Below are positions 1-31,780 of a stretch of DNA of 31,780 bases, piece by piece. Position 1 is the stretch's first letter; the number at the start of each line of letters is the position of its first letter. The position numbers and the translations under genes are program-made. The notes under the pieces are model-generated. The model had not been told where the DNA came from, ran no database searches, and saw only the letters and a list, made by a program, of their open reading frames with translations. Source of the DNA: a virus. The stretch is from positions 1 through 31,780 of IMG/VR virus record IMGVR_UViG_3300038825_001092; one strand, 5' to 3'.

Positions 1-364
1 CCTTCATATTAATCCCAACGATTGAGGGTTTATCGCTTTCCTTCTCAGGATTATCCAGGAATCCGGCAGCCTTTGCTAGCACCCTCAAAACAGCAACCTT
101 ATCATGCATTTCAATCGCAACCCGGCCATCCGGCATCGGCGTAATCTTCTTGATCGCCCTCAATGCATAATCCGGGATATCCTCTTGCTTCTTCATCGTA
201 CCATCGAGGTTCATTATCTCAGTGATCGATGTGGTCCCAAGAGCTATTAGCTCCTGGGCAACGGCTTCCTTGTGGTTCTCTAATGTCTCACTCGTCTTTA
301 TTCGACGCTGCGCAACACGGATACCACCAAAGCGGCCAATCGGAGTTTGCCGCGTCCGAGCCAT
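1..364 (-). CDS. terS: Terminase small subunit, partial (C-terminus off the window)
   Basis: I translated 121 residues from the ATG at 362-364; the gene is still open at base 1. The middle of the protein reads YALRAIKKITPMPDGRVAIE and is followed by MHDKVAVLRVLAKAAGFLD. This fits the C-terminal half of Terminase_2-like small subunits, where a short beta segment precedes a conserved HDK..AL helix. The protein would recognise the packaging site and load TerL onto concatemeric DNA. The start codon overlaps the stop of the SSB-like gene (TAATG), so the two are probably translationally coupled. Fifteen codons from the window's right edge (31735-31780) would complete a terS of about 136 residues if one base is missing at the join. 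The family call is from remembered pattern only; no alignment was run. Confidence 0.68.
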   Translation of the reverse strand, partial: MARTRQTPIGRFGGIRVAQRRIKTSETLENHKEAVAQELIALGTTSITEIMNLDGTMKKQEDIPDYALRAIKKITPMPDGRVAIEMHDKVAVLRVLAKAAGFLDNPEKESDKPSIVGINMK

Positions 365-621
365 TAGAACGGGATCTCATCGTCCATCTTGGACGAATTG
401 TTTTGCCCAGAAGATCCTTGATCCTTTTGACCAGGACCAGATCCATCATCTTCGAAAAGATTAATCCAAACCTCACCGTTCTCATCAGGCAAAGGCAAAG
501 CATTCAGCTTTATCCGCGTTCCCTTACTATCAGACCAACCAATGCCCAGGCGAACCCAATCAGTCTTGTCAGGATCATTGCGCCGTTTCTGTGGCTGTAC
601 CACTCTCAATGTTTTTTTCAT
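364..621 (-). CDS. Small ssDNA-binding-like protein with SSB-type acidic tail
   Basis: The protein has 85 residues. A core WVRLGIGWSDSKGTRIKLNA resembles small proteobacterial and plasmid proteins of the form W.RIG.A..hKDG.G....LdALP. A linker rich in Gly, Ser, Gln and Asp follows, and the last residues are MDDEIPF. The linker plus the D-D-E-I-P-F end copies the C-terminal tip of bacterial SSB, which recruits replication and repair proteins. I infer a single-strand-binding or SSB-mimic role in replication and recombination. The ribosome site AGGAAGGA lies about 6 bases before the ATG. It is the first gene after the leftward promoter at 802-830 and is coupled to terS. It may alternatively be an uncharacterised protein with an acidic tail. 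Confidence 0.55.
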   Translation of the reverse strand: MKKTLRVVQPQKRRNDPDKTDWVRLGIGWSDSKGTRIKLNALPLPDENGEVWINLFEDDGSGPGQKDQGSSGQNNSSKMDDEIPF

Positions 622-692
622 AACTCGTCCTTCCTAGTTGAGTGTTTAAGGTATCGCATATGCGTCCCGAAAATTCCAGAAAATATTTTTGT

Positions 693-733
693 GGGGGACT
701 GCACACATACGCGCGGGGGTGGGGGGCAAGGGG
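693..733 (+). other. G-run tract, possible G-quadruplex
   Basis: The plus strand has G runs at 693-697 (5), 715-719 (5), 721-726 (6) and 730-733 (4). The loops are 17, 1 and 3 bases. The same bases form a C-rich, G-poor stretch in the leftward transcript, inside the leader of the SSB-like gene. Such a stretch could be a Rho loading site or a quadruplex on the other DNA strand. It lies between two promoter elements and the SSB-like/terS start. The role is unknown. Confidence 0.4.
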
Positions 734-764
734 TGCCTGGTTGCGGATCGGGTCACATTCCATT

Positions 765-794
765 TTGACGATGTTAGCGCTAATAACGTATAAT
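765..794 (+). promoter_or_regulatory. Candidate sigma70 promoter, rightward
   Basis: TTGACG (765-770), an 18-base spacer and a perfect TATAAT (789-794). Transcription would start near 801 and run antisense to the initiator gene that ends at 848. No rightward gene lies directly downstream. The perfect palindrome TTAGCGCTAA sits in the spacer. Confidence 0.5.
774..783. promoter_or_regulatory. Perfect 10-bp palindrome, possible operator
   Basis: TTAGCGCTAA is an exact palindrome. It lies within the spacer of the rightward promoter and about 12 bases downstream of the predicted start of the leftward promoter. A protein bound here could block both. No binder is identified. Confidence 0.4.
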
Positions 795-801
795 GCTGAT
801 T

Positions 802-830
802 ATGTTAAATCTGTTATTCAATGTTATCAA
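802..830 (-). promoter_or_regulatory. Candidate sigma70 promoter, leftward (SSB-like, terS, late genes)
   Basis: On the minus strand TTGATA (830-825), a 17-base spacer and TAACAT (807-802). The start site would be near 795, giving a leader of about 175 bases before the SSB-like gene. It sits face to face with the promoter at 765-794. Confidence 0.45.
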
Positions 831-847
831 TGACTTAGCCATTTTGC

Positions 848-1675
848 TCAACCTCTGGTAGATCTGACTGCCTTTTGAAACAGGCTTTTCGCGTCCTGGT
901 TGTAGGATCTGGGCTTCCCGGTGGTCACGCGCTCGACCGGATTGGCAAAGTATCCGATGCCTCGAGCATAGTCTCGGTGCTTATCCCGGCAGTATTGCCA
1001 GTGATCCTGTAGGATTTTGGCCCATTTCTCCCTGGTCAGGCCGTTCCTGATCCACTGAGACATTACATCGATGTCCCTGTCATTGATAATCCTTGGAGTT
1101 CCAAAGCTTTCAGCAGATCTCAAAAACATTACACAAAACTGTCTAGCCTCATCACTATTAATAGATATACTCTTATCGTTATATGGTTCGTTAGTGTAAC
1201 CTAATGGTGTTACACCCCCTGTAACCTCAGATGTTACACCCCCCTCTGACTTATCCACAGGTGCTTTTGCTTCTGCTTTGAACTGGTTGGCTGCTTGTCT
1301 GCGTCCTTCTTCTACTGTGATCTGTTGCCCGGCTGTCAGGTTTGCCTTGGCTTCTTCGATGTCTTTGGGTGCGTTCTTGAATACGACCTTGAGGGACTTG
1401 GTGGTCTGCCATTTGTTGAGGGCTTTCTCCTCGACCAGGTAACCGTATTCTTTCAGCTTCTTGATTTGCCTGGCAACGGCTGGCCTGGAAACACCTAGCT
1501 CTTGAGCGATCTTTCCCTGGCTTACCCAGGTCACGCCCAGGTAATCTGTGTATGTGCAGATCAATGCCAGGACAGAGAACGCAGAGGTTCCATGCAATCG
1601 ATGATCGCGCACGGCCTCGATCGGCAAGATGCAGTAGTTCCTGAGATCCTTGTTCTTTGCCATTGGTGGCTTCAT
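848..1675 (-). CDS. Winged-helix replication initiator-like protein
   Basis: The protein has 275 residues. The N-terminal 85 or so contain a winged helix-turn-helix, with the recognition part VSQGKIAQELGVSRPAVARQ followed by a wing-like KLKEYGYLVE. A charged Lys/Ala/Glu-rich linker and a C-terminal domain (about 175-260) with aromatic-rich helices follow. This plan matches phage replisome-organiser or O-like initiators, which bind repeats in the origin and recruit the host helicase loader. The middle of the gene (1151-1259) carries origin-like repeats and a DnaA box, as lambda O and its relatives do. It follows RusA with an ATGA overlap. A second possible start lies four codons in, at 1663. 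A transcription factor is the alternative. Confidence 0.6.
   Translation of the reverse strand: MKPPMAKNKDLRNYCILPIEAVRDHRLHGTSAFSVLALICTYTDYLGVTWVSQGKIAQELGVSRPAVARQIKKLKEYGYLVEEKALNKWQTTKSLKVVFKNAPKDIEEAKANLTAGQQITVEEGRRQAANQFKAEAKAPVDKSEGGVTSEVTGGVTPLGYTNEPYNDKSISINSDEARQFCVMFLRSAESFGTPRIINDRDIDVMSQWIRNGLTREKWAKILQDHWQYCRDKHRDYARGIGYFANPVERVTTGKPRSYNQDAKSLFQKAVRSTRG
870..889 (+). terminator. Weak rightward terminator-like hairpin
   Basis: GCCT (870-873) can pair with AGGC (882-885), and TTTT follows at 886-889. It lies about 90 bases after the predicted start of the rightward promoter at 765-794. Together they would define a short antisense RNA over the 3' end of the initiator gene. The stem is only 4 bp, so this is a weak call. 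Confidence 0.25.
1151..1259. other. Candidate replication origin inside the initiator gene
   Basis: Bases 1151-1186 are AT-rich, as in an unwinding element. Two tandem inverted repeats follow: TGTAAC (1195-1200) N8 GTTACA (1209-1214), and TGTAAC (1220-1225) N7 GTTACA (1233-1238). Each is followed by a run of C, so GTTACACCCCC recurs at 1209 and 1233. A perfect DnaA box TTATCCACA lies at 1251-1259. Repeats inside the initiator gene next to an AT-rich tract are the arrangement of lambdoid origins. The repeats also encode two GGVT units, so a purely protein-level repeat cannot be excluded. Confidence 0.55.
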
Positions 1676-2085
1676 TCATCCCACTCCACACTGACCAACA
1701 TGAGCGGATCGCCATACCTTTTCGTAGCAATGATTCGATCAACCTGGGCATCATCTTCGAACACAACGCCGTTAATCGCGTCCAGAGCGATCTTAATCAC
1801 GTTATCGATGTCTGGCCTACCTGGGATCACTTCCCCGCGTGTAGCGGCCTCTCTGCGCTTCTTAGACCATGATTTGGGGATCTCGAACTGTGCCAGGACA
1901 TGCACCCGGCATCTGCCTGTTGCTGGTTCATAGCCCAGATCTTGCATGGCATCGGATGCAGCGGCGGCCAATCGATGTTCGTATTCCTTGGTTTTGGCTG
2001 GGGTGTAAGCCCGGCCTTGCCTGGTGAACCGTGGTCGGCCCTTGCCGATGGGTTGACCCTTTAACCAGAAATCAACCCTGCGCAT
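1672..2085 (-). CDS. rusA: RusA-family Holliday junction resolvase
   Basis: The protein has about 137 residues from the ATG at 2085. A TTG six codons upstream (2103) is an alternative start. Near the N-terminus is the RusA-type GKGRPRFT motif. The catalytic block GRPDIDNVIKIALDAIN is followed by GVVFEDDAQV, giving the D-x-D-N and downstream Asp set of RusA endonucleases. It would cut four-way junctions made by Sak3-mediated recombination and debranch DNA for packaging. It overlaps the upstream RHH gene by 14 bases and the initiator by 4 (ATGA), so the three genes form one translationally linked block. Length is normal for the family. Confidence 0.88.
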   Translation of the reverse strand: MRRVDFWLKGQPIGKGRPRFTRQGRAYTPAKTKEYEHRLAAAASDAMQDLGYEPATGRCRVHVLAQFEIPKSWSKKRREAATRGEVIPGRPDIDNVIKIALDAINGVVFEDDAQVDRIIATKRYGDPLMLVSVEWDE

Positions 2086-2311
2086 TGCGCTCGAGCCAAT
2101 CAATTACATCGATCTGTTCGTCGTGTTCCTGGTATTGAACCTGGGAGATCTGTTGCGGCCTTCCCAGGTAATTATCGATCAACTCGACCAGGACCATTGC
2201 AGCACTTTCACCGCGAGACCTGGCCTCGTTCATCAATCGATCCTTTACTGGCCGGGGCAATCGACAATGAAAAGCTGCAAGGTTTTCAGATACTTGGCGT
2301 TTATTTGGCAT
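2072..2311 (-). CDS. Ribbon-helix-helix (CopG/Arc-like) regulator
   Basis: The protein has 79 residues. The segment AAFHCRLPRPVKDRLMNEAR then SRGESAAMVLVELIDNYL has a short beta strand followed by two helices, the Arc/CopG ribbon-helix-helix plan. The C-terminal 25 residues are acidic and Gln-rich. The ribosome site GAGGAA lies 5 bases before the ATG. It is the first leftward gene next to the divergent promoter hub, so it is the best candidate for binding the paired GATATC palindromes at 2331-2360 and controlling early transcription, including its own. This link is inferred from position. Confidence 0.66.
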   Translation of the reverse strand: MPNKRQVSENLAAFHCRLPRPVKDRLMNEARSRGESAAMVLVELIDNYLGRPQQISQVQYQEHDEQIDVIDWLERNAQG

Positions 2312-2330
2312 ATGTTCCTCATTTTTTTTA

Positions 2331-2360
2331 GTGATATCGCTTGACCATAGAGATATCGCT
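2331..2360. promoter_or_regulatory. Paired GATATC-centred operator-like palindromes
   Basis: GATATCGCT occurs at 2333-2341 and 2352-2360, 19 bases apart, about two helical turns. Each is the core of an imperfect palindrome centred on GATATC. One abuts the rightward -35 box. The other lies in the rightward spacer and just upstream of the leftward -10 box. Confidence 0.5.
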
Positions 2361-2369
2361 CGTTATATG
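2341..2369 (+). promoter_or_regulatory. Sigma70-type early promoter, rightward
   Basis: TTGACC (2341-2346), a 17-base spacer and TATATG (2364-2369). The first rightward gene starts at 2407, giving a leader of about 30 bases with the ribosome site AGGAAGGA. This is the best-supported promoter for the early operon. Confidence 0.65.
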
Positions 2370-2373
2370 TCTA
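2344..2373 (-). promoter_or_regulatory. Sigma70-type promoter, leftward (RHH, rusA, initiator)
   Basis: On the minus strand TAGACA (2373-2368), an 18-base spacer and TATGGT (2349-2344), about 33 bases before the RHH start codon. It overlaps the rightward promoter almost completely, so the two should exclude each other. Confidence 0.4.
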
Positions 2374-2406
2374 TATGTGATTTGTTTTTTACAGGAAGGA
2401 AACGAC

Positions 2407-2688
2407 ATGAACGATTGGCAAAAAGCAATCCAGTACGATTTAGGCGATGCGATTGATGGGGCAGCTTTACTTTGCGCCCAGGACCAAATCAAAGGGTATC
2501 AAGATGACGCCTATGGTCGGCAGCAATACGGTCGGTTGATGGGCTTGGTTCAAGCCTACCACATCCTAAATGGCAACGAGATCGATCCCTGTCGGTTGGG
2601 CGATTACGCCAACGAGCAAGTCGAGAAGATGTTAGCTGCGTTACAGGCAATCAATGATGAGATCGCTTTGAAAGAGGGAGCAGCGTAA
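2407..2688 (+). CDS. Early protein of unknown function, 93 aa
   Basis: I do not recognise it. The reading frame is open from 2341, but the ATG at 2407 has the strong ribosome site AGGAAGGA and follows the promoter at the right distance. The product is acidic and apparently all-helical, rich in Gln, Ala and Asp, with no membrane segment. It is the first gene of the early operon, where phages place host-takeover functions. It is coupled to the next gene by a TAATG overlap. All three Arg codons are CGG, a bias shared with the next two genes. Confidence 0.75.
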   Translation: MNDWQKAIQYDLGDAIDGAALLCAQDQIKGYQDDAYGRQQYGRLMGLVQAYHILNGNEIDPCRLGDYANEQVEKMLAALQAINDEIALKEGAA

Positions 2689-3185
2689 TGGAGTTCAAGT
2701 TACCAGGCGGCGCTTTCAACGGTGGACACTGCGGTGTCCAGGCCGTGGCTGTTGTTGCTGGCATCAGCTTGACCAAGGCGTTCCGGGTGTTCCAGGAAAC
2801 TTGTCCCCGGACCCGGCGGAAGCGGACCTGGGGCGGTGGCACCTTCCACAGTGAACGGGTCAAAGTCTTGAACAAGCTTGGCGTTAAGTATGACCAGCTA
2901 GATCCCGCCCACACCAAGGGCTTGACCTTGCAGCGGTTCATCAAAGACGTTGCCAATCCCAACCACGTTTACATGGTCACTACTACCGGACACGTTCAGT
3001 TGGTCCGGGGTGGCCAGGTGCTTGACCAGGGCGGCGTCAAAGAGATCGCTGAGTTCCGGGGCAAACGGAAGCGGATCACCTTCCCCGTGTTGCGGATCGA
3101 TGTCCAGGAGGCAGCCGAAGCCTTCGACATCGCAGAGGCCCAAACCTTCGGCTTACCATTGTTTGATCATCAAGGAGATAACTGA
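2688..3185 (+). CDS. Probable papain-like (C39-like) cysteine peptidase
   Basis: The protein has 165 residues. Near the N-terminus GGHCGVQAVAVVAG places a Cys (C15) at the start of a hydrophobic helix. Later come VYMVTTTGHVQLVRGGQVLD with His (H102) and Asp (D113) in beta strands. The Cys, then His, then Asp order and the strand-borne GH are the plan of C39/papain-like peptidases and related hydrolases. It is expressed second in the early operon, so it may process a host or phage protein, or act as a deamidase or transferase of the same fold. All 12 Arg codons are CGG. The fold is inferred from motifs only. Confidence 0.5.
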   Translation: MEFKLPGGAFNGGHCGVQAVAVVAGISLTKAFRVFQETCPRTRRKRTWGGGTFHSERVKVLNKLGVKYDQLDPAHTKGLTLQRFIKDVANPNHVYMVTTTGHVQLVRGGQVLDQGGVKEIAEFRGKRKRITFPVLRIDVQEAAEAFDIAEAQTFGLPLFDHQGDN

Positions 3186-3739
3186 TGCCTTTACCTCGGG
3201 AATTTTACATCAAGAAAGGCGCGATGAAAGTAGCGCCCAAAGATCTGCCCGTTGTCTTTTACGTCGAGAACGATCTGGGTTGCATGTGCTTCATCGGCAA
3301 GCAAAGCAAACCCGCCTGGTACTACGGATTCAAAACCCAGGAACAGATGGAGAAAAAGATCCAGGACCAGATCAACAGCGTCCAGGCAAGTGAGGAATAC
3401 AAAGCAAAGCGGAAGGCCGAGCAGAAAAAGCCCCACACCTTACAGGTTGGCGACATCCTTTATAGTAGCTGGGGATATGAGCAGACCAACGTAAACTTTT
3501 TCAAGGTGAAGCGGTTGATCGCCAAAACTATGGTTGAGTTGGTCGAGGTTGCCGCCCAACATGTCGAGGATAGCGGCATGAGCCACGGCATGGCCGACCA
3601 GGTGGTTGCGGTTCCAGAGATCGAGCTTGGCGAACCCTTTAAGCGGAAAGCGAGCGCTCGGAACTACGTCAAGATCAACAGCGTTTACGGTGCCTATCCC
3701 TATGATGGAGAACCCAAATACCGGAGCTGGTATCATTGA
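3185..3739 (+). CDS. Conserved phage/plasmid-type protein of unknown function, 184 aa
   Basis: Two parts are visible. The N-terminal 75 residues resemble a small beta-rich domain with many aromatics. From about residue 92 the segment VGDILYSSWGYEQTNVNFFK followed by VKRLIAKTMVELVEV is a pattern I recall from uncharacterised phage and plasmid proteins with a W-G-Y-[ED]-Q-T-N signature. A Lys/Glu-rich helix separates the parts. The start codon overlaps the stop of the peptidase-like gene (TGATG) and follows an AAGGAG ribosome site. All six Arg codons are CGG. No function can be assigned. Its early position suggests host interaction. Confidence 0.68.
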   Translation: MPLPREFYIKKGAMKVAPKDLPVVFYVENDLGCMCFIGKQSKPAWYYGFKTQEQMEKKIQDQINSVQASEEYKAKRKAEQKKPHTLQVGDILYSSWGYEQTNVNFFKVKRLIAKTMVELVEVAAQHVEDSGMSHGMADQVVAVPEIELGEPFKRKASARNYVKINSVYGAYPYDGEPKYRSWYH

Positions 3740-3748
3740 TCTTGTTTA

Positions 3749-3764
3749 GCGCCCTTCGGGGCGC
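3749..3764 (+). terminator. UUCG-capped GC hairpin
   Basis: GCGCCC (3749-3754), a TTCG loop and GGGCGC (3759-3764) form a perfect 6-bp stem 10 bases after the previous stop codon. The sequence after it is not a clear T-run. It may act as a partial terminator, an RNA-processing site or an mRNA stabiliser that separates the first three genes from the rest. Confidence 0.5.
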
Positions 3765-3788
3765 ATTGCTGGTTCAATGAGGTACACA

Positions 3789-3995
3789 ATGGAGGATCTA
3801 TTTAAAGTGCTAGACATTCACAACATGATCGAGAACGGCCAGGTCGAGACCTGTACCAACGACGATGGCCTGGTTTACTATCGGTACGAAGAAAACCTGA
3901 TGACCCTGGAAAACTTTTTCATCAACTACTTGTGGGGCGTGAAACAGTTCAAAAGCAAAGTCATCGGCAACGTGTTACTATTTTGGGAGGCATAG
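3789..3995 (+). CDS. Small acidic protein of unknown function, 68 aa
   Basis: An upstream in-frame ATG at 3777 exists, but GAGG sits 6 bases before the ATG at 3789, so I choose the latter. The product is acidic with many aromatics (VYYRYEENL, ENFFINYLWG) and no membrane segment. It resembles no family I know. Small acidic early phage proteins are often inhibitors of host factors, but nothing here shows a target. It stands between the UUCG hairpin and a membrane peptide gene. Confidence 0.6.
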   Translation: MEDLFKVLDIHNMIENGQVETCTNDDGLVYYRYEENLMTLENFFINYLWGVKQFKSKVIGNVLLFWEA

Positions 3996-3998
3996 ACA

Positions 3999-4133
3999 AT
4001 GCTTGAGGCAATCGAAAACATCAAACAGGCTTTTAAAGAAACAACCCTACAGGAGTTTGTGGGCGATCTCATAGGCGCACTAAGCCTAGTGATTGGCTTT
4101 CTCTTGTGTCTATTTTGGGTGCTAGTGATATGA
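3999..4133 (+). CDS. One-span membrane peptide, 44 aa
   Basis: The reading frame starts with MLEAIENIKQAFKETTLQEF, an amphipathic helix. It ends in a 20-residue hydrophobic segment (ALSLVIGFLLCLFWVLVI). The GGAGG ribosome site lies about 9 bases before the ATG, and the stop overlaps the next start (ATGA). This supports real translation despite the length. The likely site of action is the inner membrane. Its role is unknown; superinfection exclusion or membrane anchoring of a neighbour would be guesses. Confidence 0.6.
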   Translation: MLEAIENIKQAFKETTLQEFVGDLIGALSLVIGFLLCLFWVLVI

Positions 4134-4360
4134 CAGAGCTTTCCCTACAGGCAATGATGAGCCTACGAGCCGATGCACAGCGCCGCCTGAACAAGAAACT
4201 GGCAGAGCTGGACCAGATCCCCCAGGGCGTCCGGGATGGGGCTTACAGCACCGACCAGGCGTTTCTGCAAATAGACATACAAAAACTTAACCAGGTCATA
4301 GCAGAGTATGACGAAATCATTTCAGCGAGGACAGAAGAACATGACGATCAGGAAGGTTGA
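4130..4360 (+). CDS. Coiled-coil small protein, 76 aa
   Basis: The ATG at 4130 overlaps the previous stop (ATGA). The sequence is largely helical with heptad-like spacing (AQRRLNKKLAELDQI, then LNQVIAEYDEIISA). It ends in an acidic tail and has no catalytic motif. It overlaps the following winged-helix gene by 20 bases. Such short coiled-coil proteins recur in phage recombination operons without known function. Confidence 0.58.
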   Translation: MTELSLQAMMSLRADAQRRLNKKLAELDQIPQGVRDGAYSTDQAFLQIDIQKLNQVIAEYDEIISARTEEHDDQEG

Positions 4361-4661
4361 AATAAAAAAAATGCACCACCGTGACGGTCCGGATACGGAA
4401 GTCGCGGCAGCGCACAAGGTGGCCCGGAAAGTCGCCGGACGACGACTCGAGGCATTAAAGGTCTTGGCCGGGATGAGTAAGGCGTCAGGAAGTGACATTG
4501 CCAAGACCGCCGGGCTTTCACCGTTGATGATACGCCCAAGGCTAACTGAATTGCAAGAGATGGGTTTGATCGAGGATACCCGGGACCGCAAAGAAAATGC
4601 CTGGGGAAATCCTGAAATCGTTTGGACCATCACAGAGGAAGGGAAAAAATATGTACATTAA
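4341..4661 (+). CDS. Winged-helix DNA-binding protein
   Basis: The protein has 106 residues from the ATG at 4341; the frame opens 11 codons earlier. A basic N-terminus precedes a winged helix-turn-helix: KASGSDIAKTAGLSPLMIRP is the turn and recognition helix. RLTELQEMGLIEDTRDRKEN and IVWTITEEGKKYV then form the wing, with the typical T.EGK.Y ending seen in MarR- and ArsR-like regulators. It is probably a regulator of early or middle transcription. It overlaps its neighbours at both ends (20 and 11 bases), which indicates tight coupling. Confidence 0.66.
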   Translation: MTIRKVEIKKMHHRDGPDTEVAAAHKVARKVAGRRLEALKVLAGMSKASGSDIAKTAGLSPLMIRPRLTELQEMGLIEDTRDRKENAWGNPEIVWTITEEGKKYVH

Positions 4662-5136
4662 TTACGAGGAGATCCGGCGCATGTCCGACAACATCAGGGC
4701 GATGGTCGGGGATGATGAGGATTGTTTCCTGGACACCCTGGACGGGGAGACCGATGCAATGGATGTCCTGGGCAAGCTGATCCAGGAACGCCAGGAGATC
4801 CAGGCAAACGAGGCGGCGGTCAAAGACCTGGCGAAAACTTACCAAGAACGCGCAGCCAGGTTGAATGCAAAGGCCGATGCAATATCGCAGACCATTGGCC
4901 ACTTGCTCGATGCTATCGGATCGAAGAAGGTAGCGCACCCGCTTGCCACTGTCAGCCGCACAAAGGCCCGGCAGAGTGTGCTTGTCACAAACCCGGAGGA
5001 GATCCCCACGCAGCTTACAAAGGTGAAGCGTTCGCCTGACCTGGCGGCAATCAAAGAACAACTAGAGGCCGGGGAGTTTGTTCCTGGTGCAGAAATCAAG
5101 CTTGGAAACCCAGGCGTAACAGTGAGAGTAAAATGA
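4651..5136 (+). CDS. Gp157-family protein (recombination operon)
   Basis: The protein has 161 residues from the ATG at 4651, which has the ribosome site AGGAAGGG. It opens with an acidic helix (DNIRAMVGDDEDCFLDTLDG) and continues as a long coiled coil. It then has the conserved C-terminal part KKVAHPLATVSRTKARQSVL followed by NPEEIPTQLTK. This is the layout of the siphovirus Gp157 family, found next to single-strand annealing proteins in phage recombination modules. Its biochemical role is poorly known. Here it directly precedes Sak3 with an ATGA overlap. Confidence 0.72.
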   Translation: MYINYEEIRRMSDNIRAMVGDDEDCFLDTLDGETDAMDVLGKLIQERQEIQANEAAVKDLAKTYQERAARLNAKADAISQTIGHLLDAIGSKKVAHPLATVSRTKARQSVLVTNPEEIPTQLTKVKRSPDLAAIKEQLEAGEFVPGAEIKLGNPGVTVRVK

Positions 5137-5819
5137 ATAAGACGTTCGGAAAACTAAACCAAATAAATGTTAACGAGGATACCGAAAAGAAAGGTAAGTT
5201 TACTTATCTATCCTGGTCACATGCCTGGAAATATGTCCAAAAAAATTCTGAGAATGCATCCTTCGAGTTGCTCGAGGATATCGTTTATCCAGACGGAACC
5301 AGGGAAGTCCGGTGCAGTGTCACAATCGATGGGGCCACGCATACCATGTGGCTTGCGGTTACAGATCACAACAACCGGGCGATCAAGAACCCTGATGCCA
5401 GGGCGGTCGGTGATTCACGGATGCGGTGCCTGGTAAAAGCCATAGCTTTGCATGGCCTGGGCTTGTACATCTACGCAAAGGAAGGGGTGCCGGAACGCGC
5501 ACCAGATCCCGAACCAGAAAACAAACCACCGCGCAAGAACCCGGACATCAGCGTCCACCCGCTCGAGCCAGAGGTTCAGACGTTCGAGCTGTACAACCGT
5601 GATGGTACGATCCGCGACACGTTCAACGATGAAAACCATTACACCGCTGCATATCTGGAGCTATTAACACAAGCGCAGAACGCGGGGGCAAATGCGGATA
5701 TGATCGATCAGTTCAAAGAGGCAAACAAAAATACAATCGATAAACTTGGATCTAACAATCAAACAAAGATCCAGGACAAAACAAAATGGGCGCGTACCCA
5801 GGCGAGTGTTAGCAAATGA
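5133..5819 (+). CDS. Sak3/DUF1071-type single-strand annealing protein
   Basis: The protein has 228 residues. The N-terminal domain has GKFTYLSWSHAWKYVQK, then YPDGTREVRCSVTIDG and DARAVGDSRMRCLVKAIALH with GLGLYIYAKEG. The S-W-x-x-A-W start and the [QD]-x-R-x-x-x-K-A-x-A-x-x-G-L-G-L-Y end are what I know of DUF1071/Sak3 recombinases. These anneal complementary single strands in phage recombination and late replication. A proline-rich linker and a helical C-terminal third follow. The gene sits between Gp157 and HTH genes, and an SSB-like gene lies elsewhere in the window, as SSAPs need. No exonuclease partner is seen. Confidence 0.8.
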   Translation: MNKTFGKLNQINVNEDTEKKGKFTYLSWSHAWKYVQKNSENASFELLEDIVYPDGTREVRCSVTIDGATHTMWLAVTDHNNRAIKNPDARAVGDSRMRCLVKAIALHGLGLYIYAKEGVPERAPDPEPENKPPRKNPDISVHPLEPEVQTFELYNRDGTIRDTFNDENHYTAAYLELLTQAQNAGANADMIDQFKEANKNTIDKLGSNNQTKIQDKTKWARTQASVSK

Positions 5820-6160
5820 TTGATGAATGGTTTGAAATGAAAACTCGGCATGAGGAGGAGATTGCCGAGTTCCTTCAGCGCATGGCCGACCAGGGATATT
5901 CACGTTCCCAGGCGGCCCAGCTTCTCAACAAAAACACTAGCTCAATCTCGTACATGGTTAAAAAGCACGAACTGAACTGGCCGATCAGATTGTCCGGGCA
6001 TGGCCGCAAGGGATACACGCCCGAGGATTATCGAGAGCTTGCAGAGGCCGGGTGCAGCAAAGCCGAAGCCGCTTTGGAACTGGGGGTGCATCGGAATACT
6101 GTTGATGAAATGGCCAAGGCACACAAGATTAAGTTCCGGGACGGAAGGCGGATCGTATGA
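5816..6160 (+). CDS. Protein with two helix-turn-helix units
   Basis: The protein has 114 residues. Two similar HTH segments are visible: GYSRSQAAQLLNKNTSSISY near residues 28-47, and AGCSKAEAALELGVHRNTVD near residues 77-97. Each is followed by a short basic stretch (KKHELNWP and KAHKIKFRDGRR). This resembles tandem Trp-repressor/homeodomain-like HTHs in phage regulators and small-terminase-like proteins. It overlaps Sak3 by ATGA and the next gene by ATGA. A DNA-binding regulatory role is likely; the target is unknown. Confidence 0.62.
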   Translation: MIDEWFEMKTRHEEEIAEFLQRMADQGYSRSQAAQLLNKNTSSISYMVKKHELNWPIRLSGHGRKGYTPEDYRELAEAGCSKAEAALELGVHRNTVDEMAKAHKIKFRDGRRIV

Positions 6161-6447
6161 AAACTGAGGCAGAACTAGCAGAGGAATGGGCAGAGCTTGC
6201 GAAAGCGGAACGCAAGGCCGTGAAGAAACGGGATGGTACAATCCCGAGGCATTCCAAAAACCAGTACACCGCAGAAGCCAGTTCGTATAATCCAGACATG
6301 GATAAAACCAGATCTTACAATCCAAAAAGATTTGAGGACATATGCCGACTGAGGGCAGAGGGTAAGTCAAACCGAAAGATTGCTGAGATCTTAAACGTCA
6401 GTGATACAAGCATCAGATATTGGCGAAGGCGTTACAAGATCGAGTGA
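6157..6447 (+). CDS. HTH protein with charged N-terminus
   Basis: The protein has 96 residues. The N-terminal third is a highly charged helix (EAELAEEWAELAKAERKAVK). The C-terminus is a compact HTH (RLRAEGKSNRKIAEILNVSD followed by TSIRYWRRRYKIE). This resembles its neighbour and may be a paralogue, because both end shortly after the recognition helix. It is likely a DNA-binding protein. It is the last gene of the tightly overlapped early block that begins at 4130. Confidence 0.58.
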   Translation: MKTEAELAEEWAELAKAERKAVKKRDGTIPRHSKNQYTAEASSYNPDMDKTRSYNPKRFEDICRLRAEGKSNRKIAEILNVSDTSIRYWRRRYKIE

Positions 6448-6451
6448 TAGC

Positions 6452-6553
6452 GTGGGTCGCTTCTGATGTCAGATGATTTGCCGATGGCATCAGTCAGATC
6501 AGGCAAGCCAGTTTACGGATATGTTAAAACTTACCGTCACCTTTGCGACCCAC
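6452..6553 (+). repeat. 9-bp inverted repeat enclosing a possible structured RNA
   Basis: GTGGGTCGC (6452-6460) is exactly complementary to GCGACCCAC (6545-6553). Inside it, CTGATG (6463-6468) can pair with CATCAG (6488-6493). The segment lies just after the last HTH gene and covers most of the possible 35-codon frame at 6466-6573. It could be a folded regulatory RNA that hides that frame's start. Confidence 0.4.
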
Positions 6554-6573
6554 TCAATGAGTTTACAGAATAA
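6466..6573 (+). CDS. Possible 35-aa peptide
   Basis: An open frame from the ATG at 6466 to a TAA at 6571-6573 encodes a peptide beginning MSDDLPMASVRSGKPVYGYV. No good ribosome site is visible, and the start lies inside a possible RNA hairpin. It fills the only gap in the early operon, and its stop is 13 bases before the next start. It resembles nothing I know. Confidence 0.3.
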   Translation: MSDDLPMASVRSGKPVYGYVKTYRHLCDPLNEFTE

Positions 6574-6586
6574 GGACAACAATGCA

Positions 6587-6802
6587 ATGGAACTGTTTAC
6601 AGCGTTTTATCTCGAATATGCAATCAATGGCCGGGAGATCCAGACCTACATAATCTTGCCCAGCTACGAAGCTTGCCAGGTTATGATCCGAGACAGTGAG
6701 GACATGTCCAAGTACATGTTTGCGGATGGTGATGTGAACATGTGGTGCCTGGATACAGGCGTCATTGCAAAGTCAATCAGGCCGAAGCTACGGCCCGACT
6801 GA
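6587..6802 (+). CDS. Small protein of unknown function, 71 aa
   Basis: The ATG at 6587 has AAGGA about 10 bases upstream; a longer frame from 6473 lacks a ribosome site. The product begins MELFTAFYLEYAINGREIQT and looks like a mixed alpha/beta domain, perhaps with strand-helix-strand order. It has no membrane segment or known motif. It is the last rightward gene. Its stop codon directly abuts the stop codon of the first gene on the other strand, so the early and late units converge with no spacer or visible terminator. Confidence 0.55.
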   Translation: MELFTAFYLEYAINGREIQTYIILPSYEACQVMIRDSEDMSKYMFADGDVNMWCLDTGVIAKSIRPKLRPD

Positions 6803-6919
6803 TTATTTCTTGGCGGCCATCATCTTTTTCATGGCTGCCTTTTTTAATTTGGGATCTTTCTTGTCTGCCTTCGATGGGCGCCCAACTTTAGATCCGTATG
6901 TACCTTTTCCGTATGGCAT
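6803..6919 (-). CDS. Tiny basic phage protein, 38 aa
   Basis: The frame reads MPYGKGTYGSKVGRPSKADK and then a Lys/Ala/Met-rich tail ending KKMMAAKK. The M-P-Y-G-K-G-T-Y-G-S-K-V-G-R-P opening is one I recall from many short phage gene products. A ribosome site AGGA lies 7 bases before the ATG, and its start overlaps the stop of the upstream gene (TAATG). Strong positive charge suggests nucleic-acid contact or a minor virion peptide. It is the last gene of the leftward unit. Confidence 0.62.
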   Translation of the reverse strand: MPYGKGTYGSKVGRPSKADKKDPKLKKAAMKKMMAAKK

Positions 6920-7044
6920 TATGTTGTCCTTTTTGTCATTCGTTTCTTAGCAACAGCTTTAAGATCCGCAGCCGTTATTTTCTTACGATCCCCAGCCATC
7001 GCCGCTAGCTTCTTTTGCTTGGGAGAATACTTTTCATATGGCAT
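6919..7044 (-). CDS. Tiny basic phage protein, 41 aa
   Basis: The frame begins MPYEKYSPKQKKLAAMAGDR and ends in a Lys/Arg-rich tail. Its start (M-P-Y) copies that of the next gene, so the two may be divergent duplicates. The ribosome site AAAGGG lies 6 bases before the ATG. The pattern Y-S-P-K-Q-K-K-x-A-x-x-A-G-D recurs in short marine phage proteins as I recall them. No function is known. Confidence 0.58.
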   Translation of the reverse strand: MPYEKYSPKQKKLAAMAGDRKKITAADLKAVAKKRMTKRTT

Positions 7045-7047
7045 AAC

Positions 7048-7251
7048 TTACCCTTTCAAGATATCTGCATCAGCCTTACGCGCACCGCCTTTGCCCGTAG
7101 CCGCGCTACGAAGCCGCCCCATAGCCCATTGGTGTGCGCTTACCTTGGGCCGAGATCCGCTCGAATAGTACGCTCCCAGGCCGCGCTTGTAAATCTTACG
7201 GGCCTTTTCCATGCCGCCAACCTTGCTAACTAAATCCGCTGGTAGTTTCAT
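7048..7251 (-). CDS. DUF5824-like C-terminal half (SSGSRP protein)
   Basis: The protein has 67 residues. The core GLGAYYSSGSRPKVSAHQWA is followed by MGRLRSAATGKGGARKADAD. The G-x-G-A-Y-Y-S-S-G-S-R-P signature, the W, the R-L-x-S and the terminal D-x-D-I-L match what I remember of DUF5824, a family of giant viruses and some phages. In those proteins the signature is the C-terminal part of one chain. Here the preceding part appears to be the separate upstream gene at 7248-7433, joined by an ATGA overlap. Function is unknown. It is a late, probably virion or lysis-linked gene. Confidence 0.55.
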   Translation of the reverse strand: MKLPADLVSKVGGMEKARKIYKRGLGAYYSSGSRPKVSAHQWAMGRLRSAATGKGGARKADADILKG

Positions 7252-7433
7252 CGCTGTGACCTTTGCTTGCTGATCTTGTCCATCATCGCCGGGGTAAGCT
7301 TGCCCATTTTGTAGAGCGCCCTGGTGCGCATGATCTCTCTGCGCGTAGCCTCCGGATCTTTCGAACCCTTCACATACTTCTTGGGAATGCCAGACTTCTT
7401 GTCCTTGGGAACTGGCGCAAACCTACGATTCAT
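7248..7433 (-). CDS. Small basic protein, possible N-terminal half of DUF5824
   Basis: The protein has 61 residues, and the core GIPKKYVKGSKDPEATRREI is followed by MRTRALYKMGKL. DUF5824 proteins, as I recall them, carry a P-K-K-Y-V...L block, then a charged helix and Y-K-x-G-K, before the GAYYSSGSRP block, which here starts the next gene. The two genes therefore look like one family split in two. It overlaps the endolysin by 11 bases and has its ribosome site GGAG inside that gene. Confidence 0.52.
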   Translation of the reverse strand: MNRRFAPVPKDKKSGIPKKYVKGSKDPEATRREIMRTRALYKMGKLTPAMMDKISKQRSQR

Positions 7434-7941
7434 TCGCCATCTCCAATGCAGTCTCTAGTGTTTCTTTGTTTCGCCGAGTCCAACCCTTGCCGAATGTATC
7501 GAACGTATTTAGCCCCTCATAGAACCGTTGACGTTCCGCATAGATGCCCTCGATCAGATCCTTTGCGTCATGGTTAGCCACAAGTTGCAATGTCTTTGGC
7601 CCTATGGCGCCGTCCCTGGTAGCACCCACCTGGCGCTGCAATGCCTTGGCCGCACGACCCGTGCCAGAGTTTACCGCCCAATCAAACACTGCCCAATCCA
7701 GGCCGCTATCGAGATCGTCACAACGGCATCGATCCCAGTAATTCTTTTTGTAGATCGGAGCCACATCCTCATGGGTTAGATCTTTCATTTCTTCGATGGT
7801 TACTTCCCGGCCAACCCAAGCCTCATAGACCTTCTTGGTTACACCGAGATTAGTTGCACCACCTGGATCACGCGGATGATTTACAAAACCACCTTCGTGT
7901 TTCAGCAACATCTCTAAAGATTTCTCAAAATTCTGTAGCAT
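7423..7941 (-). CDS. Endolysin, GH108 N-acetylmuramidase
   Basis: The protein has 172 residues from the ATG at 7941; an in-frame GTG just before it (7944) is less well spaced from GAGG. The N-terminus has LKHEGGFVNHPRDPGGATNL, the GH108 signature with the catalytic Glu (E16) in E-G-G. It continues through an NYWDRCRCDDL block and ends in a domain with RDGAIGPKTL like the PG_binding_3 domain that accompanies GH108. It would cleave glycan chains of peptidoglycan. No signal peptide is visible, so it depends on the holin genes just upstream. The upstream stop and this start share TGATG. Confidence 0.88.
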   Translation of the reverse strand: MLQNFEKSLEMLLKHEGGFVNHPRDPGGATNLGVTKKVYEAWVGREVTIEEMKDLTHEDVAPIYKKNYWDRCRCDDLDSGLDWAVFDWAVNSGTGRAAKALQRQVGATRDGAIGPKTLQLVANHDAKDLIEGIYAERQRFYEGLNTFDTFGKGWTRRNKETLETALEMANES

Positions 7942-8324
7942 CACTTCCTCTTAAAGAATGTTTGAACTCCACGGACACCAAAGCTTGCTGAGATTGCAAT
8001 GCCCAGGGAATAGAAATACCAGTCCGGCGCTTTGTCCAGTTGCTCGAAGCCGCGCTCTACCCAGCCCTCGGCCCCTGGTATCCAACATAAAAGCAGGGGC
8101 AAACTCAGGACTATCACGAACCACTCGTCTTTCCATGAGGACTTCGAACCCTCCGCCATGATCCTTTCCCAATCCGCAATCGATGTTTCTTTGCTGAGAA
8201 GGATCTTCGCTTTCGCTTCCGCCTCTGTCAGTTTTAGCTTTGCATCCGCAGCTTGCTTGTCTGCCTTGCCTTTGAGCCAGCCCCCGGCAAGCTCTGTCAA
8301 TGGACCGATCAGTGCTTGCAACAT
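7941..8324 (-). CDS. GTA-type holin-like membrane protein
   Basis: The protein has 127 residues. A Lys/Ala/Glu-rich helical N-terminal half (KADKQAADAKLKLTEAEAKA) leads to SKSSWKDEWFVIVLSLPLLL, with a hydrophobic span at about 69-84, a W-rich turn and a second span at 102-119. The K-D-E-W-F/W element and two or three C-terminal spans match the 'holin of 3TMs, for gene-transfer release' family. It probably permeabilises the inner membrane for the endolysin encoded next. The ATG at 8324 has AGGAG 8 bases upstream and is preceded by an in-frame GTG at 8327. Confidence 0.72.
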   Translation of the reverse strand: MLQALIGPLTELAGGWLKGKADKQAADAKLKLTEAEAKAKILLSKETSIADWERIMAEGSKSSWKDEWFVIVLSLPLLLCWIPGAEGWVERGFEQLDKAPDWYFYSLGIAISASFGVRGVQTFFKRK

Positions 8325-8524
8325 CACTTACTCTCCTTGCCGTTTAACCAAATGCCGAAGCATCCCGTAAGCGCCCCCATACAAACGCTAACAAGCCCGG
8401 CCTGGGCATTGCTTGGGCTTTCCAGAGACATAAACCAATGAACGCTCTGATATGTTAAGACTGTGACCGCCAGCATCATCAAGCGTGGCAAGATTTTCCA
8501 ATCATCTATAAACGTCTTAGCCAT
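8324..8524 (-). CDS. Small two-span membrane protein, probable holin
   Basis: The protein has 66 residues, with two hydrophobic helices: ILPRLMMLAVTVLTYQSVHW near the N-terminus and AGLVSVCMGALTGCFGIWL near the C-terminus. It has a short basic tail. Two spans in about 66 residues next to an endolysin is the usual layout of class II holins. The R-L-M-M-L-A...V-H-W-F-M pattern occurs in other marine phage proteins as I recall. It is the first gene after the promoter at 8561-8589. The following holin-like gene may work with it as antiholin or partner. Confidence 0.65.
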   Translation of the reverse strand: MAKTFIDDWKILPRLMMLAVTVLTYQSVHWFMSLESPSNAQAGLVSVCMGALTGCFGIWLNGKESK

Positions 8525-8560
8525 TCCATATAACCTTTCGCTATCCGTCTATCGTGGGTG

Positions 8561-8589
8561 ATAATAACCAATTTATTGTCATCGGTCAA
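8561..8589 (-). promoter_or_regulatory. Sigma70-type promoter for the lysis genes
   Basis: On the minus strand TTGACC (8589-8584), a 17-base spacer and TATTAT (8566-8561). The start would be near 8554, about 30 bases before the first holin-like gene. It lies in the only real gap (8525-8608) in this part of the leftward unit, and its -35 equals that of the early promoter. Confidence 0.62.
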
Positions 8590-8608
8590 AACACCCCACC
8601 TGTTTCTA

Positions 8609-8785
8609 CTAAGTTCCACTAACCTCAAGGCAAGCTACAGTCTGACTGTTGTGTACAATCAAACCCTCCTGTGCCTTTCTTCTCTCCTGTTCGCATTCCT
8701 GTAACGTACCAAATGACGGGCCAATCTGATAATATTTCAACGAAGCTGCAGGAATGTACTGTATGAACACAAGTATATACAACAT
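8609..8785 (-). CDS. Small exported protein with two cysteines, 58 aa
   Basis: The N-terminus MLYILVFIQYIPAASL looks like a short signal or anchor segment. The mature part reads YYQIGPSFGTLQECEQERRK and ends VACLEVSGT, with two Cys that could pair in the periplasm. The ATG at 8785 shares TGATG with the previous stop. A small secreted protein beside the lysis genes suggests a role in outer-membrane disruption or envelope protection. It lacks a clear lipobox, so a spanin call is not supported. Confidence 0.5.
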   Translation of the reverse strand: MLYILVFIQYIPAASLKYYQIGPSFGTLQECEQERRKAQEGLIVHNSQTVACLEVSGT

Positions 8786-9252
8786 CACCACTTCCCCGCG
8801 TTTCTACCAAGCCACCAGAGAACGCCAACCAGAGCAACGATACCACCCACTACGCATAGGATGGTTACAATCAACTCAATGCGCTCCTCACGCTCCCTCT
8901 CCGCGCGTCTACGAGCCTCTTTACGAGCAATCCTAGCATCGGCTTGATACTTCACCCACCGATCCCATGTGCCAGGGGGCGCATACAAGCGACACCATTC
9001 CTCAAGCTCCTTGCGCTTGGCTTTCATTTCTTCGAGATGTTGGAAGTGTTCCCAATCCGAGATGTCTTTACCTAATGCTTTGGCAAACGGATTGTCTTTG
9101 CGCTTCTTGTATTCTTCTTGCAGGGTTTCTTCTGCGTGTAGAAACTTGCCAACCTCTGACACTAGGCCAGTAACTTCCTTGCCATTCTGTAAGCAAGTTC
9201 GAATGACACCGTAAGCTGCATTAGCTGCGGCTATGGTTTCAAGGATAGCCAT
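8785..9252 (-). CDS. Phage protein with C-terminal membrane anchor, 155 aa
   Basis: It begins MAILETIAAANAAYGVIRTC and continues through charged helices. A conserved-looking RLYAPPGTWDRWVKYQADAR segment and an Arg/Glu-rich helix follow. A single hydrophobic span lies at about 125-148 (IVTILCVVGGIVALVGVLWW). The same opening and W-x-x-W/F-x-x-x-Q-A-x-A-R-x-A-R motif is familiar to me from unnamed proteins in many marine phages. Function is unknown. The anchor and position near the lysis genes point to the inner membrane, but a structural role is possible. Confidence 0.62.
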   Translation of the reverse strand: MAILETIAAANAAYGVIRTCLQNGKEVTGLVSEVGKFLHAEETLQEEYKKRKDNPFAKALGKDISDWEHFQHLEEMKAKRKELEEWCRLYAPPGTWDRWVKYQADARIARKEARRRAEREREERIELIVTILCVVGGIVALVGVLWWLGRNAGKW

Positions 9253-9253
9253 G

Positions 9254-9394
9254 TCATTTCACTAAAGCATCATTCAACAGAATGATCTCCAGCCTTTGCA
9301 CGGCTAACTGTAGCTCGTTCGTGGTCTTAATGTTCCACCCAATCAATCCCATGACCGCAGCGAACAGCACGGATATGATTGCCTTTTGATCCAT
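9254..9394 (-). CDS. One-span membrane peptide, 46 aa
   Basis: The frame begins MDQKAIISVLFAAVMGLIGW, a hydrophobic N-terminal helix. It continues with a polar helix (TNELQLAVQRLEIILLNDAL). The start shares TGATG with the previous stop, and the end is one base from the next ATG. Two such small membrane genes in a row suggest a multi-part lysis or envelope set. No family is recognised. Confidence 0.58.
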   Translation of the reverse strand: MDQKAIISVLFAAVMGLIGWNIKTTNELQLAVQRLEIILLNDALVK

Positions 9395-9585
9395 CAGGTC
9401 ATGAAGCTCATGCGTAGAAGAAGAATAATGACAGTAGCAGATGAGCCGATCATAATGGCCTCTAGTCTTTTGACACGATTAAACAAGTCGCGGAACTGAA
9501 TATCCATTTCCGTTTTCATAGCGACTAATTGCTTTTCAATCTGATCAATGCGTTCGTGCGCTGATGATACAGTGCGCTTGTCCAT
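9394..9585 (-). CDS. XhlA-like coiled-coil membrane peptide, 63 aa
   Basis: I choose the ATG at 9585, which has GGGGA upstream. A longer frame starts with TTG at 9606 and overlaps the previous gene. The N-terminal two thirds are a coiled coil (ERIDQIEKQLVAMKTEMDIQ, then RDLFNRVKRLEAIM), and a C-terminal span follows (SSATVIILLLRMSF). This is the plan of haemolysin XhlA-like proteins associated with holins. It is probably part of the extended lysis cassette. Confidence 0.55.
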   Translation of the reverse strand: MDKRTVSSAHERIDQIEKQLVAMKTEMDIQFRDLFNRVKRLEAIMIGSSATVIILLLRMSFMT

Positions 9586-9589
9586 ACGA

Positions 9590-9811
9590 TTATTCCCCTG
9601 CCGCAATCGCTGCGTCTACAGCGGTCATGTCCTCATTAGTCCAGAAGTCTTTAGCCTTCATCAACTTTAGATGCTCCACGTTCCGTGTTAGGCAAGCTGC
9701 CCAATCCTCATCAGACATATCCTCGGGCTGCCCTGCATTGATTAAATCAACGCTGTCACCCATTGCCTTGTAGTGCTGTGCGATTTCTTCGGCTGTTGGA
9801 ATGTCAATCAT
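9590..9811 (-). CDS. Small acidic protein after the tail fibre, 73 aa
   Basis: The sequence contains the block WAACLTRNVEHLKLMKAKDF and ends WTNEDMTAVDAAIAAGE. The ribosome site AGGAG is 6 bases before the ATG. It lies directly downstream of the distal fibre gene, where phages often encode fibre assembly chaperones. I do not recognise the family. Similar short acidic proteins with a W-T-x-E-D-x-x-A-[VI]-x-A-A ending recur after fibre genes. Confidence 0.55.
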   Translation of the reverse strand: MIDIPTAEEIAQHYKAMGDSVDLINAGQPEDMSDEDWAACLTRNVEHLKLMKAKDFWTNEDMTAVDAAIAAGE

Positions 9812-9820
9812 ATCTATCTC

Positions 9821-11794
9821 CTATGCGACTTTGACGATGATCTTTGCACGACCATCATCTTCTATTGCGATTACCTTACCTACAGCTGACATGTATTGTT
9901 CCAGCGTTGGAGAGGATACCGCTTGACCTGTAATACCTGTGCCATCTTGAATAGGAATAATAAAGTCACCGACACTTGCACCTGTGACGTTTACTGGTAC
10001 TTGCCCTGAGAACGCTATACGATCTACAGTTTGTCTTGCTGCCTCAAGTAAATCACCTTCTAAATCAGCACCCCAAGTATCTCCACCCACATAAGAGGGG
10101 TCTGTTGATTTAACAACAAAAGATATTGCATCATCCCATACATTTGTAAGTTTACCATTTACATCAATCCCACAAATGTCACCTTTTTGAATAGTAAAAG
10201 ATGTATTTGTTTTAACCATGTATTCTGCATAGTCTGCACCAGAAGCATTAATAGTTCCACTTGCATTAATGGACCGCCCTGTGCCAGTCACACGCCCACA
10301 AAAGATTGCTGTTGATGAACCGTTCCAACCCTCCGCATTAACAGAACCATCACCTTTTGCAACTATTGATCTATTTCCACCAATGGGGGAAACACTGAAG
10401 TCTGTTGTAGATCGCCAACCACTAGAGTCATAATACATGCGCGGATTACCATTCCCATCAGACAGCACGATATTGCTGCTTGAGGTGCGGATGTCTAGGC
10501 CGCCTTGGTTGCCTGTAAATCCACCAAGGATAGTATTGAATTGACCAGTGGTAACGTCTTTACCGCAGCCATTCGCATAACCTGTTCCAACAAAAGTATT
10601 GCCACGGCCAGTAGTGGCATTTTCCCCTGCCTTAAATCCAACAAAACAAGCATAATCTCCACTGGTCATAGTGGTGCCCGCCTGATGACCTATAGCCACG
10701 TTTTGTGACGAAGTGCTATTTCTTAATGCGCTATCACCCATTGCTACGTTATAGGCCCCCGTAGTGTTTACGCGTAAAGAACTGCCGCCCACCGCTACGT
10801 TAAATGTTCCCGTAGTATTTGACAGCAAGGCACTCTCACCAAAGGCGTGGTTATAATCACCCGTTGTGTTTGCGGTTAGCGCTTGGAAACCGAATGCTGT
10901 TATAGCACCTGTGGTGTTAGAGTATCCCGCTTGATATCCCACGGCTGTGTTGTTGCTTGCGGTGGTGTTGGAGCCTAAAGTAAGATAACCGACAGCCACA
11001 TTACTATTGCCTGTGGTGTTTGAAGACAATGCGTTGCGACCAACTGCCGTGTTGTCTATCCCAGTTGTGTTTGCATAAAGTGCAGCACGACCAACTGCTG
11101 TTAGGCTAGAACCTGTAGTGTTTGTATAAGCCGATAAATACCCGACTGCCGTGTTGTCGGATGCGGTGGTGTTATTTAGAAGTGCATCCGTACCAATCGC
11201 TGTATTGCTGGCTCCTGAAGTTGTTACGCTAAGAGCATTAGCGCCAACAGCCACATTGTCGTGCCCTGTCATTATGGCACCACCACCAGCACCATACCCT
11301 ACTAATGTTGTATCATCAGTTGTTGTTGCAGCATCACCAGCTTTGGAACCTAGTATAGTATTTCTGCTACCTGTGGTAATATCGTGACCAGCTTCATCAC
11401 CGACCGCTACGTTATCTGCTCCAGAAGTATTTGCGTTAAGAGCTTGATAGCCAACCGCAGTATTGTCTGTTGCTGTAGTAGATGTTTCTAATGCACCACT
11501 GCCAACCGCCACATTGTTGCTTGCGGTGGTATTTGCTGTAAGAGCAGCATAGCCGATTGCCACGTTGCCCCCACCTGGGCTTGATCCATCTAAGCTGTCT
11601 AACGCAGTGCTGCCCAGCGCTACGTTGTTCGAGCCAGTGGGATAATTCGCCAGAAGATCAAAGCCGCCAGCCGTGGATCCATCATGGACCCGCAGTCTTT
11701 TGGTTGTAGTATCGTAAGTAAGTTCACCTTGTGCGCCAGTAAAAGCGTCATTGTCTGCTTTATTACCGCGACGAATTTGTACTTGTGTAGCCAT
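9821..11794 (-). CDS. Distal tail fibre with YadA-like repeats and self-cleaving C-terminus
   Basis: The protein has 657 residues. The N-terminus (MATQVQIRRGNKADNDAFTG then GELTYDTTTKRLRVHDGST) is the common fibre-start domain seen in Mtd-like proteins. About residues 50-400 are 16-17-residue repeats of the type NTAVGxxALxxNTTGxxN, like trimeric autotransporter heads. The C-terminal part has ADYAEYM, GDICGIDVNGKL and ISFVVKSTDPSYVGG. It ends AIEDDGRAKIIVKVA, resembling the Peptidase_G2 autoproteolytic trimerisation domain. It should bind the host receptor, attached through the adaptor encoded upstream. Base use is more AT-rich than the neighbouring genes and nearly free of CCWGG, a sign of separate origin. 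Confidence 0.78.
   Translation of the reverse strand: MATQVQIRRGNKADNDAFTGAQGELTYDTTTKRLRVHDGSTAGGFDLLANYPTGSNNVALGSTALDSLDGSSPGGGNVAIGYAALTANTTASNNVAVGSGALETSTTATDNTAVGYQALNANTSGADNVAVGDEAGHDITTGSRNTILGSKAGDAATTTDDTTLVGYGAGGGAIMTGHDNVAVGANALSVTTSGASNTAIGTDALLNNTTASDNTAVGYLSAYTNTTGSSLTAVGRAALYANTTGIDNTAVGRNALSSNTTGNSNVAVGYLTLGSNTTASNNTAVGYQAGYSNTTGAITAFGFQALTANTTGDYNHAFGESALLSNTTGTFNVAVGGSSLRVNTTGAYNVAMGDSALRNSTSSQNVAIGHQAGTTMTSGDYACFVGFKAGENATTGRGNTFVGTGYANGCGKDVTTGQFNTILGGFTGNQGGLDIRTSSSNIVLSDGNGNPRMYYDSSGWRSTTDFSVSPIGGNRSIVAKGDGSVNAEGWNGSSTAIFCGRVTGTGRSINASGTINASGADYAEYMVKTNTSFTIQKGDICGIDVNGKLTNVWDDAISFVVKSTDPSYVGGDTWGADLEGDLLEAARQTVDRIAFSGQVPVNVTGASVGDFIIPIQDGTGITGQAVSSPTLEQYMSAVGKVIAIEDDGRAKIIVKVA
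10680..11560 (-). repeat. Fibre repeat array, about 51-bp units
   Basis: The DNA encodes about 17 degenerate copies of a 16-17-residue unit (AVG..AL..NTTG..N). The units are similar but not identical, so the array has diverged at DNA level. Unit number could still change by slippage or recombination. Confidence 0.75.
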
Positions 11795-12739
11795 TTAAAC
11801 GCTCCCGTAGTCAGTAGAGGTGGTTACTGCATCTGCCACAGAACCATAGTCAGCGATGCCATCAATATCACCATTCGTAATATTTGAAGCCACCAAATTA
11901 ATATCAGCCAAGTTTGCGATGATAGTATCAATATCAGCCGCATCACCAACGAGCGCAGTGATGTCCCCGCTGATTCCAGCCGCAGTTGTTACATCATTGC
12001 TAATGCTGGCAACTGTATTCACGTTGCTAATGTTTGTTGCGACTGTACCGATATCGGTGCCATCCGCAGCAACCGTAGTAACATCAGAAGATATACCAGC
12101 AACAGTTGTTACGTTGGTGCTAATCCCTGCAACTGTTGTGACATTACCCGATATCCCCGCAACAGTTTGGATTGCATCCGTTGCGTCTGTGCCATCCTCG
12201 ATGTCAGCAAGCGTAGAAATATCCGCCGCGATGTCAGAGAGAGTTCCAACGTCTGCGATCACTGGACCCGCCTCTGGATCACCAGATGTCGCATTAAAGC
12301 CCAAGACTGTACCCTTACGAGCATCTTTCCCTGGTAATTCCAGATCAGTGAATACGTCACCTGGGTTTAGCTTTAACGCTCGACCAAGCTTCTCGTCTAG
12401 CTGTTGAGCCATAATCACCAGGCTATCGAGTTGCTCGTTTAAGCTTGCCGCCAGGAGATCCCCGGCAGTCACAAAGTCTGTGGTCCGTTCTAGCTCCCGG
12501 CCTCCGATGATTGTCAGAACATCAGAGGAAATCAACGCAGAGACCAGGGTAACAGATCCCGTGCCATCTGCGTTCGTTGATACGGTGTAGTCAGTAGTCA
12601 GTGTGAGTAGTGTAGTATTCTTATAAACAACGATATCCTCATCAGCGAGGATGTTAAACGTAAAGGCAAACGGGCCAGTTCCGGTATTGCCTGTGAACTG
12701 AACCCTGCGAGTAACCGGGTTGATTGCGATATCGGCCAT
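11795..12739 (-). CDS. Tail fibre adaptor, T7 gp17 N-terminal type
   Basis: The protein has 314 residues. The first 140 (ending MAQQLDEKLGRALKLNPGD) have RVQFTGNTGTGPFAFTFNIL and the block LAASLNEQLDSLVIMAQQLD. These match the T7 tail-fibre N-terminal domain that docks on the tail. The rest is repetitive, with units of VTTVAGIS.N, a bead-like shaft. A T7 fibre is one chain. Here the anchor and the distal receptor part are two genes, abutting as TAA-ATG. The shaft presumably offers a binding site for the distal fibre. Confidence 0.8.
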   Translation of the reverse strand: MADIAINPVTRRVQFTGNTGTGPFAFTFNILADEDIVVYKNTTLLTLTTDYTVSTNADGTGSVTLVSALISSDVLTIIGGRELERTTDFVTAGDLLAASLNEQLDSLVIMAQQLDEKLGRALKLNPGDVFTDLELPGKDARKGTVLGFNATSGDPEAGPVIADVGTLSDIAADISTLADIEDGTDATDAIQTVAGISGNVTTVAGISTNVTTVAGISSDVTTVAADGTDIGTVATNISNVNTVASISNDVTTAAGISGDITALVGDAADIDTIIANLADINLVASNITNGDIDGIADYGSVADAVTTSTDYGSV

Positions 12740-12764
12740 CTATATGCTCCGTTTATTTATCCGG

Positions 12765-12793
12765 TTTATACCAGATGTTGGTTAATTACCCAA
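12765..12793 (-). promoter_or_regulatory. Possible promoter for the fibre genes
   Basis: On the minus strand TTGGGT (12793-12788), a 17-base spacer and TATAAA (12770-12765), about 20 bases before the adaptor's ribosome site GGAG. The -35 is weak. It overlaps the 3' end of the preceding virion gene. Confidence 0.35.
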
Positions 12794-15253
12794 GATATTT
12801 TCTATATCTGGTCTGCGCTCGGGAAGCATCTTACCAGGCTCCCACCAGAAATCCTGTCCATACTCTCGAGCATACTTGCGTTTCATTCTTCGGATCTTCT
12901 TACCCGCATCCGGATCTGCCCACAACTTAGCCTGGTCAAACACCATTCGCTCCAGGCCCAGGCGCATGTACCAAAGCGATGCACCAGGCGTATATCGTTG
13001 TGCAAAGTTAATCATTTCACTGGCAATCTTGGTATCTTCGCCCTGGGCGGCCTCGATCACGTTGCCGATTGTTAGCTTGCGAAGGTCGTTAGCAAACCCC
13101 ACCACCGGGCCAGCGATTGTTTCTGCCAAGCCTCGATCGAAGCGGTTTAGATCTGAGAACAAAAAGTCACCGTAAATCCCCAGGCCACCGCCCTGCATGA
13201 ACGCAGCGCCCCAGAACTCGGGATCATCCATTGATCGAGGATCTCGACCCTTTGCCATTTCCTTGAGCTGTAGAGCCAGGGCGCCCATGATTGTTGTGCT
13301 GATGAGAAGATCCGCGAAGTAGCGTCCCTTGCCCTTCGCCCCTGGTGTTGCCGCCCCACGCATGATGTGAGTGTTCACCAGGGTAACGCCAAAGTTTTTA
13401 TACATGGCGAACGAACGGACCATTTCACCGCCGATCGAACCGGGTGGGAGATCCCCGGTCAACGCCGCTCGACCGCGAACTGATGTCGATGGAACCGCAA
13501 AGTTTGTTTCTGTCTCAACCATGCGCATAATGTCTGTCGCTAGTTCCCTGGCAAGACGAGGATCGATGTCTGTGCGGAACTCTACATCCTCGGCGCGTAG
13601 AAACTTGGCGCCCTTATAATCGTATAGCTCGGTGGTGCGGATAATATCCCAGCGATCGCTGTTGATGTTGTAGCGCTCCATAGCCTTGCGGAACATCGGA
13701 TCTAGCTCATCGAAGGACTTTCCTACGTTATCCGCCAGGCTTCCCAGGAACTCCATGCCAAACGCCCAGCGCCCGGCTTGTGTCATTGGCGATAGAAGCG
13801 ATGCCCTCATCACAAAGTCTGCGACCCGCCGCGTTACCTCTGGTCCAGAGATATCCCCGGTATAGCGCATCTGTGCCGCCGCTAGGGTAGACCACCCCTC
13901 CGCCGTTAGTCCCAGGCGAATTGCAAGCTTGCCCTTTTCCTCTGCGCCCAGGGGTAGCAAGAGCTTTATATACTGCATCAATGTTTTGGTTTGCGGCAAA
14001 CCATTCATACGCCGCGCAATGCGGTTAAAGTTCACATCGGTGATTGCTGAGATCGCCGCCGCCCCTAGCTGTGCGGATTGCAAGATTTGCCTGGTGCCAG
14101 CGAATGTTGTTGCCCAGAAGCGATTGACCGGGGTGTTATGTGTCCCCTGGAGAATGTTATAAAGCTCATCCACCTTTTTATTCGTGGATCTAGCTGCGCT
14201 CTCCGCTGCATCCTGGCCAGCCGCAGATTTAGCCAGGGTTTGCTTGATGAAGTTCTTGGTCGCCATTGGGTTTGGCCCCAGGCGCTCCATGAATGCAATG
14301 TCCCTGGACATGTTGCTAATGTGGCCCATCATCACATCGAACGGGTTATCATTGCCAAACTTCTCCTGGTACTCCATCCAGGAGTCAGCGTTCTTAAACA
14401 CCAGGAAGCGATGGTCTGCGTTCCGATTAGCCAGGGATTTACCGCCTGTTGGCCGACCTCCTGGTTTGATCTTGCTCATGCCATCGGTACGGATTGTTTC
14501 GTAAACATCTCTTAGAACAAGTTCGAGCTTTTCCGGGGAGAAGTGTAACCCGGTTTCCATGTCCTTCATTTTGTCCAGGTCAAGGCGCGATGAGATAAAG
14601 TCTCGCCATTCCTCGAAGCTTGCCTCTCGTACCTTCACGGTGCTGTGTTGCTGTGGAAGCCCCCAATCAGATCTCTTAGGGATTGCACCCCCGGCTGCAT
14701 TGAAACGCTTGCGCAGATATTCAGACGCCTCTTTCCAGGCTAGTGATAGCTCCCTGGCAGATGCATCCCCGGTGCTTTCGCCAAACACCTCTTTGATCAT
14801 GTTGTTTAGCTGGGCTTTGTTTCTGACCCGGCCAACCAAATCCCGGCGGAATGTTGCCAGGAACTTATCCATCTTACGGGTTGCGCTGCGCTCGATAGTC
14901 GCCTGGAGCTGCACAATGCTTGTATGCTTAGACGTTGCGTCTTGCTCGAAGAATGCCAGGGCTGCCTTGTTCATGTCCTGTTGCCCTGTGATCGTGCGAT
15001 AGTTCTGCATGTCCAGGGTGATCTTTTTCCAGGTCTGAGCTTGCAACATTGCCTGGCGCTTGCGCTCGATCGCTTTCTTACGCACCGCTGCCGCTGCATC
15101 GATCCCCGCTTTTGTCTCCGCTGGACCTGGACCTAGCTGTTTATTGTACTGATCCACCAGATCATCGAACAAGTTTGCATATTCATCCGCTTGTTCCTGG
15201 GAGATCTCACCAGCCGCTACACCATCCTCGACACATTTCTTGAACGTACTCAT
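12782..15253 (-). CDS. Large internal virion protein, 823 aa
   Basis: I choose the ATG at 15253, which overlaps the preceding stop (ATGA) and has GGGAG 10 bases upstream; a start at 15262 is also open. The N-terminus is acidic and helical. The middle has long amphipathic helices (KSAAGQDAAESAARSTNKK). The C-terminal half has hydrophobic stretches (LLISTTIMGALALQLKEMAK), then the conserved-looking QRYTPGASLWYMRLGLERMV and a W-rich end. This resembles the C-terminal part of T7-type core/ejection proteins, which form a channel across the envelope. No lytic domain is evident. Confidence 0.65.
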   Translation of the reverse strand: MSTFKKCVEDGVAAGEISQEQADEYANLFDDLVDQYNKQLGPGPAETKAGIDAAAAVRKKAIERKRQAMLQAQTWKKITLDMQNYRTITGQQDMNKAALAFFEQDATSKHTSIVQLQATIERSATRKMDKFLATFRRDLVGRVRNKAQLNNMIKEVFGESTGDASARELSLAWKEASEYLRKRFNAAGGAIPKRSDWGLPQQHSTVKVREASFEEWRDFISSRLDLDKMKDMETGLHFSPEKLELVLRDVYETIRTDGMSKIKPGGRPTGGKSLANRNADHRFLVFKNADSWMEYQEKFGNDNPFDVMMGHISNMSRDIAFMERLGPNPMATKNFIKQTLAKSAAGQDAAESAARSTNKKVDELYNILQGTHNTPVNRFWATTFAGTRQILQSAQLGAAAISAITDVNFNRIARRMNGLPQTKTLMQYIKLLLPLGAEEKGKLAIRLGLTAEGWSTLAAAQMRYTGDISGPEVTRRVADFVMRASLLSPMTQAGRWAFGMEFLGSLADNVGKSFDELDPMFRKAMERYNINSDRWDIIRTTELYDYKGAKFLRAEDVEFRTDIDPRLARELATDIMRMVETETNFAVPSTSVRGRAALTGDLPPGSIGGEMVRSFAMYKNFGVTLVNTHIMRGAATPGAKGKGRYFADLLISTTIMGALALQLKEMAKGRDPRSMDDPEFWGAAFMQGGGLGIYGDFLFSDLNRFDRGLAETIAGPVVGFANDLRKLTIGNVIEAAQGEDTKIASEMINFAQRYTPGASLWYMRLGLERMVFDQAKLWADPDAGKKIRRMKRKYAREYGQDFWWEPGKMLPERRPDIENILGN

Positions 15254-18200
15254 AGACCACATACTCCCAGGCGATTGATTAGTGCATCCTCTGCATCGAT
15301 GTCTGACTTGATATCACGCAGCGTTTTTGTTTCGGCCAATAGCTCCCCGGTTTCCTCATCGAACCTGGTTCCTAAAGGTATTTCTAGATCAAAGTCCTCG
15401 ACGTCGATTGTTTGAAATTCATCACTTTCTAGCTTTCTACCTAGACGCACTGAACGAATTTCCCCGTCATTCATACGCACTAAAATTTCTAACTCTGCCT
15501 CATTTCCAACGGCAACAACATCATCAGCATTTACCTCAAAACTTCTTGATGTCTTTTTAGCCATTACATCGGAATATCCTTCAATCCTCGTAACTGGAAT
15601 TTTTCGTTCGCCAAATTCTTTTTTAAGTGCCGATTGAAGAACAGATTTATATTGAGGATAATCTGGATCGTTTAAAACATCATCAATCCGGGAGCGATTA
15701 TTGTTATATATATAATCATCAAGACTAGACCCAATACCAGGATATTCAGTTAAGGCGCCTTCCTCACCCATAATCTCAAAAAGCTCTTTATACCCATCGG
15801 GCTTGATATCATCTGTGATATCGGTTAAAAGATCTGTAGGAGTATCATCTATGTCAGACACTTTTCTAGTTTCCTGGGACGGGCGCCCAGCGATCTCTTT
15901 TTCACCCTCTGAAGCCCTGGCAATACTTACACCAGGCGGCTCCTGGACTGCGGTTGACGGTCTCGATGTCCGTAACTCTGGGCGTGTGATTGCAGATGAA
16001 AGCGCCTTTATGTCTACATTCGAAAGTACCTTTGGGCCTTTCTCCATACCGACTAGCTTTGCAAACGAAGGATCTTCTTCAGACAAGGCTTTCGAATAGA
16101 TCTCTCTCTGTTCTTTCTCAAGACGCGCAAATTCTTCGGGATCTTTAGTCATACGCTGTTGTTCGTATAGCTTATGACCCTTTGTATTCTTTGCCTCGAT
16201 CAGCTTTGGAGACCAGATCTGTACCTCTGAAACAATCCCGTTTGGTGTGCGCACCAGGATCTTGCGGTCAAAGTATCCGGCGGGTGTGACGCCCCAGCCT
16301 TCATCCAGGATCTCTGCATTCTGCGCCAGGCGTTCTGCAATCGCATCGGCATCCGAAGCTTTGTTGATAACAAAACCAGCCCGGGAGATATCTGTCATTT
16401 CCCTGGCAGATGCATAACTTTTGCGCTGCATCTTCTCTTTTGCAGTCTCGATCTTCTTTAGACCAGGGTTTTTAAACTTAATCCCCAGGTCTGCCTCGAG
16501 GCTCTTACCGATGTTTGCAACAAAATCCTGGGACTCCTGGGCAATCTTGAAGATATCGTCAACCGTTTCGACGGGCTGCCGATCTTTTAATGAACGCTCA
16601 ACAGGTTTGATCTCTGTGATTTCCTCGAGTGTGCGGAATGTGTCCAGGACCATTTGATCCACCTGGGCCTCTGCCGCTGGACCTGTTGGCTCATCGAAAC
16701 CCTCTAGGGTTGGCTCGTCCTCGACCGCGTTTGCGCGGCTTTGCGGCGCAACATCGACAGCGCGTCCAACATCGCCAGTTGCCGCCCTATCAAAATCGCC
16801 TCGTTCAACTCCTCGTCTGACAGCTTCGGCGAAGTTTCGGGCTGCGGCTGCATATCCCTGGTCCTTTGCTTCTCTGGCTGCGGCTGAGAGGTCATCGCTG
16901 AGGGTTCCTTTGCGGTTTGCAAGGGCTTGGAGTAACGTGATCGCTTGGCCATCTTGGTCGGCCCTCCTTTGGTTTTGATCCTTGGCAAGCTTGTTTCCCT
17001 CTGCCTCGATACGCTCCGCGTTTCTGCTTAGGTTTTCAAACGATGCCTTGTCTGCGCGTAATAGCTTTACTGTGCGGTCCAGGACTTTCGCGCGTTCAGT
17101 GTATAGGCTTGTAGCTACATCCTCATCACCAAACAACGATACCTGGGTTTCCGTAACCATGTCAGTCTCGCGCACCTGGCGAACAATCGCCTCCGCCTGG
17201 AATGCGTTTGATGGATCTGACTTAGATAATACTTTGATTGCGGCTGCCTGTAGCTCCGGATCATCGATCAATCGACCAACGATTGCGCCGTAGTTTGCCG
17301 GGATAACCTGGTTGACGATAGCGCCGAATGCATCATTGCTTAAATTTACCAGGTCTTTTGCCTGGCGAACCAGCACAGATTGCGGGGGAAGCTCTGAGAT
17401 CCGCCCAGGCTCTACACGCAAAACCTTGGCGGCATCGATTACTGTACCCGTTCCCTGGGCAATGTTGGCCACCGCTGCAATGACACGGGCCTTCTCTGCG
17501 CTTATATCGTCGGTCTCACGAAGCTTGTACCCGATCAGGCTAATATCCTCGTCGGGCTTTTGATCCATTATTCTACGGGCTAGTCCGGCTCTCTGGTGGC
17601 CATCTGCGATGAATACCTTGCCCTGGGCATCTTCCCAGAAGATAACTGTCCCGGCTTTTACCGGGTCCCACTCTGTGACACCCTGCAAACGCTCGGTCAC
17701 ACCGTACTCGTCACCGCCTTCTTTAAACTGGAACCGCTTGGCATCGATGGTTACATCCCGCGCTGGGATTTTAAACATTACACCGTCCAGGTTATCTGCC
17801 GCCGCCTGGATCATTTCCGGGGTTGGCTCGATGGTCGGCTCATCAGTCATGGCCGGGGCTTTGTTATTCTCGACCGCCGCCTCTGCCGTTTCCGCCCGGC
17901 GATTATGTTCTGCCTGGGCTGGGGGTTGGTTGGCATCTGTGAACGGGTTGTCTACCTCTAGCTCCTCTGCCGCTTCTGCCGCATCCGCTAGTGCCTGGCT
18001 ATCCTTGTTTGCCTTCCCGGACTTGAATACCGCATTATATCCGCCCTTTGCTGCATCCAGGGAAACCTTTAGACCTACGCCGAACCCAGCGCTTGCGACC
18101 GCATTGATCCCTACGTTTTTAAGAAAGTCCTGGTATCCGTAGTCTAGCCCTTGCTCTTTGTACCAATCAGATACCCCTGCCTCCGCCATAGCGCCCGTAC

Positions 18201-18798
18201 CAGCGCCAATAACGGCCTCGGTCATAGCCAACCGCCATAGCGTCTTAGACTGCTTTAGAACCGCCGCATATGCAAACGCATTGACCGGATCCTCTACCAC
18301 GCCAGCCACACCGCCCAGGAAACTCCCGGCTGTTCCGCTAAATCCAGATGATCGAGATCCTATCTCCTGGGCAAACTCTCGGGCTGCCTTCGCTCGGTCC
18401 AGGGCAGTTTGCTCCAGGGTATCAAGCGTGATACCGCGCAAATGATCTGGTAGGCTCTCCTGGTTTTTATCCATAAAGTTTAGGATATTCTTAGCTGCGA
18501 AGTTATAGCGATCCATTGGGCCGTTGCCGGAATTGTAAACGCCCAGGCCAATGTTTAGGAAATCGCCAGGATCTTCGAAGTCACGGCCCAAAAATCCCTG
18601 GTTAGGAAACGCCTCATTTAGATCCTCTACAATCGGACCCCAGAGATCTTTTAGGATTGCGTCTTTACTTTGAGATTGATCGTTTAGCCGTAGGTTTTCC
18701 CTGGATGCAAAGAAGTTCTCCGCAAACCCGGTAACTGGCTTGGAGATCCCTGGCGTAGTTCCCAGGTCATAGGCATCAGCTCGATCAAACTCAATCAT
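15250..18798 (-). CDS. Polyvalent internal virion protein with ParB-like and RelA/SpoT-like domains
   Basis: The protein has 1182 residues. About 1-250 is a virion part. Residues 340-470 hold a ParB-like domain with VIFWEDAQGKVFIADGHQRA, the D-G-H-x-R signature. Residues 750-905 match the RelA/SpoT nucleotidyltransferase plan: a Lys-rich helix, DISRAGFVI, GYFDRKILVRTPNGIVSEVQ with the E-x-Q motif (E858, Q860), then HKLYEQQR. The C-terminus (about 1050-1110) with SRSFEVNADDVVAVGNEAEL faintly recalls ADP-ribosyltransferases of phage polyvalent proteins. Such multi-domain proteins are ejected with the DNA to act on the host. Whether the Rel-like domain pyrophosphorylates nucleotides or tRNA cannot be told. 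It overlaps both neighbours by ATGA. Confidence 0.68.
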   Translation of the reverse strand: MIEFDRADAYDLGTTPGISKPVTGFAENFFASRENLRLNDQSQSKDAILKDLWGPIVEDLNEAFPNQGFLGRDFEDPGDFLNIGLGVYNSGNGPMDRYNFAAKNILNFMDKNQESLPDHLRGITLDTLEQTALDRAKAAREFAQEIGSRSSGFSGTAGSFLGGVAGVVEDPVNAFAYAAVLKQSKTLWRLAMTEAVIGAGTGAMAEAGVSDWYKEQGLDYGYQDFLKNVGINAVASAGFGVGLKVSLDAAKGGYNAVFKSGKANKDSQALADAAEAAEELEVDNPFTDANQPPAQAEHNRRAETAEAAVENNKAPAMTDEPTIEPTPEMIQAAADNLDGVMFKIPARDVTIDAKRFQFKEGGDEYGVTERLQGVTEWDPVKAGTVIFWEDAQGKVFIADGHQRAGLARRIMDQKPDEDISLIGYKLRETDDISAEKARVIAAVANIAQGTGTVIDAAKVLRVEPGRISELPPQSVLVRQAKDLVNLSNDAFGAIVNQVIPANYGAIVGRLIDDPELQAAAIKVLSKSDPSNAFQAEAIVRQVRETDMVTETQVSLFGDEDVATSLYTERAKVLDRTVKLLRADKASFENLSRNAERIEAEGNKLAKDQNQRRADQDGQAITLLQALANRKGTLSDDLSAAAREAKDQGYAAAARNFAEAVRRGVERGDFDRAATGDVGRAVDVAPQSRANAVEDEPTLEGFDEPTGPAAEAQVDQMVLDTFRTLEEITEIKPVERSLKDRQPVETVDDIFKIAQESQDFVANIGKSLEADLGIKFKNPGLKKIETAKEKMQRKSYASAREMTDISRAGFVINKASDADAIAERLAQNAEILDEGWGVTPAGYFDRKILVRTPNGIVSEVQIWSPKLIEAKNTKGHKLYEQQRMTKDPEEFARLEKEQREIYSKALSEEDPSFAKLVGMEKGPKVLSNVDIKALSSAITRPELRTSRPSTAVQEPPGVSIARASEGEKEIAGRPSQETRKVSDIDDTPTDLLTDITDDIKPDGYKELFEIMGEEGALTEYPGIGSSLDDYIYNNNRSRIDDVLNDPDYPQYKSVLQSALKKEFGERKIPVTRIEGYSDVMAKKTSRSFEVNADDVVAVGNEAELEILVRMNDGEIRSVRLGRKLESDEFQTIDVEDFDLEIPLGTRFDEETGELLAETKTLRDIKSDIDAEDALINRLGVCGL

Positions 18799-21287
18799 TG
18801 ACTAGCTTTCCAATCTTTAAATGGTTTTATTTCGCCTTCAAGAACTGCCTGAATGTACTCCACATAATCGTCATTGCTTGCACTATCAGGGACACTTGCC
18901 ATAAATGGCAAAAGAATATCACTCGTGGATGGGTCTACGCCTAGCTCCTCGAGCGCTTTCTTATTAGACATCTTTGCAAGTCTAATATCTTTTCTAAATG
19001 TCTGCTCAGGCTCTAGCGTTCTCATGCGTTCTGTTGATACGCCCGGCGCAGTAGCTTCCTCTGCACCTCTAAACTCACCTGTTGGCGCGGGTTCTGGCGC
19101 ACTAGGCATAGTTGGTTGAACTGGCATTGCCATAGCACCAGGAACCGGAACCATTGCATCGATCAAGTCTTGGCCCTTGAATATGATCGGATCACCGTCT
19201 GTATCCATCACAACCGCGTCACCCTTCTCACCATACTCGATCACATACTTGTCGCCGCCAATGTTACGCACCTTATAATTTTCGTTTTCATTGATCTGTG
19301 TTGCCAGGGCGCTATCAAGTTTTTGACCCAGAACAGTTTCAACCACGTTAGGTGTAATGTTTTCCAGGATACGCTCATATGATCCTGCGTTTTGCTTGGG
19401 ATGAACAAATGTTGGGACACCGCGAACATCTTGAATGCCGCCGTACACCTCACCATTGATAACGCGCTGCCCTGTCGCCATCTGCAAAGCCTGTGCATAA
19501 AGCTTTCCATCAAACGCATCTACGCCCTGGTTTGCCGCCAGCTCTGCATAGATCGCTTTGGCCACGCCCTTGATTGCCTGGGCTTGCTTAGGTGTTGTGA
19601 TCGCCCGGCCAAACGTGTCTTGGAATACTGGGACTGTTTCTGTGTCAGTAAACCCAACAGGCTTTTCCCCGGCCTTCAATCGATCAAAACCGGCGACCGC
19701 TGTAGCGGCGGCCTCTGTTGCGCCTTCATTCACCAATGCGCCAACCATAGCCATGTTTGGATTGTAGTCTGCCAGGTCAGTCAAAACTTGACCCGCTGCC
19801 TGGTTAAAGTTTGAAAGTGTCCCCAGGATCTCTAACTTTGCATTGCCTTCAGCTCGATCAAGCATAACGCCGAGTTGTCGCGCCTCATCAGCAAACAATA
19901 GCTTTTGATTGGGTAATTGATAATAGTTCTGCACCCGCAATGCAGCCGCTGCACGTTCTTCTAATGCAGCCTCATCCAACGACAAAGCCCCACTTTCATC
20001 CAGGCCAACGATTGGTTGACGATCTATAAACCCAACCCGTGCGGCATATCCTATAGGATCTTGGGCAAGCTGTGTGCGCATGTTGGTTAGAAACTTCGAA
20101 GCTTGTTCGTATCTCTTGACCTCGATTGCTGTATCCATAACGCCATCGGCGCCATCTTGTAGATCGATGACCATTGCCTCGACCTCACTAAGTGACGCAC
20201 CGCGTAGCTGAGAAAAGAACAATTCGCTCTCTTGTAGCTGATTAGACGCGCCCAGGGCTGCGCCACCATCGAACTCGGCAACATCACTTGCCTTGTCTCG
20301 TAAGCTTGCCATTACGTCCTGGCTAACACGGCCTCCGCTTTCCAGGATACCTTCGAGATCTTCAACCTTGTTTACAACGAAATCTGACTGAGATTTCATA
20401 ACCGATAGATTGCGATTGTATTCGGGACGCAGCAATCCATTTACAAAGCGAATGCTCTTTTCGTAGTCCATACCTGGCAAAGTTGTCTCGCCATCCAGGA
20501 CCGCCTCCATCAATGCGCCTTGTTCCGCAATTGGCTTTTGGTAGAAGTCAAATAAGAAGTTTTCTTTGTACGCTTTTTCTTTGATATCGTCTGACCAGGC
20601 TTGCACCAATTCCGGCTTCACACCCAGATCCATCAGTGTTTGCGCACCCTTTGCGATATCGTCATCAATCGCTTGTGTGGTGTAACCAGGAACAACCGCG
20701 TTCCCCAGGATAAACTCTGCCTCGTTTGCCGCAACATTGTTCTGCTTAACCTTGCGCTGTTTGGCGATTTCGCCTGTCCACCACTTAGAATAACGCAGCT
20801 CGGCTTTGCCTGTGGCCTCTTGTAGCTGTGTGCGTAGCAACCCGGCAGAAACAGGATCGATGTTAGATAATGCCGCAGGGAAACCGTCAGAGATATCTTT
20901 TAGTTGCGCCTGGATAGCGCTGTAAGATTGCTTATTTGCCTGGCCCTGGTCCAAGATCTTTGTGATCTCTAGCTCTGCCTCTGTGCGGATCTCGGCGACC
21001 GCAATGCGATTTGCCGCTTCGTAAGCTGTTTTTTCTGCTAAACCCCTGGGACCGCCCTGGCTTTGTAATTGCTCGAGGACAGGTTGCGCCCCTTGTTCCC
21101 GGACGCGCTCAAGGCCAGTACGGACTGACTCCTCCTGGGCAGTCTTGTACAGGAAATCCCCCATGCGATCAAAAGCGGCAGACATTGCCTGGCCAGTTCT
21201 AGCTTGCTCTCGAAAACCAGCGTAATCAATATTTTGAGCTTGGGCGGCCCTAACACCTAATCTTTGATATCGTGGTAATCTAGCCAT
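18795..21287 (-). CDS. Internal virion protein, 830 aa
   Basis: The sequence begins MARLPRYQRLGVRAAQAQNI and is almost wholly helical, rich in Ala, Gln and Glu. It has no cysteine-rich or membrane part and no lytic motif. This fits the middle core protein (T7 gp15 class) by size, composition and place: just after the gp14-like gene and before the two largest virion proteins. The C-terminal quarter is Pro-rich and then acidic. It ends with an ATGA overlap to the polyvalent protein gene. Ribosome site AAGG. Confidence 0.65.
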   Translation of the reverse strand: MARLPRYQRLGVRAAQAQNIDYAGFREQARTGQAMSAAFDRMGDFLYKTAQEESVRTGLERVREQGAQPVLEQLQSQGGPRGLAEKTAYEAANRIAVAEIRTEAELEITKILDQGQANKQSYSAIQAQLKDISDGFPAALSNIDPVSAGLLRTQLQEATGKAELRYSKWWTGEIAKQRKVKQNNVAANEAEFILGNAVVPGYTTQAIDDDIAKGAQTLMDLGVKPELVQAWSDDIKEKAYKENFLFDFYQKPIAEQGALMEAVLDGETTLPGMDYEKSIRFVNGLLRPEYNRNLSVMKSQSDFVVNKVEDLEGILESGGRVSQDVMASLRDKASDVAEFDGGAALGASNQLQESELFFSQLRGASLSEVEAMVIDLQDGADGVMDTAIEVKRYEQASKFLTNMRTQLAQDPIGYAARVGFIDRQPIVGLDESGALSLDEAALEERAAAALRVQNYYQLPNQKLLFADEARQLGVMLDRAEGNAKLEILGTLSNFNQAAGQVLTDLADYNPNMAMVGALVNEGATEAAATAVAGFDRLKAGEKPVGFTDTETVPVFQDTFGRAITTPKQAQAIKGVAKAIYAELAANQGVDAFDGKLYAQALQMATGQRVINGEVYGGIQDVRGVPTFVHPKQNAGSYERILENITPNVVETVLGQKLDSALATQINENENYKVRNIGGDKYVIEYGEKGDAVVMDTDGDPIIFKGQDLIDAMVPVPGAMAMPVQPTMPSAPEPAPTGEFRGAEEATAPGVSTERMRTLEPEQTFRKDIRLAKMSNKKALEELGVDPSTSDILLPFMASVPDSASNDDYVEYIQAVLEGEIKPFKDWKASQ

Positions 21288-21298
21288 CGTTTATAACC

Positions 21299-21745
21299 TT
21301 ATAACTGCCCAAATCTAAAAATGCCCTGGGCGATTGTACCCATCGCATTAAACATTGCTGTTTTTTGTGCGGCCCGACCTGCCATCTGATATTGGTGCGC
21401 TTGCATTTCGCCATAGCCCTCTGCCATGATCGCATTATCAGCCGCAATGTGTTTTTCTCGCGCAGCCTCTGACATGCCAAACAGTTGAGTTACCGCCGCA
21501 GATCCAGACGCTGCATCAACATTTCCAGCGCTTGATCGAGCAATAATTGCTGCCAGATTTTCGTTTAAGTTACGCAAAACGTCTGCGCCTTGTTGCTTGT
21601 ACGCAATCGCCTGGGAGCGGCCCTTCATTTTGGCATCGGCTGCCTGGGCGTCATACATTTGTTTCTGCGCTTTCCCAGCTTGTATTTGGCCTATTGCACT
21701 CATTGCAGTGCTTGCCAACAACATAGGTGCCGCCATACTAGCCAT
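21299..21745 (-). CDS. Internal virion protein, T7 gp14-like
   Basis: The protein has 148 residues. The N-terminus MASMAAPMLLASTAMSAIGQ is hydrophobic and small-residue-rich, followed by an Ala/Gln helix (AGKAQKQMYDAQAADAKMKG). A GSAAVTQLFGMSEAAREKH segment follows. This is the pattern of gp14-type ejection proteins that insert into the outer membrane at entry. It directly follows the tail tubular B gene, as in T7-like order. Ribosome site GGGAG lies 7 bases before the ATG. Confidence 0.7.
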   Translation of the reverse strand: MASMAAPMLLASTAMSAIGQIQAGKAQKQMYDAQAADAKMKGRSQAIAYKQQGADVLRNLNENLAAIIARSSAGNVDAASGSAAVTQLFGMSEAAREKHIAADNAIMAEGYGEMQAHQYQMAGRAAQKTAMFNAMGTIAQGIFRFGQL

Positions 21746-21748
21746 GTC

Positions 21749-23947
21749 TTAACTCCCCACGCTCATTTTGTATTCCAAACCTAGAACTGTCATTGCTAGG
21801 GGAACATTTTGGGTTAATGTAATCTGACCTGTTGCGCTGTAACCAAGTAGGCCATGCGCTGTTTTTACGCCAGTAAATGGTTCAATAGCTGAGTCCAGTA
21901 CGCCTGGACCGAAATTTCTAAATGAAATTTGCTTGCCGTTGATAACCAGGTCTTTTGTTTCGTTTACAATCGCATCAACCTGGACAATACGCTTTCTGTA
22001 ACCTTGGACAGATCCAGACTGCAAGATAGGTTCAGTTGGCATAGTCTTAACCTGGACAGTGTATTCCAGGCCAACCTGGTAATCTGTAGTTGATGCTCGA
22101 TCAAACGTAATAGTGTAAGGTGATGCTGGGACCGTCTGTGTGGCCTCTACAACGCCATCACGAACGATCTCGACTGTCTTGGCCTCGAGGTGGTCCATAG
22201 TGACTGAGGAAGCCGCTGTGCCAGTCTTGGCGCTATCTAGCGTTAGATCTGAATTGAACTTCTCAAGCATGTACCTGGTGGACCCATTCACTGTACGCTT
22301 TACAATGACGTAAACATCTGAGACCTCAACCGCTACCGCGATAAACTCGCCATCTGTCGTAAACTTGCTGGGTGCAATTACGTTCTGCCCTACCAGGATT
22401 GAGTAAACCGTCATCGATCCATCATCGCCATTGACGATAAACAACGTATCCGCTTCATCCGTTGATGTTGATCGACGGGCCGCAAGATCCACTGGATTTT
22501 TTACCAGGTGAGATGATAGAACCGAGATCTGTTGAATTTGATATGAGCTAGTTCCAGAACCGAACTGGAATGCATTGATTGATTTACCTTGTCTTTGGAC
22601 AAAAACGGACGCGCCGTTTAGATCTTCAATCGGAACCCCAGGCTTTGCCCCTTGCCTTGTTTGTGGGCGAACCAGGAAGGTACTAGGTGTTACGGGCTGA
22701 TCCTCTGATTGGATCACAACAAATTCAGTTCCAGTTGTAAAAATTCTAAGATCTGTTGACGCAACAATATTAACAATGCTGTTTAGCTGATTGGTGTTAA
22801 TGGTTGCCTCGACGCCCTCATCATCCAATCCCGTGCCTGGATCAAAGTTAAAGTAATCGATAACCCTAGATCCCCATACTGTATTAGGGCGAGACTTAGA
22901 CCCACCAAAGTATAAGCGACCTTCATGGAACGTAGCAGAACGAGGCCAGCCGCGAGTGCTTGACCAAACATCCTCATAGCCGTGTTCACTTTCCCATTCT
23001 CCAGCGAGAATTGCGGCTGTATCAAAGAAAGGAACTTCGACAACTGCCTTCATCGATGTCGCGCTTACAAACTCTACATAACGCGCTCGACCGAATGTCT
23101 TTGTAACCTGGGCATACTCATTCACCGTAGCTTCTGCAAATGCTTCGACCTTATAGCCCGTTGTATTATCTGGCTGTGTATCCCAAGCGGGATAGACCGT
23201 TAGCACCTTTGTAGACGCTACATAATCCTCAACGTGCCGGGTTTGTCCTGATCCTGTGCCGGATGTTAGTGTGATAAACATCCCATTAGGATCATCATCA
23301 GATGTGTAACTTGTGGCCGCCTTGAGCGTGATTGTATTTGATCCGCCAGCTTGCGCTGTTCCAGTATCTGTTGTCACACTCGATGCAGTGATTGTGATGT
23401 TGCCATCAACCGCGCTGGGCGTGATTGTGAAGTTTGGTTGGTGCGTATCGAACGCATACGCATACTGGGGCAGATTAGTCAGAGGTAAGTTTTCTAGCGT
23501 CCAGCTTGTATCACTGTTGCGAACTAACCGCTTTGTTTGCAGATCCTCATGGCAAAGAATTAAGGTATCAACTGCCTGAGTGTATTGTAGCTCATCCAGC
23601 ATTGCCGCTGTGATTGCAGACGCAGTGATGTAGTTGTTGCCAGACCCGTTGATGTTTGTCTGCAATGTCCCGTCTTTATAGACATAGATCCGACCGACAA
23701 CAAAAACTAAGAGATAGCTATCACTAACGCTAAACTCAAAAGGGATAAGCTTAAAGTCTGTGAACGTGCCGCCAAAGTCATCAAGAAACTCGAGACCATC
23801 CCGGCGGCGTATTCCGCCCTGGGGCTGCACGATTACGTTAGTCGCTTCCTCGAGGGCGTTCTGATACTGTTGCAGATCTGTACGCGCTCGTAGTAACGGA
23901 TCTAACTCACCGACTGAGAAGTTCGTTTGAAACTGTGTAACGCGCAT
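21749..23947 (-). CDS. Tail tubular protein B (nozzle), T7 gp12-like
   Basis: The protein has 732 residues. It opens with QTNFSVGELDPLLRARTDLQ then YQNALEEATNVIVQPQGGIR, the typical start of gp12-type nozzle proteins, which keep the F-x-x-G-E-x-[DS]-P-x-x-x-x-R motif and GG..R. The rest is beta-rich with FHEGRLYFGGSKSRPNTVWG, another family hallmark. It would form the tail tip below the gp11-like ring. The start codon directly follows the stop of tail tubular A (TAA-ATG). Confidence 0.88.
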   Translation of the reverse strand: MRVTQFQTNFSVGELDPLLRARTDLQQYQNALEEATNVIVQPQGGIRRRDGLEFLDDFGGTFTDFKLIPFEFSVSDSYLLVFVVGRIYVYKDGTLQTNINGSGNNYITASAITAAMLDELQYTQAVDTLILCHEDLQTKRLVRNSDTSWTLENLPLTNLPQYAYAFDTHQPNFTITPSAVDGNITITASSVTTDTGTAQAGGSNTITLKAATSYTSDDDPNGMFITLTSGTGSGQTRHVEDYVASTKVLTVYPAWDTQPDNTTGYKVEAFAEATVNEYAQVTKTFGRARYVEFVSATSMKAVVEVPFFDTAAILAGEWESEHGYEDVWSSTRGWPRSATFHEGRLYFGGSKSRPNTVWGSRVIDYFNFDPGTGLDDEGVEATINTNQLNSIVNIVASTDLRIFTTGTEFVVIQSEDQPVTPSTFLVRPQTRQGAKPGVPIEDLNGASVFVQRQGKSINAFQFGSGTSSYQIQQISVLSSHLVKNPVDLAARRSTSTDEADTLFIVNGDDGSMTVYSILVGQNVIAPSKFTTDGEFIAVAVEVSDVYVIVKRTVNGSTRYMLEKFNSDLTLDSAKTGTAASSVTMDHLEAKTVEIVRDGVVEATQTVPASPYTITFDRASTTDYQVGLEYTVQVKTMPTEPILQSGSVQGYRKRIVQVDAIVNETKDLVINGKQISFRNFGPGVLDSAIEPFTGVKTAHGLLGYSATGQITLTQNVPLAMTVLGLEYKMSVGS

Positions 23948-24565
23948 TTAGTTTCTCACTTCAATTAGCGAATAATCCTCAACGATCTGTGTGGATTGAC
24001 CACGGGCATCGATGTTCATAGCTTCACGCATCATGCCGCCGCGACCATTTTCCATTGGCGTCCCGAATGCTTGCGCACGGAAAAAGTCTGCTTTTGCTGC
24101 CTGATCCGTAATAACAATCGCCAACTCCGCAGCCAACGCAGTCCGTAGCAAACGAACAAAATAATGCGGCAGCTTGCTTTCTGATACTGTTGCTTGAAAG
24201 TCGATATAAACGGTTTCCATGTTGGTATATAGCTGATCGCCATATATCTCCCAGCCATACCGACGAGATCTTTCTGTTGTTCCATTTGTTTCAAACACTG
24301 CCAAAACGCCGGACAACATGTTTCCTGGAAGTTGATAAGCATACTTCCATTCATTTATTGGGGCTGTAGATAGCCTGGAGATTTGCTGTTTCGTCAATGA
24401 CCAGGACCAAACATAAGAGCTTATAATCGAATCCCGTAAGTCCGGATATAATCGAGAACAAGCTTGCGCCTCATCACTACCATCCGAAAATGATGTAATT
24501 GGAGCCGCACCTAAGAGGATCAAAGCATCCGAACAAATTGAAACGTCAGTATCACCAGTTGCCAT
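23948..24565 (-). CDS. Tail tubular protein A (adaptor ring), T7 gp11-like
   Basis: The protein has 205 residues. It has SICSDALILLGAAPITSFSD, then EAQACSRLYPDLRDSIISSY and VWSWSLTKQQISRL. The N-x-A-L-x-x-L-G start and Y-x-x-x-R-[DE]-x-x-L-x-x-x-x-W-x-x-A/S pattern is that of gp11-type adaptor proteins joining portal to nozzle. It is followed directly by the gp12-like gene. Ribosome site GGAGG lies 6-7 bases before the ATG. A terminator-like hairpin separates it from the capsid-linked gene upstream. Confidence 0.87.
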   Translation of the reverse strand: MATGDTDVSICSDALILLGAAPITSFSDGSDEAQACSRLYPDLRDSIISSYVWSWSLTKQQISRLSTAPINEWKYAYQLPGNMLSGVLAVFETNGTTERSRRYGWEIYGDQLYTNMETVYIDFQATVSESKLPHYFVRLLRTALAAELAIVITDQAAKADFFRAQAFGTPMENGRGGMMREAMNIDARGQSTQIVEDYSLIEVRN

Positions 24566-24587
24566 TTTGGTCCTCCAGATAAGTGTA

Positions 24588-24609
24588 AGGGGCCACCGGA
24601 GCAGCCCCT
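24588..24609 (-). terminator. Hairpin between capsid genes and tail tubular A
   Basis: AGGGGC and GCCCCT (24588-24593 and 24604-24609) form a perfect 6-bp stem with a 10-base loop, between the stop of the 92-residue gene and the next ribosome site. The downstream T content is low, so it may reduce rather than end transcription. T7 has its main terminator at the same place in the gene order, after the capsid gene. Confidence 0.5.
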
Positions 24610-24616
24610 CGGAGTA

Positions 24617-24895
24617 TTAGTCGCCGTCTGTTGCGGCTAGTGTTGTCCCGTCAGCAACGTCCACAACTCCACCACTGTTTGATAGAACTTGTGTAAGTGT
24701 GCTTACGCGAGTGCCGCCAGTAGATGTAACGCAATAGATCAAATCACCGATTGCCAGAGTGTCTGACAAATCGTTGAAGTAACCCGCTGTGTTTACGTCT
24801 GCAATGGTATCAGCGGTTTGATAGGAGTAAATAGAAGGCGCAGAGCCTTTCTTAGATGCTCCAATGGTTGCAAAACCTGTTTTATCGAAAGCCAT
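24617..24895 (-). CDS. Small capsid-associated protein, possible decoration protein
   Basis: The protein has 92 residues. It begins MAFDKTGFATIGASKKGSAP and has a beta-rich, Thr/Ser/Gly-rich sequence (GDLIYCVTSTGGTRVSTLTQ). I recall similar short proteins directly after the capsid gene in marine podoviruses. The place and beta-rich nature suggest a head decoration or fibre-base protein. The ribosome site AAGGAGA is strong, in line with high expression. The exact function is unproven. Confidence 0.6.
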   Translation of the reverse strand: MAFDKTGFATIGASKKGSAPSIYSYQTADTIADVNTAGYFNDLSDTLAIGDLIYCVTSTGGTRVSTLTQVLSNSGGVVDVADGTTLAATDGD

Positions 24896-24907
24896 TGTTC
24901 AGTCTCC

Positions 24908-25741
24908 TTATTCAGTACATGAGATCTTGACGATGCCTTCGTCGTCAATCGCTACCGCACCCGCTGAGAACATTGAGCTTACTAGGAACGATGTTTTCTC
25001 TGGGATGTAGTTTACTTCTGACTTCTGAGCCATTGATTCAGCATAACCCATTGAGTCCTGGTGCCATGCGAAACATGTGCGTGTAGATGGTTTTGGAACA
25101 CCACCTTCGTCACGATCACCCATTGTGTGGATCTGGAAGCCCATGAACGAATTGATCTCGCCACGAACAAGCGCTTTTACTGATGCGAAGTCAGCAGATG
25201 TAATCTCTGTTTCGCCTAGTAGAGCGTCAAGCTGTGATGAGTGCATCAACAAGTGGCGGCCTTCCGCCGGAACATTGTTGTCGTTCAACGCTTTTGCCGC
25301 TGCACGAAGCTTCTCGATGTTCATGTTTGATGCCGCGCCACCAACAGATGTTGCAACTGTGGATGGTGAAGATGCAGCATCCAGCGCATCAATGCAGATC
25401 TGGTCCATACGACGAGCGATTGACTTAGATACAACCTGTACCAACTCACGGCGCTCATCAAAGTTCACATGTGATTGGTGGAAGATATCCGAGTATTCAG
25501 CCGCAATGTAGTCTGTCATTGTCGCTGTTACTTGTGAATAAGTCACGTTCAACGGTGTAACGTCTGTTTGTGGAACGCGAACTGTAGCAACACCCTTACC
25601 GATTTTCGGGAACTTTACAGTGTTACCTTGGACACCAGAACGTGTACGCATGGTGCCGCGAAGTAGGGCTTCGCCCTGATATGCCTGTTTAACTTCTTCG
25701 TCAAAAAGAGTTACAAAGGCGTTAGTAATACTCTGCGCCAT
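24908..25741 (-). CDS. Major capsid protein
   Basis: The protein has 277 residues. It starts MAQSITNAFVTLFDEEVKQA and continues through KFPKIGKGVATVRVPQTDV, typical of the N-arm and early beta segment of podovirus HK97-fold capsids. A long spine-helix region follows (ERRELVQVVSKSIARRMDQI), and a late LMHSSQLDALLGETEITSAD. The gene sits between scaffold and tail genes and has the best ribosome site in the window (AGGAGG, 8 bases). A folded leader of about 170 bases lies upstream. The fold is inferred from place, size and pattern. Confidence 0.82.
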   Translation of the reverse strand: MAQSITNAFVTLFDEEVKQAYQGEALLRGTMRTRSGVQGNTVKFPKIGKGVATVRVPQTDVTPLNVTYSQVTATMTDYIAAEYSDIFHQSHVNFDERRELVQVVSKSIARRMDQICIDALDAASSPSTVATSVGGAASNMNIEKLRAAAKALNDNNVPAEGRHLLMHSSQLDALLGETEITSADFASVKALVRGEINSFMGFQIHTMGDRDEGGVPKPSTRTCFAWHQDSMGYAESMAQKSEVNYIPEKTSFLVSSMFSAGAVAIDDEGIVKISCTE

Positions 25742-25808
25742 AGCAGAAGCCTCCTATTAGGTTTCCATTAAGAACGCATACTGTTGGCCGATGTATCTCG
25801 GGCAGTTT

Positions 25809-25898
25809 GCTTGCGCGAATGTGGCCGCGCCCACCACTGGTTTACCAGATCTACGGGCCGCGCAGCGGTTAGCCGTTACACCACATATACACGCAAGC
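25809..25898 (-). other. Highly structured leader of the capsid gene
   Basis: GCTTGCG and CGCAAGC (25809-25815 and 25892-25898) form a 7-bp closing stem. ATGTGG and CCACAT (25819-25824 and 25881-25886) form an inner 6-bp stem. CTGG-TTTA-CCAG (25837-25848) is a hairpin within, and GC-rich arms can pair between them. The 177 bases 25742-25918 hold no gene. In the leftward mRNA this cloverleaf-like fold sits about 65 bases before the capsid ribosome site. It may be an RNA-processing, stabilising or phage-specific regulatory element. Confidence 0.55.
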
Positions 25899-25918
25899 TA
25901 GTCATATTGCAACAATAT

Positions 25919-26689
25919 CTAGCTGTTGGCCGCTGCCCATTGTTGTTCGATCTTCGTGCGCCATACAGGATCACTCTGCCATCGAGGGTCTGCGATAGCC
26001 TGGCGAAGGTCTTGGACATTCATCTCAGGGGTCGCAACAACTGGCTCTGTCGGGATGCCTTCGTTAGTATATCCTTGGATAAACTTGACCATTGCATTGA
26101 TGCTATCGGCATTATTTAGGCTCAGTGCCAGGGCATTACGTTCTGCCTGGTTAAGAGCTGCCTTTGTAATATGGCGCTCCAGGTAAGTAATTTTTTCCTG
26201 GGCCTTTGATCCAAGTTTTTGCATTTCCTGTTGTTGGTCATACTGCATGGCTTGCTCTTGTTCCCCGGTCATTTCCAGGATGTTGCCAGCCAATTCCTCA
26301 AACGCCTGTTGAGATATGCCATATTTCTGCGCCCACTCCTGATACGCCTGGACAGTCGGATCTTCCAGATCGAGACCTCGATCAACCAAATCCTCCATGT
26401 TGTAGCCATCTTCCGGAGCCTTATGCTTCCCGGCTTTGAAGGCTTTTTCCAATTCGGCATAGCTCTTTGCAAGTTTTTCGACATCGGGTCCATCCTCATC
26501 CCAAAATTTCTGTGGATAATAATCAGGCCGCTCTAACGGCTCATCATCATCAACATCGTTAAAGGATGCATCCTCTTGCGGTTCATGGACCGGAATGGGA
26601 GCTTCTTCTTGCGTTGGCGCTTCTTGCTGTTGTTGAAAGCTGACAAGCCCTTCCTGGGGCGCTTCTGCTACTTGTGTTTCATCAGACAT
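25919..26689 (-). CDS. Capsid scaffold protein
   Basis: The protein has 256 residues. The first 60 are strongly acidic and Gln/Glu/Pro-rich (EAPTQEEAPIPVHEPQEDAS), followed by PDYYPQKFWDEDGPDVEKLA, a conserved-looking segment of podovirus scaffolds. The rest is helical and Gln-rich, ending DPVWRTKIEQQWAAANS. Acidic helical proteins just before the capsid gene are the usual scaffolds (T7 gp9 class), lost from the mature head. It overlaps the previous gene by 8 bases. Confidence 0.82.
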   Translation of the reverse strand: MSDETQVAEAPQEGLVSFQQQQEAPTQEEAPIPVHEPQEDASFNDVDDDEPLERPDYYPQKFWDEDGPDVEKLAKSYAELEKAFKAGKHKAPEDGYNMEDLVDRGLDLEDPTVQAYQEWAQKYGISQQAFEELAGNILEMTGEQEQAMQYDQQQEMQKLGSKAQEKITYLERHITKAALNQAERNALALSLNNADSINAMVKFIQGYTNEGIPTEPVVATPEMNVQDLRQAIADPRWQSDPVWRTKIEQQWAAANS

Positions 26690-26939
26690 TGTTTGACCTT
26701 TCTACCCTGCGCTCGATCAAGCGAACAAGCTCGGCCATGCCAGTTCTGACATAACCGTGGCTTGCATCTTCGCCTGGGAACCAGGACGGTTGTTCGATAG
26801 TTATCTGCCGCAAGTGACTTAACACCTTTTGGCCTTCCTCAGATTTAAAGAGCCGACCATACAATAGATCGATCTCATCCGCCTTTGGCGGTTCAGCGAA
26901 CGCTGGACTTAAACCTTCCCACCCTTCGACTGAACTCAT
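26682..26939 (-). CDS. Bbp19-like small protein, 85 aa
   Basis: The sequence LYGRLFKSEEGQKVLSHLRQ followed by GYVRTGMAELVRLIERRVER fits what I recall of the Bbp19 family of podoviruses. These have a [YF]-x-x-[VLI]-F-x-[ST]-x-x-G-x-x-V-L-x-x-L start and an R-x-x-[VL]-x-x-I end. These lie between portal and scaffold, as here. Their function is not known. The gene overlaps portal by ATGA and scaffold by 8 bases. Confidence 0.65.
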   Translation of the reverse strand: MSSVEGWEGLSPAFAEPPKADEIDLLYGRLFKSEEGQKVLSHLRQITIEQPSWFPGEDASHGYVRTGMAELVRLIERRVERSNNV

Positions 26940-28495
26940 TGCATTGCCTCCGCGACTTGCTCATCGCCTGGCAAAGCTTGTTGCTGTTGTGCCATCATCT
27001 GTTGCTGCATTTGCATCATCATCATTTGCTGTTCCTCTGCCGAGTTAAGAACGCGCTGATCGATGCCCATCTTTTCAGCAATAAATGCCACGGCCTCTTG
27101 TACATTGATGATTGCTTGACCCGCCGGACCCATAGCCTGGGCGATCTGCATAAAGTTCAAAACCTTGTTTACTTCTTCCATCTTTGGCGCTTCCGCCAAT
27201 GGAGACACAGGTGTTACCTTGATCTGAACACCGTTGACCTTGAGCGGTAGATCGATCAAGCCCTGGCGATCCAGGACAAACAATACCCGCGCGATCAGTG
27301 GGTTCATAATCTCTGTCATCAATCGGCCAAACGCAGATCCCAGGTTTGTTGCCAATTCTGATTGGCGCTGGGCAATCTCTGTCGCTGATCGAGCCGACAT
27401 TGTATCTGGCGGCAAGGTATCATCCATCATAATCTTTTTGATATTTACCCTTAGATCCTGGATCACAATCTGACTTGTGTTGAAGTCCCCGGCTCTAGGG
27501 AGAGGAGCCAGGGACGCGCCCCCCGGGCCACCATTCCGAGCGACAGGAATGATTGCCCCTGGCTGGATCTTGATGTTCTGCGGGTTCAGTACCCCATCAT
27601 CCGCAGCGAGGAATACACCAGAGATCGCCAAGCTTGCGTTCTTCAACACTAGCTCGAGGGTTTTGTTTAGTGTCTTGATGTCTGCGATTGCATCGACCAA
27701 TGGCCCACGGCCATAAACTTCCCCGGCTGTTTTGCTGTATCGCGCCACAATAAATGGGCTGGACTCCATCTCACGATAGACAAGCTCCTGGGATTTATGT
27801 GGCCAAACAACATGATAGTGATATCGACCACTTTCTTGGTCAAAGATAATTGCGTCGAATAGATCCAGTTCTTCGCTCGGGCGGCGCGTGATTGCATCCT
27901 CGAGATCTGGCGTCATTTGAACGTCTGGGAACTCGCGCTGTATCGCTTCGCCCTTAACTCGAAGCTTGCGATAGACGTTATCGATCACCCCGTTTGCACC
28001 TTCCTCGATAGCAACCAGGTATTGCGGGACCGCTGTAAATCGAACGGGTGTAACCTCATCACCAGGCATTACCATCATTACGGCTGTACCTACGCAGAGA
28101 TCTAGTAAAAACTCACCCATTGCCAGGTCAAAACTTGTCTGACGTAGCTGATCGAACATAATATCAACGTATGCATCCAGGATCTGTTGCGCTCGAGGGC
28201 GATCCTGGATCGGGATAGCTGAACCAGGTTCTAGCTTGCACCAGTGACGGTTGGGTGGGAATAGCCCGGCTTGCATCCGGTTTGCAAAGCGCTTGGTCGA
28301 GGACATGGCTGTAGAGTCAAAGACCCGCTGCATCTTACTCTGACCTGGCGTCTTACCTTCCCAATATCCATTGTAAAGATTGCGCTGGGGCAGGGCGTAT
28401 TCGTAACAATCTTCATAGATTGAACGCCATTGATCCTTTCGCGCTTGTGCCTTGGCTTCGCGCTGCATAACTTCTTTTACGTTGAGCTTAGGCAT
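26936..28495 (-). CDS. Portal (head-tail connector), T7 gp8-like
   Basis: The protein has 519 residues. Features include RDQWRSIYEDCYEYALPQRN near the start, STAMSSTKRFANRMQAGLFP at about 65-85, and VYGRGPLVDAIADIKTLNKT at about 255. The C-terminus is a Met/Gln-rich tail (MMMMQMQQQMMAQQQQ) typical of connectors of this class. It forms the dodecameric ring at the packaging vertex. Its start overlaps the DUF6321-like gene by 8 bases; ribosome site AGAGGAA. Confidence 0.92.
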   Translation of the reverse strand: MPKLNVKEVMQREAKAQARKDQWRSIYEDCYEYALPQRNLYNGYWEGKTPGQSKMQRVFDSTAMSSTKRFANRMQAGLFPPNRHWCKLEPGSAIPIQDRPRAQQILDAYVDIMFDQLRQTSFDLAMGEFLLDLCVGTAVMMVMPGDEVTPVRFTAVPQYLVAIEEGANGVIDNVYRKLRVKGEAIQREFPDVQMTPDLEDAITRRPSEELDLFDAIIFDQESGRYHYHVVWPHKSQELVYREMESSPFIVARYSKTAGEVYGRGPLVDAIADIKTLNKTLELVLKNASLAISGVFLAADDGVLNPQNIKIQPGAIIPVARNGGPGGASLAPLPRAGDFNTSQIVIQDLRVNIKKIMMDDTLPPDTMSARSATEIAQRQSELATNLGSAFGRLMTEIMNPLIARVLFVLDRQGLIDLPLKVNGVQIKVTPVSPLAEAPKMEEVNKVLNFMQIAQAMGPAGQAIINVQEAVAFIAEKMGIDQRVLNSAEEQQMMMMQMQQQMMAQQQQALPGDEQVAEAMQ

Positions 28496-28772
28496 TCTCG
28501 TTCCTCTTACTTATGGCCGCAGCCTTCTTACGCGCATCTGCTTTTGACGAAGCACCCCAGGCACGGAGGGATAGCAGCAGCCGGGTGGGATTTCCCTGAC
28601 TATCACGCTCCGGCCCAGGGTTCCCCGCCATCCGAGCCAGGAAGGACGCCCGACGAGGATTGTCGCCTTTCTTCACCGGAGGCTTCAGGTTCGATCCTGT
28701 TTTCCGTTTGAAGTAGGCCCGACCAGCGGCGTTCAAGCCGCCTTTAGGATTTTGGTGCGCTTTTTTTACCAC
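28488..28772 (-). CDS. DUF6321-like basic protein, 94 aa
   Basis: The sequence reads KGGLNAAGRAYFKRKTGSNL, then KPPVKKGDNPRRASFLARMA, and ends with LSLRAWGASSKADARKKAAA. The K-G-G-L-[NS]-A-x-G-R start, L-K-x-P-V, R-R-x-S-F-x-x-R-M and L-x-x-W pattern is that of DUF6321-type phage proteins as I remember them. The family is found near structural genes and has no known role. Strong basicity suggests DNA or RNA contact within the virion. It overlaps both neighbours. Confidence 0.66.
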   Translation of the reverse strand: MVKKAHQNPKGGLNAAGRAYFKRKTGSNLKPPVKKGDNPRRASFLARMAGNPGPERDSQGNPTRLLLSLRAWGASSKADARKKAAAISKRNENA

Positions 28773-28953
28773 GAGTTGTTGCTTTCTTTTTAGGAGCCGC
28801 TTTTTTCTTTGGAGCTTCTCCGCCTTCCCAGGCTTCGTTTACATCGGGTGTTGCCGGATCATCTGCGACAAGCTGACCTTTTTCATTTCTTGCCCGTACT
28901 GGCTCAGAGATTTCTTTACGATATACGCGGCTATCTTCTTTGATCTTTGTCAT
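28744..28953 (-). CDS. Small protein with Lys/Pro/Ala-rich histone-like tail, 69 aa
   Basis: I choose the ATG at 28953, which shares TGATG with the previous stop; an in-frame GTG precedes it. The N-terminal 45 residues are mixed and acidic. The tail APKKKAAPKKKATTRGKKSA resembles histone H1 or bacterial HU-like tails that bind DNA. It ends inside the DUF6321-like gene (29-base overlap). A DNA-condensing minor virion role is possible but unproven. Confidence 0.6.
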   Translation of the reverse strand: MTKIKEDSRVYRKEISEPVRARNEKGQLVADDPATPDVNEAWEGGEAPKKKAAPKKKATTRGKKSAPKS

Positions 28954-29378
28954 CACACATTCAAAAGAGTTTTATAGCGCTTGCGTAATGCAGCAACTCT
29001 TTCGCCTTTCTCTTTTTCGAATTTCTTACGAGCCTTTTGCCCTTCGTCTTTTCGTTTCTGCAATGCCAGTTCTTCTTCGGTCGGGCCTTTTACCTGACGA
29101 CCTTTGCGTCTGCGATCTTTTGCAGCAGCCGCCATAGACTGTTCCAGCATTGCTTGAGACTTAGCGCTTCTTTCTGACTTTCGAGCGTAGTAATCTACAT
29201 CCCGCTCACCGCCAAAGAAATCACCTTTTATGTCACTTTTAATTTGTTCAAGCGGCCCTTTTGGGCTTTTATAGGTTCCGGTTGCGGCTAATCTAGTGCC
29301 ATAATATTGAGCATAAGACTCTTTTTCTGTTTGCTTGCGTGGCTTCGTTATAGATTTGAATATAGCGCCTAGAATCAT
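28953..29378 (-). CDS. Basic coiled-coil virion-region protein, 141 aa
   Basis: It begins MILGAIFKSITKPRKQTEKE and is very rich in Lys, Arg and Glu. The middle has SERSAKSQAMLEQSMAAAAK, and the end is a long charged helix (KARKKFEKEKGERVAALRKR). The short hydrophobic start could be a membrane or channel contact. Its place between the gp7.3-like gene and portal suggests a minor virion or assembly role. I do not recognise the family. Confidence 0.6.
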   Translation of the reverse strand: MILGAIFKSITKPRKQTEKESYAQYYGTRLAATGTYKSPKGPLEQIKSDIKGDFFGGERDVDYYARKSERSAKSQAMLEQSMAAAAKDRRRKGRQVKGPTEEELALQKRKDEGQKARKKFEKEKGERVAALRKRYKTLLNV

Positions 29379-29382
29379 TTTA

Positions 29383-29613
29383 TTATCCGCCGCCTAATTT
29401 GGTCCCAGATCCGCCAACACCCGGACCCTCTTGTCGCATCGGTGAGAATAACAGACGCATTCCGCCAGTACGCAACATTCTGCGTCTGCGCATGGCCCCG
29501 GTCATCTCTTTTGTCTCTTGCGCCTCGGCCCGTTGTTCCTGTCGCTGTTGCGCTGCGCTTACCTCTTGCTTTGCAGGAACCTCAACTGTTCTTGTTCCGC
29601 CAAATCCGCCCAT
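29383..29613 (-). CDS. Small tail-assembly-like protein (T7 gp7.3-like), 76 aa
   Basis: The ATG at 29613 shares TAATG with the preceding stop; an upstream open frame from 29676 overlaps that gene and is not needed. It reads MGGFGGTRTVEVPAKQEVSA, then a Gln/Glu/Arg helix and RRRRMLRTGGMRLL, ending in a Gly-rich tail. T7 gp7.3 and relatives have V-E-V-P and a Gly/Arg-rich C-terminus and help tail assembly or ejection. The match is compositional and positional, so it is tentative. Confidence 0.52.
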   Translation of the reverse strand: MGGFGGTRTVEVPAKQEVSAAQQRQEQRAEAQETKEMTGAMRRRRMLRTGGMRLLFSPMRQEGPGVGGSGTKLGGG

Positions 29614-30095
29614 TACTTGAACCTCGCCATAGAATAATAGTCGGCCCCCTCTGGGCCAAACTTCCTTAATTTGCACTCTACCTCAAAATATAGTGCTTTG
29701 GCAAACCTTAACGCTACCATATGTTGATCTTTTACATAAATCTGCATTCTAGCGATATCGTAGTCCTCAAAAGCCTGGGCAAGGGTAGCTCTAGCTCCGA
29801 CCAAAGTTGTCCTGGCGTGGTTCTCTAATCCTTCGCCTGGAATAAACCAACACTCGACCATGTGCGGCCAGATCTGTCGGATGCCATAACAGGCCACAAC
29901 CTTGCCTCGACCGATTGCTGTCCAGGACCAGCCATGTTCTGAAATGTCATAGATATAATCCCGGTATCCTGGAATTACGCGCTCATACTCTTGTTCATGC
30001 GGCCCCAGCTTTAACATAAACAAATGTTCATATTGCAGCGGCACTATCTGTTCATCGGGCCGGGTTTGGAAGGTTGGGAGCTGAATTAGTGCCAT
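29613..30095 (-). CDS. GNAT-like protein of the T7 gp13/DUF2833 type
   Basis: The protein has 160 residues. The central part SWTAIGRGKVVACYGIRQIW leads to PHMVECWFIPGEGLENHART. A helix (VGARATLAQAFEDYDIARMQ) and FAKALYFEVECKLRKFGPEG follow. The strand-strand-helix-strand order and the late F-A-x-x-L-[YG]-F resemble GNAT acetyltransferases. Phage gp13/DUF2833 proteins show the same plan and aid virion morphogenesis or internal-core assembly. The acetyl-CoA loop is not obvious, so it may be inactive. It starts within the terL stop (TGATG). Confidence 0.65.
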   Translation of the reverse strand: MALIQLPTFQTRPDEQIVPLQYEHLFMLKLGPHEQEYERVIPGYRDYIYDISEHGWSWTAIGRGKVVACYGIRQIWPHMVECWFIPGEGLENHARTTLVGARATLAQAFEDYDIARMQIYVKDQHMVALRFAKALYFEVECKLRKFGPEGADYYSMARFK

Positions 30096-31630
30096 CAGAA
30101 GATATTAAAGTCTGTATTTGCTGTGAGAGCCGGACCCTGGGCAAATCCGCTGCCATAAGTTCCCCGGCGCAATCGACGTTGCTCTCCGCCGCCCAGCATC
30201 AGATATCCGAACGCATCCCCGCAGTGTGAGTGTTCGTTCTTTACTGGCGCGTCCTTGAATCGTTCTTGCCCGGCGCCCAGGGATTGGCGCTTGAAGAAAT
30301 AGCCACCGCTCAGAGATTTACGCAGACGAATACACTTTTTGCTAACCATTAGCCCAGGTTTCGAGTTTACCAGGCGCGACATCGGCCCGGCACCAGCTTC
30401 CCGGCGTACCTGGAAGGCGTTACTTTCTGTCGGCTGGGCTTTGAATCCGATCGATCGAAGGTGATCGAAGGCCGTAACTTCATAGATCTCGTCGCGTTTA
30501 TTACCCGCAGGGTCGCCCCAAATCATTATTTCATGCTTAGAATATCGCTCTGCAATCCTACCCAGGAGTTCCTGGCCAAATCTTTCCAGGCCCATATCGA
30601 ACGTCACAAGCTCATCGATGATCCGCCAAGATCCCGCCGTTGTGCGCTGCCCAAAGATCGCAGCCGGGGTTAAACCAAAGTCAACACCTATCTGTATCGG
30701 ATAATACGGATCTACCTCGACATCCCCAGACATAAGCTCATCATCATACTCTGGCCATACGGGACGCCCCTCTTGGACAAATGTGTACATGCCTTGCGCA
30801 TAACACCTGATCCAATCGGCATTCTTACCGCCAAGTAGCTGTTGATAGTATCCAGGCGGCAAATTGTTGCTGTTTTCCGCGTTGGGATTAACTTGCCACC
30901 ATTTACCACCAGAGAATACAAATCCTTGCGCATCCGGGTTCTCCTTTGGGATATCTTCTTTCTTGGGAAGTATTACACCGCCAGGCTGTCGAAAGAATGA
31001 CCAGGCAAATTTCCCAGTAATAGGATTTTTCTCTGCAAGCTCATGCCACCAGTGATCGCTATCCGGCGGGTTGGTATCCATCCAGATCCCGTACCAGGTG
31101 GGGCCGCCATCGGATTTTGTGGGATATCGCCCGACCCGGTGCGTCAATCCGTCAATAACTGCCTTGGGAAGCTCTCGAGCCTCGTTCACCCAGGCGCCCG
31201 TAAGTTCCAGGGACAACAGTTTCCGCACATCTTGCGGCGAAGAAAGCGCCATGAAGATAACTTCACAATCAATCCCAGGGATATCACCCCGCGTAGGAAT
31301 ACGAATGTGGTGCGAAATCGGCGGCTGCCAGCGCATCGATCCCCAGGTATCCTCGGGAAATAGCTCTTGCCAGGTCTTAATGGTGGTCGTGCGCAGCTCG
31401 GGATATGTATTACGAACGATAACAAATCGGGAATAGCGGATACCGTCGCGCGGGCTAGGTTGTTGCCTCACTGCCCTAAGCATTATCTCGGCTGCACAGC
31501 CATAGGATTTACCCGAACCAACCGGACCCATCAACCCCCTAACGAAGCTATCGTCATGTAAAAACTTCCAAACAGTCGGACTGTTCTCAAAGTTCAAATC
31601 AAGGCTGGGGATCTCTGACATATTCACCAT
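30095..31630 (-). CDS. terL: Terminase large subunit
   Basis: The protein has 511 residues. The ATPase domain has Walker A GPVGSGKS (about 35-42), and Walker B-like LELTGAWVNEARELP with the catalytic Glu near 150. The coupling motif is MDTNPPD near 185. The nuclease domain has IGVDFGLTPA near 315, WGDPAGNKRDE near 370 and HCGDAFGYLML near 470, supplying the acidic metal ligands. It pumps and cuts concatemeric DNA at the portal. A start at 31621 is also possible. It overlaps a small coiled-coil gene that separates it from terS. Confidence 0.93.
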   Translation of the reverse strand: MVNMSEIPSLDLNFENSPTVWKFLHDDSFVRGLMGPVGSGKSYGCAAEIMLRAVRQQPSPRDGIRYSRFVIVRNTYPELRTTTIKTWQELFPEDTWGSMRWQPPISHHIRIPTRGDIPGIDCEVIFMALSSPQDVRKLLSLELTGAWVNEARELPKAVIDGLTHRVGRYPTKSDGGPTWYGIWMDTNPPDSDHWWHELAEKNPITGKFAWSFFRQPGGVILPKKEDIPKENPDAQGFVFSGGKWWQVNPNAENSNNLPPGYYQQLLGGKNADWIRCYAQGMYTFVQEGRPVWPEYDDELMSGDVEVDPYYPIQIGVDFGLTPAAIFGQRTTAGSWRIIDELVTFDMGLERFGQELLGRIAERYSKHEIMIWGDPAGNKRDEIYEVTAFDHLRSIGFKAQPTESNAFQVRREAGAGPMSRLVNSKPGLMVSKKCIRLRKSLSGGYFFKRQSLGAGQERFKDAPVKNEHSHCGDAFGYLMLGGGEQRRLRRGTYGSGFAQGPALTANTDFNIF

Positions 31631-31751
31631 CCAATCCCTTACGGGCTAACATTGCATAGAACTCGACGCCCTCACTAACCAGGGCAACACGCTCGATCTC
31701 CTCCAGGCAAGCTTCGAGATCCTTGACCCGTTCTTCAAGAGTTTTCGTCAT
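31599..31751 (-). CDS. Small coiled-coil peptide between terS and terL, 50 aa
   Basis: The frame begins MTKTLEERVKDLEACLEEIE, a clear coiled coil, and ends GLDGEYVRDPQP. GAGG lies 6 bases before the ATG. It overlaps the putative terS end by 17 bases and the terL start by 32 bases in a different frame. It may be a translational link or a terminase cofactor. Confidence 0.5.
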   Translation of the reverse strand: MTKTLEERVKDLEACLEEIERVALVSEGVEFYAMLARKGLDGEYVRDPQP

Positions 31752-31780
31752 CTACCACCTCGGCATATTCAGTGGTTGCC
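31735..31780 (-). CDS. C-terminus of an upstream gene, probably terS
   Basis: An open frame enters from the right edge and ends ATTEYAEVVDDENS at a TGA (31735-31737). The acidic ending fits terminase small subunits. Joining it to the left-edge terS needs one extra base between the window ends, which would give INMKG-ATTEYAEVVDDENS. If the ends are joined as they stand, terS would instead end at a TAG 3 bases before the next ATG. Confidence 0.4.
   Translation of the reverse strand, partial: ATTEYAEVVDDENS

Follow-up and report, generated by a model that had tools for sequence, protein, structure and literature searches.

The initiator gene and its neighbourhood

The DNA analysed here, referred to as the window, is the whole 31,780 bases of the IMG/VR contig IMGVR_UViG_3300038825_001092, which is classed as linear and may be a fragment. 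Near its left end the minus strand carries an open reading frame (ORF) of 275 amino acids (848-1675), treated here as a replication initiator gene. It contains an HTH_36 winged-helix domain (Pfam, E 6e-9) and matches the PHROG 'replication initiation O-like' families, the best being phrog_678 (E 2.5e-8, aa 39-173), both kinds of match being weak. No match to Pfam Phage_rep_O was found in this ORF and none to Rep_3/RepA, the protein having a single winged helix of the HTH_36 type. The protein is laid out as a winged-helix domain (approximately aa 14-100), a linker whose codons hold the candidate origin and a C-terminal domain (approximately aa 174-275). An AlphaFold2 model places a helix at residues 64-76, after Ser63, with a local confidence of ~70-76; mean pLDDT was only 52.8. 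The model is poor outside the winged helix and allows no judgement on contacts or on the C-terminal domain; its matches in the PDB are MarR-like regulators. Searching the PDB by sequence gave no significant relative, the best hit (E 0.0099) being a DeoR-type regulator that shares the SRP motif.

The genes beside the initiator encode RusA (1672-2103), an Arc-like protein, a Gam/Gp157-like protein and a Sak-type annealing protein, and there is a small ORF without assignment at 364-621. An earlier note, made without database searches, had described the virion genes as T7-like. They match podovirus head-tail and tail proteins (PHROG). Among the early ORFs scanned with Pfam and PHROG no DNA polymerase, helicase, primase or RNA polymerase was recognised. 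The T7-like replication set of phage RNA polymerase, DNA polymerase and primase-helicase was thus not recognised there; a single-strand annealing protein, a Gam-like protein and RusA were found instead. This absence has to be qualified by the possibility that the record is a fragment. No P-like helicase-loader gene was recognised adjoining the initiator, whose neighbours are RusA and the small ORF. The only cultured relative found by tblastn of the initiator against 50,697 phage records was Methylophilales phage MEP301, which has a podovirus-like genome.

The ORF at the left end (1-366) runs off the contig where MEP301 has its small terminase, and has no PHROG match; the large terminase (30095-31630) closes the right side. 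It is possible that the contig is a circularly permuted genome opened in the packaging region.

Parts of the candidate origin

The earlier note had placed an AT-rich tract, two tandem inverted repeats each followed by a run of five or six C residues, and a perfect DnaA box between positions 1151 and 1259, inside a winged-helix initiator-like gene, and all of these were found exactly as described. The AT-rich tract (1151-1186), a candidate DNA unwinding element, is 75% AT, a level reached by 0.3% of the 36-nt windows of the record. It is followed by iteron 2, TGTAAC-N8-GTTACA (1195-1214), and, 5 nt further on, by iteron 1, TGTAAC-N7-GTTACA (1220-1238), which is the one nearest the DnaA box. The C-runs lie at 1215-1219 (C5) and 1239-1244 (C6). 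The box, TTATCCACA, occupies 1251-1259 on the plus strand and reads TGTGGATAA on the coding strand, on which the order of elements is DnaA box, iterons, AT tract. The repeats sit mid-gene, ~440 nt from the initiator start codon. The codons of the recognition helix (1452-1489, minus strand; aa 63-75, SRPAVARQIKKLK) lie ~250 nt from the origin, and include those for Arg64 and Pro65 (codon CCA), the two residues that covary with bases 2 and 3 of the half-site.

Repeats of the form TGTAAC-N6-9-GTTACA occur nowhere else in the 31,780-base record, and a control pattern gave none. A second perfect TTATCCACA is present in the window only at 26511-26519 (minus strand), where it stands alone inside ORF 25919-26689. 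Cumulative GC skew, which had been put forward as a check on the origin, was uninformative, neither for nor against, because in this record skew follows gene orientation and cannot serve as an origin test.

Conservation of the candidate origin as DNA

Twelve relatives from IMG/VR, sharing 71-93% identity, were codon-aligned with the window. The perfect DnaA box TGTGGATAA is kept in all twelve, though the surrounding linker varies in both length and sequence, and one relative (L014) has two tandem boxes 12 nt apart. Both inverted repeats are likewise recognisable in 12/12, one of them being imperfect in L010. Four of these relatives (L005-L008) carry TGCAAC..GTTGCA, or TGAAAC..GTTGCA, in place of TGTAAC..GTTACA, and in two (L007 and L008) the first repeat is read in a different frame from that of the window.

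Synonymous divergence, computed per codon and corrected for the amino acid, was 0.38 of that expected over aa 139-195 (1091-1261) versus 1.17 in the rest of the gene. Across this block the ratio ranged from 0.2 to 0.5, the lowest 15-codon windows falling to ~0.21. Selection therefore acts here on the DNA, over and above the protein. The whole DNA-constrained block, 1091-1261, constitutes the minimal origin candidate, and is longer than the 1151-1259 originally proposed. It had been stated that loss of the repeats and box in relatives that keep the protein would refute the origin; the outcome was the opposite, with repeats, box and AT tract all conserved as DNA in close relatives, the repeats being kept at synonymous sites and also across reading frames. 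The C-runs are not conserved in relatives (L010-L012) and were rejected as a component of the site.

The wider family of initiators

Further relatives were sought in two ways. A protein search was restricted to residues 1-62 and, because the query stopped before the recognition helix, it was blind to both helix and repeat; it yielded 80 loci unbiased for either trait. A DNA pattern in which base 3 of the half-site was left free was also scanned through IMG/VR and the GTDB genomes. Matches with 7,8 and 8,8 spacings were mostly initiator genes and, repeat-rich surface proteins aside, the matches were initiators of the same family carrying the repeats within their own genes. The protein search found no prophage relatives in GTDB; the DNA pattern gave 14 loci there, of which L120, L122 and L130 are winged-helix initiators by profile and L132 is a truncated ORF that also contains these repeats. 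Among the matches with 7,7 spacing many were repeat-rich tail or surface proteins with motifs such as VTGNVTG and VTPSVTP (L054, L055, L062, L066, L116 and L118). These were set aside as chance matches arising through codon composition, and represent a trap for origin searches based on pattern only.

A total of 71 distinct proteins were collected, 62 of which have TGNAAC-type repeats in the gene, with two to four iteron copies per gene. The distance between successive repeats was most often 5 nt (44 of 92 gaps), and in 23 of the 62 genes the repeats fall in more than one reading frame. The 60 nt following the last repeat were more AT-rich than the gene in 60/62, typically lying near the gene maximum (median rank 0.7%). 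A perfect DnaA box was present 20-66 nt before the first repeat in 27/62, against an expectation of 0.05 from base shuffling of the same stretches. These boxes always have one orientation, number from one to three and are often in tandem at 12-nt steps. No perfect box was found in the 160 nt before the iterons in the other 35 genes. At one locus (L026, 4344-4436), and also in L033, TGCAAC-type repeats were seen just downstream of the initiator gene and not inside it. The helix of both has Gln, as the correspondence between residue and base described below predicts.

Covariation of the recognition helix and the repeats

Residue 65 of the helix and base 3 of the half-site were found to vary together. 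The 24 genes with Pro65 have TGTAAC half-sites, base 3 being T in 131 of 132; L009, for example, reads SRPAVARQ and has TGTAAC. In 38 genes with Gln65 base 3 is C (135) or A (41) and never T, all 176 half-sites being TGCAAC or TGAAAC. In a phylogeny for which the helix residue and the linker encoding the repeats had been masked, there are six changes of residue and six of base, in every case together. Five out of five independent pairs on the starred branches agree (sign test, p = 0.0625), and with only five such pairs the p value cannot go lower. Half-site positions 2 and 3 were picked after the first alignment, and the later searches that supplied most of the genes were blind to them.

The clearest single comparison pairs the window with L005, its sister at 93% identity. 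Only four differences separate them across a 72-nt block spanning both repeats, and in each of the four half-sites the position that differs is base 3 or its dyad mate; the Pro65 codon CCA of the window is the Gln codon CAA in L005. All four differences are nonsynonymous (Val to Ala, Thr to Ala, Val to Glu and Tyr to Cys). It is possible that some of the joint switches of helix and repeat reflect recombination of the pair, given the ~250 nt between them.

A second search began from the MEP301-like branch, again upstream of the helix only, and 80 of 281 candidates were kept. The MEP301 protein itself is homologous in its N-terminal domain, but its gene is without repeats of this kind. Among genes of this branch with at least two scorable repeats, Arg64 occurs with G and Gln64 with A at base 2 without exception. 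Lys64 accompanies T at base 2 in two close relatives (SKQ) and A in one (TKQ); its preference is unsettled, and a pairing of Lys with T in one lineage is no more than a possibility. On the tree for residue 64, which was built on few columns, there are five changes each in residue and base, only two independent pairs being starred, and fewer events stand behind residue 64 than behind residue 65.

Helices with TNQ at 68-70 pair with a different repeat, GGACAC-N6-GTGTCC (L204, L206, L207, L217, L265 and L266). Comparison of the close relatives L206 and L205/L209 shows the repeat type swapped while the layout, in which a DnaA box lies between the repeats, is unchanged. The L204/L205 branch has the box too, in either orientation. 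Related genes with SRQNITNQ had no scorable repeat and may carry yet another site.

A proposed origin and recognition code

Taken as a whole, it is very likely that 1091-1261 is the phage's replication origin, lying within the gene for its own initiator, with the start of replication there being inferred from sequence. What the sequence data show directly is that the parts are present, conserved as DNA and fixed in order, and that the helix covaries with the repeats. The covariation ties the initiator to these sites, and supports binding without any binding data to confirm it. Dimer formation, the action of DnaA, melting of the AT tract and the start of replication are similarly inferences for which there are no binding, melting or replication data. 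In the proposed scheme the initiator, probably as a dimer, would bind each perfect inverted repeat through its winged-helix domain; within the half-site T-G-T-A-A-C, Arg64 would read the G at base 2 and Pro65 the T at base 3. Host DnaA would probably bind the box adjoining the iterons, and the two proteins together would open the AT-rich tract on the far side of the repeats, to which the host helicase and replisome would be brought. Use of the host replisome fits the data because no polymerase or helicase was recognised among the early ORFs scanned. A need for host DnaA is inferred; perfect boxes are universal in the window's clade and occur in 27/62 of the wider family. The view that the phage replicates through its own initiator plus host DnaA, from a lambda-like intragenic origin, is in this way supported, with both the start at this site and the DnaA requirement remaining inference.

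Arginine with G and glutamine with A are common base contacts. That Pro65 reads the T of the half-site is inferred from sequence alone, with no binding data. There is a structural precedent in the iron-dependent transcription repressors IdeR/DtxR, which share an S-x-P motif at the start of the recognition helix; in IdeR, Pro39 is in van der Waals contact with the position-3 thymine of the repeat, although the same study regards indirect readout as decisive for binding (PMC8464063). The correspondence of Pro39 to Pro65 is an analogy that rests on the motif and a weak Pfam alignment only, with no solved structure.

A bolder reading, which is considered likely, is that these initiator genes are self-contained lock-and-key pairs in which residue 64 determines base 2 (Arg-G, Gln-A and, in one lineage, Lys-T) and residue 65 determines base 3 (Pro-T, Gln-C or A). 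A single codon change in the helix, matched by symmetric point mutations in all the half-sites, would create a new origin specificity and hence mutually compatible replicons, even where those mutations alter amino acids of the very protein whose gene contains the sites. The code appears to be new, no report having been found in the open-access literature searched, and the claim is provisional with respect to papers that the search did not cover.

Comparison with known systems

The architecture is known from lambda. In lambdoid phages, including the Stx phages P27 and 933W, the origin lies in the middle of the O gene and consists of iterons and an AT region, extra iterons adding extra residues to O (PMC7466680). 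The present system shares the position of the origin within the initiator gene, dyad iterons followed by an AT-rich region, extra iterons appearing as extra linker residues and, by inference here, recruitment of the host helicase. It differs in that no close sequence relationship to lambdoid O was found beyond the weak PHROG profile matches, in that the iterons are short perfect 6+6 palindromes with 7-8 nt spacers in two to four copies with a DnaA box beside them, and in that a separate P-like loader was not recognised in the window.

Iteron plasmids with DnaA boxes (the pSC101, P1 and RK2 class; PMC4980987) also combine iterons, one or more DnaA boxes, an AT-rich unwinding element and a winged-helix initiator, whereas the origin described here lies within a coding sequence and has inverted in place of direct repeats. 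A precedent for covariation is provided by the PLE satellites of Vibrio cholerae, in which the DNA-binding domain of RepA_N varies with the iterons among variants and cognate pairing is needed for replication (PMC8263062). There, however, the exchange involves entire domains, the origin lies between genes and the DNA-binding domain is of a different family, whereas here one or two helix residues follow one or two bases. What is particular to the present system is the combination of a lambda-like layout, a plasmid-like DnaA box by the iterons, short perfect palindromes and a simple code.

Alternative explanations

The alternative that survives best, which is nonetheless unlikely, is an origin that does without DnaA, at which, as on the simplest view of lambda, the initiator melts the AT tract by itself and TGTGGATAA has some other use. 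The lack of a perfect box in the 160 nt before the iterons in 35/62 family members is in its favour. Against it, the box persists in an otherwise hypervariable linker in 12/12 members of the window's clade, other clades carry one to three boxes at 12-nt steps in a single orientation, and the L204/L205 branch also has the box, in either orientation.

It could also be argued that the repeats are not an origin but operators, at which the protein would act as a repressor of its own gene or operon. Repressors share this anatomy of a winged-helix protein on inverted repeats, and the structural model matches MarR-like regulators in the PDB. The sites are, however, mid-gene, ~440 nt from the start codon and not at a promoter, they are accompanied on fixed sides by a DnaA box and an AT-rich tract, and the PHROG matches point to replication initiators. 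This explanation is very unlikely, although autoregulation as a side effect of an initiator acting at its origin remains possible.

A third explanation is that selection acts on the protein, the linker being a flexible amino-acid repeat (GGVTSEV..GGVT) whose codons form inverted repeats by chance. The tail proteins with VTGNVTG-type repeats, which match the same DNA pattern by codon accident, show that this can happen. Here it is highly improbable: the residues vary (VTSEVT, ATSEVA, GETSDVA, QPLEVA) while the dyad symmetry stays, more than one reading frame is used in 23/62 genes, all four differences between the window and L005 in the block are nonsynonymous and symmetric, and the same repeats lie downstream of the gene in L026.

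A partition (centromere-like) site or a packaging (pac/cos) site is almost as improbable. Clusters of inverted repeats can make up either kind of site, pac sites are often located in small terminase genes, and an ORF that is possibly a small terminase is nearby at the left end. The repeats are, however, inside the initiator gene and not a terminase gene, it is the initiator that covaries with them, the ORFs scanned yielded no parA-like ATPase, and DnaA boxes and an AT tract would not be expected at such sites. A transcription terminator was rejected, the stems being G+C-poor and having no T-runs after the repeats.

Implications

For the origin reading, one consequence is that, with one amino acid tracking one base across ~60 relatives, either can be read from the other. 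With initiator and site in one gene each metagenomic copy is a matched protein-DNA pair, and over a hundred distinct genes have been read in this way. Phages known only from metagenomes rarely offer an experimental handle on their replication; here the origins of uncultured phages can be located from sequence, and a concrete and testable specificity code is obtained for a family of environmental phage initiators. The family also provides a case in which selection on a DNA site dictates part of the amino-acid sequence of a protein, and a natural system for the joint change of initiator and origin specificity without function being lost on the way.

Other features of the record

Three further features of the record were seen. 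The minus-strand ORF at 9821-11794 (657 aa) has many GxNNVAxGxxALxxNTT-type repeats resembling the head repeats of trimeric adhesins, and is likely to encode a receptor-binding or fibre protein. Between the Arc-like ORF (2072-2311, minus strand) and the plus-strand genes that begin at ~2407 are TAGTGATATCGCT (2329-2341) and TAGAGATATCGCT (2348-2360), 19 nt apart, a pair that resembles, and might conceivably be, an operator for a repressor acting on a divergent promoter. Downstream of the initiator gene, in the intergenic DNA at 693-730 and 768-789, there are G-runs and an imperfect palindrome, ACGATGTTAGCGCTAATAACGT.

Follow-up and report, generated by a model that had tools for sequence, protein, structure and literature searches.

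A probable ejected polyvalent protein at a T7-type gene position carries a Tas1/Apk-type RelA/SpoT-fold domain in an exchangeable slot

The stretch of viral DNA analysed here (31,780 nucleotides, IMG/VR record IMGVR_UViG_3300038825_001092; "the window" below) encodes a large late-gene protein that combines a ParB-fold domain with a RelA/SpoT-fold (Rel-like) domain and lies among virion genes, as polyvalent proteins do. Comparison with relatives reveals that residues ~726-1132 of this protein are a plug-in slot between a conserved core and a conserved tail. We think it probable that the protein is ejected into the host, that its Rel-like domain is an Apk-type pyrophosphokinase and that it doubles as an effector carrier in a T7-like podovirus.

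The polyvalent-protein gene and its neighbourhood

The gene is an open reading frame with an ATG start and no internal stops. A first-pass annotation of the DNA had given its limits and length correctly, without a strand, and the motifs it named begin at the residues it had assigned (DGHQR 399, DISRAGFVI 803, GYFDRK 841, EVQI 858, HKLYE 875). The gene and its parts, as read from the translation and from protein and DNA alignments with relatives, and the genes on either side are:

15250..18798, minus strand: polyvalent-protein gene, 1182 aa plus stop
16624..18798, minus strand: conserved core, residues 1-725, constant as slot content changes
15403..16623, minus strand: exchangeable slot, residues ~726-1132, with contents that differ between near-identical relatives
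15253..15402, minus strand: C-terminal tail, residues 1133-1182, conserved; sole cysteine, C1180, at 15259-15261
12782..15253, minus strand: next virion protein, phrog_684, 823 aa from an ATGA-overlapping start, sole cysteine at residue 7
18795..21287, minus strand: upstream 830-aa ORF in a T7 gp15-like position, cysteine-free, C-terminus variable

The gene order is tail tubular A, tail tubular B, a 148-aa internal virion protein, the 830-aa ORF, the polyvalent gene, phrog_684 and fibre genes. The polyvalent gene thus sits where T7 has its ejection proteins, in agreement with the earlier description of it as embedded among such proteins. The whole protein matched nothing in NCBIfam, nor any PDB sequence by phmmer, and the MuF family was absent from Pfam and PHROG scans of its N-terminal part.

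A ParB/sulfiredoxin-fold domain in the conserved core

17449..17781, minus strand: ParB/sulfiredoxin-fold domain, residues 340-450; DGHQR 399-403 at 17590-17604

A model of residues 330-480 (pLDDT 86.4) adopts a ParB/sulfiredoxin fold. The best 31 Foldseek rows are all ParB, Noc or sulfiredoxin, at E-values of 0.009-0.15 that speak to the level of fold only, and the VIA Z is 8.5. The DGHQR block is constant in 38/38 sequences (alignment A6), so that the fold is accompanied by a conserved arginine motif. These data support the ParB-like domain proposed in the first pass: the E-values are weak and the content of the matches is consistent. The window had no match to the DdrB-ParB family (PF18763); of the 11 records searched only the bacterial genome of L113 had one, and hhalign found the ParB alignment unrelated to the DdrB-ParB region of L116. 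Tandem-ubiquitin chains were the top PDB sequence matches of the ParB profile; single stretches of them scored E >1000, and we therefore took these matches as chance.

The Rel-like domain is closest to Tas1/Apk1

16051..16569, minus strand: Tas1/Apk-type RelA/SpoT-fold domain, residues 744-916 (model, fold and profile searches, conservation)
Within it, minus strand: DISR at 16381-16392, GYFDRK at 16261-16278, EVQ at 16219-16227

Assignment of this domain required a fold search and a family profile, because neither Pfam nor PHROGs returned a RelA_SpoT match, whether scanned with the whole protein or with its individual domains. The RelA_SpoT family itself (PF04607) matched 0/15 records at E 10, with positive controls matched; the bacterial relative L119 reached E 0.0063 against it, short of the cut-off. 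Single-sequence tblastn of the domain against a cultured-phage collection also gave no match. The model of residues 733-940 (pLDDT 88.6) has a RelA/SpoT-type fold by both Foldseek and VIA, as the motifs had led the first-pass annotation to expect. Its best Foldseek match is the T6SS toxin Tas1/Apk1 (6ox6, E 2e-8), and the top Foldseek and VIA matches are Tas1, SaEAS, SAS1/SAS2 and Rel. Tas1/Apk1 reaches a VIA Z of 16.1, compared with 11.8 for CapRel and 7.6 for FaRel2; RelP and SaEAS lie within 1-2 Z units of Tas1, and (p)ppGpp synthetases have the same fold at Z about 14-15. A profile of the family retrieves Tas1 at E 8.4e-20. The Rel-like assignment of the first pass holds, but the closest characterised relatives are adenosine 3′-pyrophosphokinases (Tas1/Apk1, SaEAS) and not tRNA pyrophosphokinases.

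Conservation was assessed in 50 distinct Rel-like domains, with bacterial loci L124-L126 excluded. K781, D803, R806, K846, E858 and Y878 are each present in 50/50, among them both catalytic acidic residues, the syn2 aspartate (D803) and the E-x-Q glutamate (E858); D844 is kept in 49 and Q860 in 48. The E-x-Q residues, whose loss in close relatives would have spoken against the first-pass proposal, are thus retained. Three Apk1 residues named in PMC12691689 have aligned counterparts here, R806 for R330, E858 for E382 and Q860 for Q384, and the syn2 region carries an Apk-like arginine. At syn3, the acceptor-site motif, Apk enzymes have GxN and RelA/SpoT enzymes SxH (PMC12226406), whereas the motif here is a constant D-x-K. 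Because lysine replaces Apk1 N370 and the K353 position is variable, the product is uncertain, and this departure from both the Apk and the RelA/SpoT forms leaves an altered acceptor possible. Median dN/dS was 0.13 over the 23 pairs with usable dS (0.1-2) among 13 of the 50 domains, and 0.022 for the window-L002 pair. The domain is under purifying selection, and its motifs are not chance.

The slot is swapped between near-identical relatives

One search retained 80 of at least 167 relatives. A set of 80 proteins distinct by their last 500 aa was reduced, by leaving out incomplete proteins, core-less L023-L025 and L055, to 66 complete proteins distinct by their last 400 aa, the window apart. 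The slot holds a Rel domain in 31 of the 66 and a Zeta-type kinase in 25. A further 4 carry a diverged Rel-like domain, a class that rests on motifs, as its second alignment match to Rel may reflect shared linker sequence. Of the other 6, one holds Rel together with the window's insert, one an ART-like domain, and 4 nothing. Ahead of the slot the window shares 98% identity with L005; within it the contents differ, and the adjoining downstream DNA still aligns across the swap. For L005 the matches are PF06414 (E 1e-22) and 1gvn (E 0.008), and the different cassette of L102 gives a weak ART-PolyVal match (E 0.0013). Relatives also occur in bacterial contigs (15 loci), which may be prophages. The first-pass annotation had not recognised the enzyme as an exchangeable cassette. 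Its overall interpretation is partly supported.

Cysteine is excluded from core and cassettes

The polyvalent protein has a single cysteine, at position -3, and the adjoining phrog_684 virion protein likewise has one, at residue 6-7, in 64/64. The exclusion of cysteine spans the core and the cassettes, the latter containing none in 20,080 aa. Eight proteins that are regarded as ejected (T7 gp15/gp16, SP6 p36/p37, P22 gp7/gp20/gp16 and the N4 vRNAP) contain none in 9,122 aa. As an argument for ejection this is indirect: T7 gp14 has one cysteine although it, too, is regarded as ejected, and cysteine is also missing from some virion proteins that are not ejected.

Two other explanations were considered. 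One is that scarcity is simply a trait of these genomes. In the window, the four presumed ejection genes have 2 cysteines in 2,986 aa versus 40 in 5,644 aa for the other 22 listed genes. The contrast is smaller among relatives, whose structural ORFs of >=300 aa away from this pair likewise have few cysteines (80 in 46,924 aa). The other is that the invariant C-terminal cysteine is imposed by the overlapping start codon of the next gene. It is not: the overlap consists of the ATGA at the stop, the codon for the cysteine varies (TGT in 36/66, TGC in 30/66), and L117 has an extra gene between the polyvalent and the next virion gene and keeps both cysteines. Among the 9 bacterial loci examined (of 15), the pair is found in 7, with two additional cysteines in L121; the tail cysteine is absent from L115, and the next gene was not found in L122. 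We found nothing on point about this pattern in the open-access literature searched, including the excerpted texts of PMC8923235 and PMC9509320.

Proposed function and comparison with known systems

From gene position and cysteine exclusion we infer that the polyvalent protein would be injected with the DNA. It would be packed in the head and thread through the cell envelope, a passage that we propose as the reason for its lack of cysteine, and the cassette would reach the cytoplasm along with the DNA. There the Rel domain may move pyrophosphate from ATP to an acceptor 3′-OH, most likely of an adenine nucleotide, to give (p)ppApp. Such synthesis could disturb transcription, translation and the nucleotide pools of the host, whether to help take the cell over or to fend off rival phages. 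A point against the Apk-type reading is that an ATP drain would also harm the phage.

RelA/SpoT, ParB-like and ART-type domains have been described in phage polyvalent proteins predicted to be injected with DNA (Iyer et al. 2017, PMC5512222), with RelA/SpoT named for spirochaete and epsilonproteobacterial (pro)phages and MuF fusions. The protein described here resembles these in being large, multidomain and placed among virion genes, with ParB-like and RelA/SpoT domains. It differs in that its ParB-like domain lacks a Pfam DdrB-ParB match, in its podovirus ejection-protein position and in the swapping of one fixed internal slot, including for a Zeta kinase. With Tas1/Apk1 it shares fold, profile and the equivalents of R330, E382 and Q384, but not N370 (lysine) or a fixed K353; the carrier is another one, and a PAAR domain and immunity gene were not seen. 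Apk2, compared by description, is a MuF-phage toxin that produces (p)ppApp; it has a C-terminal Apk-type domain on MuF in temperate phages, followed by the immunity genes iapK and aph1 (PMC12226406). Both carriers are of phage virion type, but here the carrier is ParB-fold and ejection-type, a conserved tail follows the cassette, and iapK/aph1 were not found. Zeta toxins (PF06414; 1gvn) occupy the same slot in the 25 relatives noted above and are absent from the window's protein; unlike free Zeta toxins, the slot versions are fused into a virion-type protein, and an antitoxin was not seen. Gene position corresponds to that of T7 gp15/gp16 (the T7 pore proteins are named in the excerpted text of PMC8923235) and SP6 p36/p37. 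Absence of cysteine, outside the tail, is shared with these and with P22 gp7/gp20/gp16 and N4 vRNAP. The likeness shown is one of position (T7, SP6) and composition rather than sequence.

Alternative explanations

The Rel-like domain could instead be a tRNA pyrophosphokinase of the toxSAS type, modifying the 3′-CCA end and halting host translation. CapRel and FaRel2 share its fold in VIA, a syn3 motif unlike those of Apk and of RelA/SpoT enzymes allows for an unusual acceptor, and translation arrest would suit the host reprogramming imagined in the first-pass annotation. We nevertheless regard this as unlikely, since Tas1 and SaEAS are clearly closer in structure and sequence, even though the acceptor does not follow from the fold. 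Synthesis of (p)ppGpp, by which the phage would turn on the host stringent response early in infection, draws on the common fold and on the exported synthetases, of which VpEAS and AaEAS make (p)ppGpp only and SaEAS makes both (PMC12691689). It is quite unlikely in our judgement, as the syn3 histidine tied to guanosine recognition (PMC12226406) is lysine in 50/50 and the syn2 arginine is Apk-like. That the domain is catalytically dead and has a structural or binding role in the virion might be argued from the lysine at the syn3 asparagine/histidine position and from the loss of Apk1 K353. Invariant D803, R806 and E858 and low dN/dS make this very unlikely, and a scaffold role would leave the swap to a Zeta kinase or to nothing unexplained.

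A different kind of explanation is that the protein is a polymorphic toxin for interbacterial competition, with an immunity gene for self-protection, as MuF toxins are in temperate phages. A conserved carrier with exchangeable toxin-type domains would fit, as would relatives in bacterial contigs. Small ORFs downstream are treated as typical of MuF polymorphic toxins in PMC5576092; here the ATGA-overlapping next gene is a virion gene, and because it overlaps the stop a small immunity ORF would not fit in between. Moreover, an HD_4 hydrolase was found in 0/8 records and a tyrosine integrase in only 1/11, and a swap of the slot leaves the adjoining downstream DNA aligned. We give this explanation hardly any weight.

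A broader and more doubtful proposal joins a port, a tether and a third type of acceptor site. The cysteine-free carrier would be a podovirus ejection port whose slot takes Rel-, Zeta- and ART-type enzymes in rapid rotation. Its C-terminal cysteine might pair with the N-terminal cysteine of the next ejection protein, in a disulfide that would form in the oxidising periplasm and open in the reducing cytoplasm to free the effector. The D-x-K acceptor site could yield a product that is neither (p)ppGpp nor (p)ppApp.

The advance on the 2017 prediction is that an ejection-type protein has a defined slot whose content is swapped in nature; since near-identical phages differ in the effector or lack it, the role of injected effectors is directly testable by comparison. 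From the paired single cysteines one would expect a specific contact between the two virion proteins, and absence of cysteine could serve as a cheap sequence marker of proteins that pass the envelope with phage DNA, if upheld in a wider test.

An additional module in the window's slot

15403..15798, minus strand: extra module, residues 1001-1132

The ADP-ribosyltransferase-like tail suggested earlier falls in this module. A resemblance at the level of motifs holds, but Pfam, PHROGs and PDB sequences gave no convincing match to residues 1001-1132, and their identity as an ART is unproven. The module is missing from L002-L004 and is homologous to modules in L087 and L109, the latter being the one relative added by a search of viral contigs with this insert.

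Relatives share a core and tail and exchange the slot between them

By Pfam and PHROG annotation, the late genes of the window (a virus record of 31,780 bases) stand in T7 order, with the polyvalent gene among them:

18798..15250, minus strand: polyvalent protein gene, 1182 aa, from ORF and translation
Late-gene series: terminase; head-tail connector; T7-type capsid assembly protein; capsid; tail tubular A and B; 148-aa internal virion protein; 830-aa ORF; polyvalent gene; phrog_684 virion structural protein; fibre proteins

Further genes resemble O-like replication initiator, Gam-like, Sak-like annealing and endolysin proteins. In P-SCSP1a, a cultured podovirus of Prochlorococcus, a 2,571-aa protein encoded at the matching genome place, downstream of the tail tubular genes, contains the homologous ParB-like region.

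Relatives found via the core have residues 1 to ~725 and the last ~50 in common; the contents between differ. Among the matches listed, the 66 complete distinct relatives carry a Rel domain (31), a Zeta-type kinase (25), a diverged Rel-like domain (4, a class defined by motifs only), an empty slot (4), Rel with the window's insert type (1) or another cassette (1, L102, with a weak ART-PolyVal match). The Zeta assignment is secure: PF06414 matches the relative L005 with an E value of 1e-22, Zeta was seen in 15 of 39 cassette representatives, and the Zeta toxin 1gvn matches at E 0.008. Slot contents are replaced cleanly between relatives. At the DNA level, identity between L020 (Rel) and L039 (Zeta) is 96-98% ahead of the slot and 92% past it; the values are 91% and 93% for L060 (empty) and L061 (Rel), and 95% and 83% for L035 (empty) and L033 (diverged Rel). 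Slot class differs in 4 of the 13 pairs with N-terminal identity of at least 97%, and the window protein is 98.0% identical to L005 N-terminally, yet has Rel plus insert where L005 has Zeta. Compared with L002, the window protein has residues 1001-1132 in addition, and the relatives L087 and L109 carry homologous modules. Because empty slots exist, the effector is dispensable; the rapid swapping would point to selection imposed by changing hosts or defences.

The serine-rich linker past the Rel domain (window 15844-15978, residues 941-985) is recognisably conserved with a distant bacterial locus (L116), the BLASTP alignment spanning it, and so seems to travel with the cassette. Among close relatives, the upstream 830-aa protein (window 18795-21287) and its homologues differ in the sequence and length of their C-terminal part, which may be a second variable site. 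A fibre-type ORF at 9821-11794 with an N-terminal Major tropism determinant domain (PF18454, E 6e-14) may be a place for a diversity-generating element. An empty-slot family member is also encoded by HQ332136.1, a record that carries the name Dunaliella viridis virus SI2 and lists an algal host; it is classed in Caudoviricetes, so its true host is probably a bacterium rather than an alga.

The window cassette has a predicted RelA/SpoT-type fold

Pfam scans with the single polyvalent sequence gave no match for the Rel-like domain, and PF04607 matched none of 15 records. A confident model (pLDDT 88.6), built from a 29-sequence alignment, nevertheless bore out the RelA/SpoT-type nucleotidyltransferase proposed in the first-pass annotation. 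In Foldseek against the PDB its top match was the T6SS effector Tas1 (Apk1; E 2.2e-8), also first with VIA (Z 16.1, rmsd 2.6, 162 residues aligned), followed by the exported synthetase SaEAS and RelP (Z 14.9), CapRel (11.8) and FaRel2 (7.6); unrelated nucleotidyltransferases scored Z ~7. The Rel-domain profile reached Tas1 among PDB sequences at E 8.4e-20. The nearest predicted viral structures were uncultured tailed-phage polyvalent proteins annotated 'RelA/SpoT', 'DdrB-like' and 'ART-PolyVal-like'.

Under an inferred shift of 21 in the 6ox6 chain numbering, chosen to fit residues named in PMC12691689, R806, E858 and Q860 fall opposite Apk1 R330, E382 and Q384. D803, R806, K846 and E858 are invariant across 50 distinct domains and Q860 is present in 48, so the E-x-Q residues are kept in relatives. 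The profile alignment with Tas1 holds no conserved counterpart of Apk1 K353. According to PMC12226406, syn3 reads GxN in Apk enzymes but SxH in those of the RelA/SpoT type; the present domain has D-x-K, and its K is found in 50/50 domains. The domain is Apk-like at syn2, yet has its own acceptor-site signature. Over 23 pairs its median dN/dS is 0.13, a low value.

Most probably, the carrier would be packed in the head and exit with the DNA; once in the cytoplasm the cassette would be exposed, and its Rel domain would use ATP as pyrophosphate donor for an adenine nucleotide or some other acceptor. An HD_4 hydrolase immunity gene was found in none of 8 records, and the next gene overlaps the polyvalent gene, leaving no space for a small immunity ORF; the polyvalent protein is therefore not a standard polymorphic toxin.

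A ParB-like domain had also been claimed, and the model of residues 330-480 (pLDDT 86.4) upheld it as a likeness of fold: the best 31 Foldseek rows were nearly all ParB, Noc, KorB, PadC and sulfiredoxin, at E of only 0.009-0.15, and VIA gave Z 8.5 against ParB. One further row was Atu1540, a protein without a name. Pfam DdrB-ParB did not match the domain. Some cassettes (L007, L026, L091, L081) appear to start with a second ParB-like domain ahead of Rel, with weak matches of L007 to a ParB PHROG (E 0.03) and of the L081 record to PF02195 (13.3 bits).

Single cysteines mark the carrier and its neighbour

The window protein has a single cysteine, C1180. Exactly one is present in 65 of the 66 complete relatives, and in 66/66 the final one occupies the second or third position counted from the C-terminus. 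The next virion protein, where found (some are cut by contig ends), likewise has a single cysteine, placed at residue 6 or 7 (64/64). Over 64 relatives the upstream neighbour adds up to 51,859 aa and holds 1 cysteine, and the 62 cassettes of at least 100 aa, 20,080 aa in total, have none. Of 9 divergent bacterial loci examined, 7 also have the pair; one of these is L117, in which both cysteines are kept though another gene separates the two genes; P-SCSP1a has neither. T7 gp15 and gp16, SP6 p36 and p37, P22 gp7, gp20 and gp16, and N4 vRNAP (8 proteins, 9,122 aa) are cysteine-free, and T7 gp14 has a single cysteine at residue 2; all of these are regarded as ejected proteins. Most other virion proteins of these four phages do contain cysteine, although some not regarded as ejected also lack it (e.g. 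P22 gp26; N4 and window fibre, scaffold or head proteins). The pattern may be read as indirect evidence of envelope transit by the polyvalent protein, and the paired residues hint at a contact or disulfide between it and the next virion protein.

Relation to known systems and wider distribution

Injected phage proteins with RelA/SpoT domains were predicted by Iyer et al. 2017 (PMC5512222), (p)ppApp synthesis by MuF-phage Apk2 toxins was demonstrated (PMC12226406) and exported relatives were surveyed (PMC12691689); the general kind is therefore already known. The present proteins combine a podovirus ejection-type carrier and swappable internal slot with a distinct syn3 motif and paired-cysteine pattern. 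The open-access literature searched yielded no paper on Zeta toxins in polyvalent proteins or on ejected alarmone synthetases.

Fifteen bacterial contigs carry the Rel domain as well; by title most are from Alphaproteobacteria, and one encodes it in a DdrB-ParB protein (L116). Two loci encode short proteins with the same Rel domain at the end and without the polyvalent core, which may be stand-alone exported toxins:

L112, 4927-6570: short bacterial protein, 548 aa
L119, 4912-6558: short bacterial protein, 549 aa

The gene upstream in L112 encodes a protein kinase domain. In L117, the 210-aa gene between the polyvalent gene and the next virion gene (7074-7706) has a Tad2-like (Thoeris anti-defence) match at E 1.5e-4, just under the Pfam cut-off.
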